Positions 1 through 60,341 of a DNA stretch of 60,341 nt are shown piece after piece. A model generated the notes under the pieces. The model worked only from the letters and a program-made list of their open reading frames with translations, did not search any database and had not been told where the DNA came from. This stretch comes from Anaerolineales bacterium HSG25 (lineage in GTDB: Bacteria; Chloroflexota; Anaerolineae; 4572-78; J111). The number at the start of each line of letters is the position of its first letter. Position 1 is the stretch's first letter. The position numbers were made by a program, and so were the translations under genes. Where the stretch lies: NCBI GenBank assembly GCA_030377865.1, contig JAUCGA010000024.1, positions 1 through 60,341 of the forward strand, written 5' to 3'.

Positions 1-149
1 ACGTTTCAAAGGATGCGGCATGCGATGGAGTGAGGACGGATTTAACCATCTTTTGCACTTGCGATTGGCTTGGGTTAATGGGCGGTTTGATGACCTCTTT
101 TTCCTCCCCTAACCCCTCTGTGCGCCCTATGCCCAAAAGTATCCAGTTC
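1..149 (-). other. Open frame running off the left edge, probably the displaced remainder of the upstream receiver protein
   Basis: Read on the minus strand, a frame shifted by one base from the receiver gene is free of stops from about position 149 to the edge (roughly 50 codons, ending ...SHAASFET). The receiver protein breaks in this same stretch, just after a helical linker of the type that normally leads into another signalling domain. I infer that the original protein continued here and that an indel near 100-140, in a G/C-rich run resembling the genome's R8 repeats, split the frame. No domain is recognisable in the visible part. Confidence 0.3.
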
Positions 150-572
150 TCTGTTACGGGCTTCAAGTTCCCTTTGGAGATTGTATAAAGTTAGGTGAGT
201 GGTAATACGAGCCGATACTTCTTGAAGTTCAATCGGTTTTGTCACATAATCTACCCCGCCAGCTTCAAACCCCTTAACTTTACTATCGATATCTGTTAGA
301 GCGGTCATAAAAATGATTGGAATCTTTTTGGTGGTTTCATTCACCTTCAATCGACGACATGTTTCAAAACCATCTATACCGGGCATCATTATATCCAAAA
401 GGATAATATCTGGCATGAATTGCTCGGCTAAACTAATCGCTTTTTGACCATCCTGAGCCACTAAAATGGTAAACCCAAATGTCATACTCAAATAGTTAAT
501 CAGAATATCTAAATTTTCCAGCTTATCATCAACGACTAAAACTGTGTTTCCCTTCAAAGTTTCCACATTCAT
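75..572 (-). CDS. Response regulator receiver protein, probably C-terminally frameshifted
   Basis: CheY-like receiver domain of about 120 residues. Visible are the acidic pair (VVDDK), the phospho-acceptor Asp60 in LLDIMMPG, the Thr switch (FMTA) and the Lys in YVTKP. It is followed by a short charged helix (LQRELEARNREL) typical of a linker to a PAS, kinase or phosphatase output domain. The protein then turns into basic low-complexity sequence and stops, while another frame stays open to the window edge, so the full gene was probably longer. I chose the ATG at 572 (MNVETLKGN): the codons upstream are only copies of the 7-bp repeat GGAGGAT. Each repeat unit carries a Shine-Dalgarno-like GGAGG and an ATG. 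Its neighbours downstream on the same strand order are other signalling genes. Role: phosphorylation-dependent switch; partner unknown. Confidence 0.75.
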   Translation of the reverse strand: MNVETLKGNTVLVVDDKLENLDILINYLSMTFGFTILVAQDGQKAISLAEQFMPDIILLDIMMPGIDGFETCRRLKVNETTKKIPIIFMTALTDIDSKVKGFEAGGVDYVTKPIELQEVSARITTHLTLYNLQRELEARNRELDTFGHRAHRGVRGGKRGHQTAH

Positions 573-621
573 CCTCCATCCTCCATCCTCCATCCTCAAA
601 ACCTCCATCCTCCATCCTCTA
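570..621. repeat. 7-bp tandem repeat (CCTCCAT / ATGGAGG) at the receiver gene start
   Basis: On the plus strand CCTCCAT is repeated in two short runs separated by CCTCAAAA. On the minus strand each unit reads ATGGAGG, giving a ribosome-binding-like GGAGG plus an ATG every 7 bases. Because 7 is not a multiple of 3, gain or loss of units would move upstream ATGs between frames. Confidence 0.7.
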
Positions 622-625
622 TCCC

Positions 626-973
626 TCAGCCCTTCCTTGCTAATGCGGTTATCATGGCCGCGATTTCATCCGCTTCTCGATAGTGAATAGAGTACACCTT
701 TCGGGCTAAACAGCCTCGTTTGCCAATCATGGCCAATAGGCTAACCACCTCATAAATTGACCCTTTGGCGATATTATAAAAGTAGGCTTTCTGTTTTTGA
801 GTATCGCGTCCCTTACCCTCAGCGATATTGGTTGGCACCGATAAGGCCGTTCGGCGCAACTGTTCTCCCAATGAGCGTTGATACTGTCGTGGTAAACCAT
901 CCGCAATATCAAACATAACATTGGCAAACTCTAAGCTACGTTTCCATACATCTAACGACTCAAAAGTAAACAT
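626..973 (-). CDS. Four helix bundle protein (S23/IVS-encoded family)
   Basis: 115 residues, the usual length of the TIGR02436 four-helix-bundle family, first described from intervening sequences in 23S rRNA genes but widely found as free-standing genes. Family signatures seen are LDVWKRS near the N-terminus, LRRTALSVPTNIAEGKGR in the middle and the following FYNIAKGSIYEV helix. The biochemical role is unknown; it is presumed to be a small oligomeric helical protein. Here it stands between two signalling genes and is bordered on both sides by CT-rich tandem repeats rather than by an rRNA gene. The ATG at 973 lies just after the repeat tract and begins the family's conserved MFTFESLDVW, so the start is secure. 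Confidence 0.85.
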   Translation of the reverse strand: MFTFESLDVWKRSLEFANVMFDIADGLPRQYQRSLGEQLRRTALSVPTNIAEGKGRDTQKQKAYFYNIAKGSIYEVVSLLAMIGKRGCLARKVYSIHYREADEIAAMITALARKG

Positions 974-974
974 G

Positions 975-1130
975 ATTTATGGAGGATAGAGGATTGAGGA
1001 CGGAGGATTGAGGAGGGAGGAAAAGCTTCAACGCGCCCTCCCTCCTCAATCCTCCAAACCTCAATCCTCCAAACCTCAATCCCTCCTCAAACCTCAAAAC
1101 CTCCATCCTCAAAACCTCCATCCTCTATAA
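975..1130. repeat. CT-rich degenerate minisatellite (CCTCCATCCTC / CCTCAATCCTCC units)
   Basis: Imperfect tandem copies of CCTCAATCCTCCAAA and CCTCCATCCTC fill the gap between the four-helix-bundle gene and the large kinase and run into the kinase's 3' end. There they encode its tail, which reads EDGGF twice. The same unit flanks the 5' side of the kinase and the neighbouring phosphatase gene. Confidence 0.75.
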
Positions 1131-4100
1131 AATCAATGATTTGTTGAAAGCGATATTTTTTTACCATTCTATTAATTTCTTTTACAAATCGACTGAACTT
1201 AGGGTCTAAGGAGTTAAGCTGTTTAAGATGAGTTTGAAGCCCTGTAATGTTCTGCATAGTTGCCAAAGTCAATAAGATTTTTAGGTCTTTTTGAGGAGGA
1301 ATAATCAAGGGGGCTTCTGATAGTCGTTCCCTTTTTATTTCAATCGTATCCTTATAAAACCAAGTTAGCTCCAAATGAGTTTCTAACTTGAGTAACAGTT
1401 CATCCATGTTAATTGGTTTAGCGATAAAATCATCACAGCCAGCGACTAAACTTTCTTGTTTTATCAGATCAGAGACACTGGCTGAAACGGCAATTACAAC
1501 TGTATCTTGTTGGGTGGACAGTTGCCGAATATGCCGCACAACATCAAACCCACTCATGCCGGACATGACCAAATCAAGCAAAATCAAATCGGGCTGAAAA
1601 TCAACCATCTTATTGAGACCATCCGGCCCATCAACGGCGGTTTTGATTTTGAAACCCAAAGGTAAGAGTAACCTGTTCAAAATATCAAGATTTTCAGACC
1701 GATCATCCACAAGCAAAATTTTGAATACTCCCTTGGGACTGGTGTATCCTATCACTCGTTTTTTCTTCGGTTTGATAAGTTTAGGCTCGCGGGAAACTTC
1801 TAGCAAATCGAGTTCAAACCAAAAGTGGCTCCCCTGTCCTATAATACTTTCCACATGTAGGTCACTATCCATCAATCGAAGTAATTTCTGACAAATTGCT
1901 AGTCCTAGCCCTGTTCCCTCAATATATTGCTCCTTGACTTGGTAAAAAGGCAAAAAAATACTAGCTAATAAGTCATGCGGAATTCCGATTCCAGTGTCCT
2001 TTACATCAAAACGGATTGTTTTTTTGTTCTTATCCTCGTGCAAAGAAGACGTAACGGTAATTTTGACTATCCCTTTCTCGGTATATTTAACCGCATTGCC
2101 TAACAAGTTTAGTAAAATTTGGCGAATACGTTTCTCGTCAGCATAAACATATTGCGGAACATCGGGCAAAATATTATACTTGAAGGTAAGTCTCTTTTGC
2201 TGTACCCGTACCTTAATCATTTCGATAATATTGGTCAGAAAATCTAAAAATTGAAACTCATACGGCTCAAGTTCCATACGTTCTGCCTCAATTTTGGAGA
2301 GGTCTAGAATATCATTGATTAAGGTCAGCAGATGTTTACCACTGCGATGAATGACCATGATGGCATCACCATGCATGGACATCAAATTTTTGTCAATTTG
2401 GAATATCTGAGTATACCCCAAAATAGCATTAAGGGGAGTCCGGAGTTCATGGCTCATATTGGCTAAAAACGTGCTTTTGGCTTGGTTAGCAACTTCGGCC
2501 ACTTCCTTGGCCTGTTGCAATGCTTCTTCTGACAGCTTACGCTCGGTAATATTCCGACTAATTAACATGACAGATGTAGTTTGTTGCTTGTGTTTGTGCT
2601 TGAGAGGCACAACTCGGGTTTCATACCAGTTACGATTTTGTCCATCAGGTCCAGATGCAATCGTCTCGTAGGTATCGGGTTTGCCGGTTCGGAAAACCCG
2701 TTCTAAAGAAGTCATCACAGTCTTACGATAATCAGGGATATAGTCATAAATCTTTTTGCCAGTTGTCTCTTCTACTGTATCATAAGTCACAGTACGATTT
2801 TTGGTCATAATTGTTCCATCATGCTCTACAGTTAAAACGATGTCGGGTATATTCTGGAGTAGAGAACGCCACCTTTCTTCCGATTCTCTCAACGCCTCTT
2901 CTGCCCGTTTACGTTCGGTGATATCCAGCGTATATTCAATCATCTGGGCAACTTCACCTTGGCTATTCAAGATGGGAAAGCCGTGAACCTCAACATTTAT
3001 GGGATTACCATCGTTATCAGAATGAATATGTTCTACAATAACAGGTTTTTTGGTTTGTTTTATCTCTTGCAGGGGGCAAATATGGTCTAAGCTATCACAG
3101 GGAGCAGGTCGATTATGGGTTAGAGCATGGCAGGTTTTTTGATTGCCATCGCCCAAGGACCATGCGTTTGAGTTGGCAGTAATGATGTGGTAATCATTTA
3201 CATCGATGACATAGAATGGATGAGACAGCGATTCTAAGATATTGTTCAGAAACTCATTTTGTTGTCGGAACTGCTCCTCTGCCTGTTTACGCTCGGTGAT
3301 GTCCAGCGCCATGCCGATAACACCGATAACATTCCCTTGCAAATCTTTGTGGGGCGAAAAGAAAACTTCAAAAAAGAGTCTACCTAGTGTCACGATACCT
3401 TCGTATGTCTCGCCATTCAAAGCCATTCTAAGCGCTTTGACCATATCTGGATAATCTCGATACATCTCAAACACGTATTGCCCCACTGCTTCCCCCGGTT
3501 TCAGTCCCACCGCCGACAGCATCTTGCCCTCAGAAAGAAGAGTTTTTCCTTCTCTATCGAACATGAACACAATCGGAGTACTGTTTGTCACGACGGTACG
3601 AAATAGTTCCTCGCTTTCCCGCAAGGCCGTCTCCACCTGCTTGCGATTGGTAATATCATAATTTATACCCGTTATGCGGATAGGATTACCATTATCGTCC
3701 CGTACAACGACGGCGGAAACTTTAAGATGCCGGACGGTGCCGTTTGGCCAGATAATACGATATTCTGCATTAAAATCTTTTTCTCCGCGAAGGGCCTGCT
3801 CTGTTTTCTCGTTGATTCTGGTCAAATCGTCGGGATGTATGCATCTCGACCAGTCCTCATAAGTACCTTTGAAATCCTTCGGATCAACACCAAAGAGGCG
3901 GAACATCCAATCATCCCACATCAGTTTGTTCTTGATTATATCCGCATCCCACACCCCAATCCCGGCAGAATCCGCCGCCAAAGTCATGCGCTGATTTACC
4001 TCCTTGAGATTTTGCTCCACCCGCTTGCGGGCAGTGATGTCCAGTGCCATACCGATAACGCCAACAACATTACCTTGAGAATCTTTGTAGGGTGAGTAGA

Positions 4101-7038
4101 AGACCTCAAAGAAGAGGTCATCTAGGGTAATGATACCTTCGTATGTCTCGCCATTCAAAGCCATTCTAAGCGCTTTGACCATATCTGGATAATCTCGATA
4201 CATCTCAAACACGTATTGCCCCACCGCTTCCCCCGGTTTCAGTCCCATCGCTGACAGCATCTTGCCCTCAGAGAGAAGAACTTTTCCTTCTCTATCGAAC
4301 ATGAACACAATCGGAGTACTGTTTGTCACGACGGTACGGAATCGCTTCTCGCTCTCCCGCAGGGCCGCCTCGACCTGCTTGCGCTCAGTGATGTCATGGG
4401 CGATGCCTACAACAACATCTTTTCTAAGTGGAATGACTGTCAAAATTGCAATCCGTTCTGTGCCATCTGCTCTTACATAAGTGGCTTCACCAACTTCCTG
4501 GGTTGTTTTAACTGTTTTTATTTGGTTAAGCCTTTGTTTTGCTCCTTCGGGGGTTAAATCGTTTGTTGTTTTTGTTTTTATTTCGGATAAAGAAAACCCC
4601 GTTAACCGTTCTGCGGCATAATTGGCATTGATATATTGACCTGTTTGTATATTAACCAGAAAGATAGCATCGTTGGAACGCTCAAATAAGGTACGGAACC
4701 GTTTCTCACTTTCCTCGATCTCTTGCTTCATCCGTTCGCTCTCGGTAATATCCTGTGCGGTTCCTATTGCTCGGACAAGTTGGCCCGCTTCATCATACAA
4801 CATTTCGGCTCTGGAATGGATAAAGCGCACCGTCCCATCAGCCTTGACAGTGCGATACTCAATAAACTCAGGCCCATGTCCGGCAAATAAATCCGTCATA
4901 GCCTGATCAAAAAGCTCTTTGTCGTCAGGATGAACCGATTGATAGATCAGTTCGTTTGATGGCCCCATGTTCTCTGCCAAACCATAAATCTGGTACATTT
5001 CATCTGACCAGTAAATCTCATCGTTCTGCACATCCCATTCCCAACTTCCAATGCTGGTAATCTGTTGCGCTTTGGCCAAGTTGGCTTCACTTTTTCTCAA
5101 CGCTTTTTTAATACGTTCATGCTCGGTGATGTCATGACTAAAATCTAATACAGCAAAAATATTTCCATTATCATCAAATAAAGGGATTTTATGGGTGTCA
5201 AAAATACGGGTTGAACCATCTGTCTGGATTATGGGGTTGTGAGAATGATGCAGAGTTTTACCAGCCAGCACCAGTTCGTCGTCAGTCCGAAAGCCTCTAA
5301 TACCTTTCTCTGGATTACCAAAAACCTGCTCTTCCGAGAAGCCTAGCGCCAAATCATCTTGACCATACATATCTACCTGTTTTTTACCCAAGGCATCGGC
5401 GATACTCCGGTTGGCTAATATCCAGCAAAAATTCCTATCTTTTATAAATATCCTATTCGATGTAGAATCAATAATCGTACGTAACAACTTCTCAGACCGT
5501 TTGCTATGTCGCATAATTCGTTTTAACGTCTCTTCCATCTGCTTATGCTCAGTAATATCCCGATGGGTTCCCACCACGCGCAGGGGTTTACCATTGTCAT
5601 CACGAACTACAACTTTCCCATGATCGTGGATCCATTTCCATTCACCTGATTTTGTCAGTAACCGATGCTCATTTTGATAGAAGAGTGTGTCTCCTTCCAA
5701 ATGGGCGGTCAATGTCTCCATGACAGTCGGCATATCATCCGGGTGCATCAATTTTTCCCAACTTCTGACATGTCCTTCGATTTCATCCAGTTCATAACCT
5801 AACATCTCAGTCCAACGTTGGTTAAAAATCACCTCACTGGTAACTATATTCCAGTCCCACAGTCCCAAATTTGAACCTTCTATCGCCAGTTCGAATCGTT
5901 CTTCACTTACGCGTAAGGCTTCCTCCAGTTGTTTGCGCTTGGTGATGTCCCTGATAATGATTTGGGCTGCTGGTTTGTCAGCATGGACAAATGGAATACC
6001 GGTTACTTCTGCGTCAAAAGGTTGCCCATCGAGCCTCATGAGTTTCTGTTCCAAAAGTGGCGATTGCGTATTTTCTTGCTGGGTCTGTTTGATTCGGTCT
6101 AATACAATTTGTCGGTAATCAGGATGAACAATATCTATAACAGGCTTACCGAGCATTTCTTCTGGACTGGAGGCACCAAAGAGTTTCAACCCAGCCGGAT
6201 TGATGTAGTCAAATGTTCCCTCACTATGAATGATAATTGCGTCTGGAGAAAACTCTACCAGACGACGATAGCGTAGTTCACTCTTCTGCAACGCCTCTTC
6301 GGTCAAACTACGCGCTAGGATATATTTTCTCAGACGATGGAAACCCCAACTAATTCCACCAATACCAGCTAACCATAGCACTCCTAACGATAGGGTATGA
6401 ATAGTTAGAGTGTGCCATTCTTTGGCTAACAGGGTAGCCATTGGTAACGAAATTCCAACGCCACCGCGTACATCTCCTTCTTTGTAGCCTTGGTGTTCGT
6501 GGCATTTTAGGCAAGGTTTTTCAGTCATCATGGGTTGCATCAATCGTAAATAGGGTTCACCATTTATTTCGATGAACGCCTGTACCTCTACCTCTCCCCG
6601 CTCAAATGCTTCTAAGGCGGCCCGTTCCCAATCATCGGGAGCATTTTCGGGACGTAATGGTTTGAGACTGGTAATATGTCCGGAAATACCGTATAACTCC
6701 GCAAAAGATTCGTTCATCTGACGCACCATGTAGGCTGGATTCATAAGCGTAAGACGCACTCCGGAAGGTGTTTCGATATCCCGTTCCGGTACATGGTCGA
6801 GATGAGGGTTGGGAGGAGTCTGTTCGTCAATCGGAACATAGACACCACCATGAGACGCGGCCCAAAAGCGAAAAGCTTGATCTTTGTTAAAATTAGATCG
6901 AGCTTCACCAATAGCTGTTTCTTCGGTCATTTGACGAAATTCTATGGTATACCAAACCCACAAACCAATGATAATGACCGTCCAGATAACAAGAAATGTC
7001 CACATGTAATATTTCAAATCGGTTGATCTAGTTTTCAT
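1087..7038 (-). CDS. Giant hybrid sensor histidine kinase: haem-type Tll0287-like domain, about 10 PAS domains, kinase and receiver
   Basis: 1983 residues. A first membrane helix (about 10-30) and a second (about 211-233) enclose an extracytoplasmic Tll0287-like (DUF3365) sensor domain ending in CLKCH (176-180), a c-type haem motif, and GDVRGGVGISLPM. About ten PAS/PAC units follow (about 250-1480), many ending in DITERK-like PAC tails. The ninth contains a Cys cluster (CHALTHNRPAPC...C). Then come the HisKA dimerisation domain with phospho-acceptor His1530 (SHELRTP), an HATPase domain (GTGLGLAI) and a receiver with Asp1822. The tail after the receiver is helical and resembles the tail of the kinase at 34783. 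PAS units 6 and 8 are near-identical copies. Likely a redox or ligand-responsive kinase passing phosphate to its own receiver; the ligand is unknown. The ATG at 7038 precedes a typical MKT...membrane helix start. Confidence 0.9.
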   Translation of the reverse strand: MKTRSTDLKYYMWTFLVIWTVIIIGLWVWYTIEFRQMTEETAIGEARSNFNKDQAFRFWAASHGGVYVPIDEQTPPNPHLDHVPERDIETPSGVRLTLMNPAYMVRQMNESFAELYGISGHITSLKPLRPENAPDDWERAALEAFERGEVEVQAFIEINGEPYLRLMQPMMTEKPCLKCHEHQGYKEGDVRGGVGISLPMATLLAKEWHTLTIHTLSLGVLWLAGIGGISWGFHRLRKYILARSLTEEALQKSELRYRRLVEFSPDAIIIHSEGTFDYINPAGLKLFGASSPEEMLGKPVIDIVHPDYRQIVLDRIKQTQQENTQSPLLEQKLMRLDGQPFDAEVTGIPFVHADKPAAQIIIRDITKRKQLEEALRVSEERFELAIEGSNLGLWDWNIVTSEVIFNQRWTEMLGYELDEIEGHVRSWEKLMHPDDMPTVMETLTAHLEGDTLFYQNEHRLLTKSGEWKWIHDHGKVVVRDDNGKPLRVVGTHRDITEHKQMEETLKRIMRHSKRSEKLLRTIIDSTSNRIFIKDRNFCWILANRSIADALGKKQVDMYGQDDLALGFSEEQVFGNPEKGIRGFRTDDELVLAGKTLHHSHNPIIQTDGSTRIFDTHKIPLFDDNGNIFAVLDFSHDITEHERIKKALRKSEANLAKAQQITSIGSWEWDVQNDEIYWSDEMYQIYGLAENMGPSNELIYQSVHPDDKELFDQAMTDLFAGHGPEFIEYRTVKADGTVRFIHSRAEMLYDEAGQLVRAIGTAQDITESERMKQEIEESEKRFRTLFERSNDAIFLVNIQTGQYINANYAAERLTGFSLSEIKTKTTNDLTPEGAKQRLNQIKTVKTTQEVGEATYVRADGTERIAILTVIPLRKDVVVGIAHDITERKQVEAALRESEKRFRTVVTNSTPIVFMFDREGKVLLSEGKMLSAMGLKPGEAVGQYVFEMYRDYPDMVKALRMALNGETYEGIITLDDLFFEVFYSPYKDSQGNVVGVIGMALDITARKRVEQNLKEVNQRMTLAADSAGIGVWDADIIKNKLMWDDWMFRLFGVDPKDFKGTYEDWSRCIHPDDLTRINEKTEQALRGEKDFNAEYRIIWPNGTVRHLKVSAVVVRDDNGNPIRITGINYDITNRKQVETALRESEELFRTVVTNSTPIVFMFDREGKTLLSEGKMLSAVGLKPGEAVGQYVFEMYRDYPDMVKALRMALNGETYEGIVTLGRLFFEVFFSPHKDLQGNVIGVIGMALDITERKQAEEQFRQQNEFLNNILESLSHPFYVIDVNDYHIITANSNAWSLGDGNQKTCHALTHNRPAPCDSLDHICPLQEIKQTKKPVIVEHIHSDNDGNPINVEVHGFPILNSQGEVAQMIEYTLDITERKRAEEALRESEERWRSLLQNIPDIVLTVEHDGTIMTKNRTVTYDTVEETTGKKIYDYIPDYRKTVMTSLERVFRTGKPDTYETIASGPDGQNRNWYETRVVPLKHKHKQQTTSVMLISRNITERKLSEEALQQAKEVAEVANQAKSTFLANMSHELRTPLNAILGYTQIFQIDKNLMSMHGDAIMVIHRSGKHLLTLINDILDLSKIEAERMELEPYEFQFLDFLTNIIEMIKVRVQQKRLTFKYNILPDVPQYVYADEKRIRQILLNLLGNAVKYTEKGIVKITVTSSLHEDKNKKTIRFDVKDTGIGIPHDLLASIFLPFYQVKEQYIEGTGLGLAICQKLLRLMDSDLHVESIIGQGSHFWFELDLLEVSREPKLIKPKKKRVIGYTSPKGVFKILLVDDRSENLDILNRLLLPLGFKIKTAVDGPDGLNKMVDFQPDLILLDLVMSGMSGFDVVRHIRQLSTQQDTVVIAVSASVSDLIKQESLVAGCDDFIAKPINMDELLLKLETHLELTWFYKDTIEIKRERLSEAPLIIPPQKDLKILLTLATMQNITGLQTHLKQLNSLDPKFSRFVKEINRMVKKYRFQQIIDFIEDGGFEDGGFEV
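3290..3625 (-). repeat. PAS-domain duplication inside the giant kinase, copy 2
   Basis: The stretch encoding PAS unit 8 repeats the stretch at about 4030-4365 encoding PAS unit 6. A block of more than 90 bases around 3405-3500 is identical in both, and the protein copies share long identical runs such as VVTNSTPIVFMFDREGK. The high identity at silent positions points to recent duplication or gene conversion. Confidence 0.85.
4030..4365 (-). repeat. PAS-domain duplication inside the giant kinase, copy 1
   Basis: Partner of the copy at 3290-3625. The two copies are separated by one different PAS unit (number 7), so the duplicated segment is not simply tandem. Confidence 0.85.
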
Positions 7039-7039
7039 A

Positions 7040-7067
7040 ATAAAATTGGGAGGATAGAGGTTTGAGG
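7040..7067. repeat. CT/GA-rich repeat tract upstream of the giant kinase
   Basis: GGGAGGATAGAGGTTTGAGG-type units related to the minisatellite at 975-1130. The last eight bases (GTTTGAGG, 7060-7067) form the left target duplication of the adjoining R1 element. Confidence 0.6.
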
Positions 7068-7158
7068 GTAAAAGTTCAGTAAAGTAGCTCTAGAAACCCG
7101 ATTTCTCAAAGAAATCGGGTTTCTGATGCTCTTTCTGGCGAGTTCACTGAATATTTAC
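7068..7158. mobile_element. R1 palindromic element (MITE-like), copy a
   Basis: 91 bp beginning GTAAAAGTTCAG and ending CTGAATATTTAC, so the ends are imperfect inverted repeats. The centre is a perfect hairpin AGAAACCCGATTTCT / AGAAATCGGGTTTCT. It is flanked by the 8-bp direct repeat GTTTGAGG (7060-7067 and 7159-7166), the footprint of transposition. There is no coding capacity. Confidence 0.85.
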
Positions 7159-7167
7159 GTTTGAGGT

Positions 7168-7236
7168 AGCGCTGAAGCTTTTCCTCCATCCTCAAATCCT
7201 CCATCCTCCATCCTCGAAACCTCCATCCTCCTATCC
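7168..7236. repeat. CT-rich minisatellite between the R1 element and the phosphatase gene
   Basis: Further CCTCCATCCTC / CCTCAAAT units, continuing the tract split by the R1 insertion. It lies directly downstream of the phosphatase stop codon. Confidence 0.65.
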
Positions 7237-9690
7237 TCAAACCTTTATCACAACAATCGTCATGTCATCATGCTGTTCTGCCCCTTCGGTAAAGGTCAGT
7301 ACACTCTTTTTGATGTGGTCAAGCATGATTTCGGCGTTCTCCATTGGGCCAGTGACCACGGTCTGTTCTAGCCGGTCAAAGCCAAACATTTCACCATCGG
7401 CGTTATTGGCCTCAACCACACCATCACTGGTCAAAACAATAAAATCACCCGGAGCTATTTTGATGGTTAGCTCTTTGTAGCCCAACTGCAAGCCGAGCCC
7501 CACTCCAAGGGGCATGCCGCCAATATCAACCCATTCTACCAATCCATTAGCTCGTTTTAGGATAGGGGTGACACAACCAGCGTTGGCAACTCGTAATATT
7601 CCGTTCTTATTTGAATCTGTCGTATTAGCTGACGGTGGCGTAATTTCAGCAAAAACAAGCGCACAATTTTGACGCGTAGTTTTGGTATAGGGCATAATGG
7701 CACGGTCAAGATGGTTTAAGAGGCGACTGGGGCGCAAAGTATGACGGGAGAAGGACTGTAGCATCACCAAGGAGACCGCCATGAGTAAGGCCGCGGGCAT
7801 ACCCTTACCCGATACATCCCCTAAGGCGATAATGTAATGGTCAGGAGTCACTTGATAAGGCAATGGGCTTTTGTCGCTCATATCCTTTCCACTGCCCCGA
7901 GTCATCAGCTTAAACTGTTTGTAGGCATACAAATCGCCCCCAACTTGTAGAGCCGGTTCGCTATAACAGATCACATCTAAATCAGGCCAGCCCGGTTTAC
8001 CGGGCGGTAATAACCCCTGCTGAATGTCGTGGGCAAGATGTAGCTCCTGCTGTAGATGGCTGTTTAGGCTATTAACATCTTGATAGGCTTTTAAGAGTTT
8101 TGCTTCCATTTTTTGCCGCTCAGTAATATCTCGTCCTACGGCCACGTAATGGGTAATTCGCCCCAACTGGTCAATAATAGGCGTAATAGATTGTTCTTGG
8201 CAATAAAACTGTCCATTTTTACGGCGATTGATAAATTCAGCCCGAAAGAAATTGCCAGCCTGTATGGTTTGCCACAACTCCTCATAAAATTCAGGCAGAT
8301 GCTGATCAGATTTAATCAGTCGGTGGGTATGCCCTAAAACGTCCTTTTGGTTATAGCCACTTTCTCGCTCAAAGGCAGGATTAACGTATTGGATAATTCC
8401 ATCATTATCAGTAACTGCAACACTGTCTGCCGCTTGTTCAATTGCATTATATAACCTTACCAAAGTGGCTTCTGCATTTTTCCGCTCCGTAATATCAATT
8501 AAGGTGCCATAACTCTTTTTGATTTTGTCACTTGCCCCTCGCTCAAACAATGTTTCGGCATACAGATGTCGTATCATACCGTTTTTTTGCACAATACGGT
8601 ATTCGAGATTGTAAGTTGTTTGGTTTTCAATGGCCTCATTATATGCGGTTTCAAAAACATCTATATCATCTGGATGAATAAGCTGTTTAAACTGAGTTAA
8701 ATCTGATTCTATTTCACCGGGTTCATACCCTAATAAACGGTAAAGCTGGTCTGACCAGAAGGTCTCATTGGTAATCCAGTCATGCTCAAAACTGCCCATT
8801 TTGGCGATTCTCTGAGCCAGTTTTAAGCGAAATTCACTATCTTTTATGAGTTTATTGGTTAATTTTCGTTTTGTAATATCTCGTACAAAGGCCAGCACTG
8901 TTTTATGGTCGGCATAATCAATCACACTAGCATTGATTTCAACGGCCACAGGCTGTCCAGTGGCATTGTACAATCCAACCTCAATCCGACCTGCAATTGG
9001 AGGCACGTCATGTTCGTTCATGTATCTTTGCCGAATTTCGGCTTTATCTTGCAGAACAACCAGTTCATCAATATTACGTCCGACCAGTTGGTCTGTTCCA
9101 TAATCGAGCATGTCGGCCATTTGGGGGTTGTGATACTCAATACGACCTTTGCTGATAATCACAATGCCATCATTACCCCGTTCCACCACATTCCGATAGT
9201 TCTCTTTACTGCGCTCCAAAATCTGCTGAAGCTGTTTTCGTCTGGCAACCTCTTTTTCTAACTGTTGATTTTTGGCTTGCAGTTCACGATGCATCTGTCC
9301 TAAGGCCAAATGTGCATTCATACGAGCCAATATCTCCTCAGCCTGAAACGGTTTGGTCACATAATCGACTCCGCCCACAGAATACGCTCTAATTTTATCA
9401 GCCGATTTATGGGAGGCGCTGATAAAAATAACCGGAATGTGCTGAGTACGTTCATTGGTCTTTAACTGTTCGCACAACTCGTAGCCTGATATGTTAGGCA
9501 AAACACCATCGAGAATAATCAAGTCAGGTTTGGTGGCGATGGCAATAGAGAACAGTTGCCGATCATCGGCAATACCATTAACCTGATATCCTTGCTTGGT
9601 GAGGACATGAACTAAAAAACGAATATCATCAAGATTGTCGTCGAGAGCTAAAATTTTAATTTGTGCCTTGTTTTCTGGTAAGTTATCCAT
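7237..9690 (-). CDS. Receiver-PAS-PP2C (SpoIIE/RsbU-type) serine phosphatase
   Basis: About 817 residues. An N-terminal receiver (ILALDDN, acceptor Asp in LIILDGVLPN, YVTKPF) is followed by a coiled linker, three PAS/PAC units (about 165-540), a second coiled segment and a C-terminal SpoIIE-type PP2C domain. Phosphatase motifs are GGDLYAY, LGDVSGKGMPAALLMA, ANAGCVTPIL, GGMPLGVG, LTSDGVVEANN and DDMTIVV, including the metal-binding acidic residues. Such proteins dephosphorylate anti-sigma-factor antagonists in stress or lifestyle switches. No anti-sigma or antagonist gene is nearby. I prefer the ATG at 9690 (MDNLPENK), preceded by AGGCGG; the upstream ATG at 9765 would add 25 atypical residues. 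Probably phosphorylated by one of the neighbouring kinases. Confidence 0.85.
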   Translation of the reverse strand: MDNLPENKAQIKILALDDNLDDIRFLVHVLTKQGYQVNGIADDRQLFSIAIATKPDLIILDGVLPNISGYELCEQLKTNERTQHIPVIFISASHKSADKIRAYSVGGVDYVTKPFQAEEILARMNAHLALGQMHRELQAKNQQLEKEVARRKQLQQILERSKENYRNVVERGNDGIVIISKGRIEYHNPQMADMLDYGTDQLVGRNIDELVVLQDKAEIRQRYMNEHDVPPIAGRIEVGLYNATGQPVAVEINASVIDYADHKTVLAFVRDITKRKLTNKLIKDSEFRLKLAQRIAKMGSFEHDWITNETFWSDQLYRLLGYEPGEIESDLTQFKQLIHPDDIDVFETAYNEAIENQTTYNLEYRIVQKNGMIRHLYAETLFERGASDKIKKSYGTLIDITERKNAEATLVRLYNAIEQAADSVAVTDNDGIIQYVNPAFERESGYNQKDVLGHTHRLIKSDQHLPEFYEELWQTIQAGNFFRAEFINRRKNGQFYCQEQSITPIIDQLGRITHYVAVGRDITERQKMEAKLLKAYQDVNSLNSHLQQELHLAHDIQQGLLPPGKPGWPDLDVICYSEPALQVGGDLYAYKQFKLMTRGSGKDMSDKSPLPYQVTPDHYIIALGDVSGKGMPAALLMAVSLVMLQSFSRHTLRPSRLLNHLDRAIMPYTKTTRQNCALVFAEITPPSANTTDSNKNGILRVANAGCVTPILKRANGLVEWVDIGGMPLGVGLGLQLGYKELTIKIAPGDFIVLTSDGVVEANNADGEMFGFDRLEQTVVTGPMENAEIMLDHIKKSVLTFTEGAEQHDDMTIVVIKV

Positions 9691-9763
9691 GCGGGTGAAC
9701 CGCCTTTGTTTGAATTTGTCGAATCTACGACTATAGATGTTCAGATAAACATTTTCAGTTGTC

Positions 9764-9797
9764 ACCTTCCCGCAAGTTCAAAACTTGCGGGAAGGTT
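9764..9797. repeat. Palindrome CTTCCCGCAAGTT/AACTTGCGGGAAG
   Basis: Stand-alone copy of the hairpin that forms the core of the R3 elements at 14.1, 15.6, 34.2 and 57.1 kb. It sits immediately upstream of the phosphatase gene. Confidence 0.7.
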
Positions 9798-9904
9798 GGT
9801 CTTGAATTGAAAATCATTATCTGAAAGACTGTATATCTATATTGTAACACAAAAATCAAATACGAAACATCTTACTAATTTCCCTAATATTAAAATTTAA
9901 TAAT

Positions 9905-10018
9905 AGAGTTGTTCGGCAATAAAGGAGTGCAAAAGCTTCTTGCTTTTGCCAGAGGTAAACATGCAAAAGCAAGAAGCTTTTGCACTCCGTGCGCCTTGAA
10001 TTTGAGTTTTTATGATGG
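9905..10018 (-). repeat. R4 palindromic element, copy a (truncated)
   Basis: Starts AGAGTTGTTCGGCAATAA and contains the inner inverted repeat GGAGTGCAAAAGCTTCTTGC / its complement. It lacks the far terminal TTATTGCCGAAC seen in full copies at 27.8, 41.9, 46.2 and 58.3 kb, being cut off by the R6 element that follows. This gap (9766-10156) holds no gene that I can support. Confidence 0.75.
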
Positions 10019-10143
10019 TAATGGGTGTGTACCCGTTACCATCATGCGGGTAGCGCGAAGCCTCTTTGAAGGAGGATATACCTGCCAAATACCCGTTACG
10101 ATTACATAATCGCAACGATCAAAATACTTTACATTCTGATCGT
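10019..10143. repeat. R6 palindromic element, copy a
   Basis: GTAACGGGTGTGTACCCGTTAC hairpin-like start, then GCGGGTAGCGCGAAGCCTC, a TATACCTGCC segment and the palindrome GCGATTACATAATCGC. Related copies lie at 38.3, 53.0 and 59.1 kb. Confidence 0.65.
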
Positions 10144-10156
10144 CTTGTCCTCTATG

Positions 10157-11148
10157 TTATTGTTTGAGTTCATTTAGCAACTTTTCTACTAACTCTTTTG
10201 TCCCAACTCTTAATCTAAAATTGTCTTTTGTCCAAGAGTTATCAGGGTATTCGTATTCGATTATCTGACGCAAATAATCTTTTTTGGCATGGCCGAGTTG
10301 ACTTGAAATCAAGGCTATAAAATATCCTGCTTGACTCTCATCATTTGCCTCGCCAGCCTTTACAAATGCCTTCTTTAACTGATTTCTGGTAAGTAACTCT
10401 TTTTTTAATAGTGCAGGAAGGAGAACATTTTTAATACGGTTCGACGAATAATTGGCTTTTTTGAAGTATCCTCTTAACAACTCCGTTAATCTTTCCGCCT
10501 CATATTCACCGGGTGTGTCTGACATTTCAATCTTAAATTTCTTTTTATTTGACTTTTCCTTAGACTTTTCTTCCGGTATCGTAACTGTTCTTGATAACAA
10601 TTCTGCGCCATTTGATGTTTTACTATAACTCAGAATAATTGCATTTATCGCCATGTCGAAACCATTAGAGAGCCATTCAATCATTCTGCTCAACGATTCT
10701 TCAATAGAGAATCCTACAAGTAGAATTCTCTGAGATTGATTTATCGTTAAATCATCAATTTGAATATTTTCAAAGTTTGCAATCAGATAATCCTCAAGGC
10801 TGTCTCCCGTATATGACATACAGGTTTCACTAATTTTCTCGATATCCCAATTTGCCAAATCAGATGCATAATCAATGGCCTGTGCAAGGACGACTCTTGC
10901 GAGTTTTTCACGTTTTAACTCTACAATTACAAGATTTCCACTATTATCTATTCCTAAAAAGTCAAGTGGGCCAGATTTTGTGTAGACTTGCTCGCCAATT
11001 ATCAAAATATCATTCCCAAGTATTTGTGGCTTAGTTTTTATCCATTTTTCCAGATGATCTTTTTCTTTCCTGTCGTTTTCTGATAATGAGGAGTTTATTG
11101 AAATGAGTTCCCGTCCATTATTTCCCAAGTTTTTATTTCAGTAGACAT
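10157..11148 (-). pseudogene. NucS-like (DUF91) PD-(D/E)XK nuclease with a probable one-base frameshift near its start
   Basis: The main frame (about 323 residues to 10157) shows SENDRKEKDHLEKWI, then GPLDFLGID and VIVELKREK: the D...ExK core of the PD-(D/E)XK fold as arranged in NucS/DUF91 endonucleases. The C-terminal part is helical. In that frame the only early start is a TTG at 11128 with no ribosome-binding site. In another frame an ATG at 11148 has an excellent AGGAG and encodes STEIKTWEIMDG, the kind of N-terminus expected, before stopping. Adding one G to the GGG run near 11112 would join the two perfectly. It is either a sequencing error or a real inactivating deletion. The role would be cleavage of branched or mismatched DNA, or defence; no partner is nearby. 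Confidence 0.65.
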
Positions 11149-11208
11149 AATACTCCTTTTTTAAGTAATAAAGTGGAAATTTTCTAAATACAGAGCGTTC
11201 AAATACAC

Positions 11209-11299
11209 GTAAATATTCAGTGAACTCGCCAGAAAGAGTGTCAGAAACCCGATTTCTTAAAGAAATCGGGTTTCTAGGGCTACTTTACTGAACTTTTAC
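11209..11299. mobile_element. R1 palindromic element (MITE-like), copy b
   Basis: 91 bp, GTAAATATTCAG...CTTTTAC, in inverted orientation to copy a. It is flanked by the perfect 8-bp duplication AAATACAC (11201-11208 and 11300-11307). It lies between the nuclease gene and the M23/M14 gene. Confidence 0.9.
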
Positions 11300-11333
11300 A
11301 AATACACATCCTTATGCAACAAGGTTAATTTCC

Positions 11334-14087
11334 CTAATCAAGCAGAGCAACATGCTCTAAGATGGCAATGATACCGGCCAGATTCTCCATCCAATCAATA
11401 TCCTCATGGTTGGTTAGCTCGACGGTGATAGCCGGAATCTGTTGCGTCGCCAGCCAATCAGTTGCGTCACCGATGACAACATACTCAACCTCGGCGGGGT
11501 CTAGTTCCGGTGGCGGGTAATAGTTACTGGCTTGACGATATATCTCGGCCAGTTGTTCTGCTGTCGGATAAGGCTCATCACACCCACCGGCAAAGACAGC
11601 GGGCCAAGCACTGTGCCAAAATATCACCGCCTCTTTGGGAGGCGAGGTCAGAAACTCTTGCAAAATTTGGGTTTCTACCTCCGAAAAAGGCGCGTCTCCG
11701 GCGCTGACAATCAGGTCGCCCCATGTCGCCTCTGGTTGCCAATGACAATCCCAGTTTCGATTTAGGTCAACTCGGTTATCGTTAAATCGCCCGATCATGG
11801 TTGCCTCGATGTCATCGGGCAGTTGGCGCGGCGAGAATCGGCCCGAATGACCCACTATTTTGACCAGTCCATCGGGATTGGCGGTGGGGATAATCTCAAG
11901 GGTGATAGAATCAGGAATTTGGTCGGGATGGGTGGCAAAATGATCAATGGCTCGATAGGCTAATAGAGTGCTGTTCCATTCGTAGCCGCCATGTATCCCA
12001 CCGATGAAGGTCACATGGCGCGAGCCATCGCCAAACGAATACAACTCAATCGGCCAGCCGCCCGTCGAGTAGCCCAAAACAGTCGGCGCTAAATCTGTCG
12101 GGATGAGCAAAATCTGTCCCAATTGCAAAAAATCATCCTCAGTGAGATCGTTAACCTCGGCCAAACGTTGATAAGGCAGACCGAACTGTTGCCCAATCGA
12201 AAAGAGGGTATCTCCGGCTTGGACTTGGTAAGTGATTGTATCGGTTGACGAGTTTGTGGCTTGCCCCCTCTCAATCCCCTCCAAAGGGGAAGTAGCCTCT
12301 ATTTCCTCAGACTCAGGGTCATGCACTGGCACAGCGAAAATCTGCTCAAACAGGAGGCGTGTTTGGGGCAGGGTTAGCCCTTGTCCGGCGTAAAATTTCT
12401 GCTGTGAGCCAAAGCGAATCTCAAAATGGAGATGCGGATTAGTATAGTTTCCTTTAGCTCCGTCAAGCGTTCCCGACAGACCGACATAACCGATGCGTTG
12501 TCCGGCTTGCACCGTTTGCCCCACCTTGAGGCTCGGCACAATATCGCTCAAATGAGAGTAACGGGTCATAACCCCATCGCCATGATCGAGCCAAATTTGC
12601 CGTCCATTGAGGCGTTCCAGAATCTCTGGCGAGGTGACATGCGCCGCGTTGGCTTGGTCGAGCATGCGCTCAATTTGGGCGACTGAGCGAGGCTGATAGT
12701 CATGATCAACCTGTTTGACCCCCCCCGCGGCAACAGCATAAACGGGAGTACCCATGTCAATCTTCAGGCCCACATCCTCGCCATAAAAATCTATGCCCTG
12801 ATGCACCCCATACCGATAGGCTCGCCGCGAGCCGGGGTAAACGGCACTGCGATAGGGGAGTTCGGCTCCTTTAAGCGGCATCTGGAAGTTGTATTCAGCC
12901 AGCCATGCGCCCAGATTCGGATCGGTGGGAGAAGTGGTTGTCAGGGTCAATGTCATTGAGTTAGCGAAGACTCTACCCCCCTCAATCCCCCCTGCAAGGG
13001 GGGAAGCGCCTCCTCTCCCAGTAGGCGGGGGTAGAGTATTACTCAAACTCGAAACTTCATCTTTGGAGGATTCCTCTTTTAGCTGATTCAAATCGTACCG
13101 ATACAGCGTTGAGCCAACCAGCAAAAGCAACTGATTATCCCACTCGACCAACGCCCGCAGATTGGAAAATTCAAGCTCCGGCTCGGCCACAAGTTGGTAT
13201 AGCACCGAGCCATCCCGACGGTCAAGCATAACAATTCGCTCATGCTGACGGTCGGCTACATAAAGGGCTGGACTGTTTAAACTGAGAGCCAGCGCAATCG
13301 GCTGACTGGTAGTGATGGCGGAACGATAATCAAGCTGAGACGGGGCGGGCAGGCTGTAACGAGCAACCTCCAACGGGCTATACGTGACGACAGTTCCGGC
13401 ACGGTCGAGGGTATAAACCAGCCCGTCGATGGCGAGGTCGATAGTTTGGGTCACGTCGGGAGAATTGGGGGAACGTTGCCACGGCAGGTTGTCGGGTAGA
13501 TAGTTGGCCTCACCCCAACTCGGTTGCGGGTAACGCCAAATCTGGTTGCGAGCCGGGTCAAGCAAGTAGACGCGGTCGTCGTAACTGGCTAAATTCAAAT
13601 ACAACGGGGGTGGGTCGTCCAACGCTCGCGAGGGCGGAATCTCTAGGCTCCATTGTTGGGTGTCAAATCTATACCGATACAGATCGTTCGATTTGTCGAG
13701 CAGATACAGATTTTGCGGGTTGGTCGCTGTTTGAGGTTGCGTCACCTCGACCGCGACCAGTTCTTTGATGGGGTAACCTTCTATCAAACTGGTCGGAGAC
13801 AGAATCGGAGTTAGCTGGAGGTGGCTGGCAGTTGCCTTCAACTCGGCGAGGGGAACTTGGTACAATGTGCCCTCGTTAATTAGGTACAACGATTTTCCAT
13901 CAAGGGCCATGTCAATCGGGCCATGCAGAGGGTGATTTTGGAGGTCGGTCAATTTCCAGTTTTGCATGGTCTGCTCGGTTAGCCAGACGGTATCGGGGTC
14001 GTCGGCTTGTGTGGTGGGGGGGATTAACAGGCCGAACAGGATTAGGAATAAGGTTGATATTAGTTTGAATTTATACATGGTCGGCAT
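11334..14087 (-). CDS. Secreted M23 peptidase - LysM - M14 carboxypeptidase fusion
   Basis: About 917 residues. A signal peptide (YKFKLISTLFLILFGLLIPP) is followed by a beta-propeller-like region (to about 335), an in-frame R8 repeat insertion (about 337-374), an M23 domain (about 425-570; HQGID with His429/Asp433, HLHFE), a LysM motif (about 617-663; VQAGDTLFSIGQQFG) and an M14 zinc carboxypeptidase domain (about 678-914; GGIHGGYEWN, NRVDLNRNWDC, FWHSAW and the catalytic Glu in TVELTNH). It likely binds peptidoglycan through LysM and cuts peptide crosslinks (M23) and terminal residues (M14) outside the cell. I chose the ATG at 14087 (the ATG at 14078 is also possible), because codons upstream belong to an R3 element. 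Combining two metallopeptidases in one chain is unusual. Confidence 0.85.
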   Translation of the reverse strand: MPTMYKFKLISTLFLILFGLLIPPTTQADDPDTVWLTEQTMQNWKLTDLQNHPLHGPIDMALDGKSLYLINEGTLYQVPLAELKATASHLQLTPILSPTSLIEGYPIKELVAVEVTQPQTATNPQNLYLLDKSNDLYRYRFDTQQWSLEIPPSRALDDPPPLYLNLASYDDRVYLLDPARNQIWRYPQPSWGEANYLPDNLPWQRSPNSPDVTQTIDLAIDGLVYTLDRAGTVVTYSPLEVARYSLPAPSQLDYRSAITTSQPIALALSLNSPALYVADRQHERIVMLDRRDGSVLYQLVAEPELEFSNLRALVEWDNQLLLLVGSTLYRYDLNQLKEESSKDEVSSLSNTLPPPTGRGGASPLAGGIEGGRVFANSMTLTLTTTSPTDPNLGAWLAEYNFQMPLKGAELPYRSAVYPGSRRAYRYGVHQGIDFYGEDVGLKIDMGTPVYAVAAGGVKQVDHDYQPRSVAQIERMLDQANAAHVTSPEILERLNGRQIWLDHGDGVMTRYSHLSDIVPSLKVGQTVQAGQRIGYVGLSGTLDGAKGNYTNPHLHFEIRFGSQQKFYAGQGLTLPQTRLLFEQIFAVPVHDPESEEIEATSPLEGIERGQATNSSTDTITYQVQAGDTLFSIGQQFGLPYQRLAEVNDLTEDDFLQLGQILLIPTDLAPTVLGYSTGGWPIELYSFGDGSRHVTFIGGIHGGYEWNSTLLAYRAIDHFATHPDQIPDSITLEIIPTANPDGLVKIVGHSGRFSPRQLPDDIEATMIGRFNDNRVDLNRNWDCHWQPEATWGDLIVSAGDAPFSEVETQILQEFLTSPPKEAVIFWHSAWPAVFAGGCDEPYPTAEQLAEIYRQASNYYPPPELDPAEVEYVVIGDATDWLATQQIPAITVELTNHEDIDWMENLAGIIAILEHVALLD
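12965..13080. repeat. R8 palindromic repeat inserted in-frame in the M23/M14 gene
   Basis: CT-rich inverted repeat (TCTACCCCCCTCAATCC...GGGGGTAGAG) with a flank whose complement reads GATGAAGTTTCGAGTTTGAG. It is translated without a stop as SKDEVSSLSNTLPP plus a Gly-rich stretch. The same flank and core occur inside the unrelated gene at 39364-41844 (there SKDEVSSLSGTLPP), and the palindromic core is intergenic at 25.06 kb. Confidence 0.8.
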
Positions 14088-14096
14088 TATTTTGTT

Positions 14097-14472
14097 GGCT
14101 CTTTGGGGTTTTCTGTGCAAACGTGTCATAACCTTCCCGCAAGTTTAAAACTTGCGGGAAGATTGCCCATCAAAAGCATTTTTTGACAGGATTAACAGAA
14201 TTAACAGGATTTTTTTGCTTGTAATCCTGTCAATCCTGTTAATCCTGTCAGATATTGTTTTAGTCCAAAAGTTTGTCGATTCATTCATGATCTGACATGC
14301 TGACAAAATCAAAAGCATTTTTTGACAAGATTAACAAGATTAACAGGATTTTTTTGCTTGTAATCCTGTCAATCCTGTTAATCCTGTCAGATATTGTTTT
14401 AGTCATGTTGAAATGATAAACTTCTGTAATTTAAGGCGTGGTTTTGAGTTACACGGAATCCACCAGAGAACC
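14097..14472 (-). mobile_element. R3 element, copy d, interrupted by R5 repeats
   Basis: The two ends of a 139-bp R3 element (GGCTCTTTGG at 14097 and CCAGAGAACC ending 14472) are both present but separated by an extra stretch of about 250 bp (about 14172-14430) made of two R5 copies. It is flanked by ATTTTGTT (14089-14096) and ACTTTGTT (14473-14480), a 7-of-8 match to a target duplication. The hairpin CTTCCCGCAAGTTT/AAACTTGCGGGAAG is intact. This fills the gap between the M23/M14 gene and the ATPase gene; I see no gene in it. Confidence 0.8.
14172..14430. repeat. Two tandem R5 repeats (TGACAGGATTAACAGGATT... family)
   Basis: Two copies about 140 bp apart of a stretch that pairs TTGACAGGATTAACA with TGTTAATCCTGTCA around a T-run. 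They are joined by TTTGTCGATTCATTCATGA. The same unit occurs at 51.2 kb and around 57.0-57.3 kb. Confidence 0.75.
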
Positions 14473-14479
14473 ACTTTGT

Positions 14480-15301
14480 TTACAACCAAGCCGCAATTTG
14501 AGCGGCTACTTGGTCGGGCAGGTTAGCGGCGGTATCAACCACTAGCGCTAGTTCTGACCGGTTCTGGGTTTGCAAATAGTTCAGCGCCGCTTGTGAATCG
14601 TAGTTTCGGCGCTCTTTGACAATGATACTGGCTTTTTTGATTATCTCATCCAAAGTAAGGTCATGGCTGTGCAGCAGATTCGCCAATTGGGTTAACTCGG
14701 CCTCGTTAAACACCTCGTTTATACCCGGCACGGCTTGCTGTAACTGTGATAATGGTTGATTATCCATCGCCATGCCCGTGTTTGAGGGAACGGCCACCTG
14801 ATCAAAATGATCACCTCGGGTCAATAGTCGGCTAAGGCGTACCATATCTGGCGCATCCAGTACAATAAAACGCCCCTGTGGAAAATAGGATACGGCATGC
14901 TGAATCTCGTTCAGGCCACGTAATCCATCAAAAATGAGTGGCTTGTCAGCCTGCCAAGCAGATGTGTCAAGAGCCACCCGACTAAGGGCATGAGCCATGC
15001 CACCAGCAAATTGTTCTCGATAGCGAGCCGTATAGTTAAATCGCTCCAGCCGGTCAGTTACCTGAGCAATCGGCGCTCCGGCCTGTTGTTGTAAATAGGC
15101 AATAATGGTTTGGTCGGTTACAGTGCGTCGATTAGGAAGTAGAGAGAACTCCTGCCCGAACTCATTGAGAGCTTGCAAACTCGTTGTTTTTCCCACACCC
15201 GTTAACCCCACCAAAATAATTAGGGGTAACTCGGTCAAAGGGCGATAGTTGGTCGGCATGGGGTCGGTGTCAATTAAGTGAATGTTCGTTAAAGATTTCA
15301 T
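14480..15301 (-). CDS. P-loop ATPase/kinase of unknown function
   Basis: About 273 residues. A Walker A motif GLTGVGKTT lies near residue 33, followed by a region with the hydrophobic run KPLIFDGLRG and FIVLDAPDMVRLSRLLTRGDHFD, which resembles a nucleotide-kinase-like Walker B/lid arrangement. The rest is helical with no recognised domain. The Asp-Gly-Leu-Arg segment suggests a small-molecule or nucleotide kinase, but this is inference. The ATG at 15301 (MKSLTNIH) is preferred because codons upstream derive from the R2 repeat; ATG at the later MPTNYRPL is also possible. It is flanked by inverted copies of R3 on both sides (14.1 and 15.5 kb) and by an R2 copy at its 5' end. Confidence 0.6.
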   Translation of the reverse strand: MKSLTNIHLIDTDPMPTNYRPLTELPLIILVGLTGVGKTTSLQALNEFGQEFSLLPNRRTVTDQTIIAYLQQQAGAPIAQVTDRLERFNYTARYREQFAGGMAHALSRVALDTSAWQADKPLIFDGLRGLNEIQHAVSYFPQGRFIVLDAPDMVRLSRLLTRGDHFDQVAVPSNTGMAMDNQPLSQLQQAVPGINEVFNEAELTQLANLLHSHDLTLDEIIKKASIIVKERRNYDSQAALNYLQTQNRSELALVVDTAANLPDQVAAQIAAWL

Positions 15302-15339
15302 AGGGTTATTGTAAACCCGTCGGTGTAAAATGAAAAACC

Positions 15340-15443
15340 TAGGAATGAGCATTAATTAACTTGTGCATGTTGGTCATGAGAGTGGTTCAATCTTAAAGAT
15401 TGAACCACTCTGGAGTACGTAACTTATTTAGAACTCATTCCTA
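15340..15443. repeat. R2 palindromic element, copy a
   Basis: Ends are TAGGAATGAG...ACTCATTCCTA (inverted). The core is the perfect hairpin AGAGTGGTTCAATCTTAAAG with its complement. Full relatives lie at 28.2 and 39.2 kb, a variant at 53.2 kb and halves at 56.4 and 57.3 kb. Confidence 0.75.
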
Positions 15444-15466
15444 ACCTATTCTGTTTTGGGTCTTGT

Positions 15467-15495
15467 TTGCTTGCCCTTTCTATCCGTGCTACAAT
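15467..15495 (+). promoter_or_regulatory. Sigma-70-type promoter for the S41 peptidase pair
   Basis: TTGCTT (15467-15472), a 17-base spacer and TACAAT (15490-15495). Transcription would start near 15502. The R3 element at 15525-15662 lies between this promoter and the coding start, so it would be transcribed as part of the leader. Confidence 0.5.
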
Positions 15496-15524
15496 CCTGA
15501 CACTAGATTAAACATAAAAAATGA

Positions 15525-15662
15525 GGTTCTCTGGTAGATTCCGTGCAACTCAAAACTACGCCTTAAATTAGATACTTTGATGGGCAATCTTCCCGCAAGT
15601 TTAAAACTTGCGGGAAGATGATGACACAATCATGACGTTTGCACAGAAAACCCCAAAAAGCC
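15525..15662 (+). mobile_element. R3 element (MITE-like), copy a
   Basis: 138 bp, GGTTCTCTGG...AAAAAGCC, with the central CTTCCCGCAAGTTT/AAACTTGCGGGAAG hairpin. The 7-bp sequence AAAATGA abuts both ends (ending 15524, starting 15663), consistent with a target duplication. Its right part contains an ATG and open frame that fuse with the following peptidase frame. Confidence 0.8.
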
Positions 15663-15691
15663 AAAATGAAACTCAAATCATTAGGAAATCC

Positions 15692-16915
15692 ATGCAAACA
15701 CTATTCAAAATTCTGCTGACTATTGTATCAATCACCATTATCTTTATCGTCGGAATGGGAGCCGGATACGCACTCAACACCTATCTAGCCGACAATCAAC
15801 CCAGTGAGGCTAAAGCCGATAACTTCTCTATTTACTGGGAGACTTGGAACCGAGTCGAGCAACAGTTTTATGGTGAAATTCCATCCGAACCAGCCACCAC
15901 CTACGGCGCTATCAAAGGAGCTTTGGCGACGTTACACGATCCCTATACCGTCTTTATCGAGCCAGAACCAGCCGCGGCAGAAAAAGCTCATTTAGAAGGA
16001 CAGTTTGGCGGTATTGGCGCTTATGTGCGGGTCAACGAGTTTGGGCAAATCAGTCTCGACCCCATGCGAGACCGCCCCGCGGCCAACGCGGGCATGCAAG
16101 AGGGTGACATTCTGGTAGCGGTTGATGGGCAGTCGATTTTGGGTGAACGTCCCGCCGATGCAGAGCCAGACAGCCCGATTCCCGCAGGCATGTCGGTCGA
16201 TGAGGTAGTCAGCCTAATTCGGGGAGAGATTGGTACACAAGTTATTCTAACCGTCGAACGACAGGGAGAACAACTCGACCTGACCGTCGAGCGGGCGATT
16301 ATCGAAACACCGAGTGCTACATGGAACATGTTAGATGAAGACCCAACCATCGGTTATATCCGCCTGTCATCCTTTACCGAACGAAGCAACGAAGAGCTAA
16401 ACGATGCCTTTACCGAACTGTCGGAACAAGGGGCGGAAAAATATATTTTTGATTTACGCGGCAACGGTGGCGGATTGTTAGAAACGGCGATCGATGTTGC
16501 CAGTCAATTTTTGAGCGAGGGTCTAGTACTAATAGAAGACCGCAAAAATGACGGCGAACGCACCTACGAGGTGCGCTCCGGTGGCAAGGCTCTTTCTGAA
16601 GAAGTGGTACTGCTGATTGACGGCGGTACAGCCAGCGCCAGTGAAATCGTGGCCGGAGCGCTCAAAGATTATGACCGAGCTACTCTTATTGGCGAAAAAA
16701 GTTTTGGCAAAGGGAGTGTACAACTCATCTACGAACTATCTGATGCCTCTCGATTACATGTCACCGTTGCCAAATGGTTCACCCCTTTGCGTAACAAAAT
16801 CGACGGCGAAGGTCTCCAACCGGATATCGAAATCCTCTTCACCGAAGAAGACCATGCCGAAGGACGCGACCCGCAGTTAATCCGAGCCATTGAGTTTTTA
16901 CAGAATGGAGAATAA
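15692..16915 (+). CDS. C-terminal processing peptidase, S41 family (CtpA-like), first of a pair
   Basis: About 407 residues. An N-terminal membrane anchor (ILLTIVSITIIFIVGMGAGYAL) is followed by the S41 helical N-domain, a PDZ domain (FGGIGAYVRV...GDILVAVDGQ, about 90-190) and the protease core. The catalytic pair is Ser315 (in TASASEI) and Lys340 (SFGKGSVQ), spaced 25 residues as in the family. It degrades or trims extracytoplasmic proteins, often as quality control or in cell-wall enzyme processing. I prefer the ATG at 15692, which has AGGAA just upstream; an in-frame ATG at 15632 lies within the inserted R3 element. It overlaps the next gene, a paralogue, so the two are co-transcribed. Confidence 0.9.
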   Translation: MQTLFKILLTIVSITIIFIVGMGAGYALNTYLADNQPSEAKADNFSIYWETWNRVEQQFYGEIPSEPATTYGAIKGALATLHDPYTVFIEPEPAAAEKAHLEGQFGGIGAYVRVNEFGQISLDPMRDRPAANAGMQEGDILVAVDGQSILGERPADAEPDSPIPAGMSVDEVVSLIRGEIGTQVILTVERQGEQLDLTVERAIIETPSATWNMLDEDPTIGYIRLSSFTERSNEELNDAFTELSEQGAEKYIFDLRGNGGGLLETAIDVASQFLSEGLVLIEDRKNDGERTYEVRSGGKALSEEVVLLIDGGTASASEIVAGALKDYDRATLIGEKSFGKGSVQLIYELSDASRLHVTVAKWFTPLRNKIDGEGLQPDIEILFTEEDHAEGRDPQLIRAIEFLQNGE

Positions 16916-18188
16916 ATTGGCGTTCAACAATAAACAACAACCGCAACCAGCATGGCTCAAAATCTCGGCGGGGCTAACAGCTTTAATAATAGTGATGGGC
17001 TGTACCTTTATTAGCGGCATGCTGTTCCATGCCAATATCTACGCCCAAAGCGGCGCGCCTCGTCTCTCCATTGTCTCAGCCGCCGACTCAAGTGCCCCAT
17101 CAGGCGTGCCCAGTGTTAATGGCCCGGCCAACACTCCTAAATTCAATACCTTTTGGGAAGCTTGGTTCTTCTTAAATGAAGAGTTCTATGGTGATGTTCC
17201 GATTGATGATGAGCGGATGTATGGAGCGATTCGAGGCATGCTCAAAACGTTTGACGACCAGCACACTGCCTTCCTCGACCCAGTTCGAGCAGGTATCAAC
17301 AGAGAGAACATGGGCGGCAGTTTTGAAGGCATTGGCGCATCGCTCAGGCTTGACGATAGCGGTCAGTTGATGATTGCCGATCCCTTTCCTGACCGCCCGG
17401 CCATATTAGCCGGATTACGTCCGGGTGATATTATCCTCAAAATCGACGGGGAATCTGCTGATAGTTTAAGCCTGTACGAAGCAGTCTCTAAGATTCGTGG
17501 CCCGGCCAATACGCCAGTGGTGTTGACCATTTTTCGAGATGGTGAGTCGGCCCCGCTTGATGTGACTATAGTCCGCGCCAAAATTGAAATCGAGGTGGTA
17601 CAGGGCGAACTACTCTCGGACAAAGTCGCCCATATCCGCCTAACCACTTTTAACAATGGCGCGTCCGACAAAGTTTTGCGTGAGTTCCAGAATCTACAAA
17701 ATCAAGGCGCTAACCGAATCATTCTCGATTTACGCAGTAATCCCGGTGGTTTGTTGTCTGAGGCGGTTGATGTCAGCAGTCTGTTCGTCAACGGCCCGAT
17801 TACAGTCGAAAAAATGAAAGGCGGTAAAGAAAAAATCTTCACCTCCGATGATAGCCATCAGGGCGCGCTTGATGTGCCGTTGGTGGTCTTGGTCAATGCC
17901 GGAAGTGCCAGTGCCAGCGAGATTGTAGCCGGTGCCGTACAAGACACTCAACGAGGGTTGATTATCGGTGGGCAAACATTTGGTAAAGGCTCGGTGCAAA
18001 TTCCTCATAAACTACAAGATGGTTCGGAACTACGGGTGACCATTGCCGAATGGCTCACTCCGGCTCGTCGCCAAATTCATGGCGAAGGCATCAGCCCCGA
18101 TATTGTGGTCGAGATGAGTTTTGAAGATGTCAAGGCCGACCGTGACCCACAATTAGAAAGAGCTATTAGAGAAATTTTAGTACAGTGA
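16905..18188 (+). CDS. C-terminal processing peptidase, S41 family, second of a pair
   Basis: About 427 residues. N-terminal membrane anchor (AGLTALIIVMGCTFISGMLF), a low-complexity linker, then a PDZ domain (FEGIGASLRL...GDIILKIDG) and the S41 core with Ser336 (SASASEI) and Lys361 (TFGKGSVQ), again 25 apart. The C-terminus EGISPDIVVEM...RDPQLERAI matches its neighbour, so the two arose by duplication and then diverged, especially before the PDZ domain. The ATG at 16905 overlaps the end of the first peptidase gene by 11 bases, which implies translational coupling. They could act as a hetero-oligomer or on different substrates; this is inference. Confidence 0.88.
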   Translation: MENKLAFNNKQQPQPAWLKISAGLTALIIVMGCTFISGMLFHANIYAQSGAPRLSIVSAADSSAPSGVPSVNGPANTPKFNTFWEAWFFLNEEFYGDVPIDDERMYGAIRGMLKTFDDQHTAFLDPVRAGINRENMGGSFEGIGASLRLDDSGQLMIADPFPDRPAILAGLRPGDIILKIDGESADSLSLYEAVSKIRGPANTPVVLTIFRDGESAPLDVTIVRAKIEIEVVQGELLSDKVAHIRLTTFNNGASDKVLREFQNLQNQGANRIILDLRSNPGGLLSEAVDVSSLFVNGPITVEKMKGGKEKIFTSDDSHQGALDVPLVVLVNAGSASASEIVAGAVQDTQRGLIIGGQTFGKGSVQIPHKLQDGSELRVTIAEWLTPARRQIHGEGISPDIVVEMSFEDVKADRDPQLERAIREILVQ

Positions 18189-18266
18189 GATATGGAACGT
18201 GAGGCGTGAAACGTGAAACGTGTTGCGTATCTCACTTCCATTACGAATTACGAATTACGAGTAACT

Positions 18267-18725
18267 ATGAAAATAATTGCCACAAATAGAAAAGCTCGGC
18301 ATGACTATTTTATTGAAGATAGTTATGAAGCGGGCTTAGTTCTCCGAGGGAGCGAAATCAAATCAGTCCGAAGTGGGGAAATCAACCTAAAAGAGAGTTA
18401 CGCCGCCTTCCACGGTGACGAACTATGGTTGATGAATGCCCACATCGCCCCATACAAACCAGCCAGTCGCGAGAATCATGAGCCGCGTCGGCAACGAAAA
18501 TTGCTGTTGCATCGGCGACAGTTAAAGAAACTCAAGGATACCTTGCAACAAAAGGGGTTGACCTTAGTTCCGCTAAAAGTTTACCTAAAAAGCGGTCTCG
18601 CCAAAATCGAGCTAGGATTAGCACGTGGTAAGAAAAATTATGACAAACGAGAAACTCTCAGAAAACGAGATGATGATCGTCAAATTGAGCGTTCTTTAGG
18701 CCGTCGTACCAAAGGAAATTATTAA
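18267..18725 (+). CDS. smpB: SsrA-binding protein SmpB
   Basis: 152 residues, the normal SmpB length. Conserved blocks are NRKARHDYFIEDSYEAGLVLRGSEIKS, KESYAAFHGDELWL, HIAPY, the basic tail beginning KRETLRKRDDDR, and KIELGLARGKKNYDKR. SmpB binds tmRNA and the ribosome to rescue stalled translation. The tmRNA gene (ssrA) was not seen in this window. The ATG at 18267 gives the family's start MKIIATNRKARHDY; upstream in-frame codons are intergenic. It follows the peptidase pair by about 80 bases on the same strand and may share their transcript. Confidence 0.95.
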   Translation: MKIIATNRKARHDYFIEDSYEAGLVLRGSEIKSVRSGEINLKESYAAFHGDELWLMNAHIAPYKPASRENHEPRRQRKLLLHRRQLKKLKDTLQQKGLTLVPLKVYLKSGLAKIELGLARGKKNYDKRETLRKRDDDRQIERSLGRRTKGNY

Positions 18726-18749
18726 CAATATGGCGTTAGTCTCCGTTTC

Positions 18750-18845
18750 GGCCAAAGAGACCAGACCTTCAAGGAGCTTCGCACCTTGAAGGTCGTGGAG
18801 TCGTTCTCCTCCGAGGTGCGAAGCTCCTCGGAGGTGTTGGCCGAA
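18750..18845. repeat. R11 palindromic repeat
   Basis: TTTCGGCCAA...TTGGCCGAAA ends enclose AAGGAGCTTCGCACCTT and GAGGTGCGAAGCTCCTC, which are inverted relatives of one another. A degenerate relative is at 60006-60080. Next to it (18861-18879) is a partial R1 end, ACTTTACTGAACTTTTAT. Confidence 0.65.
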
Positions 18846-18921
18846 ACCATGACCATCACCTACTTTACTGAACTTTTATAAAAGTTTCGGTCTCTTTCCA
18901 TTTTCAATATAAAATCGAACC

Positions 18922-20241
18922 ATGTTTCTATTCAAAGATTACACCCCCCGTCCCTTAGAGATTATCGACACCACCTTACGGGAAGGGTCACAAAGTTCAC
19001 TGTTACACGACCATTACAAATATTTCTTTAACCAGCGGGACAAGGTCGAAATTGCCCGCGCCCTCATCATTTTTGGAGTCAAATTCATCGAGCTATTTTC
19101 ACCTCATGTGAGTCCACGTGAGAAGGATGATTTCGCGGCCATTAAAGCGATACGGGATGAGTTGATTATGCAAAAAGGGTACAGCTTTTTGTTGGCTCAT
19201 GTCCGCTGTCATCCTGATGATGTAGCCGCCGCCATTGAGGCTGGAGCCGACGGACTGAACATGTATATTGGCCTATCGGCCACAGCTCGAACCTACAGTC
19301 ATGGCAAAGATTTACTCACCATTATTCGTAGCGTGCGCCCCTTACTTGAAGATATTCGCAAAAATCATCCGAATCTAATTCTACGGTTCAGCGGTGAGGA
19401 TGCCTTCCGCACCTCTGAAGATGAACTATTTCAGGTATATGATGAGATTGTCCCTTATGTTGATCGTATCGGCACCCCAGACACAGTTGGCATCGCCACA
19501 CCAGTCAGTGTGGCCGAACGAGTACGATCGCTCCGCGAACGATACCCGACACTCGATTTGGAAGGCCATTTCCATGACGACCGCGGCTTCTCACTTGTCA
19601 ACGCTCTCGAAGCGGTTAAGGCTGGCATGCGCTATATGGATACCACGCTACTCGGTCTAGGCGACCGTTCCGGCATCACCTCCATGACCGCCCTACTATA
19701 CAATCTCTACATCGATAAAGATTACGACCATCTGGAAAGCTACCATCTACGTGGAGCCTACCCCATCAACGTTATGTTTGCCTCCAAACTTAAAAAATTA
19801 GTTCCGTCAAAAGAGCCGGTTAGTTTGACCAACCGTACCCACACCGCCGGAGTACATCAGAAGGCATTCCTCAACCATGCCTCAACTTATGAAGCTTTTC
19901 CACTTGACCAGTTTGGGGTCAGCGAGTCGGAGGTTCTGCTTGGCCCGCTAAGCGGCTGGAATATCGTCTACTATTTCTTAAAAGAGATTAAATACTACAA
20001 TATCGACGAAGCGACCGCCCGTCAGATTACCAAATTATTCAAAGATCGCATCTATAACCTTGGGCCTGATGATTCACCGACCCAACTGCTGATTGAGATT
20101 GCCGAAGATGAGTTCGGTTTGACTCGCATCAGCATCCCCAACCAGTTTAAGGATAATATTGTTCAACTGATGACTGAAGTTCCGACTGATGAAACAACTG
20201 AAACCAGTCGAGAAACAGCGGTCAGCTTAAAACGTAAGTGA
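18922..20241 (+). CDS. Pyruvate carboxyltransferase (HMGL-like) family enzyme, homocitrate/isopropylmalate/Re-citrate synthase type
   Basis: 439 residues. A TIM-barrel start IIDTTLREGSQSS (acetyl-CoA transferase signature) is followed by ELFSPHVSPREKDD, a metal-binding GHFHDDRG (His216 and His218) and TAGVHQKAF. The family condenses acetyl-CoA with a 2-oxo acid. The REGSQ and SPHVSP motifs are closer to homocitrate or Re-citrate synthases than to plain LeuA, and no C-terminal LeuA regulatory domain is present. With the aconitase-family gene two places downstream it would fit a 2-oxoadipate, lysine or citrate route, but the substrate cannot be fixed from sequence alone. A TAAAAT box at 18910-18915 puts the transcript start at the ATG, and there is no ribosome-binding site, so it may be leaderless. 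Confidence 0.8.
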   Translation: MFLFKDYTPRPLEIIDTTLREGSQSSLLHDHYKYFFNQRDKVEIARALIIFGVKFIELFSPHVSPREKDDFAAIKAIRDELIMQKGYSFLLAHVRCHPDDVAAAIEAGADGLNMYIGLSATARTYSHGKDLLTIIRSVRPLLEDIRKNHPNLILRFSGEDAFRTSEDELFQVYDEIVPYVDRIGTPDTVGIATPVSVAERVRSLRERYPTLDLEGHFHDDRGFSLVNALEAVKAGMRYMDTTLLGLGDRSGITSMTALLYNLYIDKDYDHLESYHLRGAYPINVMFASKLKKLVPSKEPVSLTNRTHTAGVHQKAFLNHASTYEAFPLDQFGVSESEVLLGPLSGWNIVYYFLKEIKYYNIDEATARQITKLFKDRIYNLGPDDSPTQLLIEIAEDEFGLTRISIPNQFKDNIVQLMTEVPTDETTETSRETAVSLKRK

Positions 20242-20248
20242 GGTGTCT

Positions 20249-20980
20249 ATGAGTGTCGCTATTTTAGAGCCAATTGTTGAATACGAGCCAATTTTGTATC
20301 CTGACAGTGATGGATTACCTATGGCCGATAATACTAAACAGTTTGATTGGATTGTAAAGATTAAACTGGGGTTGGAGAACCTATTTCGAGATAATCCCAA
20401 CATATTTGTGGCTGGCGATTTGCTGTGGTATCCAGTGCAAGGGAACAATAAAATCCGCCGTGCGCCCGATGCAATGGTGGCTTTTGGTCGTCCGAAAGGG
20501 CATCGCGGTTCCTACCAACAATGGAAGGAAGCGAATATTGCCCCACACGTGGTCTTTGAGGTACTCTCCCCTAGCATCACCACCCCAGAGATGAAACAGA
20601 AGTTCCAATTTTACACCGATTACGAAGTCGAAGAGTATTACATCTACGACCCCGATCATGGCACGCTCAAAGGATATAAACGGGTCGGGCAAACGCTAGA
20701 GCGGATACTGAGCATGCGTGGTTGGGTCAGCCCTCGACTAGGAGTACGATTTGACCTAGATGGCCTCGATTTGTGCCTTTACTATCCTAATGGTCGCCCG
20801 TTTGAATCGTATCTTGAGATCGCTCGTCGGGCTGACAGAGCGAAGGCCCGTCGTCAAGAAGCCGAAGCCAGAGCCATCGCCGAGACGAGGGCCGATATGG
20901 AAACCAAAGCCAGAGTCATCGCCGAGGCTCGGATACGAGAGTTGGAAGCAAAATTAAAGCAGTTAGAGGGATCGTCATGA
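20249..20980 (+). CDS. Uma2-family (DUF820) restriction-endonuclease-like protein
   Basis: About 243 residues. The Uma2 core is seen as [11 protein letters not shown] and [10 protein letters not shown] with [21 protein letters not shown], the PD-(D/E)XK-like arrangement of the family. It ends in a charged Ala/Glu/Arg coiled coil (about 190-240). The function of Uma2 proteins is uncertain; they are abundant in cyanobacteria and Chloroflexota and proposed nucleases. The ATG at 20249 with upstream GAGG is preferred to the in-frame GTG at 20243. It lies only seven bases after the synthase stop, and its stop overlaps the next start (ATGA), so it is embedded in a metabolic operon, which is odd for a nuclease. 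Confidence 0.85.
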
Positions 20981-22260
20981 GACAGACGTTTGCCCAAAAA
21001 ATTCTGGCTCACAACGCCGGACTGAGTCAAGTCACGCCCGGCCAAATTATTGATGCTACCCCGACCGTGGCTCTGAGCCATGACAATAGCGCGGCCATTG
21101 CCAAAATATTTCGTACCATCGGTATAGAACGGGTCAAACATCCTGGTCGCCTAGCGATAACACTCGACCATGCCGCTCCACCGCCAACGACTAAGCATGC
21201 TCAAAATCATGCTGAGATTCGGCAATTTGTGGCAGAACAGGGAATTAGTAATTTTTTTGATGTGGGGCGCGGTATCTGCCATCAAGTACTATGCGAGGAA
21301 GGGCTTATCATGCCCGGTACACTTTTATTAGGGGCTGACAGTCACTCGACCCATTATGGTGCGCTTGGAGCATTTGGGGCGGGAGTCGGTCGGAGCGAGA
21401 TGGCCGCGATTTGGGCTACTGGTCAAATGTGGCTCAGAGTGCCACAATCAATCAAAATCTCTTTAACCGGACAGTTTAAGCCTTGGATAACCACTAAGGA
21501 TATTGCGCTATTTATCATTGGGCAGTTGGGTGCGGATGGTGGACTATATGCTAGTATTGAGTTTCATGGTCAGGCGATTCAGCACCTCAGCATGGCTAGC
21601 CGGTTTGTGCTACCTAATATGATGGCTGAGATGGGAGTCAAAAATGCATGGCTGGCTCAAGATGAGACCACGTTTGACTGGTTGGTTGAGGCTACCAATC
21701 ACCCTCATAAACGGGTAGTTTGGCAGGCCACGAGTCGAGCTTTATGGCCGGATGAAGGGGCGAACTATTTGGCCGAACATACGTTTGAGGCGGATAGCAT
21801 CGAGGCGCAGGTGGCTTGTCCGCATACGGTGGACAACGTCAAGCCAATTAGTGACCTGCGCGGTACACCTGTCAACCAAGCCTTTCTTGGTACTTGTACC
21901 AATGGTCGGTTAGAGGATTTAGCGATTGCGGCAAAAGTTCTGGAAGGAAAACATGTTGCCAAAGGTACTCGTCTGTTGGTGATTCCAGCCTCCTCGCAGG
22001 TTTATCTGGAGGCGCTCAGAGCGGGTTATGTGGAGACATTACTCGTCGCGGGGGCAGTGTTTGAATCGCCCGGTTGTGGGCCGTGCATGGGTAATCACAT
22101 GGGCATCCCTGCTCCCGGTGAGGTGACTATCAGCACCGCTAACCGAAACTTTCAGGGGCGCATGGGTACTCGTGATTCTGAGGTGTATCTGGCCTCGCCT
22201 GCGGTAGTGGCCGCGAGCGCCATTACCGGAACTATTACCCCACCAGAGGATGTGGTGTGA
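20977..22260 (+). CDS. Aconitase-family large subunit (3-isopropylmalate dehydratase / homoaconitase type)
   Basis: 427 residues, the length of LeuC2/HacA-type large subunits. Conserved features are [49 protein letters not shown] and the three [4Fe-4S] ligands Cys307 (GTCTNGR), Cys367 and Cys370 (GCGPCMG). It isomerises a hydroxy-dicarboxylate such as isopropylmalate, homocitrate or citrate. A separate small swivelling subunit (LeuD/HacB) is needed by this class, but the next gene is VanZ, so that partner must lie elsewhere. It overlaps the Uma2 gene by four bases. With the synthase at 18922 it probably makes up two consecutive steps of one pathway. Confidence 0.88.
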
Positions 22261-22775
22261 AATGGGCTATGACCAATCAACAAAGTTTTTTTAAGCGATG
22301 GCCGTGGTTACTGCTGACCGTAGTCACGACCATCCTGCTTTTGTATATGACCCTGTATTCTTGGCGACACTCGCTCAGAAATGATGTTAACCTAATCCCA
22401 TTGGCTCACAAAGCTTTGGCTATTCATTGTTTAACAACCGACACTTGTCACAATTCTTATCGAACCGTACGCTATTTAGTGGTAGATTTAGTCGGCAACG
22501 TGGTTGTTTTTGTCCCTTTAGGTTTGGGTTTAGCCGGACTGATTCACAGAGAGCAGTGGCAAACTACCTTTATCATCGTCATGATCAGTGGATTTATTCT
22601 CAGTTTTACAATTGAAACCTTGCAATTAATGATCCCCAGTCGAGCTAGTGATGTTGATGATTTAATTTTTAACACGCTTGGCGCGACCATTGGGGTATCA
22701 ATCTATCTTAGTTACCGTTTTATTTACGATTTAGGTGTTACGAACTGGCAAGAAACCGTAACATCTAAATCGTGA
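22257..22775 (+). CDS. VanZ-like membrane protein
   Basis: 172 residues with four predicted membrane helices. The VanZ signature is present: NLIPL early, a central [16 protein letters not shown] helix, and [27 protein letters not shown] near the end. VanZ-family proteins affect the cell envelope and antibiotic tolerance by an unclear mechanism. The GTG at 22257 overlaps the preceding stop; the in-frame ATG at 22269 is an alternative start. Being coupled to the metabolic genes upstream and followed by a membrane glycosyltransferase, it may serve envelope biosynthesis (inference). Confidence 0.85.
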
Positions 22776-22791
22776 ATCACTATTAACCTGT

Positions 22792-23742
22792 ATGTCTAAC
22801 TTCCGTTATTCTATTGTTGCCCCCTGTTATAATGAAGAAGAAAACCTCAACGAACTATACCGCCGTATTACCGAGGTGATGGAGCAAACCCAAGAGAGTT
22901 GGGAATTGGTGCTGGTTAATGATGGTAGTGCCGACCGAACGCTCGACCTGATGATTGACCTGCATGCTCAGGATTCTCGGGTCCATTATATTAACTTTGC
23001 TCGGAATTTTGGGCATCAAATTGCGGTAACCGCAGGCATGGATTATGCTCAAGGTGAAGCGATCGTTTTGATTGATGCTGATTTGCAAGACCCACCAGAG
23101 CTAATACTGGAAATGATCAAAAAATGGCGTGATGGTTACATGGTCATCTATGCCAAACGCTCTGAACGCAAGGGAGAAACTTGGTTCAAGATATGGACAG
23201 CAAAGCTATTTTATCGTATCATTTACAGTATCACCGATATTCATATTCCGCTTGATACCGGTGATTTCCGGTTGATGGATCGTAAAGTAGTGGATACTAT
23301 GAAACACATGCCCGAACGGAATCGCTTTATTCGGGGCATGACGAGTTGGGTCGGTTTCAAGCAAACTGGGGTGGAGTATGTGCGCGAAGAACGGTTTGCA
23401 GGCGAAACTAACTACCCGTTTCGACGGATGCTCAAGTTTGCAGTAACAGCTATTACTGGATTTAGCCATGTACCGTTACAGATGGCGATGGTACTTGGCT
23501 TTTTTGTGGCCGTTTTAAGTGTTATCAGTATTTTGGCTGTTACTATCGCTCGTTTTTTTGGTGGGGAAGCGATATTCGGCGGTCAGGCAACGACGTTAGT
23601 CACGGTATTGTTTTTAGGCGGCGTACAGCTTATCTCGTTGGGTATTATTGGCGAATATCTGGGGCGAATTTATGATGAAGTGAAAGCTCGTCCCATGTAT
23701 GTGGTTCATAAAGCGGTTGGGTTTGAGAATACACCAGAATAG
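22792..23742 (+). CDS. Polyprenyl-phosphate glycosyltransferase, GT2 family with C-terminal membrane helices
   Basis: 316 residues. A GT-A fold with the start YSIVAPCYNEEENL, LVNDGSADRTL, the metal/nucleotide motif IDADLQDPPELI and TGDFRLMDRKV. The C-terminus carries two membrane helices (LQMAMVLGFFVAVLSVISIL and TTLVTVLFLGGVQLISLGIIG) ending in EYLGRIYDEVKARPMYVV. This is the layout of GtrB/ArnC/DPM1-like enzymes that load a sugar onto undecaprenyl or dolichyl phosphate. A GT-C-like membrane protein that might use such a donor is at 39.4 kb. The start ATG is 17 bases after the VanZ stop. Confidence 0.9.
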   Translation: MSNFRYSIVAPCYNEEENLNELYRRITEVMEQTQESWELVLVNDGSADRTLDLMIDLHAQDSRVHYINFARNFGHQIAVTAGMDYAQGEAIVLIDADLQDPPELILEMIKKWRDGYMVIYAKRSERKGETWFKIWTAKLFYRIIYSITDIHIPLDTGDFRLMDRKVVDTMKHMPERNRFIRGMTSWVGFKQTGVEYVREERFAGETNYPFRRMLKFAVTAITGFSHVPLQMAMVLGFFVAVLSVISILAVTIARFFGGEAIFGGQATTLVTVLFLGGVQLISLGIIGEYLGRIYDEVKARPMYVVHKAVGFENTPE

Positions 23743-23762
23743 AACATCCTGTCACAAAAACT

Positions 23763-24221
23763 ATGATTATCTATCCCGACGACCGTGTGCTGATTGCAGT
23801 CATGAACAATCAAACTGATTGGCAACGGGTACAAGACGAGGGCTGGTATCGCTTACCGGCTAAAAAAGCGCCTCCTCAAACACCCAATTTCGATTGGCTA
23901 GCCTTCTATTTTACCCAAGCCTTTGGCAACAATAAGTGGGCCATCCATTATTATGCCCCCATTCAGGGGCATGAGTTGGTGACTCGACAAGACCTGATTC
24001 CCACCGAAGCGAACCACCGACGAGCCAAGGAGTGGTATTATCGGCTGTCGCTGGGTAAGATACACCATAAAATTCCACCGATCATTGCCGAACGACGACG
24101 GCGTATCACTTTCATTGCCACCACCGGTGATCGGTTCGAGGATGCGAGTGAGGTAGGCGATTTACTGCAAGACTATTCTCCCCAAGGAGTACCCTATGTG
24201 GTACTAAAAGAAGAGTTGTGA
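23763..24221 (+). CDS. Conserved hypothetical protein with RVLIAV...WYRLP signature
   Basis: 152 residues, soluble, no signal peptide or membrane helix. I do not recognise a named domain. Features are an N-terminal RVLIAVMNNQTDWQRVQDEGWYRLP, a central LAFYFTQAFG and INYYA-like IHYYAP, and a basic IAERRRRITF. This mix of aromatic and basic residues suggests nucleic-acid or nuclease-associated function, but that is speculation. It lies 21 bases after the glycosyltransferase and 13 before the ABC gene on the same strand. No clear ribosome-binding site precedes the ATG. Confidence 0.65.
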   Translation: MIIYPDDRVLIAVMNNQTDWQRVQDEGWYRLPAKKAPPQTPNFDWLAFYFTQAFGNNKWAIHYYAPIQGHELVTRQDLIPTEANHRRAKEWYYRLSLGKIHHKIPPIIAERRRRITFIATTGDRFEDASEVGDLLQDYSPQGVPYVVLKEEL

Positions 24222-24233
24222 GGTTATATAACT

Positions 24234-25010
24234 ATGTTCAAACGCTGGTTTGGTCGAAATAAAGCAAGTAACGGTAAAAATGGGAATAAACAAACTGATT
24301 CTCTGATTGAGCTAAATGATGTCGTAAAAATATACGAAAGTGCGGCTGGTAAATTTATAGCACTTAAGGGCGTTGATTTGACGGTCAACAAAGGCGAATT
24401 TGTCTCTGTGGTTGGTAAATCAGGTAGCGGCAAATCGACGTTAATTAATATGTTGACCGGCATAGACCGTCCAACTTCGGGAACGGTCTACGTCGGAGAT
24501 ACGGCTGTTCATACGCTCAGCGAGGGACAGATGGCGGTTTGGCGAGGCAAGGACATGGGAATTGTGTTTCAGTTTTTCCAACTTTTGCCAACCCTGACCT
24601 TAGTCGAAAACATCATGCTCCCCATGGATTTTTGTAACATGTACAGCTTTCGGGAGCGGGAATCACGTGCCATGACTCTGCTAGAACAGGTTGATGTGGT
24701 CGAGCATGCCTACAAACTACCAACCGCCATTTCGGGGGGACAGCAACAACGTGTGGCCATAGCTCGAGCTTTAGCCAACGACCCACCCATTTTGGTTGCG
24801 GATGAACCAACCGGAAACCTCGATTCAAAAACAACGGAGTCGATTCTGCGCCTGTTCAAACGCTTGGTCAGCAAAGGTAAGACGATTTTAATGGTGACGC
24901 ATGATAACGATTTAGCTCGGCAGGGCACGCGTCTCATTACTATTTCTGACGGGGAGATTGAGGGAGATGAGACATTGCTCCAATCGACTAAAGAATGGAA
25001 TGACCAATAA
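24234..25010 (+). CDS. ABC transporter ATP-binding protein, LolD/MacB type
   Basis: 258 residues. Walker [11 protein letters not shown]-loop [11 protein letters not shown], signature [14 protein letters not shown], Walker [16 protein letters not shown] and switch His in MVTHD. The [21 protein letters not shown] segment and TGNLD motif are typical of the MacB/LolD/FtsE-like group that drives membrane-associated export or lipoprotein release rather than solute import. An extra basic N-terminal stretch of about 25 residues precedes the domain. No permease gene is adjacent, so the partner is elsewhere or was lost. The start has GTGAGG upstream. Confidence 0.9.
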
Positions 25011-25016
25011 TTACCA

Positions 25017-25185
25017 CTGAGGCAATTCCAAGAAAATAAATCTCCCAAATTGAGCAGAGTCTCTACCCCCCTCAGTCCCCCCTTCTAGGGGGGAAGCGGC
25101 TCCTCCCCCTAGAAGGGGGGACTGAGGGGGGGTAGAGTGTCACAATGGTTTTGGGAGGTTTTAAATTCTGGAACTTCCTGATGTA
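25017..25185. repeat. R9 repeat with an R8 palindrome inside it
   Basis: Outer inverted ends CAATTCC...AAATCTCCCAAA and TTTTGGGAGGTTTTAAATT...GGAACT (R9) enclose the R8 palindrome at about 25063-25138 (TCTACCCCCCTCAGTCCC...GGGGGGGTAGA). R9 relatives are at 55.7 and 58.1 kb. Confidence 0.65.
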
Positions 25186-25198
25186 CTATCATAAAAAC

Positions 25199-25226
25199 AG
25201 CCCGTTTCTTAACTGAAACGGGCTTA
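25199..25226 (+). terminator. Hairpin AGCCCGTTTC/GAAACGGGCT
   Basis: Perfect 10-bp stem with a short loop (TTAACT), followed by TTATT. It could end the operon that closes with the ABC gene, although the T-run is weak. Confidence 0.45.
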
Positions 25227-25238
25227 TTAGATTCCATC

Positions 25239-25436
25239 ATGATTCGTCGTATTTATTTCGGTATGTTCGGTGCATTTTCAGTACCGCCATTGATTGGTTT
25301 GTTAAAAACTGAGGCCAAAATTGTCGCGGTGGTTGTTCCGATGTCAGAAACCGATCAAACTAACTTGCCTCAATTGCAACAACCAACCAACCGCTGGAAT
25401 GTTGCCAGTCATCGATCTATAGTAAATATTCAGTGA
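25239..25436 (+). pseudogene. Methionyl-tRNA formyltransferase-like N-terminal fragment cut off by an R1 element
   Basis: The first 35 residues, RRIYFGMFGAFSVPPLIGLLKT...VAVVVPM, match the N-terminal strand-helix-strand of formyltransferase-fold proteins (Fmt-like). A full protein would be about 300 residues. The reading frame runs into the end of the R1 element at 25422 and stops (last codons VNIQ come from R1). Nothing resembling the rest of the enzyme follows; the DUF503 gene begins instead on the other strand. It is best seen as a remnant left after R1 insertion and deletion. Confidence 0.6.
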
Positions 25437-25512
25437 ACTCGCCAGAAGGAACGTCAGAAACCTGATTTCTTTGAGAAATCGGGTTCTAGGGCGGGTTTTA
25501 CTGAACTTTTAC
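25422..25512. mobile_element. R1 palindromic element, copy c (no target duplication)
   Basis: 91 bp, GTAAATATTCAG...CTTTTAC, with one mismatch and one deletion in the central hairpin, so an older copy. The flanks differ (ATCGATCTATA and CCCGCGTC), consistent with a deletion or rearrangement next to it. Confidence 0.8.
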
Positions 25513-25519
25513 CCCGCGT

Positions 25520-25807
25520 CTAATTGATTAACTCAATCGAATAGTCGATCAACTCACAATCGAGCCGCGTCTCTTCAATCCAGTTAACAACTTTGGTCAA
25601 CAGGCCGTGTGCGTATGCCGCGTCATTAGAAACGGTCACAATACCTAAACCAGCCGTTTGCCACGAGTCGAGATGCTCAACTTCGGCAACGGCGATGTTA
25701 AATTGATTTCGCAGGCGCGTGACCATGCTTTTAATCACTCGGCGTTTATCTTTGAGTGAGCCTGCGGTTGGAACACTGATGTCTAAATTGCAAATGGCTA
25801 TGATCAT
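25520..25807 (-). CDS. DUF503 (YlxP-like) protein
   Basis: 95 residues, the usual length of DUF503 proteins. Conserved features are IAICNLDISVP near the start, the SLKDKRRVIKSMVTRLRNQFNIAVAEV block, LGIVTVSND and a C-terminal ELIDYSIEL. In many bacteria the gene sits near rbfA or translation-factor genes, and a ribosome-associated role has been suggested but not settled. Here it stands alone between an R1 element and a small membrane protein gene. The ATG is clear. Confidence 0.85.
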   Translation of the reverse strand: MIIAICNLDISVPTAGSLKDKRRVIKSMVTRLRNQFNIAVAEVEHLDSWQTAGLGIVTVSNDAAYAHGLLTKVVNWIEETRLDCELIDYSIELIN

Positions 25808-25834
25808 AGAATTTTTGTAGAAACTGTATGTGTC

Positions 25835-25870
25835 TATTCTCGTTATTCTCGTTATTCTCGTTATTCTCGA
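25835..25870. repeat. 9-bp tandem repeat (TATTCTCGT x4)
   Basis: Four perfect or near-perfect tandem units between the DUF503 start and the end of the small membrane protein gene. The unit is a multiple of three, so copy number change would not shift a frame. Confidence 0.8.
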
Positions 25871-26028
25871 TGAAGTTGGTTAGAGGTTGGTTTGCTATTA
25901 TCTATTGACCAGATGAAAAAAGCAACTGTTGCTAGTATAACCATGATTGCGTCCCACTGTTCCAAATAAAGTAAGATGATTGAGATGGGCACTAAAATTA
26001 GTACCCCAAGTTGTAGTTTGTTCTGCAT
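25861..26028 (-). CDS. Small two-helix membrane protein
   Basis: 55 residues. Two hydrophobic segments (LQLGVLILVPISIILLYL and WDAIMVILATVAFFIWSI) with a polar tail. No family recognised. A very good Shine-Dalgarno AGGAGG lies eight bases before the ATG at 26028, and a TATAAA-like box is a little further up, so I believe it is expressed even though it is short. Its last codons enter the TATTCTCGT repeat. Confidence 0.55.
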   Translation of the reverse strand: MQNKLQLGVLILVPISIILLYLEQWDAIMVILATVAFFIWSIDNSKPTSNQLHRE

Positions 26029-26222
26029 GTTCTGAGCCTCCTGTTTATACTGTATCAATTTTTACCCAAAAGTTACGAATACCTTCATAAGTTCAGCAAA
26101 AAACCCTAGAGTTCCTGATCCAATTAAAGATTTATCGTACGCGTTATCGCTTAGGACTATTGTCACAGGCAAAATGGGATGGATTATGGCGATAATCAAC
26201 AAAACCCCAGAAGGGCGATTAT

Positions 26223-26251
26223 TTGCCACCCTGTCAGGGGGGTGGTATAAT
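26223..26251 (+). promoter_or_regulatory. Sigma-70-type promoter for the S1-domain gene
   Basis: TTGCCA (26223-26228), spacer of exactly 17, TATAAT (26246-26251). Transcription would start near 26258, giving a leader of about 70 bases before the AGAGGA ribosome-binding site and the ATG at 26328. The interval 26059-26222 holds nothing else that I can support. Confidence 0.75.
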
Positions 26252-26327
26252 CGCAAACTATTAAACTTTTGCGCCAATAACAAATAGTTAAAATTGATGA
26301 ATAGGTGCTTATAAGAGAGGAACTGTT

Positions 26328-27668
26328 ATGAGTGATAAAATTATCGAAACCGAACCAACAGAAGTTGTTGATTCGACCCCAAGCCAAGAACCTGTTGCTG
26401 AGGTTAGTCCAACAGCAGTAGATACCGAACCGTCTACGGAAAAAATAACACCAGAAGTGGTTACCGACCCAGTGGAAGCTTCGACAGATGAACCGGATAA
26501 ATCAGTGGAAGAAGGCTCGACGACAGAAGCGGTTACAGCAGAAGTGACTGTTACGGAAGAAGCTTCAAGCCAAGAACCTGTTGCTGAGGTTAGTCCAACA
26601 GCAGTAGATACCGAACCGTCTACGGAAAAAATAACACCTGAAGAGGTTACCGAACCAGTAGAAGTTTCGACAGATGAACCGGATAAATCAGTGGAAGAAG
26701 GTTCGACGACAGAAGCGGTTACAGCAGAAGTGACTGTTACGGAAGAAGCGGTTACGGAAGAAACGGTTACAGCGAAAACGACTGTTACAGAAGAACCACC
26801 CCAAACTGTTGAGGAAGAAGCCACCGAAGTAGTTGCAAAAGCCGTTACGAAGAATAAAACTGAAGCCACAACTCCGCCTAAAAAGAAAAAGCGACGGAAG
26901 AAACTAACTCCAGAAGAAGAGGAGTCTATCCTAGCCTTAAAGAAAGGCCAACACATGGCCGGTAAAGTAAAAAATATTACCGAATTTGGAGCATTTGTTG
27001 ATTTAGGGATTGCTCAAGATGGATTAGTACATATTTCGCAATTATCCCGACATAAAGTAGAAAAACCTGAAGATGTGGTTACAGAAGGTCAGGAAGTAGA
27101 TGTATGGGTTAAAAAAGTTGACAAAAAACGAGGCCGTATTAGCCTAACGATGGTTCGCCCCGTCACCTTGCGTTTTAAGGATATTGCGGCAGACGCAGAA
27201 CTAGAGGGTACCGTGACTCGGCTAGAACCTTATGGTGCATTCATTGATATTTCTAGCGAACGAGATGGATTAGTTCATATATCAGAAATAACCCATGAAT
27301 ACATCAAACATCCAGAAGATGTGTTAACTGTTGAAGAAAAGGTCAAAATTAAAGTCCTAAAAGTTGATCATAAAAAACGACAAGTTGATTTATCAATTAA
27401 AGCTCTCCTGCCTGAACCACCCCCTAAAGAAGTACCTGCAACCAACAAACGATCTAACTCTCCCAGAAAATCATTCAAAAAACCTCAAGTGCCAGTTATA
27501 GAAGAAGTTCCGATGGTAACTGCAATGGCCGCGGCGTTTTCGAGCCTTAAAGATGGTGACAGCGCAAGTGCGGCAAACGACCGACATGTCCGTAATCGAG
27601 CTAAACAGAAAAAAGCAATGGCTTCAGTTCTTGACCGTACTTTAGCTGTAGAAACACCTGAACCATAA
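26328..27668 (+). CDS. S1-domain RNA-binding protein with acidic repetitive N-terminus
   Basis: 446 residues. Residues 1-180 are Glu/Thr/Val-rich and disordered, with a perfect-length internal duplication of 62 residues. A basic KKKKRRKK stretch follows. Two S1 (OB-fold) domains come next, about 205-280 (GKVKNITEFGAFVDLGIAQDGLVHIS) and about 290-370 (GTVTRLEPYGAFIDISSERDGLVHIS), then a basic tail with KRSNSPRKSFKK. This is a short relative of ribosomal protein S1, likely an mRNA-binding translation factor; true S1 usually has four to six such domains. The gene is monocistronic with its own promoter and terminator. Evidence for the S1 domains is strong; the precise role is inferred. Confidence 0.88.
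   Translation: MSDKIIETEPTEVVDSTPSQEPVAEVSPTAVDTEPSTEKITPEVVTDPVEASTDEPDKSVEEGSTTEAVTAEVTVTEEASSQEPVAEVSPTAVDTEPSTEKITPEEVTEPVEVSTDEPDKSVEEGSTTEAVTAEVTVTEEAVTEETVTAKTTVTEEPPQTVEEEATEVVAKAVTKNKTEATTPPKKKKRRKKLTPEEEESILALKKGQHMAGKVKNITEFGAFVDLGIAQDGLVHISQLSRHKVEKPEDVVTEGQEVDVWVKKVDKKRGRISLTMVRPVTLRFKDIAADAELEGTVTRLEPYGAFIDISSERDGLVHISEITHEYIKHPEDVLTVEEKVKIKVLKVDHKKRQVDLSIKALLPEPPPKEVPATNKRSNSPRKSFKKPQVPVIEEVPMVTAMAAAFSSLKDGDSASAANDRHVRNRAKQKKAMASVLDRTLAVETPEP
26382..26753 (+). repeat. 186-bp tandem duplication in the acidic region of the S1-domain gene
   Basis: Two units (26382-26567 and 26568-26753), near-identical in DNA, encode 62 residues each starting SQEPVAEVSPTAVD. The unit is a multiple of three, so the frame is kept. 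Confidence 0.9.
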
Positions 27669-27710
27669 TTCTGAGCACCATGTTTTTTAAGTAGTTTTCA
27701 GAGCTAACCG

Positions 27711-27749
27711 AAGCCGTAATTGATTATAAATCAGTTACGGCTTTTTTAT
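27711..27749 (+). terminator. Rho-independent terminator after the S1-domain gene
   Basis: Stem AAGCCGTAA...TTACGGCTT extended by TTGAT/ATCAG pairing, then a run of six T. It lies 43 bases after the stop codon. Confidence 0.85.
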
Positions 27750-27783
27750 TTCAATTTTTTCAAATACGATACACCTCTCATTA

Positions 27784-27920
27784 GACCTGTTCGGCAATAA
27801 CTTACCATCGCATAAAAACTCAAATTCGAGGTCTACGGAGTGCAAAAGCTTCTTGCTTTTGCATGTTTGTCTCTGGCAAAAGCAAGAAGCTTTTGCACTC
27901 CTTTATTGCCGAACACCTCT
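27784..27920 (+). repeat. R4 palindromic element, copy b
   Basis: Outer inverted repeat TGTTCGGCAATAA/TTATTGCCGAACA and inner GGAGTGCAAAAGCTTCTTGC with its complement. Both sides carry CCTCTCATTAGACC (27774-27787 and 27916-27929). As these bases are also the element's own end and start in other copies, they look like remnants of a tandem arrangement. The whole gap 27750-28311 holds only this and the R2 copy. Confidence 0.8.
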
Positions 27921-28182
27921 CATTAGACCAATCACGGTCTGATTATCCGCCTCGCGACAAACTTAGTACTACTACTCTATTGTAAACTGTTCAAAAAAGC
28001 TCTAAACTTATTATTGTTAAGTCAGAGGATTACTAGCCTTAACATAGTATTTTGTTACTTGTTTTTGTTATTTCAAAACCACATTGCAGGGTTATTCTGT
28101 CTCCAGTTAAGTATAAAATGCCCCCGTTTTGTTTTTCTGCTTCTAGGAAAACGGTTGCTATGATGGGAGGCGTTTTCTTTTG

Positions 28183-28289
28183 TAGGAATGTGTCCTAAAT
28201 AAGTTGCACTCCAGAGTAGTTCAATCTCTAAGATTGAATCGCTCTCATGACCAACTGAACTGTACAACTCTAATTAATCCCGATTCTTA
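28183..28289. repeat. R2 palindromic element, copy b
   Basis: TAGGAATGTGTCCTAAATAAG...ATTAATCCCGATTCTTA with the imperfect core hairpin GAGTAGTTCAATCT/AGATTGAATCGCTC. It ends 22 bases before the hybrid kinase start. Confidence 0.7.
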
Positions 28290-28311
28290 AACAAACGTTG
28301 CAGGTTCAATT

Positions 28312-31300
28312 ATGAAACAAACATCTATTGATAATGTGATTTTATTTGCCATCAGCTATATTCAGCAACTCCAACGATGGCTCACTTGGATTGTGAGCCT
28401 TGTATGGATGGGGCTAATCGTTTTGCTCGGTTTAAGTATATCTGCCAATTCTCAACCTATATCCCCTCCTATGATTGCAGGCATGTTGTTGATTATAGGA
28501 TTTGGGATGTGGGGGATTAGCCGAGGATTAGGCCGATATTTTAACCAAGCCTTAGCCGATTTTAACATTGCCTTGGAGGTGTTTAACGACTCAAACCAGT
28601 TAGTGCCAGAACAACCGGAGGAACTACCGAAGGAGGATACTCCTCCGCCGATACAACGAGAGCGGATAAAAACCCCACCCGCGTCTAAGTTTGGCCCGAT
28701 GGCCTCTCGCGGCCCTCAAGATATGGTTTGGGATGCAGACAACATAGACGAAGTCCGCTCTATTTTCAACCAACTATTTCAAACCGATTTTGAGGCAGTG
28801 ATTGTCCACAGCAAATTCCGTATCATTGCGGTTAACGAAGCACTTGCCGAGTTGTTTGGTCATGAAGAGGCGGCCTTTAACGAGCTAACAATCCTTGATT
28901 TAGCAATTTCAGAAGTTCACAACGCTATTTTGAAAAATATTCTTCTAAAATACGATCAGTCGTATGAAATTGTCGGTCTACACAAAGACAGTTCCACCAT
29001 GCCATTACGAGTGTTAAGCCGAACCTTACTTTATGGCGGACGAGCCATCCGTGTGATGGGGTTTCAGGAAACCTCTACCGGCAATACCGACCAAATTGTC
29101 AAAGTGCTAAAGGCCAGTGCTTCGTACAAAGAACGCTCGCCTCGACAAGGCACTACCGAGCTACGTTTTGCCAACGAGCAGTTACGCCAAGAACTGTACA
29201 GTCGAGAACAACTCGCCGCCGAACTGAAATCGAGAGCGGCGCAACAAGCCGCAGTAGCCGCAGTAGGACAAATCGCTTTAGGGAAAACTAGCCTATCCAA
29301 CTTAATGAACGACGCGGCCGAATTGGTGGCCCAAACGCTCAATGTTGAATATGCCAAAATCGTCGAAGTAATTCCGTCAGCCAAGGATGTTTTGTTATTA
29401 CGAGCTGGATTCGGCTGGCAAGAAAACTCAGTTGGCCGAGTTACTATTCAAAGCACAACCGATTCACAATCTGGTTACACCTTACTGACCCATGAATCGA
29501 TTGTGGTCGAGGATATGCATCTCGAAAAACGGTTCTACTTCTCCGACCTGCTGATAGAGCATCAGGTGAAGGCTGGCATTACCGTTGTGATTGAAGGACG
29601 GGAAGGCGCATTTGGTGTGTTGGGCGCGCATACTTCTGAGATGCGTCATTTTACTACAGATGATGTCCATTTTATGCAGTCGATGGCAAATGTGCTGGCC
29701 GCAACGATTGAGCGTAAACAAAACGAAAATGAGATATTACGCCGTAACCAAGAGCTTATGATTTTGCAGTTTGTGGGCACTATTATTATCTCTAGCAAAG
29801 ATATTCGGCAATCGCTCCCAATTATTGCCAAAGAGATACTACGCCTACTCGATGTTGAGGCTTGCGTGATTTATGAATGGAATTTAACGGAACAAAAAGC
29901 CAATCTTCTGGCTCACCAACACCCTCAAGAATGGAATGTTAGCACAAACCCGACCGCTTCAATTAATCTACTCGATTATCACCAAGCAAAACTGGTGCTT
30001 ACCAACCAACGAGCCGAGCAGGTGATTCATAGCCAGTCCCATTCGGAAGCCGAGTTTGCTCGTCTACCATACACACAACTAAAAACATTGCTGATGCTTC
30101 CCATGATCTTCCAAGAGCGGGTGTGGGGCATGATTGACTTGATTGATAGTCGAGTCGAGCGCATTTTTACCGGCCAAGAGATTGCCGTAGCTCAACTGGT
30201 AGCAAACCAAATCGCCACGGCACTCGACAGTGTCCATCTGTACGAGGAAATTCATCAATATCTGGAGGAACTAACCACCCTCAACATGATCAGCCAAACC
30301 ATCACCTCAACCCTCGATTTGAACAAAACGCTGACCGTCGTCACCGAGCATGTCATCCGCCTCTCCAGAGTGGCCGCGGCCTCGGTAGCCTTGTATGATC
30401 GTCAGGCAGGGACACTGTGGTTTGCCGCCTCGTCGGGACAAAGCAAAGCCTACCTGCAAGATGCAAAACTTCAGCAGGGGCAGGGTATTGTTGGTTGGGT
30501 GATTCAGCATGAGGAGCCTCTGTTGGTACCAGATGTCTCGAATGACCCTCGCTTTTTTGGCCGCTTTGATGAGGAGAGTGGTTTTCAGACGCAGTCTATT
30601 TTATGTGTCCCCCTCCAAACCAAAGGACAGACCATCGGCGCGATTGAGGCTATCAACAAAGACGGTTCTCCCTTTGACCAAGAAGATTTACGAGTATTAA
30701 CCTCATTAGCCGCGCCTGCCGCCACTGCCATCGAAAATGCCCAACTGTTTGAACGGGCACAACAAGAGATTGTGGAGCGACGACGAGCCGAAACAGCCCT
30801 AGAAAAGGAGCGGGCGCTGTTGGCGCAACGGGTAGCTGAACGTACCGCCGACCTGCAAACAGCCAATGCCGAACTAGCACGAGCCGCTCGGCTTAAAGAT
30901 GAGTTCTTAGCCAACATGAGCCATGAACTCCGTACGCCGCTAACCGCCATTTTGGGCATGTGTGAAGTGCTGAATATTAACGTTTACGGTGAATTGAACG
31001 ACCGGCAAGTCAAATCGGTCAATAGTATCGAGACTAGTGGACGGCATTTGTTATCGCTCATCAACGACATTTTAGACCTATCGAAAATTGAAGCCGGTAA
31101 ACTAGAGATTGACATCGGCCCCGTATCGGTTAGGCGAGTCTGTGAATCGAGCTTACAGTTTGTCAAACAGATGGCTAATAAAAAGGAAATTACCGTTTCG
31201 TTTGATGTTTCGCCAGATATTCCAACCATCCATGTTGATGAGCGTCGTCTAAAACAGATTCTGGTTAACCTGCTTAGTAACGCGGTTAAGTTTACTCCCA

Positions 31301-32049
31301 AATTTGGCAAGGTAGGGCTTGAGGCAACTATATCCGCGACCAATCAAATCAACTTTACAGTTTGGGATACCGGTGTTGGGATTCCACGTGAAGAGATGGG
31401 ACAACTATTTAAGCCTTTTACTCAGCTAGATAGTAGCTTATCGCGTCATTATACAGGAACCGGATTAGGGTTAGCCTTGGTGTCGCGCATGGTCAGGATG
31501 CACAATGGGCAGGTATCGGTTGAAAGTGAAGTTGGCAAGGGCAGTCGGTTCACGGTTTCGTTCCCATACAGCCACAAACCGACTAACGAGATACCACAAC
31601 TTCCCTCAATTTCGAGTGTTCAGCCAAGTCCACCACCTCAAGCAAAACCGAGTGCCCCTCAAAAATCAAATGATATACCGTTGATTTTGGTCACCGAAGA
31701 TGAGGATAGTGTTTCTGACCTATTTAAGGAGTATCTGCAAGCGGTCGGATATCAAGTTTCAATTGCAAATAATGGTTTGGAAGCAATTGACAAGGCTAAA
31801 GCAGAACAGCCCGACTTAATCCTCATGGATATTCAAATGCCGAAAATGAACGGTCTCGAAGCAACCCGTCAACTCCGAGCCAGTAGTACGATGTCTCACA
31901 TTCCGATTATCGCCCTAACCGCTCGAGCTATGGCTGGTGATAAAGAAAAGTGCCTAGAGGCGGGAGCCAACGATTATCTTAGTAAACCTGTCAATTTGAA
32001 ACTACTCGCTGAAACCGTTGCGGCGCAATTAAGCAGAGTAAAGGAGTAA
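28312..32049 (+). CDS. Hybrid sensor histidine kinase: two membrane helices, PAS, three GAF domains, kinase, receiver
   Basis: 1245 residues. Two N-terminal membrane helices (about 25-45 and 55-75) with almost no external loop, a PAS-like domain (about 148-250), three GAF domains (about 310-465, 485-645, 655-810), a coiled coil, HisKA with His871 (SHELRTP), HATPase (N-box LLSNAVKFT, GTGLGLALVS) and a C-terminal receiver with Asp1173 (LILMDIQMP). GAF domains bind small ligands, chromophores or cyclic nucleotides. The signal is likely intracellular because little of the protein is outside. The receiver-cyclase gene follows after nine bases, so the two form a kinase-output pair. The ATG gives the first hydrophobic helix soon after. 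Confidence 0.92.
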   Translation: MKQTSIDNVILFAISYIQQLQRWLTWIVSLVWMGLIVLLGLSISANSQPISPPMIAGMLLIIGFGMWGISRGLGRYFNQALADFNIALEVFNDSNQLVPEQPEELPKEDTPPPIQRERIKTPPASKFGPMASRGPQDMVWDADNIDEVRSIFNQLFQTDFEAVIVHSKFRIIAVNEALAELFGHEEAAFNELTILDLAISEVHNAILKNILLKYDQSYEIVGLHKDSSTMPLRVLSRTLLYGGRAIRVMGFQETSTGNTDQIVKVLKASASYKERSPRQGTTELRFANEQLRQELYSREQLAAELKSRAAQQAAVAAVGQIALGKTSLSNLMNDAAELVAQTLNVEYAKIVEVIPSAKDVLLLRAGFGWQENSVGRVTIQSTTDSQSGYTLLTHESIVVEDMHLEKRFYFSDLLIEHQVKAGITVVIEGREGAFGVLGAHTSEMRHFTTDDVHFMQSMANVLAATIERKQNENEILRRNQELMILQFVGTIIISSKDIRQSLPIIAKEILRLLDVEACVIYEWNLTEQKANLLAHQHPQEWNVSTNPTASINLLDYHQAKLVLTNQRAEQVIHSQSHSEAEFARLPYTQLKTLLMLPMIFQERVWGMIDLIDSRVERIFTGQEIAVAQLVANQIATALDSVHLYEEIHQYLEELTTLNMISQTITSTLDLNKTLTVVTEHVIRLSRVAAASVALYDRQAGTLWFAASSGQSKAYLQDAKLQQGQGIVGWVIQHEEPLLVPDVSNDPRFFGRFDEESGFQTQSILCVPLQTKGQTIGAIEAINKDGSPFDQEDLRVLTSLAAPAATAIENAQLFERAQQEIVERRRAETALEKERALLAQRVAERTADLQTANAELARAARLKDEFLANMSHELRTPLTAILGMCEVLNINVYGELNDRQVKSVNSIETSGRHLLSLINDILDLSKIEAGKLEIDIGPVSVRRVCESSLQFVKQMANKKEITVSFDVSPDIPTIHVDERRLKQILVNLLSNAVKFTPKFGKVGLEATISATNQINFTVWDTGVGIPREEMGQLFKPFTQLDSSLSRHYTGTGLGLALVSRMVRMHNGQVSVESEVGKGSRFTVSFPYSHKPTNEIPQLPSISSVQPSPPPQAKPSAPQKSNDIPLILVTEDEDSVSDLFKEYLQAVGYQVSIANNGLEAIDKAKAEQPDLILMDIQMPKMNGLEATRQLRASSTMSHIPIIALTARAMAGDKEKCLEAGANDYLSKPVNLKLLAETVAAQLSRVKE

Positions 32050-32058
32050 CCAGAAATT

Positions 32059-33684
32059 ATGACTAAAAAACCGTATATCCTTGTTGTTGATGATGAACCT
32101 GTTATCCGCGAAGTGATGGAAGCCTTGTTAGTGGTGCAAGGATACGAGTTAGGGTTTGCCACAAATGGACTAGAAGCCCTAGAAAAAACCACCGCTCGTC
32201 CACCTGATTTGATTTTACTTGATGTAATGATGCCCGGCATGAATGGGTTACAGGTTTGTCGGCACTTAAAAGCCAATGAAACATGGCGCAATATCCCGAT
32301 TATTTTGGTCACCGCGCTTGATGGAAAGTCGGATATGACGAAGGGAATTGATGCCGGAGCCGATGATTTTCTGAACAAGCCATTCGACAACCTAGAACTA
32401 CTAGCTCGGGTGCGCTCCATGTTACGCATCAAACAGCAGTATGACCTGTTGGAGCAACAGCGGCAACAGCTTGAAAGCGCGCTCCACATGAATGAACAGT
32501 TTGCCCGAGTTACAGCCCAACACCTAGAAGAGCTTGAAATTTTGCACGATGTCGGGCTACGGCTGATGAATCATCTCGACCTCGATTCAGTGTTGAGCCT
32601 CATCTCTCAAGTGACAGCCGAGATTGTACTCGAATCGGCTCGGTGTGTGATGCATCTCGTTTCGGAAGATGATCAGCATCTCCTGCCGATTGTTTTCTCC
32701 CCCAAAGATAACAGCAAAGCCATTTATCCGAGTGTGGGCATTGAAAGCATAGTTTGGCAAGTGTTACAAAATCGGGCAATCGACATGGTTCCCGATGTAT
32801 CGACTAGTTCCATTCAGCTAGAAGACGATTTTAGCGACATGCAATCTCTGCTAATTGTGCCACTCAATGACGACCAGAAAACGGTCGGAACGCTGACTGT
32901 TTTTGGTCGAGAAGCGAATCTGTTTGAACCAAGTCACCAACATGTCCTGTCCATTTTAGCCAACCAAGCTGTGGTTGCCATCATGAAAGCTCGTTATTTT
33001 GAAGAACGACGCAAAGAAAAGGAACGAGAAAAACAGACGATTCGGGGGTTGTTCCATCGATATGTTAGCCCTACTGTCGTTGACCGGCTAGTTGATGGGG
33101 TGGATGATTTGGTGTTGGGAGGCAAACGACAAAGCATTAGCGTTCTGTTTGCCGATATTCGTAACTTTACCAGTTTTAGCGAAAATCTACCCCCCGAAAA
33201 GCTGGTTGAAGTACTGAACCAATATCTGGCTTTAGCGGTGGAGGCAATTTTGGCCGATGATGGCACCCTTGATAAGTTTATGGGTGACGCGGTAATGGCC
33301 TTTTTTAATGCCCCGTTAACCCAAGCCGACCATACCCTACGTGCCGTACGAGCGGCTATCACCATGCAACAGTTAATTGTTGACTACAACCATACCCACG
33401 CCTCAAAATCGAAGCTGAGTTTTGGGGTAGGCATCCATGTTGGCCCGGCTGTGGTGGGCAACATCGGCACCGTGCAACAGATGAACTATACCGCTATTGG
33501 CGATACGGTCAACTTGGCAAAACGTCTGCAAGAAAATGCCGAGGGTGGGCAAATTATCATCAGTCAACAGGCTTACGATTTGGTGAAATCCTATGTGCAA
33601 GTGCGCGATCTTGGCCCACTAACGGTTAAAGGTCGGGCGGCCATTGTTCACACCTATGAACTGTTAGGATGTCAAGGCTGTTGA
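32059..33684 (+). CDS. Response regulator with GAF and class III adenylate/guanylate cyclase output
   Basis: 541 residues. Receiver (1-125; VVDDEP, acceptor Asp in LILLDVMMPG, LNKPF), a short coiled coil, a GAF domain (about 170-320) and a class III cyclase catalytic domain (about 350-535). Cyclase features are the metal-binding LFADIRNFTSF and DKFMGDAVMAFF aspartates, and the substrate/transition-state region YTAIGDTVNLAKRLQ. The Lys in DKFMGD and the Asp in GDTVN are those of adenylate cyclases, so cAMP is the likely product. It is activated most probably by the kinase immediately upstream (nine-base gap). cAMP made here could act on a CRP-family regulator such as the one predicted for the nos promoter, but no such gene is in the window. 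Confidence 0.9.
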   Translation: MTKKPYILVVDDEPVIREVMEALLVVQGYELGFATNGLEALEKTTARPPDLILLDVMMPGMNGLQVCRHLKANETWRNIPIILVTALDGKSDMTKGIDAGADDFLNKPFDNLELLARVRSMLRIKQQYDLLEQQRQQLESALHMNEQFARVTAQHLEELEILHDVGLRLMNHLDLDSVLSLISQVTAEIVLESARCVMHLVSEDDQHLLPIVFSPKDNSKAIYPSVGIESIVWQVLQNRAIDMVPDVSTSSIQLEDDFSDMQSLLIVPLNDDQKTVGTLTVFGREANLFEPSHQHVLSILANQAVVAIMKARYFEERRKEKEREKQTIRGLFHRYVSPTVVDRLVDGVDDLVLGGKRQSISVLFADIRNFTSFSENLPPEKLVEVLNQYLALAVEAILADDGTLDKFMGDAVMAFFNAPLTQADHTLRAVRAAITMQQLIVDYNHTHASKSKLSFGVGIHVGPAVVGNIGTVQQMNYTAIGDTVNLAKRLQENAEGGQIIISQQAYDLVKSYVQVRDLGPLTVKGRAAIVHTYELLGCQGC

Positions 33685-33745
33685 GCTGCGAGTAACAATT
33701 CACGGGCTTTTTGATTGGCGGTCATATCCCCCGAACCCTGCGCCC

Positions 33746-33776
33746 GAGGCTGACCAGCATGGTCAGCCTCTTTTTT
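33746..33776 (+). terminator. Terminator between the cyclase gene and the XRE regulator
   Basis: Perfect 10-bp stem GAGGCTGACC/GGTCAGCCTC, loop AGCAT, then six T. It ends the kinase-cyclase transcript on the plus strand; the converging XRE gene ends at the same place. Confidence 0.9.
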
Positions 33777-33996
33777 ATATCTCCTCAAACAACTCTGCTA
33801 AGGAAACATCCAAAGCCTTAGAAATCGCCTCGATATTCCGTAAGGCTACATTGCGGAGTCCCCGTTCGATGCCGCTGATGTAGGTGCGGTCTAAACCACA
33901 CAAATCACCGAACTCCTCTTGCGATAGTTGGCGAGCCTTACGTAGTTCTCTCACTCGTTGCCCAAATCGATGGGTTACAGATATATTTGTTGACAT
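33775..33996 (-). CDS. XRE/Cro-family helix-turn-helix regulator
   Basis: 73 residues, a bare HTH_XRE domain: RVRELRKARQLSQEEFGDLCGLDRTYISGIERGLRNVALRNIEAISKAL. The recognition helix is LDRTYISGIERG. Proteins of this size resemble restriction-modification controller (C) proteins and other small autoregulators. No modification or restriction gene is adjacent. A TATAAT box lies only eight bases before the ATG and there is no ribosome-binding site, so the mRNA is probably leaderless, as for many C proteins. A direct repeat ATAAGTC sits over the -35 region. Confidence 0.85.
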   Translation of the reverse strand: MSTNISVTHRFGQRVRELRKARQLSQEEFGDLCGLDRTYISGIERGLRNVALRNIEAISKALDVSLAELFEEI

Positions 33997-34045
33997 AAGG
34001 TCGATTATAAAGATTTGTTGCTTATAAGTCTACGGACGATAAGTC
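33997..34045 (-). promoter_or_regulatory. Promoter and candidate operator of the XRE gene
   Basis: On the minus strand: TAGACT (34027-34032), 17-base spacer, TATAAT (34004-34009), predicted start at 33997, one base before the ATG. Direct repeats ATAAGTC (plus-strand 34024-34030 and 34039-34045, 15 bp apart) overlap and flank the -35 box, as expected for a self-regulating HTH protein. Confidence 0.5.
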
Positions 34046-34082
34046 ACTTTTTGTTGGGAGAGTACTGATGCGCTTACTCAAT

Positions 34083-34320
34083 GTAAAAGTTCAGTAAAGT
34101 CACCCTAGAAACCCGATTTCTTAAAGAAATCGGGTTTCTGACACTCTTTCTGGCGAGTTCACTGAATATTTAGGTTCTCTGGTAGATTCCGTGCAACTCG
34201 AAATTGTGTCCTGAATTAGATACTTTGATGGGGCAATCTTCCCGCAAGTTTAAAACTTGCGGGAAGATGATGACACAATCATGACCTTTGCACGAAAAGC
34301 CCCAAAGAGCCAATATTTAC
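34083..34320. mobile_element. R1 element, copy d, split by an R3 insertion
   Basis: The R1 body is 34083-34172 and its last base is at 34320; the R3 element and its target duplication lie between. The outer 8-bp duplication TACTCAAT (34075-34082 and 34321-34328) is intact. The hairpin AGAAACCCGATTTCT is perfect. Confidence 0.9.
34173..34311 (+). mobile_element. R3 element, copy b, inserted in R1
   Basis: 139 bp, GGTTCTCTGG...CCAAAGAGCC. Its target duplication AATATTTA (34165-34172 and 34312-34319) is the end of the R1 element. The core hairpin CTTCCCGCAAGTTT/AAACTTGCGGGAAG is perfect. The remainder of the gap to 34428 shows only decayed sequence. Confidence 0.92.
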
Positions 34321-34428
34321 TACTCAATATCAAACATGGCACCATCACCATCGAGCTAACCCGCGCTAGGTTATCATGCTCTAGTCGGTGAATCGGAATA
34401 ATTGTCTAAATCGGTATAATACCTAACC

Positions 34429-34761
34429 ATGATTTACGTGGATACTTTTCAGAATTATTCGTTTGGGAAGCAGGTGCATCCGGTTTTTCAAAATGGTTCG
34501 GCTCATTTAGCCACTGATAGCGATGATTTATCTGACTTGCATGCCTTTGCCGCCAAGCTAGGACTACGTCGGGCTTGGTTTCAAGATAAACGTATTCCTC
34601 ATTATGATCTTAATCGAGATGGATGGCTATTGGCGCAGAAACATGGCGCCCAATTAGTCTCAGCACGGGAACTGATTCGACGTTGTCGTCCTAAACAGAA
34701 AAAACTAAACGAAAAACGAGTAACAAAGAACGAAGAACGCCCCCTCACCCATAAATTATAA
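34429..34761 (+). CDS. DUF4031 domain protein
   Basis: 110 residues. The DUF4031 core is IYVDTF, SHLATDSDDLSDLHAFAAKLGLRRAWFQ-like and PHYDLNRDGWLLAQKHGA. The domain is small (about 75 residues) and its function is unknown. The tail (KQKKLNEKRVTKNEERP) is charged and may be partly non-conserved. A TATAAT box at 34415-34420 is eight bases before the ATG and no ribosome-binding site is seen, suggesting a leaderless mRNA. It stands 21 bases upstream of the large hybrid kinase on the same strand. Confidence 0.82.
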   Translation: MIYVDTFQNYSFGKQVHPVFQNGSAHLATDSDDLSDLHAFAAKLGLRRAWFQDKRIPHYDLNRDGWLLAQKHGAQLVSARELIRRCRPKQKKLNEKRVTKNEERPLTHKL

Positions 34762-34782
34762 TTTGCCAGCCATTGTTAATAT

Positions 34783-37700
34783 ATGTCAACGACAGATGAA
34801 ATGCCCAAACAAAAACGAAAAACAATAGGTTTTCTGTTAACTATTGTTTTTCTTATCATGGCGGTGATACCGGCCTTAATTATCACTTGGGATACCAGCA
34901 GTCAGGAGTTGGAAGGGAGCAAAGCCCAAATCCTTAGCCAGTTAAACTCGGTCGCCAAGCTCAAACAAGCTAACATTAATCGTTGGGTGAGCACACTTCA
35001 AGGCTCATTAGCCGATTTAGAACAAAAATCGCCCTTTGATTTGCGAGCTAAAATTTTATTAAAGCGAGAACATTACGATGTCATTGCTCGTGGCGTGCTA
35101 CGTCCTGTCTTGCAAATTCAAATTGATGAACGCCATTTGTTTGATGAGATTTTTCTGTTAGATCTGAAACGGGTTGTGGTTTTGTCAACTAACCAAGACA
35201 ACGAAGGCGTGTATCTTCCGCTTCATCAACGCCCCTATTTTAGACCCGCTTTAGAAAAACCATATACTGAACTTTTGGGAGTCGCGACTCTCTCTAAATA
35301 CAACTCAGTAGTAGCGGCTCGCCCCGTGTACGATAACAATGGCAAGGTACTTGGCGTGTTGGCCGGACGAGCCAATATGGATGTGTTGAATCAGATTATT
35401 GGTGAAAATGCTGGGCTTGGTCAGACCGGAGAGACCTATTTGGTCGGTAAAAATAACTACTTGCTGACTGAACTACCGGGTGTACAAGTACAAAAAGTGC
35501 AAACTGAGGGTGTAAATACAGCCCTTGAAACACAAGATAGCCGTTCTGGAGCATATACTAACTATCACGATAAGCCTGTATTGGGCATGTATCATTGGCT
35601 ACCAGAGCTAAAATTGATATTGGTGGTTGAACAGGAAGCGGCTGAGGCATTTGCTCCAACGTATGCAATTTTGTCGCGTAATGTTTTTGTAGCCGGTTTT
35701 GCCGCGATTTTGGCTATTGTTGTGGGTCTCGTTGTAACTCGCCAAATCACTAAACCATTAGTAAAACTGACCAATACGGCGCTTAATATTGCTGAGGGGG
35801 AGCATCATCTTACTGCCGATGAAGCTAGCCGAGGTGAAATTGGTACATTGGCCGCCGCTTTTAATAGTATGACCAGTCAGCTTCGGCTGTCCATTGCTCG
35901 TTTGAAGAAACAGGTTGATGATTTGCGACGTACCGAAGATGCCTTACGTCAATCAGAGGCTAAATATCGAGACTTGTCCAAACAGTTAGAGGCTCGTTCG
36001 GTAGAGTTGGAAGAGAAAAATGAAGCCCTGCAACGCATGGACAGGCTTAAGGATGAGTTTTTAGCCAACACTTCACACGAACTTCGTACTCCTCTTAACG
36101 GTATTATTGGTATCGCTGAGTCGATGACTGATGGTGCAACTGGCCCGATTAGTCAGATTCAAGAGAAAAATTTATCCATGATCGTTGTTAGTGGTAAACG
36201 TCTCTCAAGCATGATAGATGATATTCTCGACCTTTCGAGACTCAAACATGAAACATTGGTGCTTAACATCAAACCGATGCGGGTGAAAACATTGGTCGAG
36301 GTGGTACTGACACTCTCTTATCCGTTATTGCAAAATAAACCACTAACTCTTATCAACAACATCTCTTCCAAACTGCCCGCGGTATATGGTGACGAGAATC
36401 GAGTCCAACAGATACTTCATAATCTCGTAGGTAACGCCATTAAATTTACCGAAACAGGTATCATCACGGTCTCCGCCGAATTGGTTGAGCATAATCAAGT
36501 AACTACTGCCATTATCGACCAGTCAATCTTGCCATCAAATCAGCCGCCCTCGTCACAACAGTATCTGGCAATCCACATTACCGATACGGGAGTTGGTATC
36601 GCTTCTGATAAGATAGAGCGAATTTTTGAAGCATTTGAACAAGAAGATGGCTCGGTGGCTCGAACTTATGGCGGAACGGGATTGGGGTTGGCGATTACTC
36701 AGCAACTGGTCGAACTGCATGGGGGCAAAATTTGGGTCGATTCCACGCCCGACCAAGGCTCGACATTTAGTTTTACCTTGGCTGTTTCTGACGAACTGGT
36801 CGATGAGCAAGCACTCGAAATCTCGCTTGACCAACAGGCCGAACTGCTCAAACATTCCCTCATTGACCCTGACATTACCATTAATCTTGATAGTTTAATG
36901 ACCCAAGAGGGACAATTTGATATTTTGGTGGTTGATGATGAGCCGATTAACCGTCAGGTACTAGTCAATCATCTTTCTGTTCAGCAATATCGAGTCGCTG
37001 AAGCCATTGATGGTTTGGAGGCACTGCAACTAATTCAGGCCGGTCAACGTTTCGACTTAATCGTGTTAGATGTGATGATGCCTCGCATGTCCGGTTACGA
37101 GGTTTGTCGGGAACTTCGCCGAGAGTATCCGGCTACAGAATTACCGATTATTATGTTGACCGCTAAAAATCGGGTTGATGATTTGGTGGCTGGATTTGAA
37201 GCTGGTGCAAATGATTATCTTATCAAACCGTTTTCTAAAGCAGAGCTACTAGTAAGGATTCAGACCCATTTACAGTTGAACAATCTGCGTGCTCTAAACG
37301 CCAGTAAAGATAAATTTTTCTCCATCGTTTCTCATGATCTCCGTAGTCCCTTTACACCACTGTTAGGTATGTCTGAACTGCTAGTCGAAAGCTCTCTTGA
37401 TGCTTCCCGTGAGGATATTTTGACCATGAGCCGAGGTATCAACAGGGCGGCTCAGAACGTCTACAACCTGCTCGAAACACTTCTGCAATGGTCTCGACTC
37501 CAGCGCGGCCACCTGACCCATCACCCAGAAATATTTGATATTAAGGAGATGATTGATAGAATTGTAGAACTGTTGACGATTAACGCCGAGAAAAAAGGAA
37601 TTATGCTTTTGAATCATGTGTCAGCGGGTCTGTTTGTTGATGCAGACCAGAACATGCTTAACACAGTAATTCGGAATTTGATTAGTAACGCCATCAAGTT

Positions 37701-38280
37701 TACCACTCGTGGCGGTCGGGTTCTAATTTCATCCAAAGTGGTGACGAAGCAGGATGATTCGGCCTCAACCGACCTGCTCGAACTGTCGGTGATTGACAGT
37801 GGCGTGGGTATGAGTCAAGAGAATTTGACCAAACTATTTGTGTTAGAGACCCAACATTCTACCCGTGGTACGGATCAGGAAGGTGGAACCGGGTTGGGTT
37901 TGATTATTTGTCAGGAGATGGTTCGTAAAAATGGCGGCGACATATCGGTCGAGAGTGAACAGGGTGAAGGTACAACGGTTATATTTACCATTCCCCTAGA
38001 TCATCAACAAACTATGGATCTTCCTAACCTAACTTCCGTTATTCCTGCTCACTATGGTGAACCACAAACCGAAGAGAGTTTCCCGATTCCATCTGTATCA
38101 GAAATGGAGCGATTGTTTAAGCTGGCGACTATGGGTGATATGAAAGGTATCAAAAATCGGGCGACCCATCTGCTGGCGTTGGATGAAGCCTTTAAGCCCT
38201 TTGCCGACAAACTGCATCTTTTGGCCGATCAGTTTGAGGATGAGGCCCTGTTACTATTTGTGGAAGGGCTGATGGAGTGA
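34783..38280 (+). CDS. Hybrid sensor kinase: dCache-HAMP, kinase, receiver, second kinase
   Basis: 1165 residues. A membrane helix (about 14-35), an extracellular double-Cache-like domain (about 40-290), a second helix (about 297-318), HAMP (about 320-372) and coiled coil lead to a first HisKA (His432, SHELRTP) plus HATPase (GTGLGLAITQQ), a receiver with Asp763 (LIVLDVMMP), then a second HisKA (His851, SHDLRSP) and HATPase (GTGLGLIICQ). The C-terminal 70 residues are helical and similar to the tail of the kinase at 1087. Cache domains bind small organic ligands outside the cell. Two full kinase modules around one receiver suggest an internal relay. The start ATG is weakly supported by context. 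Confidence 0.9.
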   Translation: MSTTDEMPKQKRKTIGFLLTIVFLIMAVIPALIITWDTSSQELEGSKAQILSQLNSVAKLKQANINRWVSTLQGSLADLEQKSPFDLRAKILLKREHYDVIARGVLRPVLQIQIDERHLFDEIFLLDLKRVVVLSTNQDNEGVYLPLHQRPYFRPALEKPYTELLGVATLSKYNSVVAARPVYDNNGKVLGVLAGRANMDVLNQIIGENAGLGQTGETYLVGKNNYLLTELPGVQVQKVQTEGVNTALETQDSRSGAYTNYHDKPVLGMYHWLPELKLILVVEQEAAEAFAPTYAILSRNVFVAGFAAILAIVVGLVVTRQITKPLVKLTNTALNIAEGEHHLTADEASRGEIGTLAAAFNSMTSQLRLSIARLKKQVDDLRRTEDALRQSEAKYRDLSKQLEARSVELEEKNEALQRMDRLKDEFLANTSHELRTPLNGIIGIAESMTDGATGPISQIQEKNLSMIVVSGKRLSSMIDDILDLSRLKHETLVLNIKPMRVKTLVEVVLTLSYPLLQNKPLTLINNISSKLPAVYGDENRVQQILHNLVGNAIKFTETGIITVSAELVEHNQVTTAIIDQSILPSNQPPSSQQYLAIHITDTGVGIASDKIERIFEAFEQEDGSVARTYGGTGLGLAITQQLVELHGGKIWVDSTPDQGSTFSFTLAVSDELVDEQALEISLDQQAELLKHSLIDPDITINLDSLMTQEGQFDILVVDDEPINRQVLVNHLSVQQYRVAEAIDGLEALQLIQAGQRFDLIVLDVMMPRMSGYEVCRELRREYPATELPIIMLTAKNRVDDLVAGFEAGANDYLIKPFSKAELLVRIQTHLQLNNLRALNASKDKFFSIVSHDLRSPFTPLLGMSELLVESSLDASREDILTMSRGINRAAQNVYNLLETLLQWSRLQRGHLTHHPEIFDIKEMIDRIVELLTINAEKKGIMLLNHVSAGLFVDADQNMLNTVIRNLISNAIKFTTRGGRVLISSKVVTKQDDSASTDLLELSVIDSGVGMSQENLTKLFVLETQHSTRGTDQEGGTGLGLIICQEMVRKNGGDISVESEQGEGTTVIFTIPLDHQQTMDLPNLTSVIPAHYGEPQTEESFPIPSVSEMERLFKLATMGDMKGIKNRATHLLALDEAFKPFADKLHLLADQFEDEALLLFVEGLME

Positions 38281-38297
38281 GAGCGGTTTATGTAACA

Positions 38298-38432
38298 TGG
38301 CTTTTCCTGATTGTTGCGATTATGTAATCGCAACGATCAGGAAAACAGGAGTGTCAAAATTGTATTTTGACAGCAAGAATGGAATTCTTGCACTCCGGGA
38401 AAAGTGACAACTTAGAAATGAAAGTTACTTAA
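38298..38432. repeat. R6 palindromic element, copy b
   Basis: Begins with a long palindrome, TTTTCCTGAT...ATCAGGAAAA around GCGATTACATAATCGC, then AGGAGTGTCAAAATTGTA, TTTTGACAGC, GGAATTCTTGCACTCC and AAGTGACAACTTAGAAATG. The part from GCGATTACATAATCGC to GAAAGTTACTTA is near-identical to the copy at 53.0 kb. Confidence 0.75.
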
Positions 38433-38446
38433 TTAATGCTCCTTCG

Positions 38447-38536
38447 TAAATATTCAGTGAACTCGCTAGAAAGAGCATCAGAAACCCGATTTCTTTGAGA
38501 AATCGGGTTTCTAGGGTAGTTTTACTGAATTTTTAC
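38447..38536. mobile_element. R1 palindromic element (MITE-like), copy e
   Basis: 90 bp, GTAAATATTCAG...TTTTTAC, flanked by the perfect 8-bp duplication GCTCCTTC (38439-38446 and 38537-38544). It lies just upstream of the zinc-finger membrane protein gene. Confidence 0.9.
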
Positions 38537-38578
38537 GCTCCTTCCTTATATTTCACGAGTTCACGAGTTTTAAACGAT

Positions 38579-39196
38579 ATGCCAATCTGTCAAACCTGTC
38601 ATGGCTCAGGGCAAAAAGAAGTCCGAGTCGAAACAAAAAAAACCTGTCCCAAGTGCAACGGAAGTAAAAACCTGCCTGATGGTTCTGACTGCCCTCGTTG
38701 TAAAAAATTGGGTAAAATAGCAACTGGAAAATATAAACGGGGTAAAGAGTTGTGCGATACTTGCTGGGGGAGTGGTGAAGTTAGCCAGATGTCGGTGAAT
38801 ATATGGTTTGCTTTGCGAGCTGTGCCGACCAGTTTGTTTTTGCTTTTTGGTGGCCCAATTCTTGCTTTTGGAGCATGGCAACTAATCGCCTTTGAGCCAG
38901 TTAGCGCCCTAATTATCATCATTGCTATAACCGCATGGGGTATTTTGATGAACGGGTTTATTCGAGGATTGCTCAATTTTGGTCCAGTGCCTCAGTTCAA
39001 CTGGTTTTTGATGCGAGCCGGGGTAGCCTCTATTGCCGTGTTAACAGTGGGCTTCAACCTCGTCTGGATACTATTCTTTGTTTTGACTGACCCGCGTCAG
39101 TTAAGTTTGGCTGGTTTAGCGGTGTTGGGCGTGTGGGCTATGTGGATGTTTGTCCTGATTATTTTTGACCATCCTAAATCAGACGAGGATGATTAG
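38579..39196 (+). CDS. DnaJ-type zinc-finger protein fused to four membrane helices
   Basis: About 205 residues. The N-terminal 70 residues hold four Cys pairs in CxxCxGxG-like motifs (CQTCHGSG, CPKCNGSK, CPRCKKLG, CDTCWGSG), the zinc-binding pattern of the DnaJ cysteine-rich region, but there is no J domain. Four membrane helices follow, and the tail is acidic. The zinc part should face the cytoplasm. Function is unknown; a membrane chaperone or redox role is possible. The ATG at 38579 is preferred; codons upstream are R1 sequence. Confidence 0.75.
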   Translation: MPICQTCHGSGQKEVRVETKKTCPKCNGSKNLPDGSDCPRCKKLGKIATGKYKRGKELCDTCWGSGEVSQMSVNIWFALRAVPTSLFLLFGGPILAFGAWQLIAFEPVSALIIIIAITAWGILMNGFIRGLLNFGPVPQFNWFLMRAGVASIAVLTVGFNLVWILFFVLTDPRQLSLAGLAVLGVWAMWMFVLIIFDHPKSDEDD

Positions 39197-39244
39197 GTCT
39201 GAGTGCAGACCAGTAGCCTACTGCGGGCTGTCTGCCCATGTTCC

Positions 39245-39347
39245 TAGGAATGAGTCCTAAACAAGTTGCGCGCTCCAGAGTGGTTCAATCTTTAAGATTG
39301 AACCACTCTCATGACGAACTGCACAAATTAATTAATTCCGATTCCTA
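39245..39347. repeat. R2 palindromic element, copy c
   Basis: TAGGAATGAGTCCTAAACAAG...AATTCCGATTCCTA with the perfect core hairpin AGAGTGGTTCAATCTTTAAG and its complement. It ends 17 bases before the GT-C gene start and could be read in-frame upstream of it. Confidence 0.8.
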
Positions 39348-39363
39348 CGTCTCTCGATCACCC

Positions 39364-41844
39364 ATGTACAAGTTACTCAAATCCCACTTCTTAGGGCTGT
39401 TTCTCCTCATCTTTATCGGACTGGGGTTGGGGTATGACACCCTAACCCCTATTTTTGAGCAGTCTGACGAAACACTCCATTACCCTTACATCAAACATAT
39501 CGCTGATGGTAATGGGCTACCGTTAGCAATCCCCGACCAACTATGGAATCAGGAAGGCACCCAACCCCCACTTTATTATTCGATAGTCGCCGCGACCACC
39601 TTTTGGGTCGATAGCGATAATCTTCTCGACCATCTGCAATATAATCCCCATTGGCTTTTTACCGACCTACGAGCCGTCAGCAACGACAACCAGAATCGGG
39701 TTCTGCATGGCCCAATGGATGCGTTTCCTTATCAACATGCGGCGCTGGCTATCCATATTGGACGCTGGTGGAGCCTGTTATTTGGGATGTTGACTGTTTT
39801 GAGTAGCTTTTTTCTACTTCACCACCTTTTTCCACATCAGCATGCCCTCATCATAACTAGCCTCGCCTTAATCACGCTTAACCCTCAATTTTTGCGAGTT
39901 TCGGCTACCGTTAGCAACGACAGCTTGTCGGCTTTTTTAACCACCCTAACCGTTTTGTTAACCTTCAAGTTAACCTCCTCAAATCAAGCTACATCACCCC
40001 TTAAGACAACTATCTACGAGTATAGCCTATGGTCAGCGGCTGGAGCTATTTTGTTAGGGGTACTGTGTGGTTTGGCGACCTTAACTAAGTTAAGTAGTCT
40101 TTCGACGATTATTTTGGTGACGGTTGTGATTTTGTGGCAATACGTGACGCAAAATCCCCTCCCCAAACAACGCTCTCTATCGACACTCGTGGCCTACTAT
40201 CAGCCACCGATACGAGCATTAATAATCATTGGTTTGACTATGTTGACCGTGACAGGCTGGTGGTTTTATCGTAACTATTACCTATATGGTGAATGGTTTG
40301 CTACGGATACTCATCTTGACTTAGCGGGACGGGGCACTCTGTCTTTGCTAGAGATTTGGCAACAACGGACTGAGATTTTACGTGCTTATTGGGGAACATT
40401 TGGTTGGGGACAGATCCGCCTGCCTGAGCCGGTGTATCAGTTTTTGGGCTGGTTTACAACCATTGGCATGGTGGGGATTGGTTATCTGTTTTTGCGAGAG
40501 GCATGGCGGGTTGGGGCATCTCAATCTAAGGATGAGGTTTCGAGTTTGAGCGGCACTCTGCCCCCTTCCAACCTCAAGGCCGTTAAGTTAGCGGAGTCTT
40601 GCCCTCCCTCAGTCCTCCCCAAAGAGGGGGAAGCCAGTTCCTCCTCCCTTGGGGAGGGGGTTAGGGGGAGGGCTAATTCCCCCCTCTGGCGAGGGCTAAT
40701 CTCCAGTCAGTTGCCAGTCATGATATTCCTGCTTTTTTGGAGCGGAATCAACCTCCTGCTCTATATCCGTTGGGTTATGGAGGTTGGTTCGGTTTCCCAT
40801 ACTCGCCTCATGTTTCCGGCCATCATGGCGATTTCGGTATTGCTGGGACTGGGTTGGCATGCTTGGCTTCCTAAGTGGGTAAGCTACTACTTTGCGGGTG
40901 GGCTGGTTGGTGGACTGTTGCTCATCAACCTAACCGCGCTGACTTTGTTAAACCATGTTTTTCAACCCACCGATAATTTGCCTCGACCCAATAATCCACT
41001 AGAGTTGGTTTATGTGGATGGTTTGCAACTGTTAACTGGGCAGGTTGGCTCAACGCCTAAACCGCAGGCTAAACAGGGCGAGATTATTCGTGTACAGGCT
41101 CAATGGCAAGCCTTAAAACCGTTAGGACATCATTATAGTTTGGCGCTAGTTGTGGTCAGTCCTGACGGAACGGTATTGGGACATCGGGAAACTTATCCGA
41201 GTTTAGGATTGCGTCCAACTAGGTATCTTCAGCCGAATCAGCCTTTTGTTGACCAATATCCAATTCCCATCGAGGGTGATGTAGCCGAGCCATTGCTTGC
41301 CAATGTAACCATAAGTTTGTTTGATTTTGACTCTGCTGGTCGAGATGGATTGCCTGTCCTTGACCAGCAAGGGAATCTAGTCACACCGATTGTGGGACAG
41401 GTCAAATTAGTGCCTCAGTCTTGGCCACAATATCAGCCAATGTATGATGTTCAGGTCAACTTTGCCGATTCAATCAACCTTATCGGCTACGATTTGGTGT
41501 GCCAAACTGAGATGACAGATTGTCAAACCATGTCATTCATATTATACTGGCAATCAACCACGCCTGTTAATGTTGACTACATGGTATTCGTTCATCTTTT
41601 TGATGAGACGGGCACGGTTTTAGCTCAGTTTGATGGGCCACCCGCTAATAACCATTACCCAACTAGTTGGTGGTCAATCGGAGAAATCATCGCCGACCCA
41701 CGCTCGCTTGCCTTACCAGCTACCTCATCTGTTATGCAAATTGGGCTGTATGATTTACAATCAGGACAACGCTTGCCCATTGTGAACAGTTCCTTGCCTC
41801 ATCAAAATAATAGTGTCACAATACCTACTTCCTCTCAAGAATAA
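39364..41844 (+). CDS. Polytopic membrane protein, GT-C / DUF2142-like glycosyltransferase candidate
   Basis: About 826 residues. A first membrane helix is followed by PIFEQSDETLHYPYIKHIAD, with the acidic SDE motif expected in the first external loop of GT-C enzymes. About ten helices follow (to about 550), and then a soluble C-terminal beta-rich domain (about 560-826). An R8 repeat is inserted in-frame (about 388-445, SKDEVSSLSGTLPP...), between two helices. It would transfer a lipid-linked sugar to an extracellular acceptor; a matching donor enzyme could be the GT2 protein at 22792. The ATG at 39364 (MYKLLKSHF) is chosen because upstream codons belong to the R2 element. Confidence 0.75.
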   Translation: MYKLLKSHFLGLFLLIFIGLGLGYDTLTPIFEQSDETLHYPYIKHIADGNGLPLAIPDQLWNQEGTQPPLYYSIVAATTFWVDSDNLLDHLQYNPHWLFTDLRAVSNDNQNRVLHGPMDAFPYQHAALAIHIGRWWSLLFGMLTVLSSFFLLHHLFPHQHALIITSLALITLNPQFLRVSATVSNDSLSAFLTTLTVLLTFKLTSSNQATSPLKTTIYEYSLWSAAGAILLGVLCGLATLTKLSSLSTIILVTVVILWQYVTQNPLPKQRSLSTLVAYYQPPIRALIIIGLTMLTVTGWWFYRNYYLYGEWFATDTHLDLAGRGTLSLLEIWQQRTEILRAYWGTFGWGQIRLPEPVYQFLGWFTTIGMVGIGYLFLREAWRVGASQSKDEVSSLSGTLPPSNLKAVKLAESCPPSVLPKEGEASSSSLGEGVRGRANSPLWRGLISSQLPVMIFLLFWSGINLLLYIRWVMEVGSVSHTRLMFPAIMAISVLLGLGWHAWLPKWVSYYFAGGLVGGLLLINLTALTLLNHVFQPTDNLPRPNNPLELVYVDGLQLLTGQVGSTPKPQAKQGEIIRVQAQWQALKPLGHHYSLALVVVSPDGTVLGHRETYPSLGLRPTRYLQPNQPFVDQYPIPIEGDVAEPLLANVTISLFDFDSAGRDGLPVLDQQGNLVTPIVGQVKLVPQSWPQYQPMYDVQVNFADSINLIGYDLVCQTEMTDCQTMSFILYWQSTTPVNVDYMVFVHLFDETGTVLAQFDGPPANNHYPTSWWSIGEIIADPRSLALPATSSVMQIGLYDLQSGQRLPIVNSSLPHQNNSVTIPTSSQE
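40526..40690. repeat. R8-type repeat inserted in-frame in the GT-C-like gene
   Basis: Contains GATGAGGTTTCGAGTTTGAG shared with the M23/M14 gene insertion (there one base different, on the other strand), then CT-rich inverted segments CCCTCAGTCC..., CTCCCTTGGGGAGGGGGTTA. It keeps the reading frame throughout. Confidence 0.8.
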
Positions 41845-41851
41845 TACTGTG

Positions 41852-41988
41852 GACCTGTTCGGGAATAACTAATCATCTCATAAAAACTCAAAATCGAGGT
41901 ACACGGAGTGCAAAAGCATCTTGCTTTTGCATGTTTATCTCTGGCAAAAGCAAGATGCTTTTGCACTCCTTTATTCCCGAACAACTCT
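41852..41988 (+). repeat. R4 palindromic element, copy c (with paired base changes)
   Basis: 137 bp. Outer stem GTTCGGGAATAA/TTATTCCCGAAC (G/C in place of C/G of other copies) and inner stem AAAGCATCTTGC/GCAAGATGCTTT (A/T in place of T/A). Both changes keep base pairing. It ends 35 bases before the end of the NnrS-like gene. Confidence 0.85.
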
Positions 41989-42023
41989 TGTATAACGTTA
42001 ATACACTGTTCTTTCCCTCTGCC

Positions 42024-43121
42024 CTATTTCTTGATGCTAGACCACACAATCGTAGCCACTATGTTTACGAGGAACATCAGGATTGCCACTCCGTTAAGTA
42101 AACCGCCCCAAGATCGAAGCGCAGGCAAAATCATTAGGTCACCAATTATCCGTAACAGTAACGATAGGTGTAGTATAAGCAGAGGGAGATAAAAGGCTGG
42201 TTGAAAAGTAATCGGTCTACGTAAAATTGCTGGGAAAATGATGGGCGCGTGTCCAAAAATCATGGAGAAAACAAAGCCAACAAAAACGGCATGTAACATG
42301 GCATCATAATACAAGCCTGATGTCATCCCGCCAAAATAAAGGGCCAACAGTCCACCAATAATCAGCCAAATATACCCGACCAATAGACAGACCGCGATAT
42401 ATCGGGTTAGGCCCGTTTTTTTGATGGTGTATCGAGCCACATCATATCGTAATAACCACAGGGCAATGGCGACCATGCCTCCTCCTGCCACCCGTACCCC
42501 TAGCGAATAGTTAAACACGGTCAATAGTGTACCTACCACAAACAGCAGAACCACTGCAACAAACATGTTTATAACGGTTGAGGAGAGGCGTAACACTCGC
42601 CCCAACTCTAGCCGCTCTCCGGCGATAGTCAGCAAAAGGAAACCAATCCACCAAAAGGTTACGGTAGGTATAGACCAACCGAACAGCCACAGGGCATTGC
42701 CGATAAACCACATCAGCGCTCCGCCAGCCATAGTGATCGTGTAAGAGGCGGTTTCCATCTGTAGAATCTTGACAAAAACCAGCACTAAACAGAAACTACC
42801 AATGGTCATAAACAGTGGGCCTGCCAAACTAAGGTTTCCCGACAATAGGATGATGGCTCCTATAGCCGTAATAACTGGGCCAATATAGGTCCACCAAGCC
42901 TTGCTTGACAAGCCAGACAGAGCTACAGCTCGTTCAACCCCAATAAGTGTACCTAAAAATCCACACACGATTAACGGGCCATGATTAAGTGGCAACATCG
43001 GGTTAAGAGTTGGCCACAGCCAACCAAGCCGGAGCAAACCAGCCCATATTGCGGCCAACAAGGTCAGCATGCTGACCATGATTAAGGGAAAACGGATGTA
43101 ATAGGTTAATTTGTCGATCAT
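42024..43121 (-). CDS. NnrS-like polytopic membrane protein of the nos cluster
   Basis: 365 residues with about 12 membrane helices. Seen are LNHGPLIVCGFLGTLIGVERAVAL, MLHAVFVGFVFSMIFGHAPIIFPAIL and several conserved His in membrane segments (NHG, LHA, GHAP), as in NnrS-family haem/copper proteins linked to nitric-oxide stress and denitrification. It is somewhat divergent, so the family assignment is a best match, not certain. It is the last gene of the nos cluster on the minus strand, downstream of the cytochrome c, from which a hairpin separates it. Confidence 0.6.
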   Translation of the reverse strand: MIDKLTYYIRFPLIMVSMLTLLAAIWAGLLRLGWLWPTLNPMLPLNHGPLIVCGFLGTLIGVERAVALSGLSSKAWWTYIGPVITAIGAIILLSGNLSLAGPLFMTIGSFCLVLVFVKILQMETASYTITMAGGALMWFIGNALWLFGWSIPTVTFWWIGFLLLTIAGERLELGRVLRLSSTVINMFVAVVLLFVVGTLLTVFNYSLGVRVAGGGMVAIALWLLRYDVARYTIKKTGLTRYIAVCLLVGYIWLIIGGLLALYFGGMTSGLYYDAMLHAVFVGFVFSMIFGHAPIIFPAILRRPITFQPAFYLPLLILHLSLLLRIIGDLMILPALRSWGGLLNGVAILMFLVNIVATIVWSSIKK

Positions 43122-43151
43122 AAAGCTCCTGATTTATTGGCGTTTTACACA

Positions 43152-43195
43152 ACTAGACCCCAAAAGTTTTCAGAACCTTTGGGGTCTAGTTTTTG
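43152..43195. terminator. Hairpin ACTAGACCCCAAA/TTTGGGGTCTAGT between cytochrome c and NnrS-like genes
   Basis: Perfect 13-bp stem with a 12-14 base loop. The T-run follows the stem on the plus strand, so it would stop plus-strand transcription best. On the minus strand it might act as an attenuating or mRNA-stabilising stem between the two genes. Confidence 0.5.
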
Positions 43196-43238
43196 TTACA
43201 TCACAAATAGTCTATTTAAATTAGCAATCAAGCTTCAT

Positions 43239-43670
43239 TTATTTTTGGATTGTTCGCATATAGGCGGTAATGTTGGCGATGTCTTCATCGTTAATGGATG
43301 GGTTACCACCTTTCGGGGGCATATCAATACCAGTGGTGTTATCCGACGCACCAGAAGCACGGCCTACTTTGATAAACTCTATCAATTCTGCATCTGACAA
43401 ACCAGAAGTAAATTCGCTCGTTGTCAAGTCACTCCCTAAGCTAGGAACACCTGTTCCATCAGGGCCATGACAAGCAATACATGTGGCATCAAACTTAGTT
43501 TTTCCAGCTTCTGCATCACCCTCTACAGCTACTTCTTCAGCCGGTTCCTCGGCTTTTTCTGCTGGGGCTGCTTCTTCTTCAGGCGCAGGTGCGGGATCGC
43601 TCCCACCACAAGCGGTGGTCAACAATAGAGTTATTGACAGAATAATGGTAAATACAAACAGCTTTTTCAT
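43239..43670 (-). CDS. Lipoprotein cytochrome c (class I), probable electron donor to NosZ
   Basis: 143 residues. A lipobox LLTTAC with Cys21, an acidic Pro/Ala/Glu linker (24-50), then a mono-haem class I domain: CIACH (Cys64, Cys67, His68), Gly-Pro after it, and the probable axial Met117 (IDMPP). The end TAYMRTIQK is the usual C-terminal helix. As a membrane-tethered cytochrome in the nos cluster, it most probably passes electrons to NosZ. It has its own predicted promoter (43883-43918), separate from that of nosZ. Confidence 0.9.
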   Translation of the reverse strand: MKKLFVFTIILSITLLLTTACGGSDPAPAPEEEAAPAEKAEEPAEEVAVEGDAEAGKTKFDATCIACHGPDGTGVPSLGSDLTTSEFTSGLSDAELIEFIKVGRASGASDNTTGIDMPPKGGNPSINDEDIANITAYMRTIQK

Positions 43671-43882
43671 GCTAAAAATCTCCTGTAATAGATATTTGGT
43701 GTAGTCTGCGTTATAGAACGTTTTACCACACTGAAAACTACATAATTAATCAAAAGTCCAAAACAATTTAGCTAACAGGTAGATAGTTAATCAAATCTGC
43801 ATACTCATCAATATTTGAAGCATACCAGATTAACTCCAACTCGTCAACAGTTTCGCCTAAACTATTTTGATGGGATAACGAT

Positions 43883-43918
43883 GGACCGAATTATAGTTCA
43901 TGGCAAAACATTTGCCAA
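43883..43918 (-). promoter_or_regulatory. Promoter for the cytochrome c gene
   Basis: On the minus strand TTGGCA, 17-base spacer, TATAAT (plus coordinates 43913-43918 and 43890-43895); predicted start at 43883, leader about 213 bases. The gap 43671-43944 otherwise shows nothing. Confidence 0.6.
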
Positions 43919-43944
43919 GTGATGTATTACGGCATAGACAACAA

Positions 43945-44466
43945 TCAATCGGCACCATACAAACTTAACAGTTCCTCAAAAGTGAGTAACTTGCCTTCCG
44001 ATTCTGCGGCCTTTGCTTCTGCTTTTTCAAGGCTTTCGTAGGCCACAATCCCTGATAGCATGGGTGTTGTGATGTTATCACTCTGAACGTAATGGGCTTT
44101 TTCGGCTCGAATCCACACTGGATTCTCAAAGTCCCGTACAAAAAAGGCTGGTACATCTTCACGCCGTTCTGCATGAAATTGAACCATATCGGCAATATCA
44201 TCAAAAACACGCTCTTGACCATCTTTGGTCACATATCCGGCAGCAAATCGCTCCTCGCTGACAATCATACCACAAAACTCACATATTGTCTCACCGGGAT
44301 GAATTGTCGGTGGAGTCGGCTCGGAATTACTACTGTTACAGGCGGTAAGCAACAGTAATAAAACGATGATACCTAACCATACATGCAGACTCAACGTTTG
44401 TAGTAGGCGATTCATCACCCTCAAAGGCACTGAAGTGCCTACTACGAACTTTCTTAATCGTATCAT
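43945..44466 (-). CDS. nosL: NosL, copper chaperone lipoprotein for nitrous oxide reductase
   Basis: 173 residues. Lipobox LLTAC with Cys43, then the diagnostic CEFCGM (Cys62, Cys65, Met67) and MIVSEERFAAGYVTKDG, AFFVRDF and HYVQSD blocks of NosL. It delivers copper for building the CuZ/CuA centres of NosZ. The start overlaps the nosY stop (ATGA) and has AGGAG before it, which supports 44466. The first 25 residues, before the hydrophobic helix, are unusually long for a lipoprotein signal; an ATG at 44415 is a possible alternative. Confidence 0.93.
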   Translation of the reverse strand: MIRLRKFVVGTSVPLRVMNRLLQTLSLHVWLGIIVLLLLLTACNSSNSEPTPPTIHPGETICEFCGMIVSEERFAAGYVTKDGQERVFDDIADMVQFHAERREDVPAFFVRDFENPVWIRAEKAHYVQSDNITTPMLSGIVAYESLEKAEAKAAESEGKLLTFEELLSLYGAD

Positions 44467-45299
44467 AAATCTCCTCGCTGATTAAAGATAAAATAGGATA
44501 TCCCAAAAGGTATGACAATCCAGACGGTCATAGCTCCTAAGAAAAGCCACACTAAATTATCTCGGTAGGTTTGCAGGGCATAAATACCCGTTGGGCCTAA
44601 CACATCAAGAGAGGTGTTCAGGCTGATAAGTGCTGACATTTTGAACACTTGCAGTGGGTTCAGCAAGGCCAAACTGAACAGTGTTCTGATGGGCAATTTG
44701 AAGGCTAAGGTTGTCCCCATCAAGCCCAAGTCTCCGACGAATACGAACAGCAACCACACAAACAGTGCGATACCGGTTGCAACGGCGGATTTATGGGCGA
44801 TAACACTAATCAGCATGCCCAAACTTAACATGCCCAAGGCCAAAATAAACGAAAACAGAACCAGCACAGCAAAGGGCCACAGATCACTTTGACCACCTTG
44901 TCCGGCGATAGTGATACCCGACAAACCAAACCCTAAGGCTAATACACCCAACAATGACAATGACAAGCCCAAATATTTGCCCAACATAACTTCCAATCGA
45001 TTGACGGGTTGAGCCAATAGATAGGCCAATGTGCCACGTTCCTGCTCGGCGGACAGACTTCCTGCACCGATGGTCAGAGCCATGAGTGGGACGACCAACA
45101 GAACGAGATTAATCAAACTTGCGGCGGTACGCCCAAACCCGGCAAACCCGGTGTATCCCGTACCACTGCCACTCAGCGAGAGCCATGAGAGCAGAAGGGC
45201 CAATCCGGTAAAGGAGAGGGTGTATAACATAAACCAGTAGTTATTCAGCGAGTCATCAATCTCTTTACGCAGGATCGTAACCACGACTCTAATTTCCAT
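44463..45299 (-). CDS. nosY: NosY, ABC-type membrane permease for NosZ maturation
   Basis: 278 residues with six membrane helices. The N-terminal cytoplasmic stretch VVTILRKEIDDSLNNYWF, the SLSAEQERGTLAYLLAQPVNRLEVMLGKYLG block and LINLVLLVVPLMAL are typical of NosY-type (ABC-2) permeases. With NosF and NosD it forms the NosDFY complex that supplies energy for CuZ assembly. It overlaps nosF by 11 bases and nosL by 4, so the three are translationally coupled. Confidence 0.92.
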   Translation of the reverse strand: MEIRVVVTILRKEIDDSLNNYWFMLYTLSFTGLALLLSWLSLSGSGTGYTGFAGFGRTAASLINLVLLVVPLMALTIGAGSLSAEQERGTLAYLLAQPVNRLEVMLGKYLGLSLSLLGVLALGFGLSGITIAGQGGQSDLWPFAVLVLFSFILALGMLSLGMLISVIAHKSAVATGIALFVWLLFVFVGDLGLMGTTLAFKLPIRTLFSLALLNPLQVFKMSALISLNTSLDVLGPTGIYALQTYRDNLVWLFLGAMTVWIVIPFGISYFIFNQRGDL

Positions 45300-46158
45300 A
45301 GTCGCTCCCTATTTCAAAATTGCTAACTTCTATATTTTCGTCCAACAATGCCCGCACCGGAGCCATTTTGGCCGAGGGGGAAACCGCCACCCACACGCCA
45401 ACTCCGTTAGTACTGGCTGTAAATCCTTGAGCATTCAACAGTTGTAAGGCACTGTTTTGCATAGCCTGTGGAACCATTAGTTTGAGGTGCATGGTGATGC
45501 CCAGTTGTTGGGCTAACTCGGTTGGCTGGTCACATATCTGCTTGATGTTTCCCGCTTCGAGTACCACCACCCGACTGGCTAAGGTTTCCACCTCTTCTAA
45601 ACGGTGGGAGGTAAACAGCATGGTCTTGCCTGCTACTCTTTGAGCCAACAGTAACTTTTGAAACTCATCCCGCGCCGCTGTGTCGAGATTGCTGGTTGGT
45701 TCGTCAAAAATCAGTAAGGGTGGATTGGCGAGCAAAGCATTCGCAAGGGCTAACCGTTGTTTCATCCCCCCAGAAAGGGCTGAGACAGCTTTTTTAGCAT
45801 GCTCAGATAGACCCACATCTGCCAACACTTCTGCTATTCGGCTGGTTGGTATATTTTTCAACCGAGCATAAAAATAGAGGGTATTCTTGGCAGAAAGATC
45901 ATCATAAAACGCTAACTCTTGTGGAACATAGCCAATGAAGGCTCTGGCCTTTTTGCCATGTTTACGAGCGTCAACACCGTTAACAGTGATATTGCCTTTG
46001 GCTGACAATAACCCCAAAATAGTACGAATAATAGTGGTTTTGCCTGCTCCGTTCTCGCCCCATAAAGCGACTGATTCGCCCGGTTCAACGGTAAAGGAGA
46101 CGTTATTAACAGCGACAAACTTACCAAATTTTTTGGTAAGGTTTTGAATGTTTATCAT
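45289..46158 (-). CDS. nosF: NosF, ABC ATPase for NosZ maturation
   Basis: 289 residues. Walker A GENGAGKTTI, signature LSGGMKQRLALA, Walker B LLIFDEPTSNLD, switch His in FTSHRLEEVE. The C-terminal region after about 215 is the accessory domain usual in NosF. It energises NosY/NosD in copper-site maturation. The R4 copy at 46.2 kb separates it from nosD, which probably interrupts what was a tighter operon. Confidence 0.92.
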   Translation of the reverse strand: MINIQNLTKKFGKFVAVNNVSFTVEPGESVALWGENGAGKTTIIRTILGLLSAKGNITVNGVDARKHGKKARAFIGYVPQELAFYDDLSAKNTLYFYARLKNIPTSRIAEVLADVGLSEHAKKAVSALSGGMKQRLALANALLANPPLLIFDEPTSNLDTAARDEFQKLLLAQRVAGKTMLFTSHRLEEVETLASRVVVLEAGNIKQICDQPTELAQQLGITMHLKLMVPQAMQNSALQLLNAQGFTASTNGVGVWVAVSPSAKMAPVRALLDENIEVSNFEIGSDYGN

Positions 46159-46213
46159 TAATTGTTACTCTCCTGTGAGGTATGTAGTTTTCCTCGCAGG
46201 TGTTGGCTTAAAT

Positions 46214-46355
46214 AGAGTTGTTCGGCAATAAAGGAGTGCAAAAGCTTCTTGCTTTTGCCGGAGACAAACATGCAAAAGCAAGAAGCTTTTGCACTCCGTA
46301 GACCTCGAATTTGAGTTTTTATGCGATGGTAAGTTATTGCCGAACAGGTCTAATA
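46214..46355 (-). repeat. R4 palindromic element, copy d, within the nos cluster
   Basis: AGAGTTGTTCGGCAATAA...TTATTGCCGAACAGGTC plus TAATA. It is flanked by the direct repeat GCTTAAAT (46206-46213 and 46356-46363), suggesting mobility. The inner stem GGAGTGCAAAAGCTTCTTGC is perfect. Confidence 0.8.
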
Positions 46356-46415
46356 GCTTAAATGACCTTCAAAGAGACAAACTACGCACCTCGAAGGACG
46401 CAAATGTAATCCTTA

Positions 46416-47786
46416 TTACTCCCAACGCCACATAGATTTTCCGGTGTATATGACCAGTCCAGTAGCCATAATCAACCCGATAGACATAATCCACATGGGC
46501 CATGTGGGGGGAGGTGGTGGTGGCGTAACCTCCGGTATAATGGGGGTCATGAGGGGATAGTCGTCGGAAAATTTTGGCTTGGGTCGAAAGATAGGGAAGG
46601 CTCGCGCCGCCAAGTTAATGGCTTGTTGTGCCGGGCTGAGTTGAAAAAGGCGTAATTTGGAGTTGTTATCCATCATGCTCTCAAACAAACTTTGAGAGAT
46701 GTATGGTAAATCGCCCAGTCCATTCTCATCAGCATCATAACCTACATAATCGCTCCAAAAGTTTCCCACTTCATCAATGGTAAACTCGTTATCTCTAAAA
46801 TTGCCACTACCCGTCAAAGCGACCTGCTCCAAATTATCAATAAAGCTGTTCTGGCTAAAAAAGTTGCGTCTAACTGATGGATTGAACATCAAGCCAATAT
46901 CGTTATGCACAAACGCGTTATACCGAAAATGTTGTTTCATATCATAAGAAGCAGGAGAGTTATCAAAATATGTACCAATCCGATTACTGGCGAATATGTT
47001 ATCTGTGGCTTCTACGCCATCAACCTCTTTTAAGCCAACACCATAACCACTCGGTCCCCGATTGTTAGCAAAGATATTATGCTGAAGGGTCAAGCGTCGG
47101 CTGTACATTAAAAACGCACCCACCGAATTGCCTGAAATATAGTTACCTTCAACCAAGTTATCATCACAATACATGAAGTGCAAGCCATATCGCCCGTTGG
47201 TGATGGTGTTTTTACTCACAATCGAGTTGTTATTATACCATAATACAACATCACGTCCTTTATCAACCCGATTACCGATAATCTCGGTTTCTTCGCTATA
47301 CCAGACTCTGATACCATCGCCTCGTGAGGGAACATCTAACGGTTTCGCGCCGATGGTGTTATAAGCAATCCGACTGTGAGCAGAATCCTTGATATAGATA
47401 CCGAATAGGGTATTTTCGAGACGGTTATTTTCAACGATGAGGTGAGGCGATTCGCTAACGGCAATACCGGCTTCTTCCTTCTCCAATTTAGAGCCGCTGT
47501 TTCGGATAATAAAACCCCGAATCGTCACATGGGGGGCTTGGTTAATTGAGATCACATACCCTTGGTTATCCCCATCTAATATCGGCTGGTCAATACCTTC
47601 TAGGGTAATAGATTTACTAATGAAGAAGTTGCCATGATACACACCTGCCGGTATTTGTAAAATATCACCCGGCGCGGCGCGGTCAATTGCTTGTTGCAAA
47701 TTGAAGGGGGTTTGTGTTTCAGCAGAGACAAGACTCGAGCTAAGTAAAATTAATAGAATGGTTATGAATAAAAGTTGTTTTTTCAT
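46416..47786 (-). CDS. nosD: NosD, periplasmic-type copper-site maturation protein (beta-helix)
   Basis: About 456 residues. A signal peptide (KKQLLFITILLILLSSSLVSA), a right-handed parallel beta-helix with carbohydrate-binding/sugar-hydrolase repeats (NRLENTLFGIYIKDS, RIAYNTIG, GDGIRVWYSEETEIIGNRV), and a C-terminal membrane helix (WIMSIGLIMATGLVIY). It works with NosFY outside the membrane in CuZ assembly. The C-terminal helix tethers it to the cell surface, sensible for a cell with one membrane. The ATG at 47786 is chosen since the upstream in-frame codons start with a GTG and lack the signal. Confidence 0.93.
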   Translation of the reverse strand: MKKQLLFITILLILLSSSLVSAETQTPFNLQQAIDRAAPGDILQIPAGVYHGNFFISKSITLEGIDQPILDGDNQGYVISINQAPHVTIRGFIIRNSGSKLEKEEAGIAVSESPHLIVENNRLENTLFGIYIKDSAHSRIAYNTIGAKPLDVPSRGDGIRVWYSEETEIIGNRVDKGRDVVLWYNNNSIVSKNTITNGRYGLHFMYCDDNLVEGNYISGNSVGAFLMYSRRLTLQHNIFANNRGPSGYGVGLKEVDGVEATDNIFASNRIGTYFDNSPASYDMKQHFRYNAFVHNDIGLMFNPSVRRNFFSQNSFIDNLEQVALTGSGNFRDNEFTIDEVGNFWSDYVGYDADENGLGDLPYISQSLFESMMDNNSKLRLFQLSPAQQAINLAARAFPIFRPKPKFSDDYPLMTPIIPEVTPPPPPPTWPMWIMSIGLIMATGLVIYTGKSMWRWE

Positions 47787-47897
47787 AATAATTGACTTTG
47801 GAACAGACACATCCTGCACGTTACGGGCTAGAAGCCAATTCTCGCCTCAGATTATATAAGTGCCTTGGACTGGCAATAGCTGAAGCTATTGCACTCC

Positions 47898-48551
47898 CTA
47901 CTGATTTTGCTCGACCAACGGTTTATAAGCCTGACGTTGCAAAAACAGACCCACCAAAATCAACACCGATGCCCCACAAGCCATGAGCAAGCCAACATCA
48001 GCAATAGCTACTGTTCTGAATTGCCCAATCAATCCTTCACCTAAAATGGTAGGCGTGAATGGATCAATCGAGTTGGATAGAGCGGCTCGTGGATCTAAAT
48101 TTTGCCCAAAATTGTTGAGCCAATAAAATAAATCGAGTAGAAAGATAATCGGCAAAGTTAGAGCAGGTAAGGTCAACAAAACTGTCCATTGCGAGTGGAC
48201 AAAGATTGCCACAACAACAAGTAAGGCGAGGGCGGGTATCCCAATTAAAGAGACCGACTTTTCTAGTTGAGCCGCTTCACCCAAGGGACGCATGCCAATA
48301 TAATGGTTAAGACCATCAATTTCAGCCACATCCCCACCAACCCTATCGACATAAGCATGGACAACTAAATTATCAGGATATTGTGGCGCATAGAGCGTCA
48401 AACTCCAGTATGGAAAAAAGATGGAAACAACGAGTAGGATTGCCGCACCACCAAAGCAAAGAGCAGGCCATGTATAGCGCAGACGGTGGTTTTTTAACTC
48501 TTCTTCTGAGGCACGAGGGCCAAGAACGGTTTGTAATTTTAATGTCATCAT
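47898..48551 (-). CDS. Membrane protein in the NosB position of a clade II nos cluster
   Basis: About 217 residues with four to five membrane helices (WPALCFGGAAILLVVSIFFPYW; SLIGIPALALLVVVAIFV; TVLLTLPALTLPIIFLLDLFYW; VAIADVGLLMACGASVLILVGLF). An external loop lies between helices 1 and 2. In clade II (Sec-type) nos clusters such as that of Wolinella, a membrane protein NosB of similar size lies between nosZ and nosD; position and topology fit, but I cannot confirm homology by sequence. The ATG at 48551 has AAAGGA upstream. Confidence 0.6.
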   Translation of the reverse strand: MMTLKLQTVLGPRASEEELKNHRLRYTWPALCFGGAAILLVVSIFFPYWSLTLYAPQYPDNLVVHAYVDRVGGDVAEIDGLNHYIGMRPLGEAAQLEKSVSLIGIPALALLVVVAIFVHSQWTVLLTLPALTLPIIFLLDLFYWLNNFGQNLDPRAALSNSIDPFTPTILGEGLIGQFRTVAIADVGLLMACGASVLILVGLFLQRQAYKPLVEQNQ

Positions 48552-48650
48552 TATGGTTTTTCCTTTAGGAATCGGGGTACACACTTCTAGCTTGCCAGCA
48601 TGTACCCCGATAATATACGTATTCAGATAAATTTTATCCAAACATTAGAC

Positions 48651-48690
48651 CTGACAGGTATTAGCTTCGCATTGGAAAACCTGTCAGGTC
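48651..48690. repeat. R7 hairpin AGACCTGACAGGT...ACCTGTCAGGTCT, copy a
   Basis: A stem of about 13 bp with an 18-base loop, located between nosZ and the NosB-position gene. The other copy is at 59222-59254. Confidence 0.6.
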
Positions 48691-48734
48691 TGGGTCAAAC
48701 TTTTCTTCTGGTGAACTACTTTATTTGTTCGGTA

Positions 48735-50750
48735 TTATTCTGCTGGTTTAACCAGTAGATACCCTTTCATTTCTAAGTGAAGAGCAGAGCAGAACTCGGT
48801 ACAGTAGTAACTAAAGACTCCCGGGGCAGTGGCATCAAACTCAAAGGTGATGTGTTCATTTGCTTCAAGGCTCAGGTTGATATCGTAACCCGGAATAGCA
48901 AAGCCGTGAGTGGCATCATAGGCACGTTCTATGTTGGTGATGTGCCATGTGACATGATCACCCTGTTCAATTTCAACATGCTCAGGGGTAAAGTGAGAAC
49001 GAATCGCGGTCATAAAGACTTCTACATTTTTACCATCACGAACCACTTTTTCTTCGCCGGGTGCAACTGCATTAGGTGAAACCTCTTGTTTTCCTGAATC
49101 CCAACCGACTTCAGGATAAATTTCCCATGGACTTAACTTATCTGCTTTAATCATTTGGGCATAGTGAGGTTCTCCCAACGGAAGCGGCATATCATAAATC
49201 AATTTCATGCTGTCGCCCTCATTATCAATATCAAGCAGTTGGAAGTTTTGGGGTAATAGTGGCCCAACGTTAGCAAAACGGTCAAGTGCCCATTTATTCA
49301 TGGCGACCAGATATTTACCATCTGGGCTAGTGGTATCACCCTCAGCGGCCATCAAGTGACCAATGTTATAATGAACGGAAGTTTTGCCAACTAATGTCCA
49401 AGGCTCATCTGGGTTTTTATCAGCAAAATTACCACCCAAAGCCCAACGAGCTACCATGCTGTCAAGGAAGAGACTGGTGTAAGCATATCCTTGGTCATCA
49501 AACTGGGTGTGCAATGGGCCTAAGCCTAACTCAACTTGGGCTTCTTTCACATCATCCAAGGCCAATACCGGAATACCATAATCATCGGTTTCCCATTTGC
49601 CAGCATCAATGGTAGCTTTGATTTTTTCTATGCTGTAAATCGTTACATGGGGGTCTAACTTACCGGAGACGACCATAAATTCTCCATCGGGTGTTACGTC
49701 AACCCCGTGCGGACTTTTTGGCTCAGGGGCTAAGTAAAGCAATCCCTCATCGATGGCGGTTTGCATGCTGATGACGCTGAAGTCGTTAATTACATCAGCT
49801 TTACCAGCTTTAAACAATTCTTCAGCTTTTACTAAGTCGATAATGTGCATGTAGTCAGTATCAGCTTGAGACGCTCCAGCTTCAAAGGGAGGGTTACCTT
49901 TTTCAATCCCACCGGTCGCTCGCTCTGTGTTGAAGGAGTTACAGAAAATCCAGCCCTCACTGGCTAATTTACCGGCATCACACAAATCTTGCCAATAAGG
50001 CGGTAGTTCAATAGCGAAGGAGTTTTCCATTTCAATCCGACCTGTATCACGGTTGAATTTCCAAAGAGTTACACTACCACGATATTGATCGTTGTACTCT
50101 TCAATAGGAGCATATTCCCCTCCAAGTGGTGCTGAATATTGCCCGCCTTCAATAATATACTCTGTGTTTGGCGTAACAAAGGCTCCACCATGATCATTCA
50201 TAGCTATCGGGTTCTTCACGATTTGCTTAGTTTCAAAATCTCGCAAGTCGATAACCGCTATTCGAGCCATTGATTTATCATTGATGAATAACCATTCTCC
50301 ATCATACTCACCCGCAGTTTCACTAAGCGCAGGGTGGTGAGTATCGGCCCAATGGATATCGTTTCCATTAACTTTTCCACCATCTAAAATCTCATGTCCT
50401 ACACCATAGCCCCAGCCTTGCCAAGGTTCTGGAGTAAAGACCCCGATCACTTTTAAAATACGCATACTAGGTACGCCAATCACCAATACTTGACCAGAAT
50501 GTCCACCAGATGAGAAAATCATATAATCATCATGGACTCCAGTGGGCATATAAGTCTTCAGAGCGGCGTTAATGTCATCGGGCGATAGGCCGCGCTCTGC
50601 GGCGATGGCTGAAGCATCAGAACTTAAACCGCCACCGCCATCACTTTGAACCGGTGCCTTGGTGGGGGCGGCTTGCTCCTGAGTTGCCAATGAACATCCA
50701 GCAACCAAAAGGAAGGACAGGATAACTAAAAAAAACATGTTTCGTTTCAT
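48735..50750 (-). CDS. nosZ: Nitrous oxide reductase NosZ, Sec-type lipoprotein (clade II)
   Basis: About 671 residues. A Sec/lipoprotein signal (FFLVILSFLLVAGC) rather than a Tat RR motif places it in clade II. The seven-bladed propeller carries CuZ-type His in DTHHP, NDHGG, PHGVD, LHTQF and IGHLMAAEGD. The C-terminal cupredoxin has the CuA ligands His615, Cys650, Glu652, Cys654, His658 and Met661 (in CTEFCSALHLEM). It reduces N2O to N2 on the outer face of the membrane. The ATG at 50750 has GAGGAG eight bases before; the in-frame ATG at 50768 lacks this. It heads the cluster, with a predicted CRP/FNR-type promoter 150 bases upstream. Confidence 0.97.
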   Translation of the reverse strand: MKRNMFFLVILSFLLVAGCSLATQEQAAPTKAPVQSDGGGGLSSDASAIAAERGLSPDDINAALKTYMPTGVHDDYMIFSSGGHSGQVLVIGVPSMRILKVIGVFTPEPWQGWGYGVGHEILDGGKVNGNDIHWADTHHPALSETAGEYDGEWLFINDKSMARIAVIDLRDFETKQIVKNPIAMNDHGGAFVTPNTEYIIEGGQYSAPLGGEYAPIEEYNDQYRGSVTLWKFNRDTGRIEMENSFAIELPPYWQDLCDAGKLASEGWIFCNSFNTERATGGIEKGNPPFEAGASQADTDYMHIIDLVKAEELFKAGKADVINDFSVISMQTAIDEGLLYLAPEPKSPHGVDVTPDGEFMVVSGKLDPHVTIYSIEKIKATIDAGKWETDDYGIPVLALDDVKEAQVELGLGPLHTQFDDQGYAYTSLFLDSMVARWALGGNFADKNPDEPWTLVGKTSVHYNIGHLMAAEGDTTSPDGKYLVAMNKWALDRFANVGPLLPQNFQLLDIDNEGDSMKLIYDMPLPLGEPHYAQMIKADKLSPWEIYPEVGWDSGKQEVSPNAVAPGEEKVVRDGKNVEVFMTAIRSHFTPEHVEIEQGDHVTWHITNIERAYDATHGFAIPGYDINLSLEANEHITFEFDATAPGVFSYYCTEFCSALHLEMKGYLLVKPAE

Positions 50751-50902
50751 ACTTAACTCCTCTTTCATATAGTAATTATTAGCACCTCGCTAATGGATAC
50801 TCTATCCAAACTTTGCCTCAATAAAGATCAGCATTTAGGTTGGTTATAAAATACCAAGTCTGCGGTGTACTACCGATAAAATATATGGGTTTAATCCCAT
50901 TA

Positions 50903-50952
50903 AGAATGGATTATAGCAGAGGGGGTTAGATGTGTCTGTGACTTTTATCACA
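50903..50952 (-). promoter_or_regulatory. Class II CRP/FNR-type activated promoter of nosZ
   Basis: A perfect palindrome TGTGACTTTTATCACA (50937-50952) precedes, on the minus strand, a perfect TATAAT (plus coordinates 50910-50915). Counting six bases from the -10 box puts the start at 50903 and the palindrome centre (50944.5) at -41.5, the class II position. The -35 (CAGACA) is weak, as expected for an activated promoter. The leader to the nosZ ATG is about 150 bases. Confidence 0.75.
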
Positions 50953-51186
50953 AACGCAATATTATATATTCCAAAACGTAAACGGTAAACAGATTAGTCA
51001 AAATCTTTTAACGCGAATCGGCCAAATTTATTAAAATTAGTTTGACATAACATGATAATATGGGTATCATTTCAAAGTGGCCTGATTATGTAAACATCAA
51101 ACACCACGTAATCAATTGAATTAAACGCATCATATCACCTTGTTACCCAACAAGGATTTTTAGCCTCAACTAAACACAAAAGAATA

Positions 51187-51246
51187 TCTGACAGGATTAA
51201 CAAGATTAAAGGCAAAAAATCCTGTCAATCCTGTTAATCCTGTCGA
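51187..51246. repeat. R5 repeat, copy c
   Basis: ATCTGACAGGATTAACAAG...CTGTTAATCCTGTC inverted pair with a short A-rich centre, in the nosZ-tig gap. Between 50953 and 51358 I see nothing else of note. Confidence 0.7.
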
Positions 51247-51358
51247 AAAAAAATTATTTAATCAGCATGTCGGGTACTGAGTCACATCATCTTAAATGTT
51301 TGTTAGGCGTAACATCACCCTTATTTTGCCAAAATCTATAAGCATCGAAATCTTTAAG

Positions 51359-51387
51359 TTGACGAACATAACCCTTTATGCTATGAT
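51359..51387 (+). promoter_or_regulatory. tig: Sigma-70-type promoter for tig
   Basis: TTGACG (51359-51364), 17-base spacer, TATGAT (51382-51387). Transcription would start near 51394, about 30 bases before the start codon. Confidence 0.75.
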
Positions 51388-51424
51388 GCATTGTTAAAAA
51401 TAAATCCAACAGAGGTTGATTTTC

Positions 51425-52960
51425 GTGGAAATTATCAAAGATGAACTTGAACGTTGCGAAACGTTAGTAACAGCAACGTTCGGCAAAAAAGAAGTAGAAA
51501 AGCTATACAAAAAAGCCGCTAGAAAACTATCTAGGGGATACAAAATTCCGGGTTTTCGACCGGGCAAAGCACCGTACCAAATAGTCGCTCGTAGACTAGG
51601 TATCGATACCCTCCATGAGCAAATTTTGCAGGAAGACGGTGAGCGACTGTACACCAAAGTCATTCAGGCATCTGAAATTACGCCCTATGGGCAGGCCAAC
51701 GTTGACGAAATCACTTGGGAACCAGAACCACTGGTTATAAAGATACGAATACCAACTGCTCCTACAGTCACGGTCGGCAACTATCGAGACATTCGGATTG
51801 AACCGGAAGCAATTGAACCGGTTACAGATGAAGAGATCCAAGAAATCCTTGTTCAATACCAAGAGCAGAACGCCACTTGGGTTCCGTCAGAAAAACTGGC
51901 TGAAGAGGGTGACTCGGCCTCTATTTTGGTTACGGAGCGAGATGGAGATACGGTTATTACCGATGATGAATCGGGAGATTACGTTTTAATTCTGTCTGAA
52001 ACAGCAGAAGAAAACCCGACCCCTCAAGACAAGTTTACCGAAGCGTTGATGGGCTTAAGTGAAGGTGACGAAAAAGAATTTACCATCACTTATCCAGAAG
52101 ATTTCAATGACTCTAAACATGCTGGTAAAACTATTACATTCCATGTTGAGGTTAGCGGGGTTAAGGTTAAAGAACTAGACCCGATTGACGACGAGTTGGC
52201 TCAGAGTGTTTCAGATTTAGATACTCTTGATGCCTTAAAAACACACTTGCAAACCAATATAGAACAACAACGAGAAAATGAACGAGATGTAGCTTTAGGG
52301 AATAAAACCTTACTCGAAGCGGTTAAGTTATCCGAAGCGAGCTGGTCTGTAGCATTTGAGGATCAAACGCTACAGCAACGTCTCAAAGAACAAGAACAAC
52401 AACTCAAACAAAGTAGTTTACGCTTTGAAGATTATTATAAAATTCAAAATACGACGAAAGAAGCATGGGAAGAAAAGGTTCGGGCGAGTGTCGTCACTGA
52501 GCTTAAATCGGGCCTAGTATTGGGTGAAATCTCTCGTCAAGAAAACATAACGGTTTCTGAGCAGGAGCTTATGACTCAAATACGACTCGTCGCTCAATCT
52601 ATGCAGTTAGGCGAGAGCGGTTGGGAACAACTCATGAAGTCGCCACAAGTTCAGGACAATATTAAATTTAATTTGTTGAGCAATAAAGTTATTAACTTCT
52701 TAGCACAAGTTGCGAAGGGAGAAGTCCCCGCAAAAGATGACGAGATTGCTAATGAGGTTATAGCCGAGGTAGAAGCAGACGATACCTCTGTAGCGGAGGA
52801 AGCAGTAGCCGAGGGCACTGAAACAGATACCACTGACGAAGCCTCTGCCGATACTGTGGAAACAGAAGCAGTAGCAGAGGACGCTGAAACAGATGCCGCC
52901 GATGATGGTGCCACTGACGAAAATACCGACACACCTAACTCGGAAAAAGATGCAGAATAG
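51425..52960 (+). CDS. tig: Trigger factor (ribosome-associated chaperone / PPIase)
   Basis: About 511 residues. N-terminal ribosome-binding domain with the signature GFRPGKAP (about 44-51), an FKBP-type PPIase-like domain (about 150-240) and a helical C-terminal domain (about 250-430). The last about 75 residues are an Asp/Glu/Thr/Ala-rich repetitive acidic tail not found in typical family members (about 430 residues). I chose the GTG at 51425 with AGAGG about 9 bases upstream, giving MEIIKDELERCETL; a TTG at 51416 would lie too close to the ribosome-binding site. It is upstream of clpP and clpX, the usual order in bacteria. Confidence 0.93.
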   Translation: MEIIKDELERCETLVTATFGKKEVEKLYKKAARKLSRGYKIPGFRPGKAPYQIVARRLGIDTLHEQILQEDGERLYTKVIQASEITPYGQANVDEITWEPEPLVIKIRIPTAPTVTVGNYRDIRIEPEAIEPVTDEEIQEILVQYQEQNATWVPSEKLAEEGDSASILVTERDGDTVITDDESGDYVLILSETAEENPTPQDKFTEALMGLSEGDEKEFTITYPEDFNDSKHAGKTITFHVEVSGVKVKELDPIDDELAQSVSDLDTLDALKTHLQTNIEQQRENERDVALGNKTLLEAVKLSEASWSVAFEDQTLQQRLKEQEQQLKQSSLRFEDYYKIQNTTKEAWEEKVRASVVTELKSGLVLGEISRQENITVSEQELMTQIRLVAQSMQLGESGWEQLMKSPQVQDNIKFNLLSNKVINFLAQVAKGEVPAKDDEIANEVIAEVEADDTSVAEEAVAEGTETDTTDEASADTVETEAVAEDAETDAADDGATDENTDTPNSEKDAE

Positions 52961-53029
52961 GATTACATGTACATTATTGATGTACATGTCTAAGTAGTTT
53001 TCAGAACTAACTTGTAAAAAACAGAAGTG

Positions 53030-53207
53030 TACCCATAATAGGCGGGTAGCGCGAAGCCTCCTTGAAGGAGGATATACCCGCCAAATACCCGTTGCGATTA
53101 CATAATCGCAACGATCAGGAAAACAGGAGTGTCAAAATTGTATTTTGACAGCAAGAATGGAATTCTTGCACTCCGGGAAAAGTGACAACTTAGAAATGAA
53201 AGTTACT
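53030..53207. repeat. R6 palindromic element, copy c
   Basis: GGCGGGTAGCGCGAAGCCTC...GAGGATATACCCGCC hairpin, then GCGATTACATAATCGC and the block through GAAAGTTACTT shared with the 38.3 kb copy. It abuts an R2-type element. Confidence 0.75.
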
Positions 53208-53354
53208 TAGGAATGGGCATTAAATAAGTTGCGCGTTTTCACATAAGAATGAATTCTTATGCTGACACGAGAAACCTGCTTAAGCAGGTTTTCCGTTTAA
53301 GACGCTGATTTCAATCAGCGGTCGAACGCACAAGTTAAAAAAAACTCATTCCTA
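53208..53354. repeat. R2-type element with a different core, copy d
   Basis: R2 ends (TAGGAATGGGCATTAAATAAG...ACTCATTCCTA) enclose three successive hairpins (ATAAGAATGAATTCTTAT; GAAACCTGCTTAAGCAGGTTTTC region; GCTGATTTCAATCAGC) instead of the standard core. It lies between tig and clpP. The gap 52961-53398 holds only these repeats. Confidence 0.7.
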
Positions 53355-53398
53355 ACAAATCAAACCTTAATAATTAGTCGTATAGGAGCATAACTTTA

Positions 53399-54016
53399 AT
53401 GATACCGAATTTTCCACAAGCAATGGTTCCCATGGTTATTGAGACAAGCGGCCGTGGAGAACGCGCTTATGACATTTTTTCTCTTTTGCTTAAAGAGCGC
53501 ATTATCTTTCTTGGCACCCCCATTAACGACCAGATTGCCAACCTTATCGTGGCTCAACTACTTTATTTAGACCGCGAAGATCCAGAGCGAGAGATTCAGA
53601 TGTATATCAACTGCCCGGGTGGTGTAATTTACGCGGGATTAGCAATTTATGACACCATGCAACAAATTCAAGCTCCAGTTAGTACTTACGGTGTAGGTGT
53701 TACAGCCAGCATGGGTACAGTTTTACTGTTGTCTGGAACAAAAGGGCAACGGTGCGCGCTCCCCCACTCTACCATTCACATGCATCAGGCCGGTGGTGGG
53801 GCACAGGGATATACTACCGATGTTGAAATCCAATATCGTGAGATGAAACGTCAACAAGATTTGTTGTTTACGATTATCAGCAAACACACCGGCCAATCTA
53901 CAGAACGTATTTCGGATGATTTTGAACGAGATCGTTGGATGGATGCTAACGCGGCCAAGGATTATGGTATTGTTGACCAAGTTCTTGGTGAGCCAACTAA
54001 GGCCGAAGAAGAGTAA
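53399..54016 (+). CDS. clpP: ATP-dependent Clp protease proteolytic subunit ClpP
   Basis: 205 residues, usual length. Catalytic triad Ser104 (in [12 protein letters not shown]), His129 (MHQ) and Asp178 (ERDRWMDA), with [23 protein letters not shown] before the active site. The common GQAASMG is replaced here by GVTASMG, a modest variation. It forms the tetradecameric barrel that degrades proteins fed by ClpX, encoded downstream. AGGAG lies about 10 bases before the ATG. R2/R6 elements upstream and R1 downstream separate it from its partners. Confidence 0.95.
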
Positions 54017-54055
54017 ACGAACCTTAGATAGTTTGTTTCTCCAGCGTCCTTGAGA

Positions 54056-54146
54056 CTAAATATTCAGTGAACTCGCTAGAAAGAGTATCAGAAACCCGAT
54101 TTCTCAAAGAAATCGGGTTTCTAGGGCAGTTTTGCTGAACTTTTAC
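54056..54146. mobile_element. R1 palindromic element, copy f, between clpP and clpX
   Basis: 91 bp, CTAAATATTCAG...CTTTTAC with a perfect central hairpin. CTTGAG is found at both flanks (…CTTGAGA before and CTTGAGG after), a slightly decayed target duplication. Confidence 0.8.
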
Positions 54147-54236
54147 CTTGAGGCTATATGCGTTGAGGACGCTGGAATTAGTAAGCATGTATCTACAAAG
54201 CTGTAAGCAAAAAATCCATCATAAGGGTGACAACGA

Positions 54237-55607
54237 ATGGCCCCTAGATTTCGGTCTAACACTCAGATCTGTTCTTTTTGTAAGCGTACTCAAGAGGATG
54301 TTTATCGGTTGATTGCAGGCCCCGATGATGTCTATATCTGCGACGAATGTGTAGAACTATGCCGCGATATTCTTGAAGAAGATGACCCCTCATTTGCAGA
54401 GCGCTCTCGTTTTAATATTTCTGGAGAGGTTCTGTCCCCCAAAGAGATTGTCCACCATCTTGACCAATGGGTCGTGGGACAAGATCAAGCCAAAAAAGTT
54501 CTTTCTGTTGCGGTATACAACCATTACAAACGAATAAAACAACAACAACGCAAGTTAAGAACAGATGAGGTTGAGTTATATAAAAGTAATATTTTATTGA
54601 TTGGGCCGACTGGGTGCGGCAAAACGTTGTTAGCCCAAACCTTGGCTCGCGTTTTAGATGTTCCATTCTGTATTGCCGATGCCACCTCGCTGACTGAGGC
54701 GGGGTATGTGGGCGAGGACGTGGAAAACATCTTACTCCGACTAATGCAGGCGGCTGATTATGATGTTGAACGAGCCGAGCAAGGTATCATCTACATTGAT
54801 GAAATTGACAAAGCGGCTCGTAAATCGGGCGAAAACCTCTCAATTACCCGCGATGTCTCTGGGGAAGGTGTACAGCAAGCACTCCTAAAAATCATTGAAG
54901 GTATCAAAGCCAATGTACCCCCCCAAGGAGGCCGAAAGCATCCTCAGCAAGAGGTCATCCAAATCGACACTTCTAATATTTTGTTCATTTGTGCGGGAGC
55001 ATTTGATGGTCTTGATAAGGTCATCGAAAAACGACTTGGCACCAAGGGACGAATCGGTTTTGGGAAATCGAAATCTCAACCTGTATTAGAGGCTGTTACC
55101 CCCTTTAACAGCAAAAAATCAAAATCGCAAAAACGTCAAAAGGATCGAGAAGCCACGGCTCATCAGACCGAACTTCTGTCACAGCTCACCATGGATGATC
55201 TGTTAGGCTATGGCTTAATTCCTGAATTTATTGGACGTTTACCAGTTACAGTAACAGTTAATCCGTTAGACCATTCGGCTTTAATGCGAATATTAACTGA
55301 ACCACGCAACGCTATCGCCAAACAATTCCAGCATCTATGCGCTATGGATGGAGTGGAGCTAGTCTTTACAGACGAAGCACTCTCGACCGCGGCTGATTTG
55401 GCCTTGAGTCGAAAAACTGGCGCTCGGGGCTTGCGAACAATTATCGAATCGGCCTTGCTAGATGTGATGTATGAGATTCCCTCTCGTAATGATGTTGAAA
55501 AATGTGTTATTACCGAAGATGTGTTTGAGGAAAATGCCAAACCGGAATATTACGACGCACGTGATAAATCGGTGAGCGATCTGTTAGATTTAGAAAAAGC
55601 GGCATAA
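54237..55607 (+). CDS. clpX: Clp protease ATPase subunit ClpX
   Basis: 456 residues. N-terminal zinc-binding domain (CSFCKRTQ...CDECVELC), Walker A GPTGCGKT, pore loop GYVGEDVE, Walker [37 protein letters not shown] and the sensor region [10 protein letters not shown]. The insertion [22 protein letters not shown] (about 290-310) makes the large domain slightly longer and more basic than usual. It unfolds substrates and passes them to ClpP. A hairpin terminator follows. Confidence 0.96.
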
Positions 55608-55617
55608 GAGCATGTTA

Positions 55618-55655
55618 GAGTGCAAAAACAAGATGCTTTTGCACTCCTTTTTTCT
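55618..55655 (+). terminator. Terminator after clpX, resembling half of an R4 core
   Basis: Stem GAGTGCAAAA/TTTTGCACTC, loop ACAAGATGC, then seven T. The arm GAGTGCAAAA and ...GCTTTTGCACTCC match the inner inverted repeat of the R4 elements, so it may be an R4 remnant used as a terminator. Confidence 0.75.
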
Positions 55656-55704
55656 TACCCTAACTTTTTCTTTGGTTCGGTTGAAAATAACACAACAACG
55701 AATT

Positions 55705-55780
55705 TAGGCAGTTCCAACTTTTAAAATCTCCCAAACTGAGTAAATTCTCTTTTTCAATATCAACCTGACCACTACAGTTT
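55705..55780. repeat. Partial R9 and R10 repeats
   Basis: GGCAGTTCCAAC...AAATCTCCCAAACTGAG (R9 half) followed by ATCAACCTGACCACTACA (R10 half), matching the intact forms at about 58.0-58.2 kb. Confidence 0.6.
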
Positions 55781-55837
55781 TTTCGTTTTTTCAGTAGCTG
55801 AAGTAATATCAAAATCAAGTAAAAAAGGAAAATTGAT

Positions 55838-56437
55838 ATGAGTGTATTAGTTGCAAAAGAAGCACCCGATTTTGTAGCACCCACTGTGATGCCTGATGGT
55901 AGCATCAAGAATGATTTTAGGCTCTTTGATTTAAAAGGAGAATACGTGGTACTTTTCTTCTGGCCTCTGGATTTCACTTTTGTGTGTCCTACAGAAATCA
56001 TAGCCCATAACAAACGTATTGATGAGTTCAAGAAGCGCGGTGTTGAAGTGGTCGGAGTTTCCATCGATTCACAGTTTACACATTTCGCGTGGCGAAACAC
56101 GTCGCCGGAGGAAGGAGGCATTGGTCAAATACAGTTTCCGATGGTGGCCGACGTGAAGCACACCATTGTCCAGGCTTATGGAATCGAACACCCGGGAGGC
56201 GTTGCTCTGCGAGCGTCATTTTTAATCGACAAGGCTGGTATCGTACAGCATCAGGTCGTTAATAATCTTTCACTTGGTAGGAATATTGATGAGATGCTAC
56301 GAATTATTGACGCTTTGCAGTTCACCGAAGAACACGGAGAAGTATGTCCTGCTGGCTGGAACAAAGGCGAAGAGGGCATGAAGGCAACAACGGATGGTGT
56401 CGCAGAGTATCTCGCTTCACATTCGGAAAATCTTTGA
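55838..56437 (+). CDS. Peroxiredoxin, typical 2-Cys (AhpC/Prx1 type)
   Basis: 199 residues. Peroxidatic Cys50 in DFTFVCPTEI and resolving Cys170 in GEVCPAGW, plus the intervening GVSIDSQFTHFAWRN and GGVALRASFLIDK blocks. It reduces peroxides using thioredoxin or AhpF-like reductants. The second Cys and length place it in the typical 2-Cys class. Upstream AAGGAAAATTGAT gives a ribosome-binding site. The gene stands alone. Confidence 0.95.
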   Translation: MSVLVAKEAPDFVAPTVMPDGSIKNDFRLFDLKGEYVVLFFWPLDFTFVCPTEIIAHNKRIDEFKKRGVEVVGVSIDSQFTHFAWRNTSPEEGGIGQIQFPMVADVKHTIVQAYGIEHPGGVALRASFLIDKAGIVQHQVVNNLSLGRNIDEMLRIIDALQFTEEHGEVCPAGWNKGEEGMKATTDGVAEYLASHSENL

Positions 56438-56440
56438 TCT

Positions 56441-56472
56441 TAGGAATGAACATTCATTAACTTGAGTACTCC
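56441..56472. repeat. Half R2 element
   Basis: TAGGAATGAACATTCATTAAC and following bases match the left end of R2; no right end follows. Confidence 0.55.
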
Positions 56473-56531
56473 TTATTCAAATCGGTCATTATCCTCACTT
56501 GACGGACTTTCTGCTTACAGGAACGAATTTT

Positions 56532-56993
56532 ATGGGGTTAAAAAAACGCCCTTGGTCAGTCACAGCTTTAACTGTACTTTTAGTACTTGAGGCGATTGCA
56601 CTGGTTAGTACCGGCTCATTTAAATTATATGAGAATATCTATCTAACCTCCCAAAATTTATTAGTTGATGCGATGAACATGAGCATCGCACCTATTGGCT
56701 CACTCTCCATCCCGTTATCCATGCTAACTTTGATCGCCGCCTTTGGTTTTATCCGTCTTTGGCCAGGCGCGTGGCTTAACGCCATGCTTGTACAGGGAGT
56801 TGTACTTTTATTCTTGTTAATACTACATTTCACCAATAATATCCAAGAGGCAACCGATTATGGTATTATGGCCTATGCCGTATTTATTGTTATTTACCTA
56901 AACTATAATGAAGTTCATGCTACATTTAGGGATGTTAATCGAGTGTATCAACAGCTTCTGGAAGAGAATGATTATCCATCAACAGATATTTAG
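56532..56993 (+). CDS. Small four-helix membrane protein, unknown function
   Basis: About 153 residues. The start is basic (GLKKRPWSVTA), then four membrane helices (LTVLLVLEAIALVSTG; LSIPLSMLTLIAAFGFI; WLNAMLVQGVVLLFLLILHF; GIMAYAVFIVIYLNY) and a polar C-terminus. The topology resembles DUF2127/DoxX-like small membrane proteins but I do not recognise a family. The ATG at 56532 is preferred over an upstream in-frame start at 56499, since it begins the basic segment before helix 1. Confidence 0.6.
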   Translation: MGLKKRPWSVTALTVLLVLEAIALVSTGSFKLYENIYLTSQNLLVDAMNMSIAPIGSLSIPLSMLTLIAAFGFIRLWPGAWLNAMLVQGVVLLFLLILHFTNNIQEATDYGIMAYAVFIVIYLNYNEVHATFRDVNRVYQQLLEENDYPSTDI

Positions 56994-56997
56994 AACA

Positions 56998-57300
56998 ACT
57001 AAACACAAAAGAATATCTGACACAAAAGTTTGTCGATTCATTCATGGTTCAACATGACTAAAACAATATGGTTCTCTGGTAGATTCTGTGCAACTCAAAA
57101 CCGTGTCCTGAATTAGATACTTCGATGAGGCAATCTTCCCGCAAGTTTTAAACTTGCGGGAAGATGATGACACAATCATAACCATTGCACGGAAAGCCCC
57201 AAAGAGCCAACAATATCTGACAGGATTGACAGGATTACAAGTGAAAAAATCCTGTTAATCTTGTCAATCCTGTCAAAAAATGCTTTTGATTTTGTCAGCA
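56998..57300. repeat. R5 repeat split by an R3 element
   Basis: The R5 unit (56998-57069 and 57209-57300; ACAAAAGTTTGTCGATTC..., ATCTGACAGGATTGACAGG) is interrupted by R3 at 57070-57208. The two halves join correctly if R3 and one duplicated AACAATAT are removed. The gap 56994-57557 holds only repeats. Confidence 0.8.
57070..57208 (+). mobile_element. R3 element (MITE-like), copy c, inserted in R5
   Basis: 139 bp, GGTTCTCTGG...CCAAAGAGCC, with perfect 8-bp duplication AACAATAT (57062-57069 and 57209-57216). Confidence 0.92.
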
Positions 57301-57308
57301 TGTCAGGT

Positions 57309-57347
57309 CACTCTGGAGCGTGCAACTTATTTAGGACTCATTCCTAC
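57309..57347. repeat. Half R2 element
   Basis: CACTCTGGAGCGTGCAACTTATTTAGG...ATTCCTA, the right half of R2. Confidence 0.55.
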
Positions 57348-57423
57348 CCAAATAGAGACTTAGGCAAATTCTTCACTCCCGCCGATCATTCGAACATGAT
57401 CATCCATCAACATGGCTCCCACC

Positions 57424-57514
57424 TTAAAAGTTCAGCAAAGTAGCTCTAGAAACCCGATTTCTCAAAGAAATCGGGTTTCTGACGTTCTTTCTGGCGAGTT
57501 CACTGAATATTTAC
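57424..57514. mobile_element. R1 palindromic element, copy g
   Basis: 91 bp, TTAAAAGTTCAG...TGAATATTTAC with perfect hairpin AGAAACCCGATTTCT. No clear target duplication is seen. Confidence 0.8.
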
Positions 57515-57557
57515 CCTTAAAAAGCAATAGGAGTTTTGGGGTAGCCTATTTACATTA

Positions 57558-57586
57558 TTGACATCGACCTGTAGAACCTTTAAAAT
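57558..57586 (+). promoter_or_regulatory. Sigma-70-type promoter for the response regulator
   Basis: Perfect TTGACA (57558-57563), 17-base spacer, TAAAAT (57581-57586). The transcript would start near 57593, 20 bases before the ATG. Confidence 0.75.
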
Positions 57587-57612
57587 CGATATGTAACGTA
57601 TAGGAGGCTCAC

Positions 57613-57984
57613 ATGAATAACGACCGATATATCCTCTATATTGAAGATGAACGCTCTATGTTTGAACTAGTACGCCAAGCCTTAAAACTCTCAGGATATG
57701 AGGTTAAACCAGCCACCTCTGGCAAGCAGGGGTTGGCTATGTTAAAAAAACGTAAACCCGATTTATTATTGCTCGACCTGATGATGCCCGGTATCAATGG
57801 CTGGGACATCTATCGGAAAATTAAGAGTAACAAACTGTTAGCCGATATTCCGGTTATTGCTCTTTCGGCTCGACCACCGGATGACAACGGTTACATTATT
57901 AAAGATTTACCACCCGTTGATGGGTATCTGACTAAACCGTTTGAGATGGATGAGTTAGTTAGCTCAGTAGAAAAGTTGTTATAG
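57613..57984 (+). CDS. Stand-alone response regulator receiver (CheY-like)
   Basis: 123 residues, receiver domain only. Acidic pair in YIEDER, acceptor Asp in LLLDLMMPG, switch Ser in ALSA and Lys in LTKPF. The first acidic pair is Glu-Asp rather than Asp-Asp, common in this group. It has a perfect promoter and AGGAGG ribosome-binding site. No kinase adjoins; it probably serves an orphan kinase elsewhere, or one of the hybrid kinases here. Confidence 0.88.
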   Translation: MNNDRYILYIEDERSMFELVRQALKLSGYEVKPATSGKQGLAMLKKRKPDLLLLDLMMPGINGWDIYRKIKSNKLLADIPVIALSARPPDDNGYIIKDLPPVDGYLTKPFEMDELVSSVEKLL

Positions 57985-57993
57985 ATATACTTA

Positions 57994-58200
57994 GGCAATT
58001 CCAGAAAAATTGTAGTGGTCAAGATGATGTTGGAGTGCAATGGGTTCAGCCATTGATTTTGGCAACGGCTAAACCCGTTGCACTCCATTTTCAACATCAG
58101 TCTGACCACTACACAATTCCAGAAAAAATCTCCCAAACAGCCCACTGATTTCCTTAACGGGGCAAGGCCGATTTTGGGAGGTTTTAAAAATTGGAACTAA
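57994..58200. repeat. R9 repeat with an R10 palindrome inside it
   Basis: R9 ends CAATTCCAGAAAAA...AAATCTCCCAAA and TTTTGGGAGGTTTTAAA...TTGGAACT. The R10 palindrome (58011-58113; TGTAGTGGTCA...TGACCACTACA) lies near its left end, flanked by 14-bp direct repeats CAATTCCAGAAAAA (57996-58009 and 58114-58127). Confidence 0.75.
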
Positions 58201-58285
58201 TGCAAGATCATTCAAGTTCGTAGTATCCATTTCAATGGGTTACTAATATCCAATGAATTGGGAACTACGAACACCCGTTACCATA

Positions 58286-58422
58286 GACCTGTTCGGGAAT
58301 AACTAATCATCTCATAAAAACTCAAATTCGAGGCGCACGGAGTGCAAAAGCTTCTTGCTTTTGCATGTTTGTCTCCGGCAAAAGCAAGAAGCTTTTGCAC
58401 TCCTTTATTCCCGAACAACTCT
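58286..58422 (+). repeat. R4 palindromic element, copy e
   Basis: 137 bp. Outer stem GTTCGGGAATAA/TTATTCCCGAAC and inner stem GCAAAAGCTTCTTGC as in most copies. It lies just upstream of the HAD gene, and read-through adds a false N-terminal extension to that gene. Confidence 0.85.
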
Positions 58423-58434
58423 TATGACAATTCC

Positions 58435-59049
58435 ATGAATCTCCAACAACGCACCCATTGGATATTTGATATGGACGGCACCTTGACCGTCGCCATGCAC
58501 GATTTTGAGGACATCCGGCGCAGGCTTGATTTACCAGTTAACCAACCGATTATCGAAGCCATTGCCGAGTTACCCCCCGACCAAGCGATGACCAAGCGCC
58601 AACAGTTATACGAGATCGAGCTTGATCTGGCGCGACAGGCCAACCCACAGCCCAGTGCTTTTGAACTATTGGCTTGGCTCAAACAACAAGGCCGACAAGT
58701 AGCTGTGTTGACTCGCAACAGTCGGCAACTGGCCCTTGAGACTCTACAAACCTGTCACCTGCTCCATTTTTTTGATGAGCGCTTTATCCTTGGTCGCGAG
58801 TCTGCTCCGCCCAAACCGAGTCCGGCAGGCGTTGAGCAGATATTACGACAGTGGCAGATTTCAGCCGACAAGGCGGTTATGGTCGGCGATTATCTGTTTG
58901 ATTTGCAAGCCGGTCGGCAGGCGGGTACAGCCACGGTCTATTTTGATGTGGACGATAGTGACTTGTGGACGGCTGAGGCGGATCTGCGGGTGCGGAGTTT
59001 GGGGGAGTTGTTGAAGTTTGTTAAACATGTTCGTAATAAATTTCTGTAG
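58435..59049 (+). CDS. HAD-IA family phosphatase (phosphoglycolate-phosphatase-like)
   Basis: About 204 residues. HAD motif I IFDMDGTLT, motif II Thr in VAVLTRNS, motif III Lys in PPKPSPAGV and motif IV MVGDYLFDLQAGRQAG, with a helical cap between I and II (about 15-85). Such proteins dephosphorylate small phospho-metabolites or nucleotides; the substrate is not fixed. The ATG at 58435 (MNLQQRTHW) is chosen as the upstream codons come from R4. Confidence 0.88.
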   Translation: MNLQQRTHWIFDMDGTLTVAMHDFEDIRRRLDLPVNQPIIEAIAELPPDQAMTKRQQLYEIELDLARQANPQPSAFELLAWLKQQGRQVAVLTRNSRQLALETLQTCHLLHFFDERFILGRESAPPKPSPAGVEQILRQWQISADKAVMVGDYLFDLQAGRQAGTATVYFDVDDSDLWTAEADLRVRSLGELLKFVKHVRNKFL

Positions 59050-59082
59050 TTTTGTTTTTCTTAAGTATCGCCTACAAATTTC

Positions 59083-59221
59083 CATGAGGGTAACGGGTGT
59101 GTACCCGTTACCCTCGACAGGCGGGTGTATACCCGCCAAATACCCGTTGCGATTACATAATCGCAACGATCAGGACATGGTATTTGGGTAAAATTGACAA
59201 CTTAGAAATGAAAGTTACTTA
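59083..59221. repeat. R6 palindromic element, copy d (partly deleted)
   Basis: GGGTAACGGGTGTGTACCCG hairpin, GGCGGGTGTATACCCGCC, GCGATTACATAATCGC and AATTGACAACTTAGAAATG; it lacks the GGAGTGTC...CACTCC part of the 38.3 and 53.0 kb copies. Confidence 0.7.
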
Positions 59222-59254
59222 GAGACCTGACAGGTTTTTAAAACCTGTCAGGTC
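59222..59254. repeat. R7 hairpin GACCTGACAGGTTTT/AAAACCTGTCAGGTC, copy b
   Basis: Near-perfect 15-bp palindrome immediately upstream of the VOC gene; the first copy is in the nos cluster at 48.65 kb. Confidence 0.7.
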
Positions 59255-59275
59255 TGTCTGTATAACGGAGAACCC

Positions 59276-59695
59276 ATGTTCAAACGACTAGCCCATATCT
59301 GTATCGGAGCGACCGATTTACAAGCCACATCTGATTTTTACTGCGACATTCTCGGCTTGAAAAAACAGTTCAAGTTTGACCGAGATGGCGAGATTATCGG
59401 CTTTTACCTCTTCATTGGTGAGACCACCTTTATTGAGGTATTTGCCGATTCTACCAGCCCGGCCAGAGAGCAGGGCCAACTCCTGCTCAAACATTTTTGT
59501 TTGGAGGTGAATGACATGGATGAGGTCATCACCACCATACGGGCCAAAGGCGGGGAGATTACCGACAAAAAATTCGGCATCGACAACGCTTGGCAAGCAT
59601 GGCTCACCGACCCGAGCGGAGTCGAGATTGAACTGCATCAATACACGTCAGAAAGTTCCCATTTTACGGGGCAGGATTGTGTGGTCGATTGGTAA
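59276..59695 (+). CDS. VOC superfamily (glyoxalase/bleomycin-resistance-like) protein
   Basis: 139 residues. Two beta-alpha-beta-beta-beta repeats typical of vicinal oxygen chelate proteins: AHICIGATDLQATSDFYCDILGLKK and KHFCLEVNDMDEV...AWLTDPSGVEIELHQ. His7, Glu in TFIEV, His in KHF and Glu in VEIELHQ are plausible metal ligands. It may be a lyase or dioxygenase-like enzyme; the substrate is unknown. GGAGA lies seven bases before the ATG. It overlaps the following gene remnant. Confidence 0.85.
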   Translation: MFKRLAHICIGATDLQATSDFYCDILGLKKQFKFDRDGEIIGFYLFIGETTFIEVFADSTSPAREQGQLLLKHFCLEVNDMDEVITTIRAKGGEITDKKFGIDNAWQAWLTDPSGVEIELHQYTSESSHFTGQDCVVDW

Positions 59696-59993
59696 AAAAG
59701 CAAATGAGTTAGAAGAAAACGCTGAAACCTTGTTAGCTTTGGCTTCGATTCATCAACAGTTGGAGCCTTCGGTGGACATAACAACCTATCTCCAACAGGC
59801 TCAAAATCTATTGGAGGATACTGATTATGGAGATTGGGCGACATGGGCGGCATTATCGGGTGATAAGGAAAAGGCGTTAGCCTATCTGGAAAAGGCAATA
59901 GAAAAGGAAAAGTTACTCAAGGTTTGGTATAAGCGCGATCCCGATTTAGCAATTCTGCATGGTGACCCACGGTTTGAGGCGTTGGTGGGGTAG
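59679..59993 (+). pseudogene. C-terminal TPR-like fragment of a larger protein
   Basis: About 100 residues in frame: KANELEENAETLLALASIHQ, WAALSGDKEKALAYLEKAIEK and RDPDLAILHGDPRFEALVG. The last phrase is typical of the end of TPR domains fused to kinases, cyclases or AAA regulators. There is no good start (a GTG at 59679 overlaps the VOC stop). It looks like a displaced tail joined after the VOC gene. Confidence 0.45.
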
Positions 59994-60005
59994 GGTTGCA
60001 TCTCC

Positions 60006-60080
60006 GTGAAACACCTCCGAGGAGCTTCGCACCTCGGAGGAGAACGACTCCGCGTCCTCCAAGGTGCTCTGCTCCTATGT
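60006..60080. repeat. R11-type repeat, second copy (degenerate)
   Basis: ACCTCCGAGGAGCTTCGCACC...GAGGAGAACGACTCCGCG resembles the element at 18.75 kb in reverse. Nothing else is apparent in 59994-60111. Confidence 0.55.
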
Positions 60081-60111
60081 ACCCAAATGGGTATTGAAGG
60101 TCTTTTGAAAC

Positions 60112-60252
60112 CTACAAAACCCACCGTGCCGCCAGCCAATTAGAGATAAGCCTAACAATCCATACCAGTAACCCTATTAGCAAAACCAGCGGTAAAATCA
60201 CTATTACCAGCCATATCGTCAGATCAACCCGACCTGCTACCCGACAGAAAAT
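60112..60252 (-). pseudogene. Membrane-helix fragment of a lost gene
   Basis: A minus-strand frame reads GRVDLTIWLVIVILPLVLL and continues to IVRLISNWLAARWVL before the stop at 60112. It is a clear membrane helix plus basic tail, as at the end of DUF4349-like or similar surface proteins, but the rest of the gene is missing upstream and there is no start codon. Confidence 0.3.
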
Positions 60253-60300
60253 TTAGTCTGAATATTTACATGTAGTTTTCCTCGGAAGTGTTCCGCAGAA

Positions 60301-60341
60301 TTTATAGTCACTTATAAGTAATTCTTATAAGCGACTATAAA
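60301..60341. repeat. Large palindrome at the right edge
   Basis: TTTATAGTCACTTATAAG, loop TAATT, CTTATAAGCGACTATAAA: 17 of 18 positions pair. It may be the edge of another repeat element cut by the window. Confidence 0.7.

What the first reader, a model, noticed from the sequence alone, without database searches (positions are those of the whole stretch)
7060..7166. R1: a 91-bp mobile palindrome (MITE) with GTAAA ends and 8-bp target duplications
Seven copies (7068, 11209, 25422, 34083, 38447, 54056, 57424) share ends GTAAAAGTTCAG / CTGAATATTTAC (imperfect inverted repeats) and a perfect central hairpin. Four have perfect 8-bp flanking duplications: GTTTGAGG, AAATACAC, TACTCAAT and GCTCCTTC. 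A fifth (54056) has a near match. This proves insertion by transposition rather than mere conservation. IS66-family elements are known for 5'-GTAA ends and 8-bp duplications, so an IS66-type transposase encoded elsewhere is the best candidate driver (inference). No transposase gene is in the window.
Basis: partly seen in the sequence, partly recalled or inferred. Interest (0 to 1): 0.8.

Follow-up and report, generated by a model that had tools for sequence, protein, structure and literature searches.

The report
Mobile 91-bp palindrome with flipping hairpin
This is a 91-base jumping DNA fragment without genes of its own, with over 450 matching ends in one bacterial genome, likely moved by an IS66-type enzyme that was not found; its central hairpin occurs with its loop in either orientation about equally often, which is likely the trace of the DNA-copying machinery repeatedly switching strands there.

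Summary
Confirmed: the seven window copies exist and R1 is a real MITE. Corrected: three, not four, have perfect 8-bp duplications (34083 has none), and six of seven hairpins are perfect. Genome-wide, the left end matches 451 times (backwards control 0). In a 1.46-Mb sample, 79 of 120 full copies have an 8-bp duplication with at most 2 mismatches (control 0.9%), and 11 of those 79 have clean empty sites in paralogous repeats.

The IS66 idea is partly supported. The ends (GTAAATATTCAG / GTAAAAGTTCAG) and the 8-bp duplication resemble ISBst12-like IS66 elements of the same class, but no IS66 transposase domain was found in the three carrier genomes, all incomplete. The ends are portable: a same-family genome carries them around another core.

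It recurs in a second, differently ended hairpin family (67/66 pairs) and a second species (15/13). Best explanation: template switching at a perfect inverted repeat, which would also keep the arms perfect. A new MITE, modestly interesting, and a natural assay of template switching.

The parts
7068..7158 (-). R1 copy, 91 bp, loop TTG; perfect 8-bp TSD GTTTGAGG at 7060-7067 and 7159-7166
11209..11299 (+). R1 copy, 91 bp, loop TAA; perfect TSD AAATACAC; 12 other places among the 40 scored in the assembly are 100% identical over 91 bp
11243..11275 (+). 33-bp core hairpin AGAAACCCGATTTCT-TAA-AGAAATCGGGTTTCT (15-bp arms, 3-nt loop)
25422..25512 (+). R1 copy with a damaged hairpin arm, loop TTG, no TSD
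34083..34173 (-). R1 copy, loop TTA; no TSD (TACTCAAT on one side only); abuts repeat D5 at 34173-34313
38446..38536 (+). R1 copy, loop TTG; perfect TSD GCTCCTTC
54056..54146 (+). R1 copy, loop CAA; first base C instead of G; CCTTGAG on both sides with a one-base shift
57424..57514 (-). R1 copy, loop TTG, no TSD

Best explanation
R1 is a 91-bp non-autonomous transposon (MITE) that likely is moved by an IS66-type (ISBst12-group) transposase not found in the held genomes, and its central 33-bp hairpin carries its 3-base loop in either orientation about equally often, likely because DNA polymerase template switching at the perfect arms keeps flipping it. Shown: short element, unequal inverted ends GTAAATATTCAG / GTAAAAGTTCAG, 8-bp target duplication, related empty sites, hundreds of copies, portable ends (a same-family genome has them around a different core), both loop orientations on identical backgrounds, and arms five to eight times less variable than the outer parts with a few paired changes. 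Inferred: the family of the transposase, and that the flips come from template switching during host replication rather than from the transposase; a second hairpin family with unrelated ends shows the same 1:1 ratio.
For: MITE: 451 left-end matches, control 0. The 40 places scored (of 519 first-look candidates) are 98-100% identical over at least 89 of 91 bases. Sample of 1,464,796 bp: 153 hits, 120 full, 108 of exactly 91 bp; 8-bp TSD perfect 53, 1 mismatch 19, 2 mismatches 7, of 120. Clean related empty sites: 12 of 79 TSD copies and 0 of 40 others, 11 of 79 after removing one match inside its own tandem repeat. Sister MITE in G004 with the same ends and another core: perfect 8-bp TSDs in 7 of 8 loci scripted and by eye in 2 more. 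IS66-like ends: five 1.5-1.6-kb IS66 elements of the class bounded by 8-bp TSDs (four exact, one with a mismatch) have GTAACTATACAG, GTAAGCGTTCAG / GTAACCGTTCAG, GTAACTACTAAG (two elements), GTTACTACCCAG; R1's left end matches the first and its right end the second at 10 of 12 bases. ISDge4, ISBst12 group: GTGACTACTCAGCA / GTAACTGCTCAGCA, 8-bp repeat (passages of PMC12898284). Flips: loops CAA 44, TTG 36, TAA 17, TTA 10, CAG 1 of 108. Five groups (21 copies) are identical outside the loop: 4 CAA/4 TTG, 5 TAA/2 TTA, and three pairs (CAA,CAA; TTG,TTG; TTG,TAA), i.e. 25 same, 26 flipped, 1 other pair; at distance 1: 38 same, 38 flipped, 24 other. Nearest-neighbour test, 47 copies: 17 same, 25 flipped, 5 other. 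Control triplets elsewhere in R1: 3 of 84 ever show the reverse complement, in at most 2 copies. Hairpin family B (other ends): 67 same, 66 flipped pairs at flank distance 0-1. Second species G001: CAA 15, TTG 13. Paired arm changes: 4 seen, 0.31 expected, maximum 3 in 2000 shuffles. Non-consensus rate: arms 0.011, outer parts 0.053 and 0.093. Template switching is published as giving arm homogenisation and spacer inversion (passages of PMC8604942) and loop inversions in bacterial rRNA (passages of PMC8794818).
Against: No PF03050 domain in the three carriers, though they are 80, 74 and 90% complete. A differently ended IS of the same genome also made an 8-bp duplication. Two of the five ISBst12-size elements lack CAG at positions 10-12 and one starts GTTA. 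34 of 120 sampled copies have no recognisable TSD. TSD frequency did not fall with divergence as an age model would predict. The one orthologous site aligned (R1 in G001, none in the own genome) was too diverged for a clean empty site. All 26 flipped pairs at distance 0 come from two groups of copies, so pairs are not independent. Arm changes: 24 single and 2 unpaired double against 4 paired. No reads were available to see flips at one locus.
Confidence: 0.65

Rival explanations
1. R1 is moved by a different 8-bp-duplicating transposase, for example a divergent MULE/IS256-like one, not by IS66; the GTAA...CAG ends are coincidence.
For: The own genome holds a 1,948-bp IS with a 613-aa transposase (weak hits: IS66 model 25 bits, IS256 21 bits, MULE 18 bits) that made an 8-bp duplication when it inserted into an R1 copy; no PF03050 protein in the carriers.
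Against: Its ends (CCCTGACTGACTTAA) are unlike R1's; IS66 elements of the class share GTAA-type ends and the 8-bp duplication.
Confidence: 0.3
2. The two loop orientations are separate master elements that amplified in parallel; nothing flips.
For: R1 has outer subfamilies, and the loop class (CAA/TTG versus TAA/TTA) does follow them: 1 other of 52 pairs at distance 0, 24 of 100 at distance 1. The identical groups are few.
Against: Orientation, unlike class, is unlinked to the outer haplotype: 4:4 and 5:2 in groups identical over 88 bp; nearest neighbours 17 same, 25 flipped; a 1:1 ratio in hairpin family B and in G001. It needs two masters for each haplotype in several families.
Confidence: 0.13
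3. The loop flips are an artefact of assembling high-copy short repeats or of polymerase hairpin artefacts in library preparation.
For: Draft assemblies with hundreds of near-identical copies; no reads could be checked.
Against: The loop class stays linked to the outer haplotype while orientation does not; control triplets do not flip; another species' genome shows it.
Confidence: 0.12
4. R1 is a conserved regulatory hairpin (terminator or boundary) spread by recombination, not a transposon.
For: The strand folds strongly (z = -7.5) and 0 of 120 copies lie inside an intact ORF of 120 aa or more (blind to genes it broke).
Against: 8-bp duplications and empty sites; Rfam search of the window found nothing.
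Confidence: 0.03

Closest known systems
IS66 family, ISBst12 group (e.g. ISDge4)
   Same: Ends GTAA...CAG, imperfect inverted repeats, 8-bp target duplication
   Different: R1 has no ORF and, beyond the ends, no stretch recognised as shared with the IS66 elements seen; no IS66 transposase domain found in the carriers
Bacterial MITEs (e.g. MITECca01, 169 copies, parent IS982-family; ERIC, 711 copies reported in Photorhabdus)
   Same: Short, non-autonomous, high copy, terminal inverted repeats (passages read in PMC9769881 and PMC10969869)
   Different: R1's parent is missing and its core is a 33-bp hairpin with the loop in both orientations
Template-switch spacer inversion / quasipalindrome correction
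   Same: Inverted short spacer between perfect arms, arm homogenisation (passages of PMC8604942; PMC8794818)
   Different: Those passages report ten spacer inversions in yeast genes and 69 loop inversions across rRNA trees; here the copies of one hairpin stand near 1:1 within a genome
REP/BIME palindromes
   Same: Repeated extragenic hairpins
   Different: R1 has transposon ends and an 8-bp duplication and begins GTAAA, not the GTAG tag (tag recalled, and in the title of PMC3733652 in the listing); a RAYT gene was not searched for

Membership tests
MITE (non-autonomous DNA transposon) | short, multi-copy, terminal inverted repeats, no transposase | tested here: met
   91 bp in 108 of 120 sampled full copies; 451 left ends
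MITE (non-autonomous DNA transposon) | fixed-length target duplication | tested here: met
   8 bp perfect in 53 of 120, at most 2 mismatches in 79 of 120; control 0.9%; 34 of 120 have none
MITE (non-autonomous DNA transposon) | empty sites holding one copy of the target | tested here: met
   11 of 79 TSD copies after the stricter check, paralogous sites; the one cross-species site aligned was too diverged
MITE (non-autonomous DNA transposon) | autonomous parent with the same ends | tested here: not met
   End pairs up to 4 kb apart in 0.46 Mb were 79-321 bp; the transposase loci looked at (L190, L282, L285-L288) are not bounded by R1 ends. Most of the assembly was not scanned this way
IS66 family, ISBst12 group | GTAA-type ends (CAG at positions 10-12 in 3 of the 5 class elements of this size) | tested here: met
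   GTAAATATTCAG and GTAAAAGTTCAG compared with class IS66 ends and ISDge4
IS66 family, ISBst12 group | 8-bp target duplication | tested here: met
IS66 family, ISBst12 group | IS66 DDE transposase in the same genome | tested here: not met
   PF03050: 0 in G000, G001, G004, present in 85 of 298 class genomes; NF033517 gives only sub-cut-off N-terminal hits in G000 and G004 and none in G001. Assemblies incomplete
Template-switch hairpin | spacer inversion between perfect arms on an otherwise identical background | tested here: met
   4:4 and 5:2 in groups identical outside the loop; control triplets
Template-switch hairpin | paired changes restoring the stem | tested here: met
   4 seen, 0.31 expected, maximum 3 in 2000 shuffles; but 24 single and 2 unpaired double changes
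Template-switch hairpin | flip observed at a single locus | not testable with these tools
   no reads or sister strains
REP element (RAYT-driven) | GTAG-tagged hairpin and a Y1 transposase (recalled) | tested here: inconclusive
   Ends read GTAAA; the RAYT gene was not searched for

The most novel reading that the evidence does not exclude
The 33-bp hairpin is a module in its own right: a family of palindromes with 15-bp arms and a 3-nt loop that unrelated transposon ends (GTAA/8-bp and TA-target MITEs) have captured and amplified in this lineage, and that flips so often by template switching that each genome holds hundreds of natural flip-flop recorders, possibly mixed within one population.
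Probability: 0.3. Interest if true: 0.72.

Novelty: new variant of a known kind. Interest (0 to 1): 0.47.

Why it matters
A MITE amplified to hundreds of copies without a detectable parent is a familiar puzzle; the same ends around another core in a sister genus suggest that the ends are the transmitted unit. The loop-orientation equilibrium is more useful: repeated hairpins on nearly identical backgrounds would let one compare the rate of template switching with point mutation inside one bacterium, and would explain why the core arms stay perfect while the ends decay. Hairpin loops in such repeats should not be used as markers of descent.

Tried and rejected
Autonomous partner: sought by end pairs in 0.46 Mb, by the flank of an odd left end at a contig edge (the flank matched other repeats), by PF03050 in 25 and 298 genomes, by NF033517 in four genomes and by the 613-aa transposase in three; none found has R1 ends. 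Ends pattern across 396 class genomes: only own 490, G001 27, G004 13, one stray in G382. Viral contigs, exact 21-mer: 0. Plasmids: no match. Rfam, window: nothing. IS66 ends: of 39 loci examined, I kept 8 with strong inverted ends (4 of 2.0-2.9 kb are counted with L123, seen only, whose ends start GTATCCG); low-scoring pairs with two TSD mismatches (L126, L127, L131, L135, L136) and L130 were dropped as likely chance, and the rest gave no ends. The idea that divergent copies have lost their TSD more often failed: TSD frequency was flat across score quartiles. The ORF test (0 of 120) cannot see genes that R1 broke and is not used as proof of target choice. Orthologous empty sites in G001: one alignment, intergenic part too diverged. 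Copies sharing both flanks (segmental duplicates): none in the sample. Papers: the listings (10 to 20 shown, often of more; one search was swamped by a common word) named nothing describing loop flips in a MITE or an IS66 MITE of this kind; I read passages only. This is not a statement about the whole literature. On rechecking, the empty-site count went from 12 to 11 and confidence from 0.66 to 0.65.

Full report
What was checked. The seven copies are in the sequence. Three have perfect 8-bp duplications (7068, 11209, 38446), 54056 has a 7-base match with the boundary shifted by one base, and 25422, 34083 and 57424 have none. The hairpin is perfect in six of seven.

Scale. The left end GTAAATATTCAGTGAACTCGC matches 451 times with at most two mismatches in the 4,988,988-base, 80%-complete assembly; the reversed control matches 0 times. 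From 80 stretches plus the window (1,464,796 bases, about 29% of the assembly) a profile search gave 153 non-overlapping hits, 120 of them full length, 108 exactly 91 bp; scaled up, about 520 hits. Of the 40 places scored (of 519 candidates), 12 besides the 11209 copy are identical to it over 91 bp.

Transposition. Of the 120 full copies, 53 have a perfect 8-bp duplication, 19 have one mismatch and 7 have two; flanks paired at random reach two mismatches or fewer in 0.9%. Four more have 7 bp, three have shifted 7-bp matches and 34 have none. Of 79 copies with a duplication and 40 without that could be queried, 12 and 0 have an ungapped related empty site at 85% identity or more. One of the 12 lies in the copy's own tandem repeat; the other 11 have an own-genome target with no R1 within 150 bp, for example one 99% identical over 117 bases. 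The frequency of duplications did not fall with divergence, which I had expected and did not find. In G001, the other species of the genus, 7 of 26 full copies have perfect duplications and 10 of 26 have at most two mismatches. At one orthologous place G001 has R1 and the own genome does not, but the intergenic part is too diverged to show a clean empty site.

Portable ends. In G004, another genus of the same family, 11 places match the end GTAAATATTCAGTGAA with at most one mismatch. Those read are elements of about 134-135 bp (one 206 bp with a nested hairpin) with the same ends but a core built on TAATTACC; 7 of 8 loci tested by script have perfect 8-bp duplications, and two more were seen by eye. 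In the class sample the ends matched in 4 of 396 genomes: these three and one stray. The core, in a T variant (AGAAACCCGTTTTCT), occurs without the ends in G030, G040 and G041, with unrelated flanks. In the own-genome sample all 126 perfect hairpins of this core family lie in R1, so capture of a free-standing hairpin is an inference from the other genomes.

Which transposase. IS66 elements of the same class that I could bound by 8-bp duplications fall in two sets: 2.0-2.9 kb with GTAAGCG ends (one GTATCCG), and 1.5-1.6 kb with GTAACTATACAG, GTAAGCGTTCAG / GTAACCGTTCAG, GTAACTACTAAG (two) or GTTACTACCCAG. R1's ends agree best with the second set, which by size and ends corresponds to the ISBst12 group (my assignment); the published ISDge4 of that group has GTGACTACTCAGCA / GTAACTGCTCAGCA and an 8-bp repeat (passages of PMC12898284). 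Against this, PF03050 finds nothing in the three carriers while it is present in 85 of 298 class genomes. A different IS in the same genome, 1,948 bp with a 613-aa transposase that only weakly resembles IS66, IS256 and MULE models, sits inside an R1 copy with an 8-bp duplication and ends unlike R1's. I therefore do not file R1 as an IS66 member; I say it has IS66-like ends and likely works with such an enzyme.

The flipping core. R1's ends are unequal, so each copy can be oriented. In the 108 copies of 91 bp the loop reads CAA 44, TTG 36, TAA 17, TTA 10 and CAG 1; CAA/TTG and TAA/TTA are reverse complements, and neither ratio differs from 1:1 (p 0.43 and 0.25). Five groups, 21 copies, are identical at all 88 other positions: 4 CAA/4 TTG, 5 TAA/2 TTA, and three pairs (CAA,CAA; TTG,TTG; TTG,TAA). 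As pairs that is 25 same, 26 flipped, 1 other, all flips from the two large groups; at one difference it is 38, 38 and 24. Nearest neighbours at distance 0-1: 17 same, 25 flipped, 5 other. The loop class follows the outer haplotype at distance 0 and the orientation does not. Elsewhere in R1, 3 of 84 triplets ever show the reverse complement, in at most two copies. Hairpin family B, in MITEs with other ends (one of them nested in R1 at a TA), gives 67 same and 66 flipped pairs at flank distance 0-1. G001 gives CAA 15, TTG 13, and TAA, CAG and TGA once each, 31 of 40 stretches readable. Family C is too small to say. Arms differ from consensus at 1.1% of sites against 5.3% and 9.3% for the outer parts, with 4 paired changes where shuffles give 0.31 (maximum 3 in 2000), 24 single changes and 2 unpaired double ones.

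Mechanism. Polymerase template switching at short inverted repeats is described as homogenising arms and inverting spacers (PMC8604942, passages), and loop inversions in bacterial rRNA genes are reported (PMC8794818, passages). It accounts for both the near-1:1 loops and the clean arms. Because two hairpin families with different ends show the same ratio, a host process is likelier than the transposase. The rate is only bounded: in the two large groups orientation is mixed before any substitution appears in the other 88 bases, so flipping would have to outpace point mutation of the whole element. That flipping goes on now at single loci is inferred, not seen.

Verdict. A new MITE with IS66-like ends, no parent found, and an unusual inverting hairpin core. 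The transposon part is ordinary; the flip equilibrium is the part worth following.

Noticed in passing
L190 (own genome C96) 2201-4148: A 1,948-bp insertion sequence with ends CCCTGACTGACTTAA / CCCTAGCTGACTTAA and a 613-aa transposase, inserted in an R1 copy with the duplication CACTGAAT; only weak IS66/IS256/MULE model hits.
   Followed up: partly
L146:11891, L203:3887, L188:2778 and 6704, L224:13382: Two other MITE families (ends CAGTCTTTCAGATAA / TAGATGTTCAGATAA and AGTAGTTTTCAGAACTAACTTGT / AGTAACTTTCATTTCTAAGTTGT) sit in R1 copies at the same TA beside the hairpin, which looks like TA-target IS630-type insertion (family assignment recalled, not tested).
   Followed up: partly
window about 59223; also L178:2401, L150:9105, L219:18276, L195:9865, L215:11709: A standalone 33-bp hairpin AGACCTGACAGGTTT..AAACCTGTCAGGTCT (one variant AGAGCTGACAGGTTT) with unrelated flanks in six places of the sample; its mode of spread is unexplained.
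   Followed up: no
L169 (own genome C25) about 1445-4350: Many hairpins of the CCCGCAAG type close together, some in tandem with CGGGTCA linkers.
   Followed up: no
L285, L286, L287, L288: Fragments of transposases related to the 613-aa one, several at contig edges; L286-L288 share an IS end GCCCAACGGCAA.
   Followed up: partly
window 38495: The first TTG of ORF 38495..39196 is the R1 loop in its TTG orientation; a flip to CAA would remove that possible start.
   Followed up: no
window 1087-7038: 1983-aa ORF with about 30-bp repeats spaced mostly 354-390 bp, suggesting tandem domains.
   Followed up: no
window 26380-26751: Two 186-bp tandem units, 96% identical, inside an ORF.
   Followed up: no
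L112 and L118 (G004): R1-like elements whose tips read GTACA instead of GTAAA, with different cores; L112 has an 8-bp duplication with one mismatch.
   Followed up: no
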